Source of the DNA: Ignisphaera aggregans DSM 17230
GTDB lineage: Archaea; Thermoproteota; Thermoprotei_A; Sulfolobales; Ignisphaeraceae
Reading direction: 5' to 3'
Assembly: GCA_000145985.1 (NCBI GenBank)
Contig: CP002098.1
Span: 867,853-904,181, forward strand
Length of the DNA stretch: 36,329 nt
The notes under the pieces are model-generated. The model worked only from the letters and a program-made list of their open reading frames with translations. It was not told the origin of the DNA and did not search any database. The position numbers and the translations under genes were made by a program. Shown here piece after piece: positions 1 through 36,329 of the stretch (the stretch's first letter is position 1; every line of letters starts with the position of its first letter).

Positions 1-293
1 CCACTCAAAATCTTCTCATATTGACCAACCCTTGTAGCAACAGTCTTATTTATATAAGGCATGTATAGCCTTGCAATAGGATATCCATTTACATCGAGGA
101 TAACGACATCTATACCCTCTCTAGCTAGATACCTAATAGCCTTAGCCGATATTCCAACTCTTGAAGAAGCTATTATTATCTGATCAACATCAGGTGTAAT
201 AGCTATTTTCCTACCGTCTCTTGTAGCTATATATACACCTCCCCTACGACAATAAAGCCTAGAGCCAGGTTCAGCTATGAATATCGTCTTCAT
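1..293 (-). CDS. cas1: Cas1 CRISPR integrase, N-terminal part (cut by window edge)
   Basis: This is the N-terminal ~97 residues of Cas1, the metal-dependent integrase that, with Cas2, inserts new spacers at the leader end of a CRISPR array. The translation starts MKTIFIAEPGSRL and contains the typical Cas1 N-terminal beta-domain signatures: DQIIIASSRVGIS, AIRYLAREGIDVVILD and a later PYINKTVATRVGQYE. The catalytic C-terminal helical domain lies outside the window. The ATG at 291-293 overlaps the stop of the upstream csa1 gene in an ATGA arrangement, so the two genes are probably translationally coupled in one operon running away from the array. Family recognition is from sequence pattern; the truncation is only the window boundary. 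Confidence 0.93.
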   Translation of the reverse strand, partial: MKTIFIAEPGSRLYCRRGGVYIATRDGRKIAITPDVDQIIIASSRVGISAKAIRYLAREGIDVVILDVNGYPIARLYMPYINKTVATRVGQYEKILS

Positions 294-1183
294 ACCCCAC
301 AAACCTCTCTAAAGGGACACATCTTCAGACACTGGGAAGGCTTTCCAGGATCCTCCCCATACTCAATAATCCTAGCAACATCGTCTCTAGCCTCAATAAA
401 CCTCCTCCTAAGACTATCATCAATCCTTACAACCCTCCACTGAAATCTTACATCACTATTTATAGAGATACCTATAGTTATACCGATATCAACAGGATTA
501 CCACTCCAAGCCTCTATAGCCAATGCATAACCAGCTAAAGCAAGCTCCTTTCTCTCAAGGCTATTACCACCAAGAGAAAGCGTTATATCTATAGGCATAA
601 AACCGACCATGAGATCAGGTCTAACAAAATCAGATAGCCCAATAGCTCCACCAGGAATATAGGGTTCTACAGATATAGGCATCTGCTCCTCCTCAGCAAT
701 CATAGATAACGCCAAAGACTTTCTAAATACAGATTCAAATGCCTTCCAATATCCACGAAGATCTGCATAATCCTTTAAGCTACGTCTAAACATACCATAT
801 AGCCACTCGATATCCCTACCCCTATACCTAAACGGCAATAGAAAAACCTCATGAACAGCCCTACCAAGCCTAAGAACCTGTGAATCCACATATGTATGCA
901 AAACCCTCCTAAGATAAACATCCCTCTTCGTAGGACAAGGACTAGCAACCTCAGATATCGATGGCCTAGCACGAAACCTACTACCAACAACATCAAACCT
1001 CCAACCACGCACCTCAGCATACATACCATCACCAGCTGTAGCCCTAACATAATCCCAAACCCATCGAGGCAACATATCAAACCACCTAACAAAACATATC
1101 CACAAAAAGCTTTTCTCTCTAACCCTTAGACACAGCCCTATAACATAGAGCAAACCTCTATCCTTTCCCATTAGAACACCCAT
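290..1183 (-). CDS. csa1: Csa1, Cas4-like CRISPR adaptation nuclease (type I-A)
   Basis: A Cas4-family nuclease of the Csa1 subgroup, expected to process pre-spacers before Cas1/Cas2 integration. Visible family features are SEVASPCPTKRDVYLRR near residues 77-93, with Cys83, and a C-terminal cluster QCLKMCPFREVC giving Cys285, Cys289 and Cys295. Together these four cysteines match a [4Fe-4S] site. RecB-like nuclease elements are a His near 111, RPD at 188-190 and an ALAGYALAIE helix near 215-224. The 297-residue length is usual for Csa1. The start is uncertain: the first ~36 residues look unlike the family, and an ATG at 1073-1075 (MLPRWVW) is a reasonable alternative. It overlaps cas1 by four bases and is divergent from the array leader. 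Confidence 0.87.
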   Translation of the reverse strand: MGVLMGKDRGLLYVIGLCLRVREKSFLWICFVRWFDMLPRWVWDYVRATAGDGMYAEVRGWRFDVVGSRFRARPSISEVASPCPTKRDVYLRRVLHTYVDSQVLRLGRAVHEVFLLPFRYRGRDIEWLYGMFRRSLKDYADLRGYWKAFESVFRKSLALSMIAEEEQMPISVEPYIPGGAIGLSDFVRPDLMVGFMPIDITLSLGGNSLERKELALAGYALAIEAWSGNPVDIGITIGISINSDVRFQWRVVRIDDSLRRRFIEARDDVARIIEYGEDPGKPSQCLKMCPFREVCGV

Positions 1184-1349
1184 GTTATGGTTATTGTGTC
1201 TTCACAATTAGAATTGTTTCATTGTTTCTACTGTTTTTCATTAGAACATTATTGCTATCACTAATCAACGACTTTACGGATGTTCCAATAATGTATATAG
1301 GTGATAAAATTATATAAACTTATAAACAGATATATAAACATAATACATA
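1184..1349 (+). promoter_or_regulatory. CRISPR leader with TATA-box promoter
   Basis: A strongly AT-rich 166-bp stretch without an ORF separates csa1 from the first repeat. An archaeal TATA element (ATTATATAAAC, about 1309-1319) lies roughly 30-40 bp before the first repeat, so transcription would run rightward into the array. The repeat orientation agrees: read rightward, each repeat ends in GTAGAAAG, matching the 8-nt 5' crRNA handles seen in crenarchaea. The leader would also be the spacer integration site, making the leftmost spacers the newest. The same stretch must hold the csa1 promoter on the minus strand, which I could not pinpoint. Confidence 0.75.
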
Positions 1350-3028
1350 GAAACTCCCAAAAGGGAGTAGAAAGATCTACATCACATTATCAGAGCTTCC
1401 ATCCTATCTCTCAGAATCGAAACTCCCAAAAGGGAGTAGAAAGGTCACTATAATGATATTGAACAAAGACGAGTCTATAACATATTCGAAACTCCCAAAA
1501 GGGAGTAGAAAGTCTAGACATAGGATATTTAATGATGGAGATAGAGGAGATCAAGAAGAAACTCCCAAAAGGGAGTAGAAAGCGGAGTCTATTCTGTCGC
1601 AGACCTCCTTGTAGACACATTTGTTGCGAAACTCCCAAAAGGGAGTAGAAAGATCTACACCACCTCTTTTTCCTGAACATGATTCTATAATATAGCTTTC
1701 TTGAAACTCCCAAAAGGGAGTAGAAAGACTAGCACCATCTACGTCATTGGTTATCCGTTCCAGTTGCTACGAAACTCCCAAAAGGGAGTAGAAAGGCCCA
1801 GCCACCGCCGCCCATGGGTTAAAGCATGATAGATGAAACTCCCAAAAGGGAGTAGAAAGCAAGATGTTAGAAGAAAGTATGAGGCGATGAGAAGGGAAGC
1901 GCTTAAGAAACTCCCAAAAGGGAGTAGAAAGTTGCATAGTGGAGTATTATCCTTACAACATCTGTTGATGCTATTGGGTCCTCGAAACTCCCAAAAGGGA
2001 GTAGAAAGGTGTTTTCGCAGAGGAACATTAGGTGTGAAAGCAGTTTTATTAGGTATGTGAAACTCCCAAAAGGGAGTAGAAAGGTTAACATCTCTATACT
2101 CATTAACACATATCTTAACATTCTCAAGAAACTCCCAAAAGGGAGTAGAAAGATGTGCTCAGCTTCAGGTAGTGTCTGCTCAACACTTCCTGTGGAACGA
2201 AACTCCCAAAAGGGAGTAGAAAGATTAGAAATGCTACTCTTTTCCCTGTCTCCGAGTCCTCCCAACTCAGGAAACTCCCAAAAGGGAGTAGAAAGGTAGG
2301 CGGTGGCGGTGGCTGTGCTGGCTTTACATATGTTATAGTTGTATTTGTGAAACTCCCAAAAGGGAGTAGAAAGTCTATGTTAGCTTCTATGTCGGAGTAT
2401 ATAACAATTCCTAAAGAATTGAAACTCCCAAAAGGGAGTAGAAAGAGCCACGAATATATCCACGCAGCCAAGCTACACCAACTAGCCCTAAGAAACTCCC
2501 AAAAGGGAGTAGAAAGATTTGATATAGATGTAGATGCACCTGCATGGATATATCTATTGCCAGAAACTCCCAAAAGGGAGTAGAAAGAACGACAAACCAA
2601 ATCCGTCATAGTCGTCGAACCATCCGTACCATAGTGTGTAGAAACTCCCAAAAGGGAGTAGAAAGTATCAGATATAGACGCAATGGACTTGACAGAGCTA
2701 TCACTGAGAAGAAACTCCCAAAAGGGAGTAGAAAGATATAATATATATAGTCCAGAGACAGCAGAACACTACTCATCGGAAACTCCCAAAAGGGAGTAGA
2801 AAGATAGGAGAATCATGGTGTAACAACATTGTTAGATGCTCCTATGATACTGCGAAACTCCCAAAAGGGAGTAGAAAGCTAGACTCATACACCAAAAGAA
2901 TATACGCCTGCTCAACAGACTATGCACTAGAAACTCCCAAAAGGGAGTAGAAAGATGAATACATATGATACATATCCCCTTGTGCCATTCAAGAATCTTA
3001 TATGAAACTCCCAAAAGGGAGTAGAAAG
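1350..3028 (+). CRISPR. CRISPR array, 24 repeats and 23 spacers
   Basis: The 25-bp repeat begins GAAACTCCCAAAA and ends GGGAGTAGAAAG; its core CTCCC-AAAA-GGGAG is a perfect 5-bp hairpin. Repeat starts are 1350, 1419, 1488, 1558, 1628, 1703, 1771, 1835, 1907, 1984, 2059, 2128, 2199, 2271, 2349, 2421, 2492, 2563, 2641, 2711, 2779, 2854, 2930 and 3004. By eye every copy is identical, including the leader-distal one, which is unusual because terminal repeats normally decay. The 23 spacers range from 39 bp (1796-1834) to 53 bp (2296-2348 and 2588-2640), mostly 43-51 bp, and none repeats another. Adjacent csa1-cas1 point to type I-A. Several long ORFs across the array on both strands come only from repeat periodicity. 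Confidence 0.99.
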
Positions 3029-3324
3029 TGGCGATTCTAATCATCGCACTTCTCTGTCTTGGTTTAGAGGTTCAGAATTTAATATCTTTTATCTTCCACT
3101 CTTTTCTGATTGTTCAAGGAACTTTCCTCTCTACTAAGCAATCGGAGAAGGCCTCTGAGAACAGCTATGGCTCTTTCCACTCTACTAATGCAGAAAAGAT
3201 TTTTAGCTCCCAAAACTAGCAGTTTTTGGGTCAGTGGTTCAAGCTTTCTTCACAGCTCTTGCGGCCTCCGAGTGGCGGCTGCGGTGAGTGAAGATGAGCT
3301 GCAGTGTCTGCCGTGAGGGGGCCG
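3029..3324. other. Non-coding, G+C-richer stretch after the last regular repeat
   Basis: No convincing gene is seen. The first ~45 bp could be a 24th spacer that lost its closing repeat. Two 16-bp near-identical direct repeats, CTTTCCTCTCTACTAA (3122-3137) and CTTTCCACTCTACTAA (3173-3188), lie 51 bp apart. A hairpin CCCAAAACT-AGC-AGTTTTTGGG spans 3209-3230 with one bulged T and could end array transcription. From about 3240 the sequence is visibly richer in G+C than the rest of the window, continuing into the next two genes, which suggests DNA of different origin. Confidence 0.5.
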
Positions 3325-3779
3325 CTACTTCAGTATCCGCTCTATGAGCTGCGGTTTCTTTCTGACTTCTGTGGCCCAGTACGCGTAGTAAGCAACGTTG
3401 TCAGCCAGCAGAGCTAGCACCCTTTCGTGTCTCCTCGAAACTCTGTCCTCCGGGATTTTGCGAGGGTAGTTGATGTATGTATATAGCTTCGGATCGACTA
3501 TGAGCACGGCGGGTCTGAGCCTCTCTACGAGGTTGCTGTAGCTATCCAAGTTGTTGAACCACCTCACATACTCCAGGAACTCCTTCAGCTTGGAGAACCT
3601 CTCGGGGAATTTGCGTAGGTACAGAGCCCTCTCCAACCGGGGCAGATCAGCTACATGCTTCACCCATCTCTGCTCAGAAAGTTACGCCTCTTAACGACGT
3701 GCTCCCGAGCAGCCACAAAACCTATGTAACTGAAGCTCACACTAAAATCCACAGCAGCTATCAGATCGCTTAAAGCTGA
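3325..3779 (-). pseudogene. Unrecognised gene broken by a frameshift
   Basis: Reading leftward, one frame from 3779 encodes a helical segment (SDLIAAVDFSVSFSYIGF, then VAAREHVVKRRNFL) and stops at 3660-3662. A second frame opens around 3683 and continues as SEQRWVKHVADLPRLERAL to a stop at 3325. The two readings join naturally at NFL/SEQRW, so I infer one original protein of about 145 residues split by a one-base indel between 3662 and 3684. No ATG precedes the first segment; a strong Shine-Dalgarno-like GGGGTGATC lies at about 3778-3786, so the start codon may also be lost. If translated only from the GTG at 3661-3663, a 112-residue C-terminal product results. Codon and base composition are more G+C-rich than neighbours. 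I do not recognise the family. Confidence 0.5.
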
Positions 3780-3846
3780 TCACCCCGGAGACTGGGTTCG
3801 GGGGTTCCAGCCTTTTCTGATCGCTTCCTGTTTCGGCTTATGTACT

Positions 3847-3862
3847 AGGAATTTAAATTCCT
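3847..3862. promoter_or_regulatory. 16-bp perfect palindrome with TATA-like core
   Basis: AGGAATTTAAATTCCT is self-complementary. It lies between two minus-strand genes, about 80 bp upstream of the frameshifted gene, and its ATTTAAAT centre could serve as a TATA element with flanking half-sites as an operator. This role is inference from position and symmetry. Confidence 0.35.
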
Positions 3863-3887
3863 TGCGATTCTCCAACAAGGGAACTGG

Positions 3888-4179
3888 TTAAACGTGGAAC
3901 TCCTCAGAGATTATCCCGTACTCCCTGAGCTCGAGCCACGACTCCGCTATCTTCTTAGGATTGCTGAATATCTTGTCGAAGTTTATGTCCACATACGATG
4001 GATGCACTTCTCCGAATATCCACACCATCTGCACCATGCCCTTGGTCTTGATGTCTTTGACCTCCGTTTTAAGCAAGTGGAAGAATTGAAATGACTCTAC
4101 TACCCAGTTGCACTCTCCGGATAACATAAAGACTTGTATAGGCCGGCCGTATAGTGCCACGACAAAGGCTTTGGCGTAC
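3888..4179 (-). pseudogene. C-terminal fragment of an unknown gene cut at a CRISPR half-repeat
   Basis: About 97 residues of coding-like sequence (YAKAFVVALYGRPIQVF onward, ending YGIISEEFHV) run from the right edge to a stop at 3888. The reading frame stays open further upstream, but those extra residues come from the CRISPR-derived bases at 4180-4191 and the unrelated DNA beyond, so the true N-terminus is missing. The break is precise: recognisable coding ends at GTAC just before GAAACTCCCAAA. Composition is G+C-rich like the neighbouring broken gene, so both probably arrived together. The family is unknown to me. An ATG within the extension (4239-4241) could give a 117-residue fusion product, but there is no reason to think it is functional. 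Confidence 0.55.
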
Positions 4180-4191
4180 GAAACTCCCAAA
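4180..4191 (+). repeat. Half CRISPR repeat (first 12 bp)
   Basis: GAAACTCCCAAA is identical to the first 12 bases of the 25-bp CRISPR repeat and has the same orientation as the array. The match stops at the hairpin loop, where unrelated sequence (CGGTGATGC) begins. It forms the junction between the truncated G+C-rich gene on its left and the small membrane-protein cluster on its right. Confidence 0.8.
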
Positions 4192-4204
4192 CGGTGATGC
4201 ATTA

Positions 4205-4534
4205 ATGATGTGCACAGGTAAGGCTCTAACTCTATCGACAATATATTCCATTTTATTCTTTTTACTATGTATTTCTAACCTGCTCGAAGGGGAAATCGGG
4301 CTAGGTGTATTCTGGATATATGTTGGAATCGGTACAATTCCAGAGAAAAACATTTCCAGCAGAATGCTAACCGTTAAATACCTCGCCATAATTTTGCTCG
4401 GTGTATTGGGTTTGTTTTTCGAGATGAAAATATGGATGCACATAATAATGGTCATCGGATCACTCGTTGCTGCTATTGAACTCTACAGACATATAAAGAG
4501 GATATCGAGGAGGTTAAACAATGAACAGTTTTGA
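4205..4534 (+). CDS. Small unknown membrane protein, first of three overlapping genes
   Basis: About 109 residues starting at tandem ATGs (4205 and 4208). It has a hydrophobic segment near the N-terminus (LSTIYSILFFLLCISNLL), a second around LGVFWIYVGIGTI, and two more at YLAIILLGVLGLFF and IIMVIGSLVAAIEL. It ends in a basic tail (RHIKRISRRLNN). The frame remains open upstream to 4154, but that part crosses the half CRISPR repeat, so the N-terminus may itself be truncated or the gene may start freshly at 4205. It overlaps the next gene by four bases. Function is unrecognised. Confidence 0.55.
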   Translation: MMCTGKALTLSTIYSILFFLLCISNLLEGEIGLGVFWIYVGIGTIPEKNISSRMLTVKYLAIILLGVLGLFFEMKIWMHIIMVIGSLVAAIELYRHIKRISRRLNNEQF

Positions 4535-4680
4535 AACACTACAGCGTTGATGGTATAGTTGGATGTACAGTGATTTGCATAGGATCTGCAGGACTTGGAT
4601 GTATATTGTTTGTATGTCTAATACTGTTCTTGGTGCATGGACATCCCTATCTAGATGCTATGGGTACTGTCCAGCAATGA
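4531..4680 (+). CDS. 49-residue membrane peptide, TTG start coupled to upstream gene
   Basis: A TTG at 4531-4533 overlaps the upstream stop (TTGA), and a GGAGG lies about 18 bp before it. The predicted product begins (M)KHYSVDGIVGCTVICIGS and has a single long hydrophobic stretch from about residue 9 to 35 (AGLGCILFVCLILFLV) with four cysteines in or near it. It is too short for ordinary gene finding, but the frame carries a coherent membrane segment and overlaps genes on both sides. An ATG at 4521 closer to the GGAGG opens only a 9-residue frame. No family recognised. Confidence 0.45.
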   Translation: MKHYSVDGIVGCTVICIGSAGLGCILFVCLILFLVHGHPYLDAMGTVQQ

Positions 4681-4889
4681 ATATTTGTATAAGAGTATTG
4701 TGGGTAAATGTAGCGTACTTCTGCAACATTGCAGCTTGTTCCAGCAATAATGATCTCATAGAATGTTCTGCAAATTACTACACAAACCACTGCCAACTCA
4801 GGAAAATCCTGCTGAATTGGAGATCTTTTAGCCATGCCTTGAACCCCTTAATTTATTACCAAAGAAGACAACAGAAGTTGTCAACATAG
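4677..4889 (+). CDS. 70-residue Cys-rich unknown protein, ATGA-coupled
   Basis: Its ATG (4677-4679) overlaps the previous stop as ATGA, which supports translation as the third member of a coupled set. The product has a mildly hydrophobic N-terminus (MNICIRVLWVNVAYFC), then CNIAACSS, ECSANYY and NHCQLRK, giving five cysteines in the first ~40 residues, and a basic end (YYQRRQQKLST). It could be a small secreted or membrane-associated cysteine-rich peptide, but that is speculation. The frame is open further upstream to 4563, which I regard as accidental because it overlaps the preceding gene. Confidence 0.35.
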   Translation: MNICIRVLWVNVAYFCNIAACSSNNDLIECSANYYTNHCQLRKILLNWRSFSHALNPLIYYQRRQQKLST

Positions 4890-4947
4890 CAAAAAGAAAA
4901 ACCACTTCTAAAAATTTTAATTTTTTACCAAAGTCTACTACTATAGT

Positions 4948-5223
4948 ATGCGGATACATTGGAGCGTATTAGCAATGAACTATCCATCATATCTCTTAGC
5001 TTTTATAATCGGATTTGCGTTTTCCCTCATATCAGGAAAAATAATTGAAATTTTCAAAAATAGATTACTACTATCACTTTTAAACTTCGTAATAGCATCT
5101 ATATCAATTATAATGTTTAGGAAATTTGGAAAGGATATTAAAGCTGGTCTAATTATCGCAGCATCACTCTTATTTGGTATCTTATTGGGATATCTTATAC
5201 TTTCAGTTCTTTCGGGGATGTGA
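4948..5223 (+). CDS. 91-residue unknown membrane protein
   Basis: Three hydrophobic segments are visible: YLLAFIIGFAFSLISG, LLLSLLNFVIASISIIMF and LIIAASLLFGILLGYLIL, separated by short basic loops (KNR, RKFGKDIK). An AT-rich TATA-like element (AAAATTTTAATTTTTT, about 4911-4926) lies some 25-35 bp before the ATG at 4948, so the message may be nearly leaderless; a second ATG at 4975 is an alternative start. It lies 16 bp before the isolated CRISPR repeat. No family recognised; its size and topology resemble its small neighbours. Confidence 0.6.
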   Translation: MRIHWSVLAMNYPSYLLAFIIGFAFSLISGKIIEIFKNRLLLSLLNFVIASISIIMFRKFGKDIKAGLIIAASLLFGILLGYLILSVLSGM

Positions 5224-5238
5224 GAGGTGTGCTACACA

Positions 5239-5263
5239 GAAACTCCCAAAAGGGAGTAGAAAG
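5239..5263 (+). repeat. Isolated perfect CRISPR repeat
   Basis: All 25 bases match the array repeat (begins GAAACTCCCAAAA, ends GGGAGTAGAAAG), in the same orientation, more than 2.2 kb downstream of the array's last unit. No second copy flanks it at spacer distance. Its perfect conservation argues for recent separation from the array or recent insertion. Confidence 0.95.
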
Positions 5264-5421
5264 ATTGTATGGATGTTAACATCATTGTTTCTATTGATGA
5301 ATCAATTAGAAAAAACTAAAATAAAAGATGAAGCTTATTGACTACATGAAATAGTAATCTTTATATATCTGTATAGAATCAGTTAGAAAAGTCTGAAGGG
5401 TAGAGGATCTATATTGGAGTT

Positions 5422-5901
5422 GTGTATAAATACTATTTGGGGTGGAAAGAGGTGAGGGTACCACTGATTATATGGGTTGCAATAATAGTTTTCCTATTAG
5501 TGTTAACCCCGTTCATTAACTATAAGAAAACCTATCCAGCTAATAAGATATTCTTTATCTATCCACTAGAAGACATAATCCTACCTGTTATCATTGCCTT
5601 ATCGTTCTCCCTAATAGCGTTCTTGTATCTAGGAATTCTATCTACCAAGGAGATAGACAAGCATTCGGATAAAGTTGATATAAGACTTATAAAGGAATAT
5701 ATAACGGGGTGCCATCTAGCGTCAGCACTATCAATTATTGAAATACTTCTCCTAATACTCTTCTACATCTTCTCAGAATGGGACATCCTCGGAGCAGTTG
5801 CCATAGCACTACTATTCACAATAATCTTAATTGAGTTCCTCACAATATTGATGCTATGGAAGATTAGAATACAAACAATTGCAAACCAAATAGAAAAGTA
5901 G
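5422..5901 (+). CDS. Unknown four-helix membrane protein
   Basis: 159 residues from a GTG start. Four hydrophobic segments: about 14-31 (PLIIWVAIIVFLLVLTPF), 52-71 (ILPVIIALSFSLIAFLYLGI), 95-117 (CHLASALSIIEILLLILFYIF) and 122-146 (ILGAVAIALLFTIILIEFLTIL). A charged loop (STKEIDKHSDKVDIRLIKEY) sits between helices two and three. A TATA-like TTTATATATC lies at about 5351-5360. The start is uncertain; a better Shine-Dalgarno (GAGGTGA, about 5448-5454) sits inside the ORF. No family is recognised. It stands alone between the isolated repeat and vapBC. Confidence 0.65.
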   Translation: MYKYYLGWKEVRVPLIIWVAIIVFLLVLTPFINYKKTYPANKIFFIYPLEDIILPVIIALSFSLIAFLYLGILSTKEIDKHSDKVDIRLIKEYITGCHLASALSIIEILLLILFYIFSEWDILGAVAIALLFTIILIEFLTILMLWKIRIQTIANQIEK

Positions 5902-6009
5902 CAATCCTACGTCTTCAAGCCAACACCCCTAAGATTTAGGATACCCACTATTCTTACTCTTTACAGTATTCCTTAATCTTCTCGTGAAACAATTAAAAAC
6001 CTCTATAGC

Positions 6010-6432
6010 CTAACGAGATTCTTCGCTTTCTCGAGTCAGAATCTCTATCAGGGTCTGGGTATTGATAGATTCGGGAAATCTGAGAAGATCCTTGTCATCC
6101 GTAACAAGTTTAATTCCGAGTTGGCGGGCTGTATATATGTATGAAGCGTCATAAAATGTAAGGTTTTCATTTAGTGCTAGTTCAACTATTTTGGGTATGT
6201 CGATATGAGTTCTGACTATGTTAACATAGCTGAATATTTCATTGAAGAGCTCTACTATAGCTCTCAGATTCGAGATTCTGCCCCTCTTAAACTCCTTTAG
6301 CAATGTATTGCCGACTTCATATATAGTTAAATCTAGTACTGAGAATCTATGGGCATAGTCTATAAACCTCTCCCTTAATTCTAGTAGCAAGGGGTATATA
6401 GCCGAGGCATCGAGTAGATATTCTGTATACAT
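6010..6432 (-). CDS. vapC: VapC-type PIN-domain toxin
   Basis: A 140-residue PIN-domain ribonuclease. The acidic active-site residues are in place: Asp8 (YLLDAS), Glu39 (LTIYEVGN), Asp95 (FYDASYIYTA) and Asp112/Asp113 (VTDDKDL). Length and order match VapC toxins, which cleave RNA with bound Mg2+. It is six bases downstream of a VapB-like gene on the same strand, the usual antitoxin-toxin order. Type II toxin-antitoxin pairs are common in thermophilic crenarchaea and are often found near mobile or unstable DNA, which fits the neighbouring CRISPR-bounded region. Confidence 0.88.
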   Translation of the reverse strand: MYTEYLLDASAIYPLLLELRERFIDYAHRFSVLDLTIYEVGNTLLKEFKRGRISNLRAIVELFNEIFSYVNIVRTHIDIPKIVELALNENLTFYDASYIYTARQLGIKLVTDDKDLLRFPESINTQTLIEILTRESEESR

Positions 6433-6438
6433 ATATGC

Positions 6439-6663
6439 CTACCTCTCCAACCTAGTCTCCCTCACAGCTTCAACCCACTCCTCAGCAGTCAGACCAATAC
6501 TCTTCAGCCCCTCATCGAGAAGTGCTTTAAACCGCTGCTTCCTAACTCTACGAATCTCTGCCTCAAGTGCTCTCTCAACCACAGACTTCACATCTATCCC
6601 AAGCCTCTCAGCCTCCTCCTTAAGCTCACGCCTAATCCTCACAGATAGAACCTCCGTAGACAT
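6439..6663 (-). CDS. vapB: VapB-type antitoxin
   Basis: 74 residues with a ribbon-helix-helix-like N-terminus (MSTEVLSVRIRRELKEEAER) followed by LGIDVKSVVERALEAEI and a charged tail, as in archaeal VapB antitoxins. The RHH part would bind its own operator and the tail would wrap the toxin. The ATG at 6661-6663 is preceded by GGTGAG (6669-6674) at Shine-Dalgarno distance. It is the upstream member of the vapBC pair. Confidence 0.85.
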   Translation of the reverse strand: MSTEVLSVRIRRELKEEAERLGIDVKSVVERALEAEIRRVRKQRFKALLDEGLKSIGLTAEEWVEAVRETRLER

Positions 6664-6674
6664 CCAGACTCACC

Positions 6675-6714
6675 GTATACCTAAGCAATGTATACATAGT
6701 CAGAGTATATAAGC
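6675..6714 (-). promoter_or_regulatory. vapBC promoter and candidate operator
   Basis: Two GTATAC hexamers, each self-complementary, lie at 6675-6680 and 6690-6695 with a 15-bp centre-to-centre spacing. Reading leftward, a TATA element (CTTATATAC, about 6705-6713) precedes them, so both hexamers fall around the expected transcription start and before the vapB ATG. This is the placement expected for autorepression by an RHH antitoxin. Sites are seen directly; binding is inferred. Confidence 0.5.
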
Positions 6715-6754
6715 ATTTTCCAGAACCATTAGATTGAGCTAAAATATAGAGAGT

Positions 6755-7027
6755 TTATCTCTCATCAACACCTATTCGCTCTACATGAAGGGAAAGATGT
6801 TTACAGTCACGGATTTCATCAATAATTATTCTACCACTATCAATCGCCATCAATCCAGATGATCTCAACCCGTTTTCTAAGTCTGTAGCCATTGTGACAG
6901 TAACTCATACAGGTGTTGAAATATCTGCTTTAATACTTATAGTCCTATTCTTAATACCTTTACCCAGAGCCACCCCATAGCAACATACTACAAATTTTAA
7001 GCTTGTTGAATAACTTTGAGAATACTT
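6755..7027 (-). pseudogene. Degraded coding remnant of unknown function
   Basis: Reading leftward, an open frame gives VVCCYGVALGKGIKNRT and SIKADISTPV, then a TGA (about 6905-6907), and the same frame resumes as VTVTMATDLENGLRSSG to a TAA at 6755-6757. The part after the stop has its own ATG (6890-6892) and would give 45 residues ending HVERIGVDER. Composition of the readings on both sides of the stop is protein-like, so I infer one gene interrupted by a nonsense change, or a short surviving ORF. The 5' side abuts the CRISPR-like relic at 7028-7049. Family not recognised. Otherwise the 400-bp gap between vapB and 7069 holds nothing I can support. Confidence 0.3.
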
Positions 7028-7049
7028 AAACCCGAAAAGGGGTAGAAAG
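7028..7049 (+). repeat. CRISPR-like degenerate repeat with preserved hairpin
   Basis: AAACCCGAAAAGGGGTAGAAAG resembles the array repeat: it keeps the AAA start, a C-rich/A-rich/G-rich hairpin (CCC-GAAAA-GGG) and the exact GTAGAAAG 3' end that would form the crRNA handle. It differs in the CTCCC/GGGAG stem. It may be a decayed repeat or one from a different array. Confidence 0.5.
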
Positions 7050-7068
7050 GCGTTTGTGTATACTAATG

Positions 7069-7278
7069 CTATCTGTATGGTATTTGTGGTGGGGGTAGAT
7101 TTGATATCAATGATATCAATATAACTATAACTATTATCGCTCCTATAGCTAGAAAGACTAGGACTATTCCTAGTCTTAGCAAGTTCCAATACAACGTCCA
7201 TTTTATTATTTTTGGAGCTATCCTATCTATCTTATCTATAAGTCTATCTATGAACTTGTCTAGCTCTTCTAAATCCAT
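7069..7278 (-). CDS. Small single-helix membrane protein, unknown
   Basis: 69 residues. The N-terminal third is an acidic amphipathic helix with a repeated pattern (LDKFIDRLIDKIDRIAPKI); a strongly hydrophobic segment follows from about residue 34 to 60 (LLRLGIVLVFLAIGAIIVIV then ILISLIS). It ends NLPPPQIPYR. The architecture, a helix on the membrane surface then one membrane span, is clear; the function is not. It stands alone with no operon partner. Confidence 0.5.
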   Translation of the reverse strand: MDLEELDKFIDRLIDKIDRIAPKIIKWTLYWNLLRLGIVLVFLAIGAIIVIVILISLISNLPPPQIPYR

Positions 7279-7501
7279 TTTTCCACAATGTTAGTATAGT
7301 GTTAGTGAGTTTATATGGTTTTCCATTGTTACCACAGCTGTGGCTATATATGTATCCAAAAGAAGCAATAAGAAGAAGCTGAAAGACTTGGTTCTGATAG
7401 TCTCATTCTGAATGCTGTATGGGGGCAAAGGGTCTTCCTATGGGGGTGGTATCTCTGTTGCGTGATGAGGTGAATGGCTATTTGTATAGTATCTGTGTTG
7501 T

Positions 7502-7810
7502 TTAGTTTGCGAGTCTTCTCTTTATCGAGTCTAGCTTGTTTTCTATTGTATTTTCTTTATCGAGTCTTATATCTATCGATATATCTATCAATATTCTCTT
7601 GATATCCATAGAGCTTAGTTTTTCTGTTAACCTCCTTAGAACTTGTGATAGCTGTTCAAATGTTTCTATCTCTATATTTGTACCAGATGCATGTATATTA
7701 TACCTAATCCCAAGCTCTTTCAATGTTTTGATTACCTCGGCTATATATGTACTTAGACTTGTTGTACATGTGCCTACAGGGATTATCCTAAGGTCAACAA
7801 CTATGGGCAT
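7502..7810 (-). CDS. MTH1187/YkoF-type thiamine-binding protein
   Basis: 102 residues of the MTH1187 family (formerly DUF77), a compact ferredoxin-like fold that binds thiamine or related small molecules. Visible family features: VVDLRIIPVGT at the N-terminus, TSLSTYIAEVIKTLKELG, YNIHASGTNIEIE, and a C-terminal IKRILIDISIDIRLDKE followed by a helix ending KLDSIKRRLAN. The start at 7808-7810 (MPIVV) fits the family; the frame is open upstream to 8008, but that extension overlaps the next gene and lacks family similarity. A minus-strand TATA (TTTATATACC, about 7842-7851) supports this shorter start. Possible role in thiamine handling is inferred from family. Confidence 0.8.
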   Translation of the reverse strand: MPIVVDLRIIPVGTCTTSLSTYIAEVIKTLKELGIRYNIHASGTNIEIETFEQLSQVLRRLTEKLSSMDIKRILIDISIDIRLDKENTIENKLDSIKRRLAN

Positions 7811-7947
7811 ATAGAGCCACTGAACATCAGCTATATATAGATCGGTATATAAATACAGAAGTATTTGATAGTAGGAAGAGAGCTGTGATGATCTCGTAGT
7901 GAAGAGATAGATGATCTCGGAGGTTTCGACTGAGCTTTCAACAAAGC

Positions 7948-8964
7948 CTAGCTGAGAATCTTTGAGAGATCTGGTCTGTATATATCTCCCGTCGCCTTCA
8001 GTACCCATATACCTCTCTTATCAGCCTCCCTCACAAGCTCTGGCATTGCAAGACTTGTGTATATAACTAGAATTGTTTTTGGCTTTAATTTCTCTGGATA
8101 TTTCTTCTTCAGAATCTCTATATCGCTCTCAAGTTTCTCTAAAACAGATGTACCTGCTCTGACACTTGCTTCTCCAATAACACATATATCGTCTCTACAC
8201 CCATAGATATTAATCTCAGCATCAGGTAGATGGAGAGATGTAATTTCTATATCTATGCCAAGCTCATTTCTAAGCCTATACCTAATAATAGACCTTGCCT
8301 CCTCCTCAATATCCAAAGTGAGTTTCTCCAAAGCCCTCTCAACATTACTAAGCCTAACACTCATATCACCCAATCTCTCCTCAACCTTTGCAAGCCTAAT
8401 CTCAACATTATCCAATCTAGATTCAACTCTACTCAATCTAGCATCCATCTTATCCAGTCTCTCCTCAATAGCTGCAAACCTTCTATCAACAGCTTCAAAC
8501 CTCCTATCTATATCCTCAAATCTTTTGTCTATAGCCTCAAACCTTTTATCTATCTCCACAAACTTCTTATTAACCTCATCAAATCTCCTATCTATCTCTT
8601 CAAACCTCTTTTCAATTACTTGGATAGCTCTATTGAAATCCTCCCTAAGTCTATTCAAATCCTCTCTAAGCTTAGCTAACTCCATATCGTGTCTCTCAAA
8701 ACCCTTCAACATATCTTCTCTGAGTTTCTCAATCTCTTTATCATGCCTCTCAAACCCTCTATTCATATCCTCTCTAAGTCTTGCTACCTCATTCCATAAC
8801 TTAGCTATCTCTCCCCAAATCCTCTTAAGCTCCTCCTCATGTCTATCAAGTCTCTTAAGAATCTCTCCCAAACCTATGAGGCCTGCTACAGCATATCTAA
8901 ACTCTGTATCCTCCTCCAAAAGCTTCAACAGCCTCGCTTTAAGCTCAGCAATATCCACAGACAT
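7948..8964 (-). CDS. Coiled-coil protein with PD-(D/E)XK nuclease-like C-terminus (DUF3782 type)
   Basis: 338 residues. An N-terminal helix (MSVDIAELKARLLKLLEED) is followed by a very long coiled coil, about residues 35-220, built of repeats such as RHDKEIEKLRED, RFEEIDRRFDE and RLSNVERAL with an 11/7-residue rhythm. The C-terminal ~110 residues form an alpha/beta domain: DAEINIYG, DICVIGEASVRAG, ILKKKYPEKLKPKTILVIYT and GIWVLKAT. This matches the archaeal DUF3782 group, thought to be restriction-endonuclease-like, with the INIYG acidic residue and GEA as candidate metal ligands. Substrate is unknown; such genes are frequent and multi-copy in crenarchaea. The repetitive coil also produces long spurious ORFs on the other strand. 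Confidence 0.75.
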   Translation of the reverse strand: MSVDIAELKARLLKLLEEDTEFRYAVAGLIGLGEILKRLDRHEEELKRIWGEIAKLWNEVARLREDMNRGFERHDKEIEKLREDMLKGFERHDMELAKLREDLNRLREDFNRAIQVIEKRFEEIDRRFDEVNKKFVEIDKRFEAIDKRFEDIDRRFEAVDRRFAAIEERLDKMDARLSRVESRLDNVEIRLAKVEERLGDMSVRLSNVERALEKLTLDIEEEARSIIRYRLRNELGIDIEITSLHLPDAEINIYGCRDDICVIGEASVRAGTSVLEKLESDIEILKKKYPEKLKPKTILVIYTSLAMPELVREADKRGIWVLKATGDIYRPDLSKILS

Positions 8965-9056
8965 TATACTCCAACCCTATATATCTAGAGTCTGGATGTG
9001 ATCTAAAATCTGTTTCTGTTCCATGGAGAGTTAGATGAAAGTTTTATTGCCTTATT

Positions 9057-9783
9057 CTATCTCTTCTTTCTCTTTCCCTTACCCCTATACCTTCTACGCC
9101 TCCTGTATAGGAGTATTGCTACTACAATGATTATAGCTGTTATTGCTAGTGATACTGCTATCCATGTTAATGTGTTTGTCGATATCTCTGCTATTCCTGT
9201 TGAGGTTAGTAGTATCTCTATTGTTGCTTCTCCATGTATTGTCTTCACTATGTATATTGTTTTCACCATTATCCCTGTCTCCCTATCTATCCACCCTATA
9301 GCTGTTAATATAGCTCCAAATACATCTGCTTCATGTGTAACCCTGTAGCAGTTGTATCTAGCTGGAGTCTCTATCTCTTCAAATGTTATATTCCCTGTTG
9401 ATCCAGGGGTAGCTGACCTTATGAGAAATACCCAAGTTTTTTAGAACTACCTATATAGATCCTCATATTCTCTGTATATACCCATGTTCTTATAGATACG
9501 CTTCTAGATAATATCTAGAAAACAGATTATCTATCTTTATATCCCCAGGCTCTGGCACTACATCAACAATAATCTCTATCTCAGCTCTATCGCTATAGAC
9601 AGTCCTTACCAACCACTTTATATAGCCAGCATCACCTATTTGTAGACCTGGTGTAGAGCTATTCACAATAGATACTCTATACTCAGCATATCTCCCTGGG
9701 ACAACCCATGAAGTTTTCTCGGCATAGACAATAGCGATAGACATAAACAATATAAGTATTGCAACAACAGATATTCTCCTCAA
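9057..9783 (-). pseudogene. Membrane-anchored secreted protein broken by two frameshifts
   Basis: Three frames assemble one product. The N-terminal part (9783 to about 9503) starts with a signal peptide, MRRISVVAILILFMSIAIVYA, and reaches NLFSRYYLEA before a stop. One frame over, coding continues as VSIRTWVYTENMRIYIGSS to a run of six A (minus strand, 9437-9442). A second shift restores WVFLIRSATPGSTGNITFEE through to a C-terminal span (IAVSLAITAIIIVVAILL) and a basic tail (YRRRRRYRGKGKRKKR), stop at 9057. Both shifts are repaired by adding one base (for example A6 to A7, giving SSKKTWVFL). The intact protein would be ~243 residues, exported and anchored. It could be a real pseudogene or two sequencing errors at short homopolymers. 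Family not recognised. Confidence 0.72.
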
Positions 9784-9843
9784 ATGACACGCCTAGTCTA
9801 TAGCTATATACAGAAGCTATAAAGATTTTTATAGAGGTTTACA

Positions 9844-9897
9844 CGGGATGATGAGTGCATGTCAGGGTGAATAGTGATCAGAGGGCCTCTCTGACCA
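9844..9897 (+). ncRNA. Candidate box C/D guide sRNA, antisense to the nadE 3' end
   Basis: Boxes are in archaeal order and spacing: C ATGATGA (9848-9854), 12-nt guide GTGCATGTCAGG, D' GTGA (9867-9870, one change from CTGA), 3-nt spacer, C' GTGATCA (9874-9880, one change), 10-nt guide GAGGGCCTCT, D CTGA (9891-9894). A plus-strand TATA element, CTATAAAG (9817-9824), is about 24 bp before the expected 5' end, and no plus-strand protein gene is nearby to use it. By the D+5 rule the D' guide would direct methylation of the target base pairing with the fifth guide base from D', in a target reading CCUGACAUGCAC. The 3' half overlaps the last codons of nadE on the other strand. Confidence 0.55.
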
Positions 9898-10702
9898 TCT
9901 TCTTAGCACTTGATAGATCTGCTATTGGCGGTGTTCTTCTCTTGTGTTCAGACTGTCTATATCTCCTTATAACCATATCCACAAGATCCCTTCTAAATAT
10001 CTGATATGCTTTCTCTATAGGTATTCTAAGATCAAATAATGCATAGAGAATAGGATCTATCTCCTCATATGATGCCCCCAGCTCCTCCTCAACTCTATGC
10101 CCTGGCCATAGCCTTGGGCTACTGGGTTTCCTAGCAATTTTTTCAAAACCCATAATCTCTGCCAATCTCCTTACCTGTACCTTATATAGATCTCCTATTG
10201 GCAATAGATCTACACCTCCATCCCCATACTTTGTAAAGTACCCCAATAAAATTTCACTCTTATCACCTGTTCCAAGAACTAGATAGTTATATAGATTTGC
10301 ATAGTAGTATAGTATAGCCATTCTAATCCTAGGCATTAGATTTCCAGTTGCAAGCCTATTGCTATGGTCAAAACCTGGCAGGTTTTTGATATAGGAATCA
10401 AGTATGGGGTCTATATCTATATAGAGATATCTAATCCCAAGAGAATTAACTATATATAGAGCATCATCTATATCCTCTCTAGGTGTATATCTACTAGGCA
10501 TTATAACCCCAAGAACATTCTCTCTACCAAGAGCCTTAACAGCAAGTATAGATGTAACAGTTGAATCAAGACCACCACTAACCCCTATAACAACACCCTT
10601 TGCAGATGCCCCTAGAACATTATCCCTAATAAAACCTATTATTATATCTACAGCCTTTTCATAGTCTATAGCATCTACAACAGTTCTATAGTCTATAAAA
10701 TT
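9878..10702 (-). CDS. nadE: NAD+ synthase (ammonia-type)
   Basis: NadE makes NAD+ from nicotinate adenine dinucleotide, ATP and ammonia. The PP-loop is plain (GVSGGLDSTVTS), followed by VMPSRYTPREDIDDA, LVLGTGDKSEILLGYFTKYGD and GDLYKVQVRRLAE, all NadE hallmarks. No glutaminase domain is attached, so ammonia would be used directly. With the start at MNFIDYRT the product is 274 residues; the frame extends eight residues to 10726, toward the upstream stop at 10748. It is the last gene of a minus-strand run with gltB, glnA and the citrate-synthase-like gene, all linked to ammonia or glutamate. Confidence 0.93.
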   Translation of the reverse strand, partial: NFIDYRTVVDAIDYEKAVDIIIGFIRDNVLGASAKGVVIGVSGGLDSTVTSILAVKALGRENVLGVIMPSRYTPREDIDDALYIVNSLGIRYLYIDIDPILDSYIKNLPGFDHSNRLATGNLMPRIRMAILYYYANLYNYLVLGTGDKSEILLGYFTKYGDGGVDLLPIGDLYKVQVRRLAEIMGFEKIARKPSSPRLWPGHRVEEELGASYEEIDPILYALFDLRIPIEKAYQIFRRDLVDMVIRRYRQSEHKRRTPPIADLSSAKKMVREAL

Positions 10703-10747
10703 CATAGAGCTTACCAATAATAGCAATAGGAGGAGAACTAAATAGCT

Positions 10748-12031
10748 CTACTCTCTAAAGAAATACCTAGATACTATCTCCATCATCTCAGTATCTGATA
10801 GAGGCTCCCTCCTACCAGTTCTACTATAGAGCTCCTGAATCTCTCTATATATAGTCTTTACCCTTGGATCATCCTTAGATATATCGCTATACCCAAGATA
10901 GTTCTTTATCCATAGAACAATAGCTGCAGTTCCAGAGTAAGGAGTTATTTCAACGCTATAAGGTTTTCCAAGAACTTCCATAGGATTGAACGGAAGATAT
11001 ACCTCAGGATTCTTCAACAGACCATCTGCATGAATCCCTGCCTTAGTCTTAAACGCATTTCTCCCCACAATAGGATAATGATCATTTACTCTATATCCCA
11101 TAGACTCAAATAGATCTACAATTCTTGGCAAAGCCTTTAGATTTATATCGCTAGAGCCCTTTATACCTGTATAATGTATAGCTATTATCTCCAATGGACA
11201 GTTACCAGCTCTCTCACCAATACCGAGAAGAGTACAGTTAGCACTTGCAGCTCCATACATCCATGCAGATAGTTGATTAGCTACAGCAAGACCGAAATCG
11301 TTATGTGCATGAAACTCCAACTGCTCTTGTGAAACACCTGTCTCTCTCCTAATTGTAGTCACAATAGCTGGTATACCCCTTGGCAGAGGCACCTCAGGGA
11401 AGGGTAGTCCAAGGCCAAGTGTATCAGGCATTCTAAATGCTGGTTCAATACCATATTTTTCACCTAGCTCAAGAACCTTCTTTATAAATGGAACTACAGC
11501 ACCATGTATATCAGCTCTAGTTATATCCTCCAAAGAACACTTAACCTTTATTCCATGTCTAAATGCCTCCTCTATAACCTCTAGATACTTACCAATAACC
11601 TCTTCTCTCGATAAACCAAATTTGTATCTGATATGGTAATCAGATATAGATGTAAGCATAATTGTCTCATCAAGACCTGCATCAATAACAAGTCTAAGAT
11701 CACTCCTTGTAGCTCTTATCCATGATATAACCTTTGGATATCTATATCCATAGCTCTTCAAAATCTTTACAACCTCCCTATCCTTATCAGTATAGAGAAA
11801 CACTTCTGTAGCTCTTATAGCACCTCTACCACCGATATCAACTAAAAGCTCATATATCTTAACAGACTCCTCAATACTAAAGTTCCTCCATCCCTGCTGA
11901 CCATCTCTAAGAGTAGTATCAGTTATATATATACTCCTAAGATTCTCCTCAATCTCTCTAGAACTAGGTATTATCCTTGGAACACTATTAAATGGATATA
12001 CATCTCTATAGAAAAAATCTTGAGAAGACAT
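10748..12031 (-). CDS. Re-citrate synthase-like enzyme (LeuA/homocitrate synthase superfamily)
   Basis: A 427-residue DRE-TIM metallolyase-superfamily Claisen condensation enzyme. Motifs: ITDTTLRDGQQG (residues 36-47), ATEVFLYTDKD, TSISDYHIRYKF, LEDITRADIHG (168-177), FHAHNDFG (240-247) with the metal-binding HxHND, LGIGERAGNCPLE, and AGIHADGLLKNPEVY. The RDGQQ variant (RDGEQ in LeuA and NifV), the SDYHI motif, EDITRAD and GIHADGLLKN are what I associate with the Re-citrate synthase group of Clostridium and relatives rather than with ordinary isopropylmalate or homocitrate synthases. The context agrees: it is 9 bp from glnA and near gltB, where citrate would supply 2-oxoglutarate. Homocitrate synthase remains possible. 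There is no LeuA regulatory domain. Confidence 0.72.
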   Translation of the reverse strand: MSSQDFFYRDVYPFNSVPRIIPSSREIEENLRSIYITDTTLRDGQQGWRNFSIEESVKIYELLVDIGGRGAIRATEVFLYTDKDREVVKILKSYGYRYPKVISWIRATRSDLRLVIDAGLDETIMLTSISDYHIRYKFGLSREEVIGKYLEVIEEAFRHGIKVKCSLEDITRADIHGAVVPFIKKVLELGEKYGIEPAFRMPDTLGLGLPFPEVPLPRGIPAIVTTIRRETGVSQEQLEFHAHNDFGLAVANQLSAWMYGAASANCTLLGIGERAGNCPLEIIAIHYTGIKGSSDINLKALPRIVDLFESMGYRVNDHYPIVGRNAFKTKAGIHADGLLKNPEVYLPFNPMEVLGKPYSVEITPYSGTAAIVLWIKNYLGYSDISKDDPRVKTIYREIQELYSRTGRREPLSDTEMMEIVSRYFFRE

Positions 12032-12040
12032 GTAAAGACC

Positions 12041-13432
12041 CTATACATCTAGATAGTGATATATCTCTATAGGTGTTGGATAAGACATTATCTTCCTCGC
12101 CTCCTCCCTCTTAAGCTCTATATAACTCTCAATAAGATCTTGGGAGAATATAGGTTTAAGCCACTCATAATCAGATTCAAGCTCATCTAAAGCCTCATCC
12201 AATGACCTTGGAAGCTCCTTTACACCTAGAGCTTTTCTCCTCTCTGGTGAAAGCTTATATATATTCTCATCAACAGGATCACCAGGACTAATCTTCTTCT
12301 TAACACCATCGAGACCAGCTAGAAGTATTGCTACTAGTGCTAGATATGGATTTGCACTTGGATCAGGAGGTCTATACTCTATCCTTATAGAGCGCTTCGA
12401 ATTGCTATACATAGGTACTCTTATAGCTGCACTCCTATTACCCCTACTCCAGACAAGATATATAGGTGCTTCATAGCCTGGTACAAGCCTCTTATAACTA
12501 TTTACAGTAGGATTGACGATAGCTGATAAAGCTCTTCCATGCTCTATCAAACCACCTATAAAATATCTTGCATATTCACTCAAATGTGCATAGCCATCGT
12601 TCTCATCGTAAAAGAGATTATCATCACCTCTCCATATACTTACATGGACATGCATACCACTACCATTATCACCATATATAGGCTTAGGCATAAACGTTGC
12701 TATATACCCCTTTCTAAAAGCCATAGCCCTAACAACAAATTTTACAGTCTGTATAGCATCTGCCTCCCATGTCGTCATACCGCCTCTAAAGTTTATCTCA
12801 TGCTGAGAAGCTGCTGCAACCTCATGGTGTACAACCTCAATATCTATACCAAAATACTTCTTCAGAACATCTCCTATCTCCATCTTAAGCTCATAAAATC
12901 TATCCTTTGGATAAACACTATAGTATCCATCCTTAGTCCTATTAACAAATGCTGTACCATTCCACGGAGCCTCACTACTCATAATCTCAAAGAACTGTCT
13001 CCATGAATCTATAGATACAGAGACCTTGTCAAATATATAGAACTCTAGCTCTGCAGAGACAAAAGGTTTTAACCCCTGTGAAACTAGCATACTATCAATC
13101 TTCTCAGCAACATATCTAGGATCCCTAGATAGTCTATCCCCCTGGAAATAAACACCACATATAACTCTACCAAGCCCTTCAACCCATGGAATCAAAGCAA
13201 AAGTCTCTGGAAAAGGCTTTAAAACAAGATCACTCTCCTCTACACCTACAAACCCCTTAACACTACTACCATCGAGCTTCCCAAGACTATCTCTAACACT
13301 ATCAGGTGTCAACATATCTGTTGATATAGTTACATGCCTTAGATATCCCAGTAGATCTGTAAACTGAAGATCTAGCCATCTAATCCTACTAGATTTTACT
13401 CTTTCAATTAATTCTATTGTCAATATACTCAC
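12041..13432 (-). CDS. glnA: Glutamine synthetase, type I
   Basis: GlnA condenses ammonia with glutamate using ATP. The 463-residue product has the family landmarks: an N-terminal WLDLQFTDLLGYLRHVTI, AELEFYIFD, HHEVAAASQHEINF, the NGSGMHVHVS catalytic segment (near residue 260), NPTVNSYKRLVPGYEAP and EYRPPDPSANPYLALVAILLAGLDG. No adenylylation-loop Tyr context like that of enteric GlnA is evident in the C-terminal part. It begins at GTG (13430-13432), about 26-38 bp after a TATA element, so the message is nearly leaderless. It is followed after 9 bp by the citrate-synthase-like gene, probably in one operon. Confidence 0.95.
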   Translation of the reverse strand: MSILTIELIERVKSSRIRWLDLQFTDLLGYLRHVTISTDMLTPDSVRDSLGKLDGSSVKGFVGVEESDLVLKPFPETFALIPWVEGLGRVICGVYFQGDRLSRDPRYVAEKIDSMLVSQGLKPFVSAELEFYIFDKVSVSIDSWRQFFEIMSSEAPWNGTAFVNRTKDGYYSVYPKDRFYELKMEIGDVLKKYFGIDIEVVHHEVAAASQHEINFRGGMTTWEADAIQTVKFVVRAMAFRKGYIATFMPKPIYGDNGSGMHVHVSIWRGDDNLFYDENDGYAHLSEYARYFIGGLIEHGRALSAIVNPTVNSYKRLVPGYEAPIYLVWSRGNRSAAIRVPMYSNSKRSIRIEYRPPDPSANPYLALVAILLAGLDGVKKKISPGDPVDENIYKLSPERRKALGVKELPRSLDEALDELESDYEWLKPIFSQDLIESYIELKREEARKIMSYPTPIEIYHYLDV

Positions 13433-13450
13433 TCTGCTACACCTTAGAAA

Positions 13451-13500
13451 ATGGACAGATATATAAGCGCTTCTATCTTGATATATGGACAGGTGTCCAT
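13451..13500 (-). promoter_or_regulatory. glnA promoter with TGGACA/TGTCCA operator motifs
   Basis: Reading leftward toward glnA, the TATA box (CGCTTATATATCTG, 13457-13470) overlaps a TGTCCAT motif (13451-13457) at the expected start site, and an inverted repeat ATGGACA-GG-TGTCCAT (13485-13500) lies just upstream of the TATA box. A further TTTGTCCATATG occurs at 13571-13582. The placement, one site upstream and one over the core promoter, resembles a nitrogen- or Lrp-type regulator target, but the regulator is unknown. The rest of the 255-bp glnA-gltB gap shows no gene. Confidence 0.55.
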
Positions 13501-13687
13501 GTAGTTAACACACCTATGCTAATATTGCAACCTTATCGGGCACATCTCTATGTCTAGAACATCTTGACACTTTGTCCATATGCATCACTATAAATAGATT
13601 ATCATCCTATGTAAATTAATGGGTTTAAGCTTTAAATAAGGTGATAAAATGATTGATATTGGAAAAATGATATGTGTTGTGATTTAT

Positions 13688-15289
13688 CTATCCTAGTATA
13701 ACATCGAATACATTTTTATCTACTTCATCCATTAATGGAAGACCTGTTACTCTAGCTGCTCTCTCTGTTAGTGCTGCTAGATCTGATCTATCTAGATATT
13801 TAATTGCATATTTTCTCTGACCAGCCATAAGTATTCTCATACCCTCTGCAATCTTTGTGAAATATGTGTATAGCCCTACGGCACCACTGTTTATTATTTG
13901 ATCTAGTTTCTCTTTACCATATCTATCAAATAGCTCATATGTAGCTATAAAGAAACTCTCTGGATCTGAACCATATCTCTTTGCAAAATCTGGTGGAAGA
14001 GCATTCTTCTTTGATAACTCTACAAAGTATTTAGCTTTCATAACTGCTAATAGAGGTGCTCTTGCCATAGCAACAGCTTTTACATATGGGCCATCGCCAA
14101 AGTTGCTCATTGCTATAGCTTTAACTATTTGATGTTCATTTGAGAATCCTCCAGCCATAGCTATATCAGGTATATGTCTCCCCTTCTCCCTTAGCTTTAA
14201 AATTCCTTTTAGAACCCATGCCTCTAGATATATTGTTGGAACACCACTTTCATTCATCATAACAACAGGTGACATTCCCGTGCCTCCTCCAGCTCCATCA
14301 AATGTAACTCCATCTGCTTTTACCTCTGAAGCTAGTTTTAAGACAAATGCTACATCTGCTGGTCTATAGCATCCAGTCTTTATCAATATTCTCTTTGTAC
14401 CCATACTCCTAAGCTTATCTATTCTCTCCATAAACCTCTCGACATCTGGTTTACCAACTCTGCTATGCCTCTCAAAACTCCTTATTATCCCAAGCCTATA
14501 TGCCTCTTGAACATTTTTATCCTCTGGATCTGGAATAACTATATATCCCCTTCTCTTTAGCTCTATAGCTCTATTTATATCATAAACCCTTACCTCTCCA
14601 CCAATAGACTTTGCTCCCTGACCAAACTTCTTCTCTATAGTATTAACCTCAAGCTTTGAAACTGCATAGATATCCACGCCAAGCATCTCATCCTCAATAT
14701 TAGTCTGAACACCTATATCACCATATCTACCATTCCAATACTCTCTATAGACCCTAACCCTATACTCCATATCCTTAGAGCTCTGGACCTGCCCATTAAC
14801 AATAACAGCCTCTCTATCCATACCACACACATTCTCACCTATAACAAGTAGTGTACCTGATACTGCAGCACCTATAGCAATACCATCCCAATTCCTCTTA
14901 GCTACATCGGTAGATCCAAGAGCAGCTATTGTTACAGGTAGCTTAAGATTTATACCTCCGAAATATGAAGAGACATCGACTTTAGAGAAGATCATGTTCT
15001 CCGGGATAGGCTCAACACCAAATACCTCTGTAAGCCTTGGCACCAACTGTAGATCACTCCAATCAAGTCCATAATCCTTATTTGCAGCAGCAGTACTATT
15101 ACCAAACTCCTCAGGCTCTGGATAGAGAGTCTCTCTACCCCTAATAGCAGCTTTACCAACCTCACATAGAACAGGGCAGTTACCTATACATAGAGCACAG
15201 AGACCACTTATAGGGGTTATATCTGTAGTTCTAGTTCTTGTACCTGTCAATATACTGCTATTCTCTGTTGGAAGTTTTTTCTCTGGCAT
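13688..15289 (-). CDS. gltB: Archaeal glutamate synthase, FMN-binding (GltB central) domain protein
   Basis: 533 residues corresponding to the FMN/synthase domain of glutamate synthase, which reductively transfers an amide or ammonia nitrogen to 2-oxoglutarate. An N-terminal cysteine cluster CALCIGNCPVLCEVGK (Cys31, 34, 38, 42) should bind an iron-sulfur cluster. The barrel shows ITIAALGSTDVAKRNWDG-like surroundings, GQGAKSIGGEV, ILIKTGCYRPADVAFVLKLA, DGVTFDGAGGGTGMSP and IAMAGGFSNEHQIVKAIAM. The glutaminase and GltB C-terminal domains are separate genes in archaea and are not in this window. A minus-strand TATA (about 15330-15344) precedes the ATG. It lies 255 bp upstream of glnA and likely has its own promoter. 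Confidence 0.9.
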   Translation of the reverse strand: MPEKKLPTENSSILTGTRTRTTDITPISGLCALCIGNCPVLCEVGKAAIRGRETLYPEPEEFGNSTAAANKDYGLDWSDLQLVPRLTEVFGVEPIPENMIFSKVDVSSYFGGINLKLPVTIAALGSTDVAKRNWDGIAIGAAVSGTLLVIGENVCGMDREAVIVNGQVQSSKDMEYRVRVYREYWNGRYGDIGVQTNIEDEMLGVDIYAVSKLEVNTIEKKFGQGAKSIGGEVRVYDINRAIELKRRGYIVIPDPEDKNVQEAYRLGIIRSFERHSRVGKPDVERFMERIDKLRSMGTKRILIKTGCYRPADVAFVLKLASEVKADGVTFDGAGGGTGMSPVVMMNESGVPTIYLEAWVLKGILKLREKGRHIPDIAMAGGFSNEHQIVKAIAMSNFGDGPYVKAVAMARAPLLAVMKAKYFVELSKKNALPPDFAKRYGSDPESFFIATYELFDRYGKEKLDQIINSGAVGLYTYFTKIAEGMRILMAGQRKYAIKYLDRSDLAALTERAARVTGLPLMDEVDKNVFDVILG

Positions 15290-15462
15290 GATACCACATT
15301 GGCTAAAGTTTTATGGAAGAATTTAAAAATTTATATATAACTAGGCTACATATAGGTATATACAGAAATAATATATATTAGCGATATAAATATGTATTGG
15401 CATAGCTATAAAAGTATATTAATCTATGCATAGATAAAACCATTAAACAAAAGGTGTAGCTA
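15290..15462. promoter_or_regulatory. Divergent promoter region between gltB and the aminotransferase
   Basis: A 173-bp AT-rich gap holding promoters in both directions. GTTATATATAAAT (minus strand, about 15332-15344) serves gltB. On the plus strand several TATA-like stretches lie between 15350 and 15420, and AAGGTG (15451-15456) is the ribosome binding site placed seven bases before the TTG start of the aminotransferase. Confidence 0.45.
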
Positions 15463-16671
15463 TTGATAGATCTATTATCTACTAGAACAAGATATATAGA
15501 GTCATCAGAGCTTGCAGAAATAGTCTCTAAAATTGAGAGCCTCGTCAATAGAGGCTATAGAGTTATACCATTTGCTGTTGGAGAACCAGACCCCAGTGCA
15601 ATCCCCATTAAAGAGCTCTCCAAAATTTTAGCAGATATATTGGCTGAGAATCCATCGTCAATTCTATATACACCTACCGAGGGTATTGAAGATCTTAGAA
15701 AGGAGATTGCAAATTTTATCTATAGATATGATGGATATAGAGTTGACTATGATAATATCATAGTTACAAGTGGTGCTACTCTAGCTATAGACCTTATACT
15801 CAGGCTATTTATAGATCCAGGTGATATTGTTATTGTTGAAAATCCATCGTATATAAACACTATACATGCATTGAAAAGCTATGGCGCAAAGATAATAGGC
15901 GTTAAAATGGATTCAAGGGGTATGGATACATATGCTCTCGAAGAAATTCTAAGGAGTATGGATAGCAATAGAGTGAAACTTGTATATACAATGCCCTTGG
16001 GTCAAAACCCTACAGGTATATCGATGGATTTAGATAGACGTAGACATCTACTAGAATTAGCATCTCAATACAACTTCATCATAGTTGAAGATACTGCATA
16101 TAACTATCTAGTTCTAGACAATATCTATATACCTTCGCTAAAATCTATGGATAGAGAGAGAAGGGTTATATCTGTAGGAACACTTAGCAAGGTTATGGGG
16201 ACAGGATTTAGAGTTGGATGGACAGTACTTGAGGAGCCAATAAAATCTATGGCTATAAGCATTAAGCAGACAGTAGACTTCTGTGCTCCAGCAATATCAC
16301 AGTATCTAGCTCTAGAATTTCTTAGGAGGGGCCTTATAGATATAAGTATAGATAGATCTAGATCTATATATAGAGCAAAGAGAGATGTGTTAATCGAAGC
16401 GGTTAACACATATATAAGTGAGGCGATATATGTAAAGCCTATAGCAGGAATGTTCATAATGCTCCATCTACCAGGTATAGACGGTATTAAATTTGCTAAA
16501 GAACTTATAGAGAAATACCATGTAGCTCTCCTCCCAGGAAAACCATTCTATATAGATAACAGTGGTAGAGAGTCTATTAGAATATGTTTTGCAAGACCAT
16601 CTATTGAGGATATAGAGATAGGGATTAGATATATAGCTGATCTCTATAGAAGCTATATATCTAGGTCATAG
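15463..16671 (+). CDS. PLP-dependent class I/II aminotransferase
   Basis: 402 residues, fold-type I. Seen: FAVGEPDPSAIPIKEL, YTPTEGIEDLRKEIANF, IIVTSGATLAIDLILRLF, VENPSYINTIHALKSYGA, MPLGQNPTGISM, VEDTAYNYLV, and SVGTLSKVMGTGFRVGW with the PLP-binding Lys243; the C-terminal RICFARPS supplies the carboxylate-binding Arg. This resembles the 2-aminoadipate/aromatic aminotransferase (LysN/Aro8) group of archaea, with glutamate as the usual amino donor, which fits its position divergent from glutamate synthase. Exact substrate cannot be fixed from sequence. The TTG start is supported by AAGGTG seven bases upstream. Confidence 0.87.
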   Translation: MIDLLSTRTRYIESSELAEIVSKIESLVNRGYRVIPFAVGEPDPSAIPIKELSKILADILAENPSSILYTPTEGIEDLRKEIANFIYRYDGYRVDYDNIIVTSGATLAIDLILRLFIDPGDIVIVENPSYINTIHALKSYGAKIIGVKMDSRGMDTYALEEILRSMDSNRVKLVYTMPLGQNPTGISMDLDRRRHLLELASQYNFIIVEDTAYNYLVLDNIYIPSLKSMDRERRVISVGTLSKVMGTGFRVGWTVLEEPIKSMAISIKQTVDFCAPAISQYLALEFLRRGLIDISIDRSRSIYRAKRDVLIEAVNTYISEAIYVKPIAGMFIMLHLPGIDGIKFAKELIEKYHVALLPGKPFYIDNSGRESIRICFARPSIEDIEIGIRYIADLYRSYISRS

Positions 16672-16760
16672 ACATATAGCTCTCCAACTCTATCTGCATC
16701 CCAACTAGCCAAAGAACTTTTTAGGTTATATCCACATAGTATATAGTTGGTCGATCTAAG

Positions 16761-18221
16761 ATGGGGCTTAAATATCCAAAGGAATTTATATTTGGATTTT
16801 CAGAGTCTGGATTCCAATTCGAAATGGGTTTACCAGGATCTGAAGATCCTAATACAGATTGGTGGGTATGGGTTCACGACCCAGAGAATATAGCTTCAAC
16901 ACTTGTGAGTGGTGATTTTCCTGAGAATGGACCTGGCTATTGGCATCTATATAGACAGGATCATGATATCGCTGAGAGGCTTGGTATGGATGGAGCTAGA
17001 ATTGGTATTGAGTGGAGCAGAATATTCTCAAAACCAACATTTGATGTAAAGGTAGATGTCGCTAGGGATGAGAGGGGGAATATAGTATATATAGATGTAG
17101 CTGAAAAAGCTTTAGAGGAACTGGATAGGATTGCAAATAAAGATGCTGTTAACCACTATAGAGAGATTCTCAGCGATTGGAAGAACAGGGGTAAGAAGCT
17201 TATTATAAATCTATACCACTGGACACTTCCACTATGGCTCCACGATCCTATAAAGGTTAGGAAGCTTGGTATTGATAGAGCACCTGCGGGCTGGGTTGAT
17301 GAGAGGACAGTTATAGAGTTTGTTAAATATGTTGCCTATATAGCGTGGAAACTAGGCGATTTACCAGATCTTTGGTGTACTATGAATGAACCAAATGTTG
17401 TATACTCGATTGGGTATATAAATATAAAGATTGGTTATCCCCCAGGCTATCTAAGTTTTGAAGCTGCTTCAAAAGCTATGAAACATCTTGTTGAGGCTCA
17501 TGCAAGAGCATATGAAGTTCTGAAGAGGTTTACAAATAAACCTGTTGGTATAATATATGTAACTACATATCATGAGCCTCTGAAAGAGAGTGATAGAGAT
17601 GTTGCTGAAGCTGCTATGTATCAAGCTGTATTCGATTTCCTAGACTCTATAACGATAGGTAGATCTATGTCTATAGGGGAGAGGAAGGATCTTGAGAAAC
17701 ATCTTGATTGGCTCGGTATAAACTACTACTCTAGACTTGTTGTTGAGAGATATGGAAATGCATGGAGAGTATTACCGGGATATGGATTCGCATGTATACC
17801 AGGTGGAACATCTCTAGCTGGTAGACCCTGTAATGATGCTGGCTGGGAGACATATCCAGAGGGTCTATATATAATGCTTAAGAGATGTTGGGAGAGATAT
17901 AGATTACCAATAATAGTTACAGAGAATGGAACTGCCGATGCAATAGATAGGCTAAGACCGAGATATCTAGCAACACATCTATACCAGGTATGGAAAGCCC
18001 TTAGCGAAGGTGTTGACATTAGAGGATATCTGCATTGGGCACTTGTAGACAACTATGAATGGTCATCAGGATTCAGAATGAGGTTCGGTCTTGTCCATGT
18101 CGATTTCGAGACCAAGAAGAGGTATCTAAGGCCAAGCGCACTACTGTTTAGAGAGATTGCAAGCAGTAAGGAGATACCAGATGAGTTTATGCATATGACA
18201 CAGCCCCAAATACTCATCTAA
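16761..18221 (+). CDS. GH1 beta-glycosidase (LacS type)
   Basis: A 486-residue family 1 glycoside hydrolase, an intracellular retaining enzyme acting on beta-glucosides, galactosides or similar oligosaccharides. Landmarks: FIFGFSESGFQFEMGLPGSED at the N-terminus, GARIGIEWSRIF, NLYHWTLPLWLHDP, CTMNEPN with the acid/base Glu210, WLGINYYSRLVVERYG, and IIVTENGTAD with the nucleophile Glu388, then GYLHWALVDNYEWSSGFRMRFG. There is no signal peptide. Length and the NTDWWVWVHDPEN segment match the crenarchaeal LacS/BgaS group. It precedes a GH3 enzyme on the same strand, suggesting a joint glycan degradation role. Confidence 0.95.
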   Translation: MGLKYPKEFIFGFSESGFQFEMGLPGSEDPNTDWWVWVHDPENIASTLVSGDFPENGPGYWHLYRQDHDIAERLGMDGARIGIEWSRIFSKPTFDVKVDVARDERGNIVYIDVAEKALEELDRIANKDAVNHYREILSDWKNRGKKLIINLYHWTLPLWLHDPIKVRKLGIDRAPAGWVDERTVIEFVKYVAYIAWKLGDLPDLWCTMNEPNVVYSIGYINIKIGYPPGYLSFEAASKAMKHLVEAHARAYEVLKRFTNKPVGIIYVTTYHEPLKESDRDVAEAAMYQAVFDFLDSITIGRSMSIGERKDLEKHLDWLGINYYSRLVVERYGNAWRVLPGYGFACIPGGTSLAGRPCNDAGWETYPEGLYIMLKRCWERYRLPIIVTENGTADAIDRLRPRYLATHLYQVWKALSEGVDIRGYLHWALVDNYEWSSGFRMRFGLVHVDFETKKRYLRPSALLFREIASSKEIPDEFMHMTQPQILI

Positions 18222-18343
18222 TTTTTATAGTTCTTTCTATACTTTATTCCATACTTTAGTATATACACCTGATATATACATAAATAGATTGTAGATAAGA
18301 TTTTTATACCTTTAGCTTGGAATATCCCTACTAGGTGTCTAAC

Positions 18344-20617
18344 ATGGATATAGACGAAAGGGTTAGGGAACTTATAGGTAGGATGAGTATTGAGGAGAAG
18401 ATTGCTCAGCTAATATCTATCCCCCTAGAGAGTGTTTTAGATGGGAAGAAGTTCTCTGTAGAGAAGGCGAGAGAGGTTCTTAAATATGGTGTTGGAGAGA
18501 TACTACGTATAGGTGGATCATCTGCTAGGCTTAGCCCTAGAGAAGCTGTAGAGATATATAACGCTATCCAGAGGTTTCTCACAAGAGAGACAAGACTTGG
18601 GATACCCGCTATTGTTCATGAGGAGAGTATAGCTGGTTTGCTGGCTCCTACAGCAACTGTTTTCCCAATACCCCTAGCTCTTGCAAGTACATGGGATCCA
18701 GATCTTGTCTATAGAGTTGCTGTAGCTATAAGGAGACAGATAATGGCTATAGGATCTAGACATACACTTGCACCTGTTCTAGATCTCTGTAGAGAGCCTA
18801 GGTGGGGCAGGTGTGAGGAGACCTATGGCGAAGACTCATACCTAGCTGCCTCCATGGGCATAGCATATGTAAAGGGTATTCAGGGCGACGATATTAGATA
18901 TGGTGTTATAGCAACAGGTAAACATTTTGTTGGACATGGGGTTCCCGAGGGCGGTAGAAATATAGCTTCTATACATGTTGGTCTGAGAGAACTTTTAGAG
19001 ATATATATGTATCCATTTGAAGCCACTGTAAAGGAGGCAAATCTTCTTAGTATCATGCCTGCATATCACGATATAGATAATGTTCCTTGCCATGCAAACA
19101 AATGGCTTCTAACAGATATCCTCAGAGGTTCCTGGGGCTTTAAAGGAATTGCTGTATCTGATTATGAGGGGGTTAAACAGCTGCATACCATACATAGAGT
19201 TGCAAGAGATTGTATGGAGGCTGCTGTAAAGGCTATAAAAGCAGGTGTAGATATTGAGTATCCAAGTGGGGAATGTTTTAAACAGCTTGTTGAAGCTGTT
19301 AGAAAGGGTTTGATAGATGAGGACACTATTAATAGAGCTGTTGAGAGAGTACTGAAGCTAAAGTTTATGTTGGGTCTCTTCGAAAATCCATTTATAGATG
19401 AGACAAAGGTTCCTACAACACTTGATAATGAGGCTGATAGAGAGCTTGCTAGAGAGGTTGCAAGGAAAGCTATTGTTTTGCTTAAAAACGATGGTATCCT
19501 CCCACTCAAGAGAGATATAAAGACTATTGCTGTCATAGGACCTAACGCTAATGATCCTTGGGCAATGCTTGGCGATTACCATTACGATGCACATATAGGT
19601 AGCTTTGATGGTACATATGGAAAAATATCTCCGAGTGTAAGAATAGTAACTGTTTTGGAGGCTATAAAGAGTAGGGTTTCACCATCTACAGAGGTTCTAT
19701 ATGCAAAGGGCTGTGATACTATTGGCGATGATAGGAGCGGTTTTGGTGAAGCTATAGAAATTGCTAAGAGAGCTGATATAATTATAGCTGTTATGGGTGA
19801 TAGATCAGGTCTATTCAATCTGAAGATGTTTACAAGTGGAGAGGGTGTAGATAGAGCATCACTAAAGCTTCCAGGAGTCCAGGAAGAGCTTTTGAAGGAG
19901 CTTGCATCTCTCGGTAAACCAATAATCCTTGTTCTAATCAATGGAAGGCCACTTGCACTCTCATCCATACTACCATATGTTAACGCTATTGTAGAGGCTT
20001 GGAGACCTGGTGAAGAGGGTGGAAATGCTATTGCAGATATACTGTTTGGTGACTATAGCCCTGGTGGAAGACTACCAGTATCTCTCCCCTACGACGTTGG
20101 ACAGCTACCTATATACTATAGCAGAAAACCAAATTGCTTTAGAGACTATGTAGAGTATCCAGCAAAACCACTATTCCCATTCGGCTATGGACTAAGCTAT
20201 ACACAGTTTGCATATGAGAATCTCGTTGTAGAATCAACAGAGGTTAGAGATCCTGATACAGTTATAAGGGTTAGTGTAGATGTGAAGAACGTTGGGAGTA
20301 TGGCGGGAGATGAAGTTGTACAGCTATATATATCTAGAGACTATGCATCTGTCACAAGACCTGTAGCAGAGCTAAAGGGATTCAAAAGAATAACACTTGA
20401 ACCAGGAGAGAAAAAGACAGTTGTATTCGAAATACCTCTAGAGCTATTGGCATACTATGACATGGATATGAACTATGTTGTTGAACCAGGAGAATATACA
20501 TTTATGATAAATAAGAATGCTGAGGAAACAATTCTAAAGACAAAGATATCAGTAATTGGAGGCACAAAGATATATAGAGAAAGAAGGGTATTTACAAGTA
20601 AAGCATATGTAAGATAA
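18344..20617 (+). CDS. GH3 beta-glucosidase/beta-xylosidase
   Basis: A ~757-residue family 3 glycoside hydrolase. The first barrel has RLGIPAIVHEE, RWGRCEETYGEDSYL, GVIATGKHFVGHG and the nucleophile Asp in AVSDYEGVKQL (Asp273 from this start). The second alpha/beta sandwich has AIVLLKNDGILPLK, IAVIGPNANDP, VNAIVEAWRPGEEGGNAIAD and GGRLPVSLP. A C-terminal fibronectin-III-like domain follows (VSVDVKNVGSMAGDEVVQLY, LEPGEKKTVVFEI). No signal peptide, so probably cytoplasmic. I chose the ATG at 18344 because GGTG sits seven bases before it; a GTG at 18335 would add three residues. A TATA element (TTTTTATACC, about 18301-18310) lies upstream. Confidence 0.93.
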   Translation: MDIDERVRELIGRMSIEEKIAQLISIPLESVLDGKKFSVEKAREVLKYGVGEILRIGGSSARLSPREAVEIYNAIQRFLTRETRLGIPAIVHEESIAGLLAPTATVFPIPLALASTWDPDLVYRVAVAIRRQIMAIGSRHTLAPVLDLCREPRWGRCEETYGEDSYLAASMGIAYVKGIQGDDIRYGVIATGKHFVGHGVPEGGRNIASIHVGLRELLEIYMYPFEATVKEANLLSIMPAYHDIDNVPCHANKWLLTDILRGSWGFKGIAVSDYEGVKQLHTIHRVARDCMEAAVKAIKAGVDIEYPSGECFKQLVEAVRKGLIDEDTINRAVERVLKLKFMLGLFENPFIDETKVPTTLDNEADRELAREVARKAIVLLKNDGILPLKRDIKTIAVIGPNANDPWAMLGDYHYDAHIGSFDGTYGKISPSVRIVTVLEAIKSRVSPSTEVLYAKGCDTIGDDRSGFGEAIEIAKRADIIIAVMGDRSGLFNLKMFTSGEGVDRASLKLPGVQEELLKELASLGKPIILVLINGRPLALSSILPYVNAIVEAWRPGEEGGNAIADILFGDYSPGGRLPVSLPYDVGQLPIYYSRKPNCFRDYVEYPAKPLFPFGYGLSYTQFAYENLVVESTEVRDPDTVIRVSVDVKNVGSMAGDEVVQLYISRDYASVTRPVAELKGFKRITLEPGEKKTVVFEIPLELLAYYDMDMNYVVEPGEYTFMINKNAEETILKTKISVIGGTKIYRERRVFTSKAYVR

Positions 20618-20745
20618 CTATTGAATGAACTAAATACACATCCTATCTGTAGTTATCAATATCTTCAACACAATAATCTATTTTTAGCTCTTTGAAAATC
20701 TTTCGAGAGCTGTTCTAACAGCTTCTCTATTGAGAGGTGTTTACC

Positions 20746-20985
<240 letters not shown>

Positions 20986-21065
20986 TAAAACATCTATGAC
21001 TCTAGTAGAATTGGTACAGATTTAAGTTTATATCTTTTGTGCTATAGAGAGTAGTTAAAAAATAG

Positions 21066-22058
21066 TTATTTGGTATAGCCTGTGAGTAGCTCTCTCAAGA
21101 GTTTCTGTGTCTCTATAGGTGAGTTCATCTCTATTACTGATCTTATCTTGCTCCATCCAACTCTTTCAAGAGTGCTGTATATAGCTTTTATATTGTCTAT
21201 GCTTTGCTGAAGCATTTCTACAGGGTCTAGATATCTCGGGAATAGATCTAGTCCCATCCAACCATCATAGTTTATCTCGTGTAGCCAGTATAGAAGTTCA
21301 AAGTATTCTAGTAGATGTACACTTGCTGGGAATAGATCTAGGTCTACCTCTGTAAATATATCGTTTAGATGGAGATGCTGGAGAGCGTTTATCCTTGATA
21401 GAAATACTACAGCCTCTGGTACATACTCCTTAGCTAGTTTGGCATGTGCAAACTCTATATTTACACCAACATTATTGATACCCCTCTGTCTAAGCTCTAG
21501 AATTGTAGCTGCAACCTTACCTGCAGACCCATGTATTAGATAGCTACTTGGATCCTCCATCTTATACTCTATAGCTACCTTTAGATCAGATGCATACTCT
21601 GCTACCTCTGCTAATGCATCTACATAGTTATCCCATAGCTTTTTGTAATTCGTTGTAAATGGAAAGTCAAACCCCTCTCTACCAGGCCATATAATGAGGA
21701 CTTTAGCTCCAAGCTCTCTAGCTATATCTGTAGCCCTCTTACACCTCTCAATAGCCTTCCTCCTAACATCATTGTCAAGTGCAGAAAGTGCTCCTCTAGC
21801 CCATATGGGCTCCTGAGAAAGAACTGGGGGTATAGCTGCTGCAACAAGGTTATAATCCTCTAAAGCCTTCTTAACACTTTTAACATTAGACTCATTTACC
21901 TCTGTTGGATAGTGAAACTCTAAACCCTTTAGATCTCTAACCCTAGAAGCCTGTGCTATAAGTTCAACAACATCTTTAGCAGATCTATATCCCTGTGGAG
22001 CAAATCTCTCATATCCTGGGCCTAAAACCCATATACCTGTTGAAAATTTTAGCTCCAT
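21066..22058 (-). CDS. Xylose-isomerase-like TIM-barrel protein (sugar isomerase/epimerase)
   Basis: 330 residues of the AP-endonuclease-2/xylose-isomerase-like barrel superfamily. Candidate divalent-metal ligands appear in order along the barrel: Glu in VAIEYKMEDP, Glu and His in GVNIEFAHAK, His/Asp in LQHLHLNDIFTEVDLD, and Asp in WMGLDLFPR. The N-terminal KFSTGIWVLGPGYERFAPQG and LEFHYPTEVNE are also typical of sugar isomerases of the L-rhamnose/D-tagatose epimerase type. Substrate cannot be named; the neighbourhood of glycosidases and a uronate-isomerase-like gene suggests a sugar role. It is divergent from the deacetylase with only 33 bp between their longest forms. Confidence 0.83.
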   Translation of the reverse strand: MELKFSTGIWVLGPGYERFAPQGYRSAKDVVELIAQASRVRDLKGLEFHYPTEVNESNVKSVKKALEDYNLVAAAIPPVLSQEPIWARGALSALDNDVRRKAIERCKRATDIARELGAKVLIIWPGREGFDFPFTTNYKKLWDNYVDALAEVAEYASDLKVAIEYKMEDPSSYLIHGSAGKVAATILELRQRGINNVGVNIEFAHAKLAKEYVPEAVVFLSRINALQHLHLNDIFTEVDLDLFPASVHLLEYFELLYWLHEINYDGWMGLDLFPRYLDPVEMLQQSIDNIKAIYSTLERVGWSKIRSVIEMNSPIETQKLLRELLTGYTK

Positions 22059-22091
22059 AGATCTTCACCTCTCTAACAATATATTATCCCA

Positions 22092-22838
22092 ATGAAAAAG
22101 TTTATAAGGATTACCATAGTGAATACTATTCTGTTAAAAGCACTAGAAGATCCATGGTATTACGATATGTTTATAGTATTAACATTTGATGATGGCTATA
22201 GAGATCATTTTTATATAGCTAAGAATATAATGGATAGATATGGATTTAAAGGGGTAGAGTTTGTTGTAATAAAATGGCTTAGAGACTATAGCAATAATGA
22301 TATGTTTCTCAGTATTTCAGAGCTCAATGAAATGGATAGAGATGGCTGGGATATCTCAAGCCATACACTATCACATCCAAGACTTACAGAAATCGATAGA
22401 AATTCCGTAGTATATGAACTCTTAGAATCGAGAAGATGGCTAGATGAACACGGTTTCTCCAAGGGTGCTAAATTCTTTGCATCACCCTATGGTGCATACA
22501 ATGATGAGGTTATAAAGGAGATACAGAGGTTCTATGTAATGCATAGAACCGTGGATGAGGGTATAAATACATTAAGAGCTCTAGATCTATATAGGTTAAA
22601 GAGTGTTTTAACACCTTTAGCCAGTAGTTGGTTTGGATGGAAAGAATATTTAAAATGGTTTGAATCTAGCTATACCCATATAGATGATAAAATAGTTATA
22701 ATTACAATCCATAGAATAGATCCTGAAGTCTTTAGAGAGCTATGTGACTATATCAATAATATGGTGTTAAGCGGTAGAGCAAAAGTTGTTACATTTAGCG
22801 ATCTATATGATGATATTCTTAAGAATAGGATGATATAA
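22092..22838 (+). CDS. Polysaccharide deacetylase (NodB/CE4 fold)
   Basis: Up to 248 residues. The CE4 motifs are present: TFDDGYRDH (metal Asp, motif 1), SSHTLSHPRL (two metal His, motif 2), FASPYGAYND (motif 3), and a C-terminal IITIHRIDPE (His motif). Such enzymes remove N- or O-acetyl groups from sugars. The start is uncertain: a TATA element, TTTATAAGG (22099-22107), lies inside the longest ORF, so the GTG at 22119 or the ATG at 22167 (MFIVLTFDDGY) would be consistent with a leaderless message. There is no signal peptide on the shorter forms, so the enzyme is likely cytoplasmic. Confidence 0.85.
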   Translation: MKKFIRITIVNTILLKALEDPWYYDMFIVLTFDDGYRDHFYIAKNIMDRYGFKGVEFVVIKWLRDYSNNDMFLSISELNEMDRDGWDISSHTLSHPRLTEIDRNSVVYELLESRRWLDEHGFSKGAKFFASPYGAYNDEVIKEIQRFYVMHRTVDEGINTLRALDLYRLKSVLTPLASSWFGWKEYLKWFESSYTHIDDKIVIITIHRIDPEVFRELCDYINNMVLSGRAKVVTFSDLYDDILKNRMI

Positions 22839-23026
22839 TTCTAATGACAATATAGTGCCTAAGGCTTTAGAGCTATAGACACATATCACTATTATCACTA
22901 TGAATAACTATTATAGCAGATCTATATTGTCTAAAGAAATAATTCTCTAGCTAGAACTGTTTTCCGTAGAACACAATGATTTAGTATAAAAATAGATGTG
23001 GTAAATCTAGATCAATACCTCTCTCG

Positions 23027-23677
23027 CTACAGCTTTTCGAGAGTCTCTAAAATAGTTAGAGCTATTACCATATGCCCGGCAAAGTTTGGATGTATTGCAT
23101 CATGTGTATATGTCATTGGATCTCTATACCTTAATATCTCCATAAACTTTCTATGCATATCTATATATATCGCGGAGAACTCTCTACTCAACTTCTCCAC
23201 CTTCTCTATATACATAGGTATAGTCTCCAACACCCTCTTCCTCCAGCCATCTTTAGCAATACTTATATAGAATGGCGAGATAAGGATAAGTCTTACATTG
23301 GGTAAAGCCCTAGTGGTTTTCTCAAGTATAGATCTATAGATATTGTAGTAAGACTCTGGATCTAGATCTGGATCGACCCCACCTAGATATCTATGAATAT
23401 CATTTATGCCTATCATTATAGAGATCCAGTTGGGCTTTAATGATATTACATCATCGTCCCATCTATTCATAAGATCCTTAACAGTATTACCACTAATACC
23501 ACTATTTATTACTTCTACATCTATCTCTGGATACTTGGCTAGCAATAGATTGTAGAATATATATACATATCCATTGCCTAGAGGAGGTTGGGAAAATCTT
23601 CCACTCTCTGTTATACTATCACCTACAAATACTATTCTATCATTATTTCTAAATGGTATTCCCATATTATACACCAC
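23027..23677 (-). CDS. SGNH/GDSL-family esterase
   Basis: 216 residues with all four SGNH blocks: VFVGDSITESG (catalytic Ser), NSGISGNTVKDL (Gly), IGINDIHRYLGG (Asn) and THDAIHPNFAGH (Asp and His). Families with this short single-domain form include acyl-sugar and carbohydrate esterases. There is no signal peptide. The ATG at 23677 and a second at 23665 (MGIPFRNND) are both possible. Together with the deacetylase 189 bp away, facing it on the opposite strand, it suggests removal of acyl groups from imported glycans, which is inference from context. Confidence 0.88.
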   Translation of the reverse strand: MVYNMGIPFRNNDRIVFVGDSITESGRFSQPPLGNGYVYIFYNLLLAKYPEIDVEVINSGISGNTVKDLMNRWDDDVISLKPNWISIMIGINDIHRYLGGVDPDLDPESYYNIYRSILEKTTRALPNVRLILISPFYISIAKDGWRKRVLETIPMYIEKVEKLSREFSAIYIDMHRKFMEILRYRDPMTYTHDAIHPNFAGHMVIALTILETLEKL

Positions 23678-23753
23678 TAAATATCCTGTATCCTAGATCT
23701 ATAAATTTAAAGCTTATCCACTCCATAATATCTAGTGTCTAAGGAGTGATGTT

Positions 23754-25325
23754 ATGGGTAATATTAAGTGTTTTTTGAATGGAAAGATCTATGTCTCTTA
23801 TATTCCTAGGAGAGTTGTAGAGGCTATTGCTGTAGCAAATGGTAGAATTATATATGCTGGATCTAGTAGATATGTTGAAAGGATATGTCGGGAGTTTGGT
23901 GGAGTTTCTATAGATCTTAACGGTAGAGTTGTTCTTCCAGGTTTTATAGATTCCCATATACATCTTACAAGCCTAGGGCTATATCTAAATGCTCTTGATC
24001 TTAGAGGTGTTAGAAGTATAGAGGAGATAAAGAGACTACTATATGAATATTCTAGAAGGGTGAAAACATCGTGGATTTTTGGTCATGGATGGGATCAGGA
24101 GCTATTCTATGAGAGGAGACTACCAACTAGATGGGATATAGATGAGGTTGTTAGTGATAGACCTGTAGTTCTCACAAGGACATGTCTTCATGTAGCTGTA
24201 CTAAATACTAGGGCTATGGAGATAACAGGTCTTATCAATAGTAATATCCCTGGGGTTATAAGGGATGAGAGAGGTATTCCAATAGGTATAGTTGTCAAGG
24301 ATGCTCTTAAACATGTATTTGAATATTTTATGAAGACTCTATCGATAGAAGACTATAAGAAGATTCTTATAGATGCAATGAGGTTCTTAGCATCTTATGG
24401 TATAACAACAGTAGCTTTTGTTAACTGTGATGATATCTCTATGAAGGTTCTAAACATGCTTAATAACGAGAATAGGGTTATTATAAGGATTAGACTTTAT
24501 CTGAATCCAGATAGAAATATTATAGAGGCTCTAAAGACTATAGGTGTGAGTCTCTGTTCTTGTAACAATATGCTTAGGATCTGTGGAGTTAAGGTTATAG
24601 CTGATGGGAGTCTAGGTGCTAGAACTGCATGGTTATCAAAACCATATAGCGATGATCCTACTACATACGGTAGACAGAATATTGATGAAGAGACTCTGTA
24701 TCTCATTGCAAAGGAGGTTAATGATATTGGTCTTCAGCTAGCTGTTCACGGTATTGGTGATAGAGCCATAGATATGATTTTAGATGTCTATGAAAGACTT
24801 GGAGATGTTAGGAATAGAAGACATAGAATAGAACATGCATCACTATTAAGAGATGATCAAATTGATAGAATGGCTAGGATAGGTGTTGTAGCTTCTGTAC
24901 AACCACACTTTATAATATCTGATTGGTGGGCTAAGGATAGAGTCGGGGAGAGGGCTAGGTGGCTCTATAGATTTAGGAGTATGATTAGAAAGGGTATTGT
25001 TATAGGTTTTGGCTCAGATGCACCTGTAGAGACACCGAATCCGTGGGAAACTATCTATGCTGCTATATCTAGGGGGAGACACGAGGGAATTACATATTAT
25101 AGCGATACACAGGAAGAAGTTTTGACAATAGATGAAGCTCTTCATGCCTATACATATGGATCTGCATATATAATAAATGAAGAAGAGAATCTGGGAACGC
25201 TTGAAGAAGGTAAGTTAGCTGATTTCATAGTTGTTGATAGAGATCCATTTAGTGTTAATGAAAAGGAGATAAGGAATATAAAGGTGCTAGAGACTTACAT
25301 TGGTGGAGAGAAAATTTATCCATAG
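23754..25325 (+). CDS. YtcJ-type metal-dependent amidohydrolase
   Basis: A 523-residue amidohydrolase-superfamily protein of the family-3/YtcJ type. N-terminal beta-sandwich (IKCFLNGKIYVS, ANGRIIYAGSS), first metal motif LPGFIDSHIHLTSLG, WIFGHGWDQELF, GVKVIADGSLGARTAWLS with a candidate carboxylated or ligand Lys, LQLAVHGIGDRAID and HRIEHASLL with further His ligands, and GFGSDAPVETPNPW with the catalytic Asp. It ends with the usual LGTLEEGKLADFIVVDRDPF. Members hydrolyse amides or cyclic compounds; substrate is unknown here. It starts at ATG 23754 after TAAGGAGTGATG, a strong ribosome binding site. Confidence 0.9.
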   Translation: MGNIKCFLNGKIYVSYIPRRVVEAIAVANGRIIYAGSSRYVERICREFGGVSIDLNGRVVLPGFIDSHIHLTSLGLYLNALDLRGVRSIEEIKRLLYEYSRRVKTSWIFGHGWDQELFYERRLPTRWDIDEVVSDRPVVLTRTCLHVAVLNTRAMEITGLINSNIPGVIRDERGIPIGIVVKDALKHVFEYFMKTLSIEDYKKILIDAMRFLASYGITTVAFVNCDDISMKVLNMLNNENRVIIRIRLYLNPDRNIIEALKTIGVSLCSCNNMLRICGVKVIADGSLGARTAWLSKPYSDDPTTYGRQNIDEETLYLIAKEVNDIGLQLAVHGIGDRAIDMILDVYERLGDVRNRRHRIEHASLLRDDQIDRMARIGVVASVQPHFIISDWWAKDRVGERARWLYRFRSMIRKGIVIGFGSDAPVETPNPWETIYAAISRGRHEGITYYSDTQEEVLTIDEALHAYTYGSAYIINEEENLGTLEEGKLADFIVVDRDPFSVNEKEIRNIKVLETYIGGEKIYP

Positions 25326-25390
25326 TAAATAGATAGACAAAATACTAATATATAGATTAATATTTTTATATCTCTATAACATCTAGTGTC

Positions 25391-26683
25391 ATGGTGTTAG
25401 AATATATGTCTAGAGAAGAGATATTCAATGAGATTTATAATGAATTAAAGAATATAAGGATTGTAGATGTCCATCAACATCTAAATCCTGTGGCATTAGC
25501 ACCTAGAGCAATTGACGATATAATATTTTATCACTATCTTGTGACAGAGCTTATAGCTGCTGGAGTACCTAGAGATAAAATGTATTCATTGAAAGGAATA
25601 GAGAGATTAAAAGAATCACTACCATATATGAAGTATATAAGATCTACCACAACATTCTGGTGTCTTAGGAAAATTCTCAGTGATTTGTATGGCGTTGATG
25701 TAAGGGATATAACAGAGGATAACATGGATATAATTGTAAGGAGTATAGAGAGTGTTTTAGGTAATGAGATGAGGGCTCTTGATATACTCAAGAATAGAGT
25801 GCCTATATACAAATCATTTCTAACACTTAATCCTTTAGAGCCAATACCAAGCTATGATAGAGATATATTTGTTGGTGCACTTAGAATGGATCCACTAATA
25901 CCAAATCTATCTAAAGAGAATCTAGAGTCTCTAGAGAAGGTGAGTGGTATTGAGATTAAAAGGCCTAGGGATCTGAGAGAAGGTATTCTAAGTGTTATGA
26001 ATAGATTTAGTAGCTATATAAAAGCGGTGACAATAAGTCTTCAGCCAGATGATACATTTCTCTCTCTATATCCTTCAGAAAACCATGTAGAGCCATATCT
26101 CAAGGTTGTTAAAGCTGGAGGTGTTTTGGATCAGTTTGGGAGAAATATAGTATCTGCATATATCTTCAATACTATTGCTGAATATGTTAAAGAGAGAAAA
26201 ATTGTTGTACAACTCATGTTAGGTGTTAAAAGACCTGTACCAGGAGCAGATCCACATGACTATGCAATAACAATTGCAAATCCAAACCAATTACTAGATC
26301 TAGTAACAATGCTATCTAGATACCCAGATATAGATTTTGATATATTTATAGCTGATGCAACAATGAACCATATGCTAACTGTAATAGCTAAGAACTATCC
26401 AAATGTATTCCTAAGTGGCTACTGGTGGTACTCAATGTATCCAGAGATCATAAGGTCATATCTAAGGATACGCCTACAGATGTTGCCATATAATAAGATA
26501 GGAGGATTCTTTAGTGATGCATATGTAGCAGACTGGGTATATGGAAAAGCAGTATTAGCTAAGACCCAGATAGCATATGTACTTACCGAAATGGTTATAG
26601 AGAGATTCATTGACACTAACCTAGCTATTGAAATTGGTAGAAACCTATTGTACGAAAATGCTATTACTCTCTATAGACTATAG
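25391..26683 (+). CDS. Uronate isomerase (UxaC)-like protein of the amidohydrolase superfamily
   Basis: 430 residues. The N-terminal VDVHQHLNPVALAPRA (His-x-His) and IIFYHYLVTELIAAGVPRD resemble UxaC, the glucuronate/galacturonate isomerase that opens uronate degradation. Further shared features: MKYIRSTTTFWCLRKILSDLYGV, a barrel strand VVQLMLGVKRP, and the C-terminal GGFFSDAYVADWVYG with a likely catalytic Asp. The barrel HxH and distal Asp suggest a metal enzyme. Similarity to true UxaC is partial, and the canonical arginine/histidine motifs are altered, so a related sugar isomerase or hydrolase is possible. It follows the amidohydrolase by 65 bp on the same strand with its own TATA-like ATTTTTATATC (about 25361-25371). 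Confidence 0.65.
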   Translation: MVLEYMSREEIFNEIYNELKNIRIVDVHQHLNPVALAPRAIDDIIFYHYLVTELIAAGVPRDKMYSLKGIERLKESLPYMKYIRSTTTFWCLRKILSDLYGVDVRDITEDNMDIIVRSIESVLGNEMRALDILKNRVPIYKSFLTLNPLEPIPSYDRDIFVGALRMDPLIPNLSKENLESLEKVSGIEIKRPRDLREGILSVMNRFSSYIKAVTISLQPDDTFLSLYPSENHVEPYLKVVKAGGVLDQFGRNIVSAYIFNTIAEYVKERKIVVQLMLGVKRPVPGADPHDYAITIANPNQLLDLVTMLSRYPDIDFDIFIADATMNHMLTVIAKNYPNVFLSGYWWYSMYPEIIRSYLRIRLQMLPYNKIGGFFSDAYVADWVYGKAVLAKTQIAYVLTEMVIERFIDTNLAIEIGRNLLYENAITLYRL

Positions 26684-26809
26684 CAACCAATACCTACTCT
26701 ATCCCCAATCACAACTTTTATCAATACTTATATATCATAGTATCACACCTATCTATAGAATGCCATATGTCATAGACAGATATTGAAAGAATTTTAAAAG
26801 CTTAGAAAT

Positions 26810-27067
26810 CTATTCAATAGCAATACTAAAGGTTTTCTCAATGATTCTCTTTAAAGATTTCCCTATAAACCCTTTAGATCTATTCTCCTTGGATAATCAA
26901 ATATGCCAAATCCATATTCCTTCTTAACACCTCTAGCTCCCAATGATATAGAGACACCATATTTTACTGAAACCCATGGTGAGAAAAATATAGGTAGGGA
27001 ATACCCAGCTTCTTTTGAAAAGAAACAAAGGATAACAATTATTGAGACAACTAAGAGAAGATTTCAT
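26810..27067 (-). pseudogene. Small secreted protein gene with two frameshifts
   Basis: Reading leftward, an ATG at 27065-27067 gives MKS and then loses frame. Skipping one T restores a signal-peptide-like start (MKLLLVVSIIVILCFFSKEA) continuing into GYSLPIFFSPWVSVKYG, VSISLGARGVKKEYG and FGIFDYPRRIDLKGL before a stop at 26863. One frame over from there, coding-like sequence continues as GFIGKSLKRIIEKTF to a stop at 26810. The repaired product would be about 85 residues, exported, with a compact beta-rich body. Composition and signal peptide support a former gene; the two shifts could be real or errors. It lies 57 bp after the downstream end of the three-repeat membrane protein. A plus-strand ORF from 26903 covers the same bases and I reject it. 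Confidence 0.5.
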
Positions 27068-27123
27068 AGATATAAGTGTTTTTATAGAAATGGATTGATA
27101 CATGATGTTAATGAAAAAATCTA

Positions 27124-27840
27124 TTATATAATTTTAGCTGATTCTAAGGCTGATAACAATCTATTCTCTATCATGCTATGCTGTTTGAAGTGTTCATTTG
27201 GATCCTTTGCAAGTGTGTATACCCAATACAGCATAAATATACCTAGAGTCACTATGCTGAGTACTATGTATAGCCCAGTACTTCTATTGGGAAACTCTTT
27301 TTCGAATTTCATAGGCATTGTAACTCCATATTTCCTTAAAACATTTGATGCAAGTTCTAGAAGTCTTGCTTCTCTAATCTCATGTTTCCTAAAATCTTTG
27401 TTTAGGAAGTGAGCGACATAGAACCATATAATTACTCCGAGGAATAGTACTAAAATTGCGTAGAGACCAGCACTCTTCTCACCTTCTTCAGATTTCATCT
27501 CCTGTAATGTGGATTGCATGGATATTACCTCAGGTGAAGAACCTTCTTTTTCTCTAAGCAGATTAACAAGATTCTCATATAACAGATGTGTTCTTCTAAA
27601 ATGTTCATTCCTCCTCTTAACAAGCTTGTACACAACATATATACTTATTATCCCGCCTATTATTAGAACCAAGGTTAATGTTACAAACCCTAGAACAAGT
27701 CCTACAAAGGGTATTGCAAAACTGATCATAGATACTATAAATAGTATTATTGGTAGGAAGGGTAGCCATATAGGCATTATATAGTCTGTCTCTTTAGCCA
27801 TATCAATATATCTTCTAATTTCTAGTATATAGCTTGACAC
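27124..27840 (-). CDS. Membrane protein with three repeated aromatic/EHF modules
   Basis: Up to 238 residues; a second start (MAKETDYIMP) lies 13 residues in. Four or five membrane segments: IWLPFLPIILFIVSMISF, VGLVLGFVTLTLVLIIGGII, LYAILVLFLGVIIWFYVA and TGLYIVLSIVTLGIFMLYWV. After the second, third and fourth, a similar amphipathic module follows: VYKLVKRRNEHFRRTHLLYE, AHFLNKDFRKHEIREARLLE and VYTLAKDPNEHFKQHSMIEN. The last copy resembles the C-terminal part of DUF4234-type membrane proteins. A cytoplasmic helix between copies one and two (residues ~85-110) is acidic. Function unknown. Confidence 0.72.
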   Translation of the reverse strand: MSSYILEIRRYIDMAKETDYIMPIWLPFLPIILFIVSMISFAIPFVGLVLGFVTLTLVLIIGGIISIYVVYKLVKRRNEHFRRTHLLYENLVNLLREKEGSSPEVISMQSTLQEMKSEEGEKSAGLYAILVLFLGVIIWFYVAHFLNKDFRKHEIREARLLELASNVLRKYGVTMPMKFEKEFPNRSTGLYIVLSIVTLGIFMLYWVYTLAKDPNEHFKQHSMIENRLLSALESAKII

Positions 27841-28018
27841 TAGTATACACCCCGAGAAAATTATATTGGAGGTACTATATAAATTTTTCTGTATATAGGA
27901 AATGTATCTTATATCGAATCTATATATTGATGTATTACTGATTTCATCTTAACCAATACGTATTTTTACCCGTATCCTGAGTTTATATGAGAGCAACTAT
28001 AATAGCTTGGTGTAGATT

Positions 28019-29464
28019 ATGACCATAAAGAGTAATAATATGAATAACAGATCTGGAGGGAGCTTTGGAGTGTCTATTGATTATCTTGTTGATGAGATTT
28101 CAAGACTTCTAGATGAGAATGCTCATGAAAGAGTTATATCAATTTTAAGATCCTTGGATAGTGGAACTCTTATTGATCTTATTCTTAGGCTTGATAGTGA
28201 TTATAGAGCTGAACTTCTTGTCATTATCCCTATAGATATGTTTCTCACTATAGCGAATAAGCTCCCCGATGAGGTTTTCTTCCAGTTTGTAACTATTCGT
28301 GGTGTTGATGAGCTTGCTAAAGCTATTGTTAATCTACCTTTTGATGAAGCTACAGATATAGTTGGGAGATTACCATATAGACAGAGGATTCATGTTCTAC
28401 GTCTACTTCCAAGGGATGTAGCATCTGAGATTGAGCGTTTGCTGAGGTATAGTCCTGAAAGCGTTGGAGGTATTATGACTACACAGATACCTATATTTCC
28501 AATGGATATGACTGTTGGTGAAGCTAGAAAGATATATGTTGATAAGGATACTAAGAAGCTATATGATAAGCATTACTATGTCTATGTAGTTGATAATGAT
28601 GGAAAACTATATGGATGGATAGATGTAAGATCATTTCTAACAAAACCTGCGAATCTTAGACTTAGGGAATGTGCTCAAAAACCTCCTGCAGTAGTTAGAG
28701 CTACAGCTGATAGAGAGACTGCTGCAAGGATAGCAATACAGTATGATCTTATGGAGATACCCGTTGTTGACAACGGGGATAAGCTTGTGGGTATAGTCAC
28801 ACTAGATGATATACTCGATGTAGTTGTAAACGAGTTCTCAGAAGATCTATTGAAATACGGAGGTATTCTTGAGGTTATTCGCGGTAGCTATATAGCATCA
28901 TCACCATTGAGATTAGCTATAAAGAGATTTCCAATGATAGCATATCTCTATCTAATGAATACTATAACAGGCTCTATAACAGCAGCATTTACATCAGTTA
29001 TAGAGAGAGTGGCTATCCTAGCAGCATTTCTACCAATGTTAGCAGATAACTCTGGAAACATAGGCTCACAAGCATCGTCACTATCGCTAAGAGCTCTTGT
29101 ACTTGGAGAGATAAAGCCATCTATACGAGATCTTGCCAAAGTTCTTACAAAGGAATTCACTGTAACATCGCTAATGCTTTTATTCTTAGCACCAATATCA
29201 TTTGGAATAGGCTTCTTCGTATCAATGATAGGCGGACTAGAATCATTTAAAGCATTATCAATAGCCAGCATAGTAACTCTTTCATTAGCAGTCTCATGCT
29301 ATATATCAGATCTCATAGGATTTCTCCTACCATTGCTCCTAGCAAAAATGAAGATAGATCCAGCAACAGCTTCAGCACCACTAATAACAACTATAGGCGA
29401 TATAGCAACAGTCTCAACATACTTTGTACTAGCAACACTTCTTACACAGTCCCTAGGTCTATAA
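28019..29464 (+). CDS. mgtE: MgtE magnesium channel/transporter
   Basis: 481 residues with the full MgtE plan: N-terminal superhelical domain (about residues 20-130; LPFDEATDIVGRLPYRQRI), SPESVGGIMTTQIPIFP leading into two CBS domains (about 150-270; IPVVDNGDKLVGIVTLDDIL), a plug helix, and a five-helix membrane domain. The pore signature FLPMLADNSGNIGSQASSL is intact, as is the closing TTIGDIATVSTYF with its conserved Asp. MgtE is a Mg2+-gated channel at the cytoplasmic membrane. The ATG start follows no strong Shine-Dalgarno; ATGs at 28040 and 28046 are alternatives. Length is close to the family norm. Confidence 0.95.
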   Translation: MTIKSNNMNNRSGGSFGVSIDYLVDEISRLLDENAHERVISILRSLDSGTLIDLILRLDSDYRAELLVIIPIDMFLTIANKLPDEVFFQFVTIRGVDELAKAIVNLPFDEATDIVGRLPYRQRIHVLRLLPRDVASEIERLLRYSPESVGGIMTTQIPIFPMDMTVGEARKIYVDKDTKKLYDKHYYVYVVDNDGKLYGWIDVRSFLTKPANLRLRECAQKPPAVVRATADRETAARIAIQYDLMEIPVVDNGDKLVGIVTLDDILDVVVNEFSEDLLKYGGILEVIRGSYIASSPLRLAIKRFPMIAYLYLMNTITGSITAAFTSVIERVAILAAFLPMLADNSGNIGSQASSLSLRALVLGEIKPSIRDLAKVLTKEFTVTSLMLLFLAPISFGIGFFVSMIGGLESFKALSIASIVTLSLAVSCYISDLIGFLLPLLLAKMKIDPATASAPLITTIGDIATVSTYFVLATLLTQSLGL

Positions 29465-29517
29465 ACATCGATGAATCCTATAAACAGTATTTTCCCTATC
29501 TTTGTATCCCTTAACTA

Positions 29518-31290
29518 TCAGATAGCTATATATGTATTCATATCTCTCAATCTTTTCTCTTCTTCACCAACCTGTGACATATATAGCTTATAGAATAACC
29601 CTCTTCTATTCATCAATTCTTCAAATGATCCTTCCTCAGCTATTCTACCATTATCTATCACTATAATTCTATTACATTCCTTTGTTAAAGTTAGCCTATG
29701 TGCTACTATAATTCCTGTTCTTCCTATCATTAGATTCTTAATAGCTTTTCTAATTAGTTCTTCTGTTTCTGCATCTATATTTGACATAGCTTCATCGAGA
29801 ATTACTATATCTGGATTTCTCAGCATAGCTCTTGCTATCGCTATAAGCTGTTTTTCACCTGCTGAAAGTCTTTTTCCTGCTTCACCTGCATCTGTATAAT
29901 ATCCTTTTGGCAATCTTTCTATAAAGCTATGTATTCCTAGTTTTTTACATATTTCTATGACTTCATCATCACTTGCTTCAGGTTTTCCTGCTTTAATATT
30001 CTCCATAATAGTTCCTGTAAAGAGGTAAGTCTCTTGAGGTACATAGCTTATTCTCTGTCTAAGGAATTTCCTACAATATTTAGTTATATCTATACCATCT
30101 ATGAGTATTCTACCCTTTGTAGGTTCATAAAATCTCAGAAGAAGATTTACTAATGACGTTTTCCCTGCACCAGATGGACCTACTATTGCAATTGTCTCAC
30201 CTCTCTTAACAACAAGATTTATATCTTTTAATACATATTCACTACCATTATAGCTAAACCATACATGGTCAAATACTATCTCCCCATTGAGACTATCTTT
30301 ACTCAATCCAGAGAGATCATCAATTCTATCAATTTCTATAACCTCATATATTCTCTCAAAAGATGCTAGAACTATTTGTAGCTGATCATACATACTAATC
30401 AAATCATTTATGGGTCCAGTAAACCTGCCTACATACTGTATAAAAGCTGCAATTATACCCATACTCAGAGAACCTGTAATCACTAAATATCCTCCATATG
30501 AAATCACAATTATTGTTGATAAAGTTGATAATAATCCCATAGATGACCAGAAAAGACTTGCTAATATAGATGCTTTTACAAACATCTTTACAGAATTCCA
30601 AGAAGCCTCTATAAACCTTTCCGACACTGCTTTCTCAGCATTAAATGATTTTATTGCTGATATTCCTGAAAAAGTTTCTTCAGAAATAGTACTTAGATCT
30701 CCTATAGATATACGTGCAGATCTAAAAGCTCTCCTCATTCTCGTGCCAAAGACCCTAGCTATAACTATCATGGGTGGTAATGTAATTAGAATAACTAGCG
30801 TTAGCCCTATATCTAAGAACATCATTGCGCCAATAACGCCTACGATAGTTATAATATCACTCACTATATTAATTAAACCAAGTACAACTGCTTGGCTTAT
30901 ACTCGATGTATCGTTTATTATCCTAGATACAAGATCTCCTATATGTTTATCATTATAGAAACTGATATGGGCATGAAGCAACTTATCATACATCTTTAGC
31001 CTAAGGTTATAGAGAACCTTCTCAGTGAGCATAGAACTATAGTATCCTCTTAAAACTTGTAATATCCATGAAACTATCATTATAGTAAGAAATATTATAG
31101 CTATTGGAATTAGCCCTTCTATACGTCTAGGAATTATGTATCTATCTACAGTAATTCCAATGATATATGGTGGGATAAGGGATAGTAATGTCGATATAAT
31201 GACTATTACTAACAACATTATCAGTAGCTTTTTCTCTATTAAGATCTCTGATAGAAATTTCCTCACTAATAGAAATGTATCTCCATCCAT
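29518..31290 (-). CDS. ABC exporter half-transporter with canonical Walker B, partner of the upstream gene
   Basis: About 590 residues: six membrane helices in the N-terminal ~320 residues (exporter type I) and a nucleotide-binding domain. Walker A GPSGAGKTSLV, Q-loop YVPQETYLF, signature RLSAGEKQLIA (altered from LSGGQ), Walker B VILDEAMSNID with catalytic Glu, and switch His in VAHRLTLT. The ATG at 31288-31290 follows the upstream stop by one base, so the two are translationally coupled. The frame is open to 31392 but that overlaps the upstream gene. The canonical Walker B and His with an altered signature are the complement of the partner's pattern, as in heterodimeric exporters. Confidence 0.9.
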   Translation of the reverse strand: MDGDTFLLVRKFLSEILIEKKLLIMLLVIVIISTLLSLIPPYIIGITVDRYIIPRRIEGLIPIAIIFLTIMIVSWILQVLRGYYSSMLTEKVLYNLRLKMYDKLLHAHISFYNDKHIGDLVSRIINDTSSISQAVVLGLINIVSDIITIVGVIGAMMFLDIGLTLVILITLPPMIVIARVFGTRMRRAFRSARISIGDLSTISEETFSGISAIKSFNAEKAVSERFIEASWNSVKMFVKASILASLFWSSMGLLSTLSTIIVISYGGYLVITGSLSMGIIAAFIQYVGRFTGPINDLISMYDQLQIVLASFERIYEVIEIDRIDDLSGLSKDSLNGEIVFDHVWFSYNGSEYVLKDINLVVKRGETIAIVGPSGAGKTSLVNLLLRFYEPTKGRILIDGIDITKYCRKFLRQRISYVPQETYLFTGTIMENIKAGKPEASDDEVIEICKKLGIHSFIERLPKGYYTDAGEAGKRLSAGEKQLIAIARAMLRNPDIVILDEAMSNIDAETEELIRKAIKNLMIGRTGIIVAHRLTLTKECNRIIVIDNGRIAEEGSFEELMNRRGLFYKLYMSQVGEEEKRLRDMNTYIAI

Positions 31291-31291
31291 T

Positions 31292-33046
31292 TTATCTCTC
31301 TTCAATTCTATCACCTTCACCAAGAAACGACATATATATCCTATAGTATAGACCTTTTCTAGCAATAAGCTCATCATGTGTTCCCTCTTCAACTATCTCT
31401 CCATTATCCATAACTATGATTCTATTAGCAAGTTTTGTGAGTGATATTCTCTGTGTAGCTATAATAGCTGTTTTACCCCTTAGAACCTCCTCAAGATCAT
31501 CAACAAGTTGTTTCTCTGTCTCTGCATCTAGATTTGACACAGGATCGTCTAGCAATAGGATTTTTGGATCCCCTACAAGAGCTCTTGCAATAGCTATCCT
31601 CTGTCTCTGACCTCCTGAAAGGTTTAATCCTCTCTCCCCGACTATAGTATTATATTTATTTGGAAGAGTCTCAATAAAATCATGAATCTTAGCTATTTTA
31701 GCAGCTCTTATAACATCATCAAAAGTTATCCATTTTCTATCCATAGCTATATTCTCAAAAATAGTTCTATTGAATATATATGGCTCTTGAGGTACATAAC
31801 CTATATTTCTTCTTAGATCTTCAATGTTTATCTCTCTAATATCTATACCATCTATGGTTATAGACCCTTCATCAACCTCATAAAATCTCATTAAGAGTTT
31901 TAGTAGTGTTGATTTTCCTGATCCAGGTGGGCCTATTATTACTATCTTCTCTCCTGGCTCTATCCTAAGATTTATGTTTTTAATAACATACTTCCCCTTT
32001 ACATAGCCAAACCACACATTTCTAAAACATATTTCACCTCTAATACTCTTCAAAGATATATTATTGTTTATTGTGATATTGGGTCTCATATCTATTAGCT
32101 CGAACAACCTTCTTGCGGAGACTATAACTGCCTGGTAATCAGCAAATATATTTCCAATCATAGTTAGAGGAAACATAAGCATAAAGAGATATGACATAAA
32201 TGCTGTTAACTCACCTATAGACATCAATCCTCTAATTATCATTATACTGCCATAGAATAAAATAAACGTTGCTAAAATGCCTATGAGAAGAAATGGCATA
32301 CTTCCATAGATACTTCTCATGCGTGCTATTCTTATATTAATTGTATATAGATCTCTATTCCTATCACTATATACCCTAAGCTCTCTCTCCTCTAGAGCAA
32401 GACCCTTAACAGTCTTTATATTTGCCAAATCATTTGATGCTATAGATGTAATTTCACTAACAATCCTTCTAGAATCATCAATAAGAGGTCTAATCATTGA
32501 AGCACTTCTAAAGCTTATGTATGAAGCTATTATAGCTATCACAATACTTATTATAGCAAGCATAACATTCATTGTAAACATAAAATATGAAGCTATAATT
32601 ACTGTTAGTATATCATTTATAAAGAATCTTGACATAGCATTTAGAAACATCGATATTCTCTCACTATCATTTGTTATCCTTGAGATAAACTGCCCAGTGG
32701 TAAACCTATCAAAAAAGTCTAATGATTGTTCAATAGTATTGCTAAAAGCTCTTATTCTAAGCTCATGTGAAACCCCATGTGCAAATCTAGAGCCTGAGTA
32801 AGCTGATACTATCCTTGATAAACTACTAATAATTATTGCTAAAAGAACATATAGAGAATATCTTAAGATGATATTAAAATTGTTAGCCATTATACCCTCA
32901 TCAATCGCATACCTCGTAAACATAGGAATCAATGTTGATGCAAATACTGCTATAGCTGTAAAAATAATTGATATAGTAAACCAATGCCAAGACACACTAA
33001 GAGAAAATTTTATTAGCCTGGTAAATACATTTTTGTATTGTTGCAT
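31292..33046 (-). CDS. ABC exporter half-transporter with degenerate ATP site, partner of the downstream gene
   Basis: 584 residues with a six-helix exporter domain (about 1-320) and one nucleotide-binding domain. Walker A GPPGSGKSTLL and signature NLSGGQRQRIAIARAL are canonical. The Walker B ends LLLDDPVSNLD, with Asp in place of the catalytic Glu, and the switch His is Gln (IATQRISLT). These substitutions mark the degenerate subunit of heterodimeric exporters such as TM287/288 and BmrCD. Substrates of that group are varied (drugs, lipids, peptides), so none is assigned. It is followed after one base by the second subunit. Confidence 0.9.
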   Translation of the reverse strand: MQQYKNVFTRLIKFSLSVSWHWFTISIIFTAIAVFASTLIPMFTRYAIDEGIMANNFNIILRYSLYVLLAIIISSLSRIVSAYSGSRFAHGVSHELRIRAFSNTIEQSLDFFDRFTTGQFISRITNDSERISMFLNAMSRFFINDILTVIIASYFMFTMNVMLAIISIVIAIIASYISFRSASMIRPLIDDSRRIVSEITSIASNDLANIKTVKGLALEERELRVYSDRNRDLYTINIRIARMRSIYGSMPFLLIGILATFILFYGSIMIIRGLMSIGELTAFMSYLFMLMFPLTMIGNIFADYQAVIVSARRLFELIDMRPNITINNNISLKSIRGEICFRNVWFGYVKGKYVIKNINLRIEPGEKIVIIGPPGSGKSTLLKLLMRFYEVDEGSITIDGIDIREINIEDLRRNIGYVPQEPYIFNRTIFENIAMDRKWITFDDVIRAAKIAKIHDFIETLPNKYNTIVGERGLNLSGGQRQRIAIARALVGDPKILLLDDPVSNLDAETEKQLVDDLEEVLRGKTAIIATQRISLTKLANRIIVMDNGEIVEEGTHDELIARKGLYYRIYMSFLGEGDRIEER

Positions 33047-33231
33047 TGTCTATTCAGCACCCATTGCTAAAATTAACGTATATAATATTATACTAGATAT
33101 AGCATAAACTATAGTATATAGGATCTTGCTGGAATTTTTAAGCGCTATATATTCACAACACAATATAGTTACTACTTAATTCGTTTATAAGATATAGGCA
33201 ATGATATTAAAACTGATTCAAAACTGATTCA
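33047..33231. other. Intergenic region before the box C/D sRNA
   Basis: Between the ABC exporter start (33046) and the surface-protein start (33355) are 308 bp without a protein gene. The exporter's own promoter must lie here on the minus strand. On the plus strand GATATTAAAA (33204-33213) is placed as a TATA element for the sRNA below. A tandem AACTGATTCA repeat lies at 33211-33230. Confidence 0.4.
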
Positions 33232-33285
33232 TATAGGTGATGAGTACGCCATCGTCTGAAGATGATGAGAATATTAGCTGATACA
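33232..33285 (+). ncRNA. Box C/D guide sRNA
   Basis: All four boxes are exact: C GTGATGA (33237-33243), a 12-nt guide GTACGCCATCGT, D' CTGA (33256-33259), 2-nt spacer, C' ATGATGA (33262-33268), a 9-nt guide GAATATTAG, and D CTGA (33278-33281). The C-D' spacing of 12 nt is the archaeal optimum; C'-D is short, so only the D' guide may work. By the D+5 rule its target would read ACGAUGGCGUAC with the U at position five 2'-O-methylated; I cannot say which RNA that is. A TATA-like GATATTAAAA lies about 25 bp before the expected 5' end. Size (~50 nt) is normal for archaea. Confidence 0.75.
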
Positions 33286-33354
33286 ACTCCATACTAAGAT
33301 TTATATAGTACTTCTCGTCATAGTTAGTATAGCTTGTAACTGGGTGTAACATCA

Positions 33355-34710
33355 ATGTCTATGTATATGAGGAAAAGCTATATACGTTTAAGCAATGTAG
33401 TTCTATATGTATTCACTATATCGATTCTCCTATTGACATTATTACCATTGTCGTTACATATAGAGAAGCACTCTATTATATATCCATGGTCTATAGCTGG
33501 AGAAACTCCGTTAAATACATCAGTAATACTGTGGATTACGCCCTGGGGACGATTCTATAATCCTAGTACCTTTCCAATAAGATTTATTCCAGGGATAGTT
33601 ATAGCATATGATATGGACTGTGGCTTATGTACATCATCACTTCAGCAATGGCTGAGTATGTCCATGTATTTTCTTAGGGAGCTATATAATTTGAATAGAA
33701 CTGTATTTATAAATCTATTCTGTGAGGAGTATGAGCCAAGCTATATATGGAGAGGAACACTAACCAATGTTACTAAACCTCCTAGTCAGATTATTGAAAA
33801 GCTAAAGAATGTTATAGGAAGTGGGCAAAATGTGTATATAGGGTTTAGTGAGCTAACTGCATGTGTAAATAATGATGTATGTTTATCAAAGTTAATTGAT
33901 ATATATAGCTATCTAAGGAATATCTTTCCAGATGCAAAGCTATATTACTATGGTGGTGGAGGAGATAGTATAGATAAACTTGTTGAGCTATATCAAAAAG
34001 CTAATCTAGATCTTATAGGAATAGATATATGGGAGCTCAGCTATAATAATGGTATAGTTACACTTAGTAGCAACCTACTAAACAAATTGAATCAAATTGC
34101 TAAAAGAGTTGGGTGGAACAATGTAATTCTAGGTGAAATAGGACTTAGAGTAAATGATGAAGAAGCATATATAGAGCCGTGGAATGGGAATAGGAAGATA
34201 AAATATAATCCAAATATAACAAGCATCTATTATAGACATATACTTAGTGATTTAGTCAATAAAAGTGTTACACCTGCATATATAGGTATATGGGCATGGA
34301 ATGACAATGTTTTTGCTATAGATAATAGAATAGATATACTTAGTGCAATAGAGGAAAGCGTATATGGTGTAACAACCACAACAACTATTATACCAAGTCC
34401 ATCACCAACTACAACAACTATAACTGTTATCTATACAGTAACATCTCCAACAACTATCTATACAACAACCACTATTCCTACAACAATAACAACTACGATT
34501 ACACAACCTACAACAATAGTAAGCACAATCACAACTACTATAACATCAAAAGTGGTGGAAGTATCAACCACTACAAAAACTACAACAACAACTATTACTC
34601 AAGGCTTAGAGCAAATCACTCTATATAGAGTTCTCATAACGATATTCATTATAACGACAATAATATCCACACTACTATATCTATATACAAGATATAGACA
34701 TAGAACATAG
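33355..34710 (+). CDS. Large surface protein: TIM-barrel-like ectodomain, Thr-rich stalk, C-terminal membrane anchor
   Basis: 451 residues. Signal or anchor helix at ~12-31 (LSNVVLYVFTISILLLTLLP); a globular region ~50-340; a Thr-rich stalk, about 345-425, with runs of TTTTTI, TTTIT and PTTI; a final span (TLYRVLITIFIITTIISTLL) and a basic tail. The globular part has strands ending GIVIAYDMDCGLC, VFINLFCEEY, YIGFSELTACV, LDLIGIDIWELSYN, ILGEIGLRVN and AYIGIWAWND, an order reminiscent of glycoside-hydrolase barrels in which IGEIGL and FCEEY might supply carboxylates. No family is assigned. Stalk threonines would suit O-glycosylation. The ATG follows GGGTG. Confidence 0.78.
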   Translation: MSMYMRKSYIRLSNVVLYVFTISILLLTLLPLSLHIEKHSIIYPWSIAGETPLNTSVILWITPWGRFYNPSTFPIRFIPGIVIAYDMDCGLCTSSLQQWLSMSMYFLRELYNLNRTVFINLFCEEYEPSYIWRGTLTNVTKPPSQIIEKLKNVIGSGQNVYIGFSELTACVNNDVCLSKLIDIYSYLRNIFPDAKLYYYGGGGDSIDKLVELYQKANLDLIGIDIWELSYNNGIVTLSSNLLNKLNQIAKRVGWNNVILGEIGLRVNDEEAYIEPWNGNRKIKYNPNITSIYYRHILSDLVNKSVTPAYIGIWAWNDNVFAIDNRIDILSAIEESVYGVTTTTTIIPSPSPTTTTITVIYTVTSPTTIYTTTTIPTTITTTITQPTTIVSTITTTITSKVVEVSTTTKTTTTTITQGLEQITLYRVLITIFIITTIISTLLYLYTRYRHRT

Positions 34711-34830
34711 AGAAGATATATGGAGATACCTACAACAATCTATTCCTAAGTATTTTTTCATGAATTAAACGTATATGAAATTACAATGAATTAGAATAAA
34801 AATTTTTGTTCTACTGAGGCTATATCTATA
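34711..34830. other. Intergenic, AT-rich, promoter-like
   Basis: No gene is seen. A run AATAAAAATTTTTG (34795-34808) is placed as a TATA element for the possible RNA that starts near 34830. The whole 368-bp gap to the next gene holds the RNA candidate below and the promoter of the ABC gene (GGTATAAATTTTTATC, 35031-35046). Confidence 0.35.
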
Positions 34831-34884
34831 TCGGATGTGCTATTCCCGTGGTCTGAGTGGTGATGAGTCCAACACCTATGCGAA
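34831..34884 (+). ncRNA. Possible box C/D-like RNA
   Basis: A locally G+C-richer island in an AT-rich gap. It contains CTGA-GTG-GTGATGA (34853-34866), which is a perfect D'-spacer-C' arrangement. Outer boxes are poor: GATGTGC (34834-34840) 12 nt before it and GCGA (34880-34883) 13 nt after it only faintly resemble C and D. A TATA-like element sits about 28 bp upstream of 34830. It is either a degenerate sRNA or another small RNA. Confidence 0.3.
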
Positions 34885-35078
34885 ATATTCTATTCTAAAA
34901 CTAATATGTATCATCAATATCCATTGAAAGTAATCTCCTCAAAGCCATGGCTATATATCAGCACTCGGCAAATCAGTCATCAAATCCTTTTTCAGAAGAT
35001 TCATCACTAGATATAACATGTTTTTAACCTGGTATAAATTTTTATCTAGCTATAGATAATGTTCCAGAGGTAGCTACT

Positions 35079-35825
35079 ATGTCTATAGCTGTAGATGTTA
35101 GGGATCTTGTTAAGATTTATCCAAATGGTGTTAGAGGTGTTGATGGAGCTACATTCTCTGTCTATGATGGAGAGATATTCGGTCTTATAGGACCCAATGG
35201 ATCTGGTAAGACAACTACTCTTAGGATTCTTGCAACTATTTTAAAGCCTTCTAGTGGTTATGCAAACATATATGGATTTGATGTGGTTAGAGAGCCTGAG
35301 AGAGTTAGAAGGATTATTGGGTATCTCCCTGAGGATGCTGGTGCATATAGAGATATGACAGGTTTAGAATATATAACCTTTATCCTTGGTCTAAGGTTTA
35401 GGGGGAAGGAACTTGAAGAAGATGTTGAGGAAGCTGTAAAGATATCTAGACTTGGAAGAGACGTATATAGACCTATAAGAAGCTATAGCAAGGGTATGAA
35501 GAGAATACTTAATCTTGCTATAACCCTTGCACAAAGACCAAAGCTATATATCCTCGATGAACCTACCTCAGGTCTAGATGTTGAGAAGAGTATAGAGGTT
35601 AGAAATACTATTGCAAGTTATAGCAAAAGCTATGGAGCGACAATACTTTTGAGTAGCCATAATATGCTTGAGGTAGAATATCTATGTAATAGAGTTGCTA
35701 TAATATATAGAGGGAAGATAGTTTCTGAGGGATATATAGATGAGATTAAGAGTAGATATAGTGCTAAGAATCTTGAGGAAGCATTTATATACTCTATAAA
35801 GGAGTCCAAAACATCTAATACCTAA
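35079..35825 (+). CDS. ABC-2 type transporter ATP-binding protein
   Basis: 248 residues, one nucleotide-binding domain. Walker A GPNGSGKTTTLR (38-49), Q-loop YLPEDAGAY (a Glu where many have Gln), signature YSKGMKRIL, Walker B LYILDEPTSGLD, and switch His in LLSSHNMLEVE. This is the CcmA/NatA-like ATPase that powers ABC-2 exporters. A TATA box (GTATAAATTTT, about 35032-35042) lies ~40 bp before the ATG. It is followed after 52 bp by its likely permease, consistent with one operon. Confidence 0.93.
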   Translation: MSIAVDVRDLVKIYPNGVRGVDGATFSVYDGEIFGLIGPNGSGKTTTLRILATILKPSSGYANIYGFDVVREPERVRRIIGYLPEDAGAYRDMTGLEYITFILGLRFRGKELEEDVEEAVKISRLGRDVYRPIRSYSKGMKRILNLAITLAQRPKLYILDEPTSGLDVEKSIEVRNTIASYSKSYGATILLSSHNMLEVEYLCNRVAIIYRGKIVSEGYIDEIKSRYSAKNLEEAFIYSIKESKTSNT

Positions 35826-35877
35826 GACGTTACATATTATCATCTCTCTTAGCTAAGAAGATTAATGGAAGAGGTCT

Positions 35878-36329
35878 ATGGCTAGATCTAGATCCCTAGG
35901 TATAGCTTCACCATTTCTAGCAAAGCTTATTAAAAAAGAGCTTCTTCTAACATTTAAGAATATACAGATAATTATCAGTATATTGATTATACCAATACTC
36001 TTTATCTCTATGGCTGGATCAATAAGATATGGTATTGAGACTACACAGCATGAGATTGAAAGAGTTGTTGCTATTGGTATTGCAACTATAGTGAGAGATA
36101 ATAGTGCTATTGTTAGTAGTGCTATTGAGTATATAAATAGTTCTAAGGGGATAAAGATTATAGTTGTTGAGGATAACGATGTTAGAGGTCTTTTGGATAG
36201 ATATGGCGTAGTTATAGAGATTCCAGAAAGTTTTTCAAGGGATATATATGTTAATAGACTGTGCCATGTATATGGCTATACCTCTATAAGCTCTCTATCT
36301 ACAGCATCAATAGTGGGTAGAAATAGCAT
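35878..36329 (+). CDS. ABC-2 type transporter permease, N-terminal part (cut by window edge)
   Basis: The ATG at 35878 follows GAGGTCT at Shine-Dalgarno distance. About 150 residues are visible: basic N-terminus (LAKLIKKELLLTFKN), a first membrane helix (IQIIISILIIPILFISMAG), then a long extracytoplasmic region beginning IRYGIETTQHEI and including KIIVVEDNDVRGLL and VVIEIPESFSRDI, as in NatB/YhgE-like permeases. The frame is open to the window end, so the remaining helices are not seen. Pairs with the upstream ATPase. Confidence 0.85.
   Translation, partial: MARSRSLGIASPFLAKLIKKELLLTFKNIQIIISILIIPILFISMAGSIRYGIETTQHEIERVVAIGIATIVRDNSAIVSSAIEYINSSKGIKIIVVEDNDVRGLLDRYGVVIEIPESFSRDIYVNRLCHVYGYTSISSLSTASIVGRNS

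What the first reader, a model, noticed from the sequence alone, without database searches (positions are those of the whole stretch)
3029..4191. Foreign-looking, G+C-rich segment spliced into the distal end of a CRISPR array and bounded by repeats
The last regular repeat (ends 3028) and a 12-bp half repeat in the same orientation (4180-4191) enclose a G+C-richer block with one frameshifted gene and one gene whose coding stops exactly at the half repeat. The simplest reading is recombination or insertion between CRISPR repeats: the array once extended further and incoming DNA replaced part of it, breaking a repeat at its hairpin loop. Arrays acting as a landing site for DNA are not a usual view of CRISPR. 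The identical terminal repeat also fits a recently cut array.
Basis: partly seen in the sequence, partly recalled or inferred. Interest (0 to 1): 0.8.

Follow-up and report, generated by a model that had tools for sequence, protein, structure and literature searches.

The report
Foreign DNA lodged between CRISPR repeats
At the old end of this archaeon's CRISPR immune-memory array, kilobase-long pieces of decayed accessory DNA sit between CRISPR repeats where 47-base spacers should be, and a second array in the same genome shows the same thing, so CRISPR repeats appear to have repeatedly served as joining points for incoming DNA.

Summary
In the whole 1.88-Mb genome the 12-mer of the half repeat occurs 81 times, only in the three arrays or their leader-distal flanks. 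The distal end therefore reads: repeat (3004-3028) - 1151 bp - half repeat (4180-4191) - 1047 bp - repeat (5239-5263), where spacers are 39-53 bp. Array 3 of the same genome has the same architecture (repeat - 986 bp - decayed repeat - 1357 bp - decayed repeat). Its first block is homologous to window 4586-5264, and homology ends at the isolated repeat. Segment 3029-4179 is thus an extra insert between the last regular repeat and an older repeat. It carries a frameshifted, patchily distributed gene plus a 65-nt structured RNA (28 copies, strong covariation, no Rfam match). Homologous recombination at repeats is the likeliest route: a spindle-virus-like contig carries this exact repeat, and S. 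solfataricus locus F holds a published 899-bp plasmid fragment between two repeats. The insertions are well supported; the crossover mechanism is inferred. That the second gene is truncated at the half repeat could not be shown. The compact RNase H-like gene plus RNA unit may be the more novel thing here.

The parts
290..1183 (-). csa1 (cas4-family) adaptation gene; marks the leader side of the array
   Evidence: Pfam PF06023 Csa1, E 2e-61
1161..1349 (+). array leader
   Evidence: 88.7% identical to the leader of array 3 and 85.5% to that of array 2
1350..3028 (+). regular CRISPR array: 24 identical 25-nt repeats, 23 spacers of 39-53 nt
3004..3028 (+). last regular (complete) repeat = left border of the insert
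3029..4179 (.). insert W1: 1151 bp, G+C 0.487, absent from the distal end of array 3
3263..3323 (-). decayed copy of the 65-nt structured RNA (model R1) downstream of gene 1; inner stem broken
   Evidence: 59.1 bits, E 1.4e-10
3325..3790 (-). gene 1: frameshifted relative of a ~150-aa RNase H-fold protein
   Evidence: two frames matched, residues 2-31 and 26-145; intact relatives L019-L021; fold
3888..4181 (-). gene 2: open frame without relatives, possibly truncated (not shown)
4180..4191 (+). half repeat (first 12 nt; 14/15 if extended to 4194)
4192..5238 (.). block W2: decayed fragment of a Cys-rich secreted-peptide (bacteriocin-like) locus with small membrane-protein genes; homologous to array 3 block L060 5266-6251
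4801..4904 (-). piece of W2 inverted relative to array 3 (L060 5885-5989, 80% identical)
4991..5238 (+). 3' part of a small membrane-protein gene, 80% identical to L060 5998-6251 (the 80% match runs on to 5264)
5239..5263 (+). isolated complete perfect repeat; homology to array 3 ends here

Best explanation
The leader-distal end of this array is a stack of kilobase-size fragments of accessory DNA, each lodged between CRISPR repeats. SHOWN: the repeats, the half repeat and the isolated perfect repeat; W2 is homologous to a block at the distal end of array 3, and that homology ends at the isolated repeat; array 3 has no W1; W1 has no flanking direct repeat other than the CRISPR repeat and no terminal inverted repeats. 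INFERRED: block W2 entered an ancestral array, or was copied between arrays, with its repeat. Later W1 entered between the last regular repeat and the older repeat whose remnant is 4180-4191. The most likely route is homologous recombination at the 25-bp repeats, with a virus or plasmid carrying the host repeat (stand-alone repeat or mini-array) or with another array that already held the block. Repeats and insert then decayed because nothing there is under selection once it lies beyond the last transcribed spacers.
For: Perfect isolated repeat 2211 bp beyond the array. The 12-mer GAAACTCCCAAA has 81 genome hits, all in arrays or their distal flanks; outside the arrays only 856481, 872032, 873091 and 1247632. 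Array 3 has decayed repeats at +987 and +2368 bp; the second is not chance (3/10000). W2 and array 3's block are 80% identical over 4991-5264, ending with the repeat. A third copy of that locus, away from any array, has only GAAACT there. Six genus arrays end normally, with a decayed repeat 44-49 bp out. The only direct repeat bracketing W1 is the CRISPR repeat, 16/18. A spindle-virus-like IMG/VR contig carries the exact repeat twice with one 44-nt spacer, and its last viral frame runs into the repeat. Literature: stand-alone host-like repeats in archaeal viruses and conjugative plasmids (PMC6858448); repeat-repeat recombination in Sulfolobus (PMC3025118); 899-bp pNOB8-like fragment between two repeats of S. 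solfataricus locus F (PMC4390879).
Against: No empty-site relative or read data was found, so insertion versus replacement of spacers is not separated. W1's right border is a partial repeat, whereas clean homologous recombination should leave a complete one. No donor molecule carrying W1 or W2 next to a repeat was found. The viral contig could itself be a virus joined to a host array rather than a virus-borne mini-array. Gene 2 and the first ~230 bp of W1 have no relatives, so their foreign origin rests on composition alone.
Confidence: 0.62

Rival explanations
1. Transposition or illegitimate insertion of mobile DNA into the last spacer intervals, with the repeats mere bystanders that decayed afterwards.
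For: Gene 1 plus its RNA looks like a small mobile unit with sharp ends. W2 contains an inversion, so the zone was rearranged.
Against: The unit (3263-~3790) ends well inside W1 (3029-4179). No inverted termini or target-site duplication bracket W1. The homology of W2 and array 3 ends at the repeat, not at an arbitrary point. Mobile elements are rarely seen in crenarchaeal arrays (PMC4390879).
Confidence: 0.2
2. Oversized 'spacers': Cas1-Cas2-Cas4 integrated kb-long DNA at the leader, making complete repeats on both sides, and later spacers pushed the blocks to the distal end.
For: The blocks sit between repeats in register, and the left border of both W1 and array 3's block is the exact end of a complete repeat.
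Against: All blocks are consecutive at the distal end and none lies among the 23, 21 and 32 regular spacers. Spacer length is tightly held. A ruler mechanism for spacer size has been proposed for adaptation (PMC4390879).
Confidence: 0.12
3. Chance: the 12-bp half repeat is a coincidence and the array simply ends at 3028.
For: The match is only 12 bp and lies in an open frame.
Against: 26/20000 in simulation; zero occurrences of the 12-mer elsewhere in 1.88 Mb; a perfect full repeat lies 1 kb further on; the position matches array 3.
Confidence: 0.02

Closest known systems
899-bp pNOB8-like plasmid fragment between two repeats of CRISPR locus F, Sulfolobus solfataricus (PMC4390879, section 4.5)
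   Same: ~1 kb of accessory DNA between two repeats of a crenarchaeal array that is otherwise regular
   Different: Here there are two consecutive blocks, one shared by a second array of the same genome; the sources are a bacteriocin-like locus and an RNase H-like/RNA unit rather than a recognised plasmid; the repeats are partly decayed
Virus-borne mini-CRISPR arrays and stand-alone repeats (PMC6858448); proposed integration by repeat-repeat recombination (PMC8616872)
   Same: A viral contig carries the host repeat exactly, the kind of molecule that could recombine with the array
   Different: In the window the foreign DNA is in the chromosome and decayed; no virus carrying W1 or W2 was found
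Repeat-repeat recombination producing array deletions in Sulfolobus (PMC3025118)
   Same: Same substrate (direct repeats) and clean repeat borders
   Different: There spacers were lost; here kb-size DNA was gained

Membership tests
Foreign fragment between CRISPR repeats (S. solfataricus locus F type) | complete repeat directly on the left of the insert | tested here: met
   3004-3028 perfect
Foreign fragment between CRISPR repeats (S. solfataricus locus F type) | repeat directly on the right of the insert, same orientation | tested here: inconclusive
   W1: only 12 (14/15) nt of a repeat at 4180; W1+W2 together end at a perfect repeat at 5239
Foreign fragment between CRISPR repeats (S. solfataricus locus F type) | insert derived from a mobile element | tested here: inconclusive
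   gene 1 + RNA are patchy, occur as solo and broken copies, and 10 of 18 members match a viral protein family weakly; gene 2 has no relatives
Insertion sequence / transposon | terminal inverted repeats and target-site duplication at 3029/4179 | tested here: not met
Insertion sequence / transposon | known transposase gene | tested here: not met
   no Pfam family for genes 1 and 2; gene 1 family also unmatched in NCBIfam
IS200/605 TnpB with omega RNA | ~350-400-aa TnpB and/or HUH TnpA | tested here: not met
   gene-1 family is ~150 aa with no TnpB or TnpA Pfam match
IS110 / bridge RNA | DEDD RuvC domain plus C-terminal serine transposase domain | tested here: not met
   protein is one RNase H-fold domain of ~150 aa
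Virus-borne mini-CRISPR array (contig L122) | repeats identical to host arrays on a viral contig without cas genes | tested here: met
   2 exact repeats, one 44-nt spacer, viral genes, no cas genes or leader seen; the contig end lies in the array, so virus-borne versus integrated is open
Integrase-mediated provirus/plasmid | integrase gene and att site, usually at a tRNA | tested here: not met
   no integrase found among the ORFs of 3029-5263, no tRNA there
Oversized Cas1-Cas2 spacer | complete repeats at both ends and integration at the leader end | not testable with these tools
   borders partly fit; needs biochemistry

The most novel reading that the evidence does not exclude
The G+C-rich core of the insert is a dead copy of an undescribed, very small mobile protein-RNA unit (~0.53 kb): a single RNase H-fold domain followed at once by a 65-nt structured RNA. 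The two act together to move, perhaps with the RNA choosing the site, and such units and repeat-carrying viruses use CRISPR array tails as a refuge.
Probability: 0.25. Interest if true: 0.8.

Novelty: new variant of a known kind. Interest (0 to 1): 0.56.

Why it matters
Crenarchaeal arrays are described as nearly free of inserted DNA, with one 899-bp exception. Here two arrays of one genome carry serial repeat-bounded inserts, and a virus-like contig carries the same repeat. If general, CRISPR arrays are not only a memory but recombination substrates through which repeat-carrying elements can enter the chromosome; array tails would then hold fossils of such elements that a spacer-only survey misses. 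The RNase H-fold gene with a covarying RNA directly downstream is a separate lead: a possible new class of small protein-RNA element.

Tried and rejected
1) Chance half repeat: rejected. 2) W1 as an ordinary IS: no transposase, inverted repeats or target duplication. 3) W1 as a recent copy from elsewhere in the genome: no second copy by DNA search, no similarity to the other array tails or the tRNA-side locus. 4) Spacers targeting the inserts: only 13-17-nt chance-level matches, none to W1 or W2. 5) Missing N-terminus of gene 2: not found; weak hits judged chance (one in a 344-aa frame that does not realign, two in frames full of stops). 6) Register argument (insert length a whole number of repeat units): 16.4, 14.7, 14.2 and 19.4 units, no signal. 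7) Viral relatives of gene 1, gene 2 or the membrane proteins in IMG/VR, of genes 1 and 2 in phage records, and of gene 1 in plasmids: none, although 10 of 18 family members match PHROG 31239 weakly. 8) TnpB, IS110 and TIGR-Tas as homes for gene 1: size, domains and RNA do not fit. 9) Scattered repeat-like sites in genus member G007 (L094 5333, 6868, 8951, 9154) lie on the leader side; not pursued.

Full report
OBSERVATION. The array has 24 identical 25-nt repeats at 1350-3028. The Cas4-family gene csa1 lies at 290-1183 and a leader shared with the genome's other arrays at about 1161-1349, so 3028 is the leader-distal end. The half repeat at 4180-4191 is real. The distal end is therefore: repeat, 1151 bp (W1), half repeat, 1047 bp (W2), repeat.

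NOT CHANCE. A same-strand match of 12 or more bases to any part of the repeat arose in 26 of 20000 simulated 2.2-kb intervals. In the whole genome GAAACTCCCAAA occurs 81 times. All but four hits are array repeats, and the four are the decayed terminal repeat of array 2 (856481), the half repeat (872032), the isolated repeat (873091) and a site in the tail of array 3 (1247632); the reversed control pattern has none.

THE OTHER ARRAYS. Array 2 (856541-858083, minus) ends normally: a decayed repeat lies 49 bp after the last perfect one. Arrays of other genus members that have a recognisable terminal repeat look the same (44-49 bp; six arrays in all). Array 3 (1242963-1245264) does not: its next repeats are at +987 bp (GAAACTTCCAAAAGG-AGTAGAAAG) and +2368 bp (13-bp exact prefix; 3 of 10000 simulations). 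Its first block (L060 5266-6251) is homologous to W2: window 4991-5264 matches L060 5998-6276 at 80% and the match ends with the repeat; 4586-4706 matches 5435-5554 at 64%; 4801-4904 matches inverted at 80%. The half repeat at 4180 thus stands where array 3 has its last regular repeat, and W1 is an extra piece that array 3 lacks (no similarity).

WHAT W2 IS. A third copy of the W2 locus lies elsewhere in the genome without an array (L086 4977-6796, minus): a 279-aa precursor with a Cys-rich C-terminus followed by small membrane-protein genes. I read it as bacteriocin-like from its architecture; no Pfam model matches. Array 3's block begins inside that precursor gene 28 bp after its repeat and stays homologous (66%) up to the start of the next repeat, where the free copy has only GAAACT. 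So fragments of this locus were joined to repeats on both sides. A CAAX-protease gene (PF02517) lies in array 3's second block.

WHAT W1 IS. Gene 1 (minus, ~3790-3325) is split between two frames and belongs to a ~150-aa family found in 19 of 229 genomes of the class and 8 of a 398-genome phylum sample, i.e. patchy. Model m776b16d83b91 (pLDDT 94) has an RNase H fold; best solved match archaeal RNase HII, E 5e-4, TM 0.53, then RuvC and integrase cores at weak scores. Invariant D93, E108 and D124 and near-invariant D7 fit a nuclease site; activity is inferred. Directly after the stop codon comes a 65-nt RNA: 28 aligned copies, 14 of 18 pairs with changes on both sides, covariation 0.444 against 0.133 in shuffles (0/500), no such signal when partners are slid (the alignment was fitted to the structure, so this leans towards it, but the seed alignment of five already showed double changes in three pairs). 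There was no Rfam match. Pairwise DNA comparison of 18 loci bounds the unit, in most pairs, from about 20 bp before the gene to the RNA's end, and RNA copies also occur alone or with broken genes. The window copy is dead: frameshifted, RNA inner stem broken. Gene 2 has no credible relatives and its frame is open through the half repeat, so its truncation is unproven.

MECHANISM. W1 is bracketed only by the CRISPR repeat (16/18 match 3001-3018 with 4177-4194); no transposon ends were found. The simplest route that puts kb-size DNA between repeats, more than once and in two arrays, is homologous recombination at repeats. Recombination between array repeats is documented in Sulfolobus (PMC3025118). 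Archaeal viruses and conjugative plasmids carry host-like stand-alone repeats (PMC6858448), and integration by that route has been proposed (PMC8616872). In IMG/VR I found one contig with this exact repeat: L122, 7449 bp, two repeats with a 44-nt spacer, proteins matching viral families, and a viral reading frame that runs into the repeat; that it resembles spindle-shaped viruses is my own reading of its proteins, not a test. Whether it is a virus with a mini-array or a virus joined to a host array cannot be told, since the contig ends in the array. An alternative donor is another array already carrying the block. Oversized spacers and plain transposition are possible but fit less well (see rivals).

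KNOWN OR NEW. A direct precedent is the 899-bp pNOB8-like fragment between two repeats of S. solfataricus locus F; the same review stresses how rare inserted DNA is in crenarchaeal arrays (PMC4390879). The present case adds serial inserts, a shared block in two arrays of one genome, and a virus-like contig with the same repeat. I rate it a new variant of a known kind. The insertion reading is strong; the crossover mechanism is inferred. No reads and no empty site were available.

Noticed in passing
window 3263-3790 (minus); intact copies L019, L020, L021 and others: Compact unit of an RNase H-fold ~150-aa gene plus a 65-nt structured RNA with strong covariation; not in Pfam, NCBIfam or Rfam; sharp ends in most pairs, solo RNA copies, a tandem RNA pair (L117 1501-1632). 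Possibly a new small mobile protein-RNA element.
   Followed up: partly
L086 4977-6796 (genome 1868976-1870795): Cys-rich 279-aa secreted-peptide precursor followed by three small membrane-protein genes, bacteriocin/immunity-like; a copy of the structured RNA lies nearby at L086 2992-3057, and a tRNA-Arg gene at L086 9538-9615.
   Followed up: partly
L122 (IMGVR_UViG_3300020567_000043) 1-95: Spindle-virus-like contig carrying two exact copies of the host CRISPR repeat with one 44-nt spacer and no leader; the adjoining viral frame runs straight into the repeat.
   Followed up: partly
L060 6276-7658: Second repeat-bounded block at array 3 with a CAAX-protease (PF02517) gene, ending in a decayed repeat.
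   Followed up: partly
window 4801-4904: Short inversion inside W2 relative to both other genomic copies, splitting a small membrane-protein gene.
   Followed up: partly
L094 (G007:C8) 5333, 6868, 8951, 9154: Scattered repeat-like sites (1-5 edits) upstream of an array's presumed leader side in a genus member, all in the array's orientation.
   Followed up: no
window 6010-6663 (minus): PIN-domain toxin with a CcdA-like antitoxin gene just beyond the array tail.
   Followed up: no
window 20892-20985 (minus): ARAGORN reports a tRNA-like gene with an odd four-base anticodon (ccta); unchecked, may be an intron-bearing or false call.
   Followed up: no
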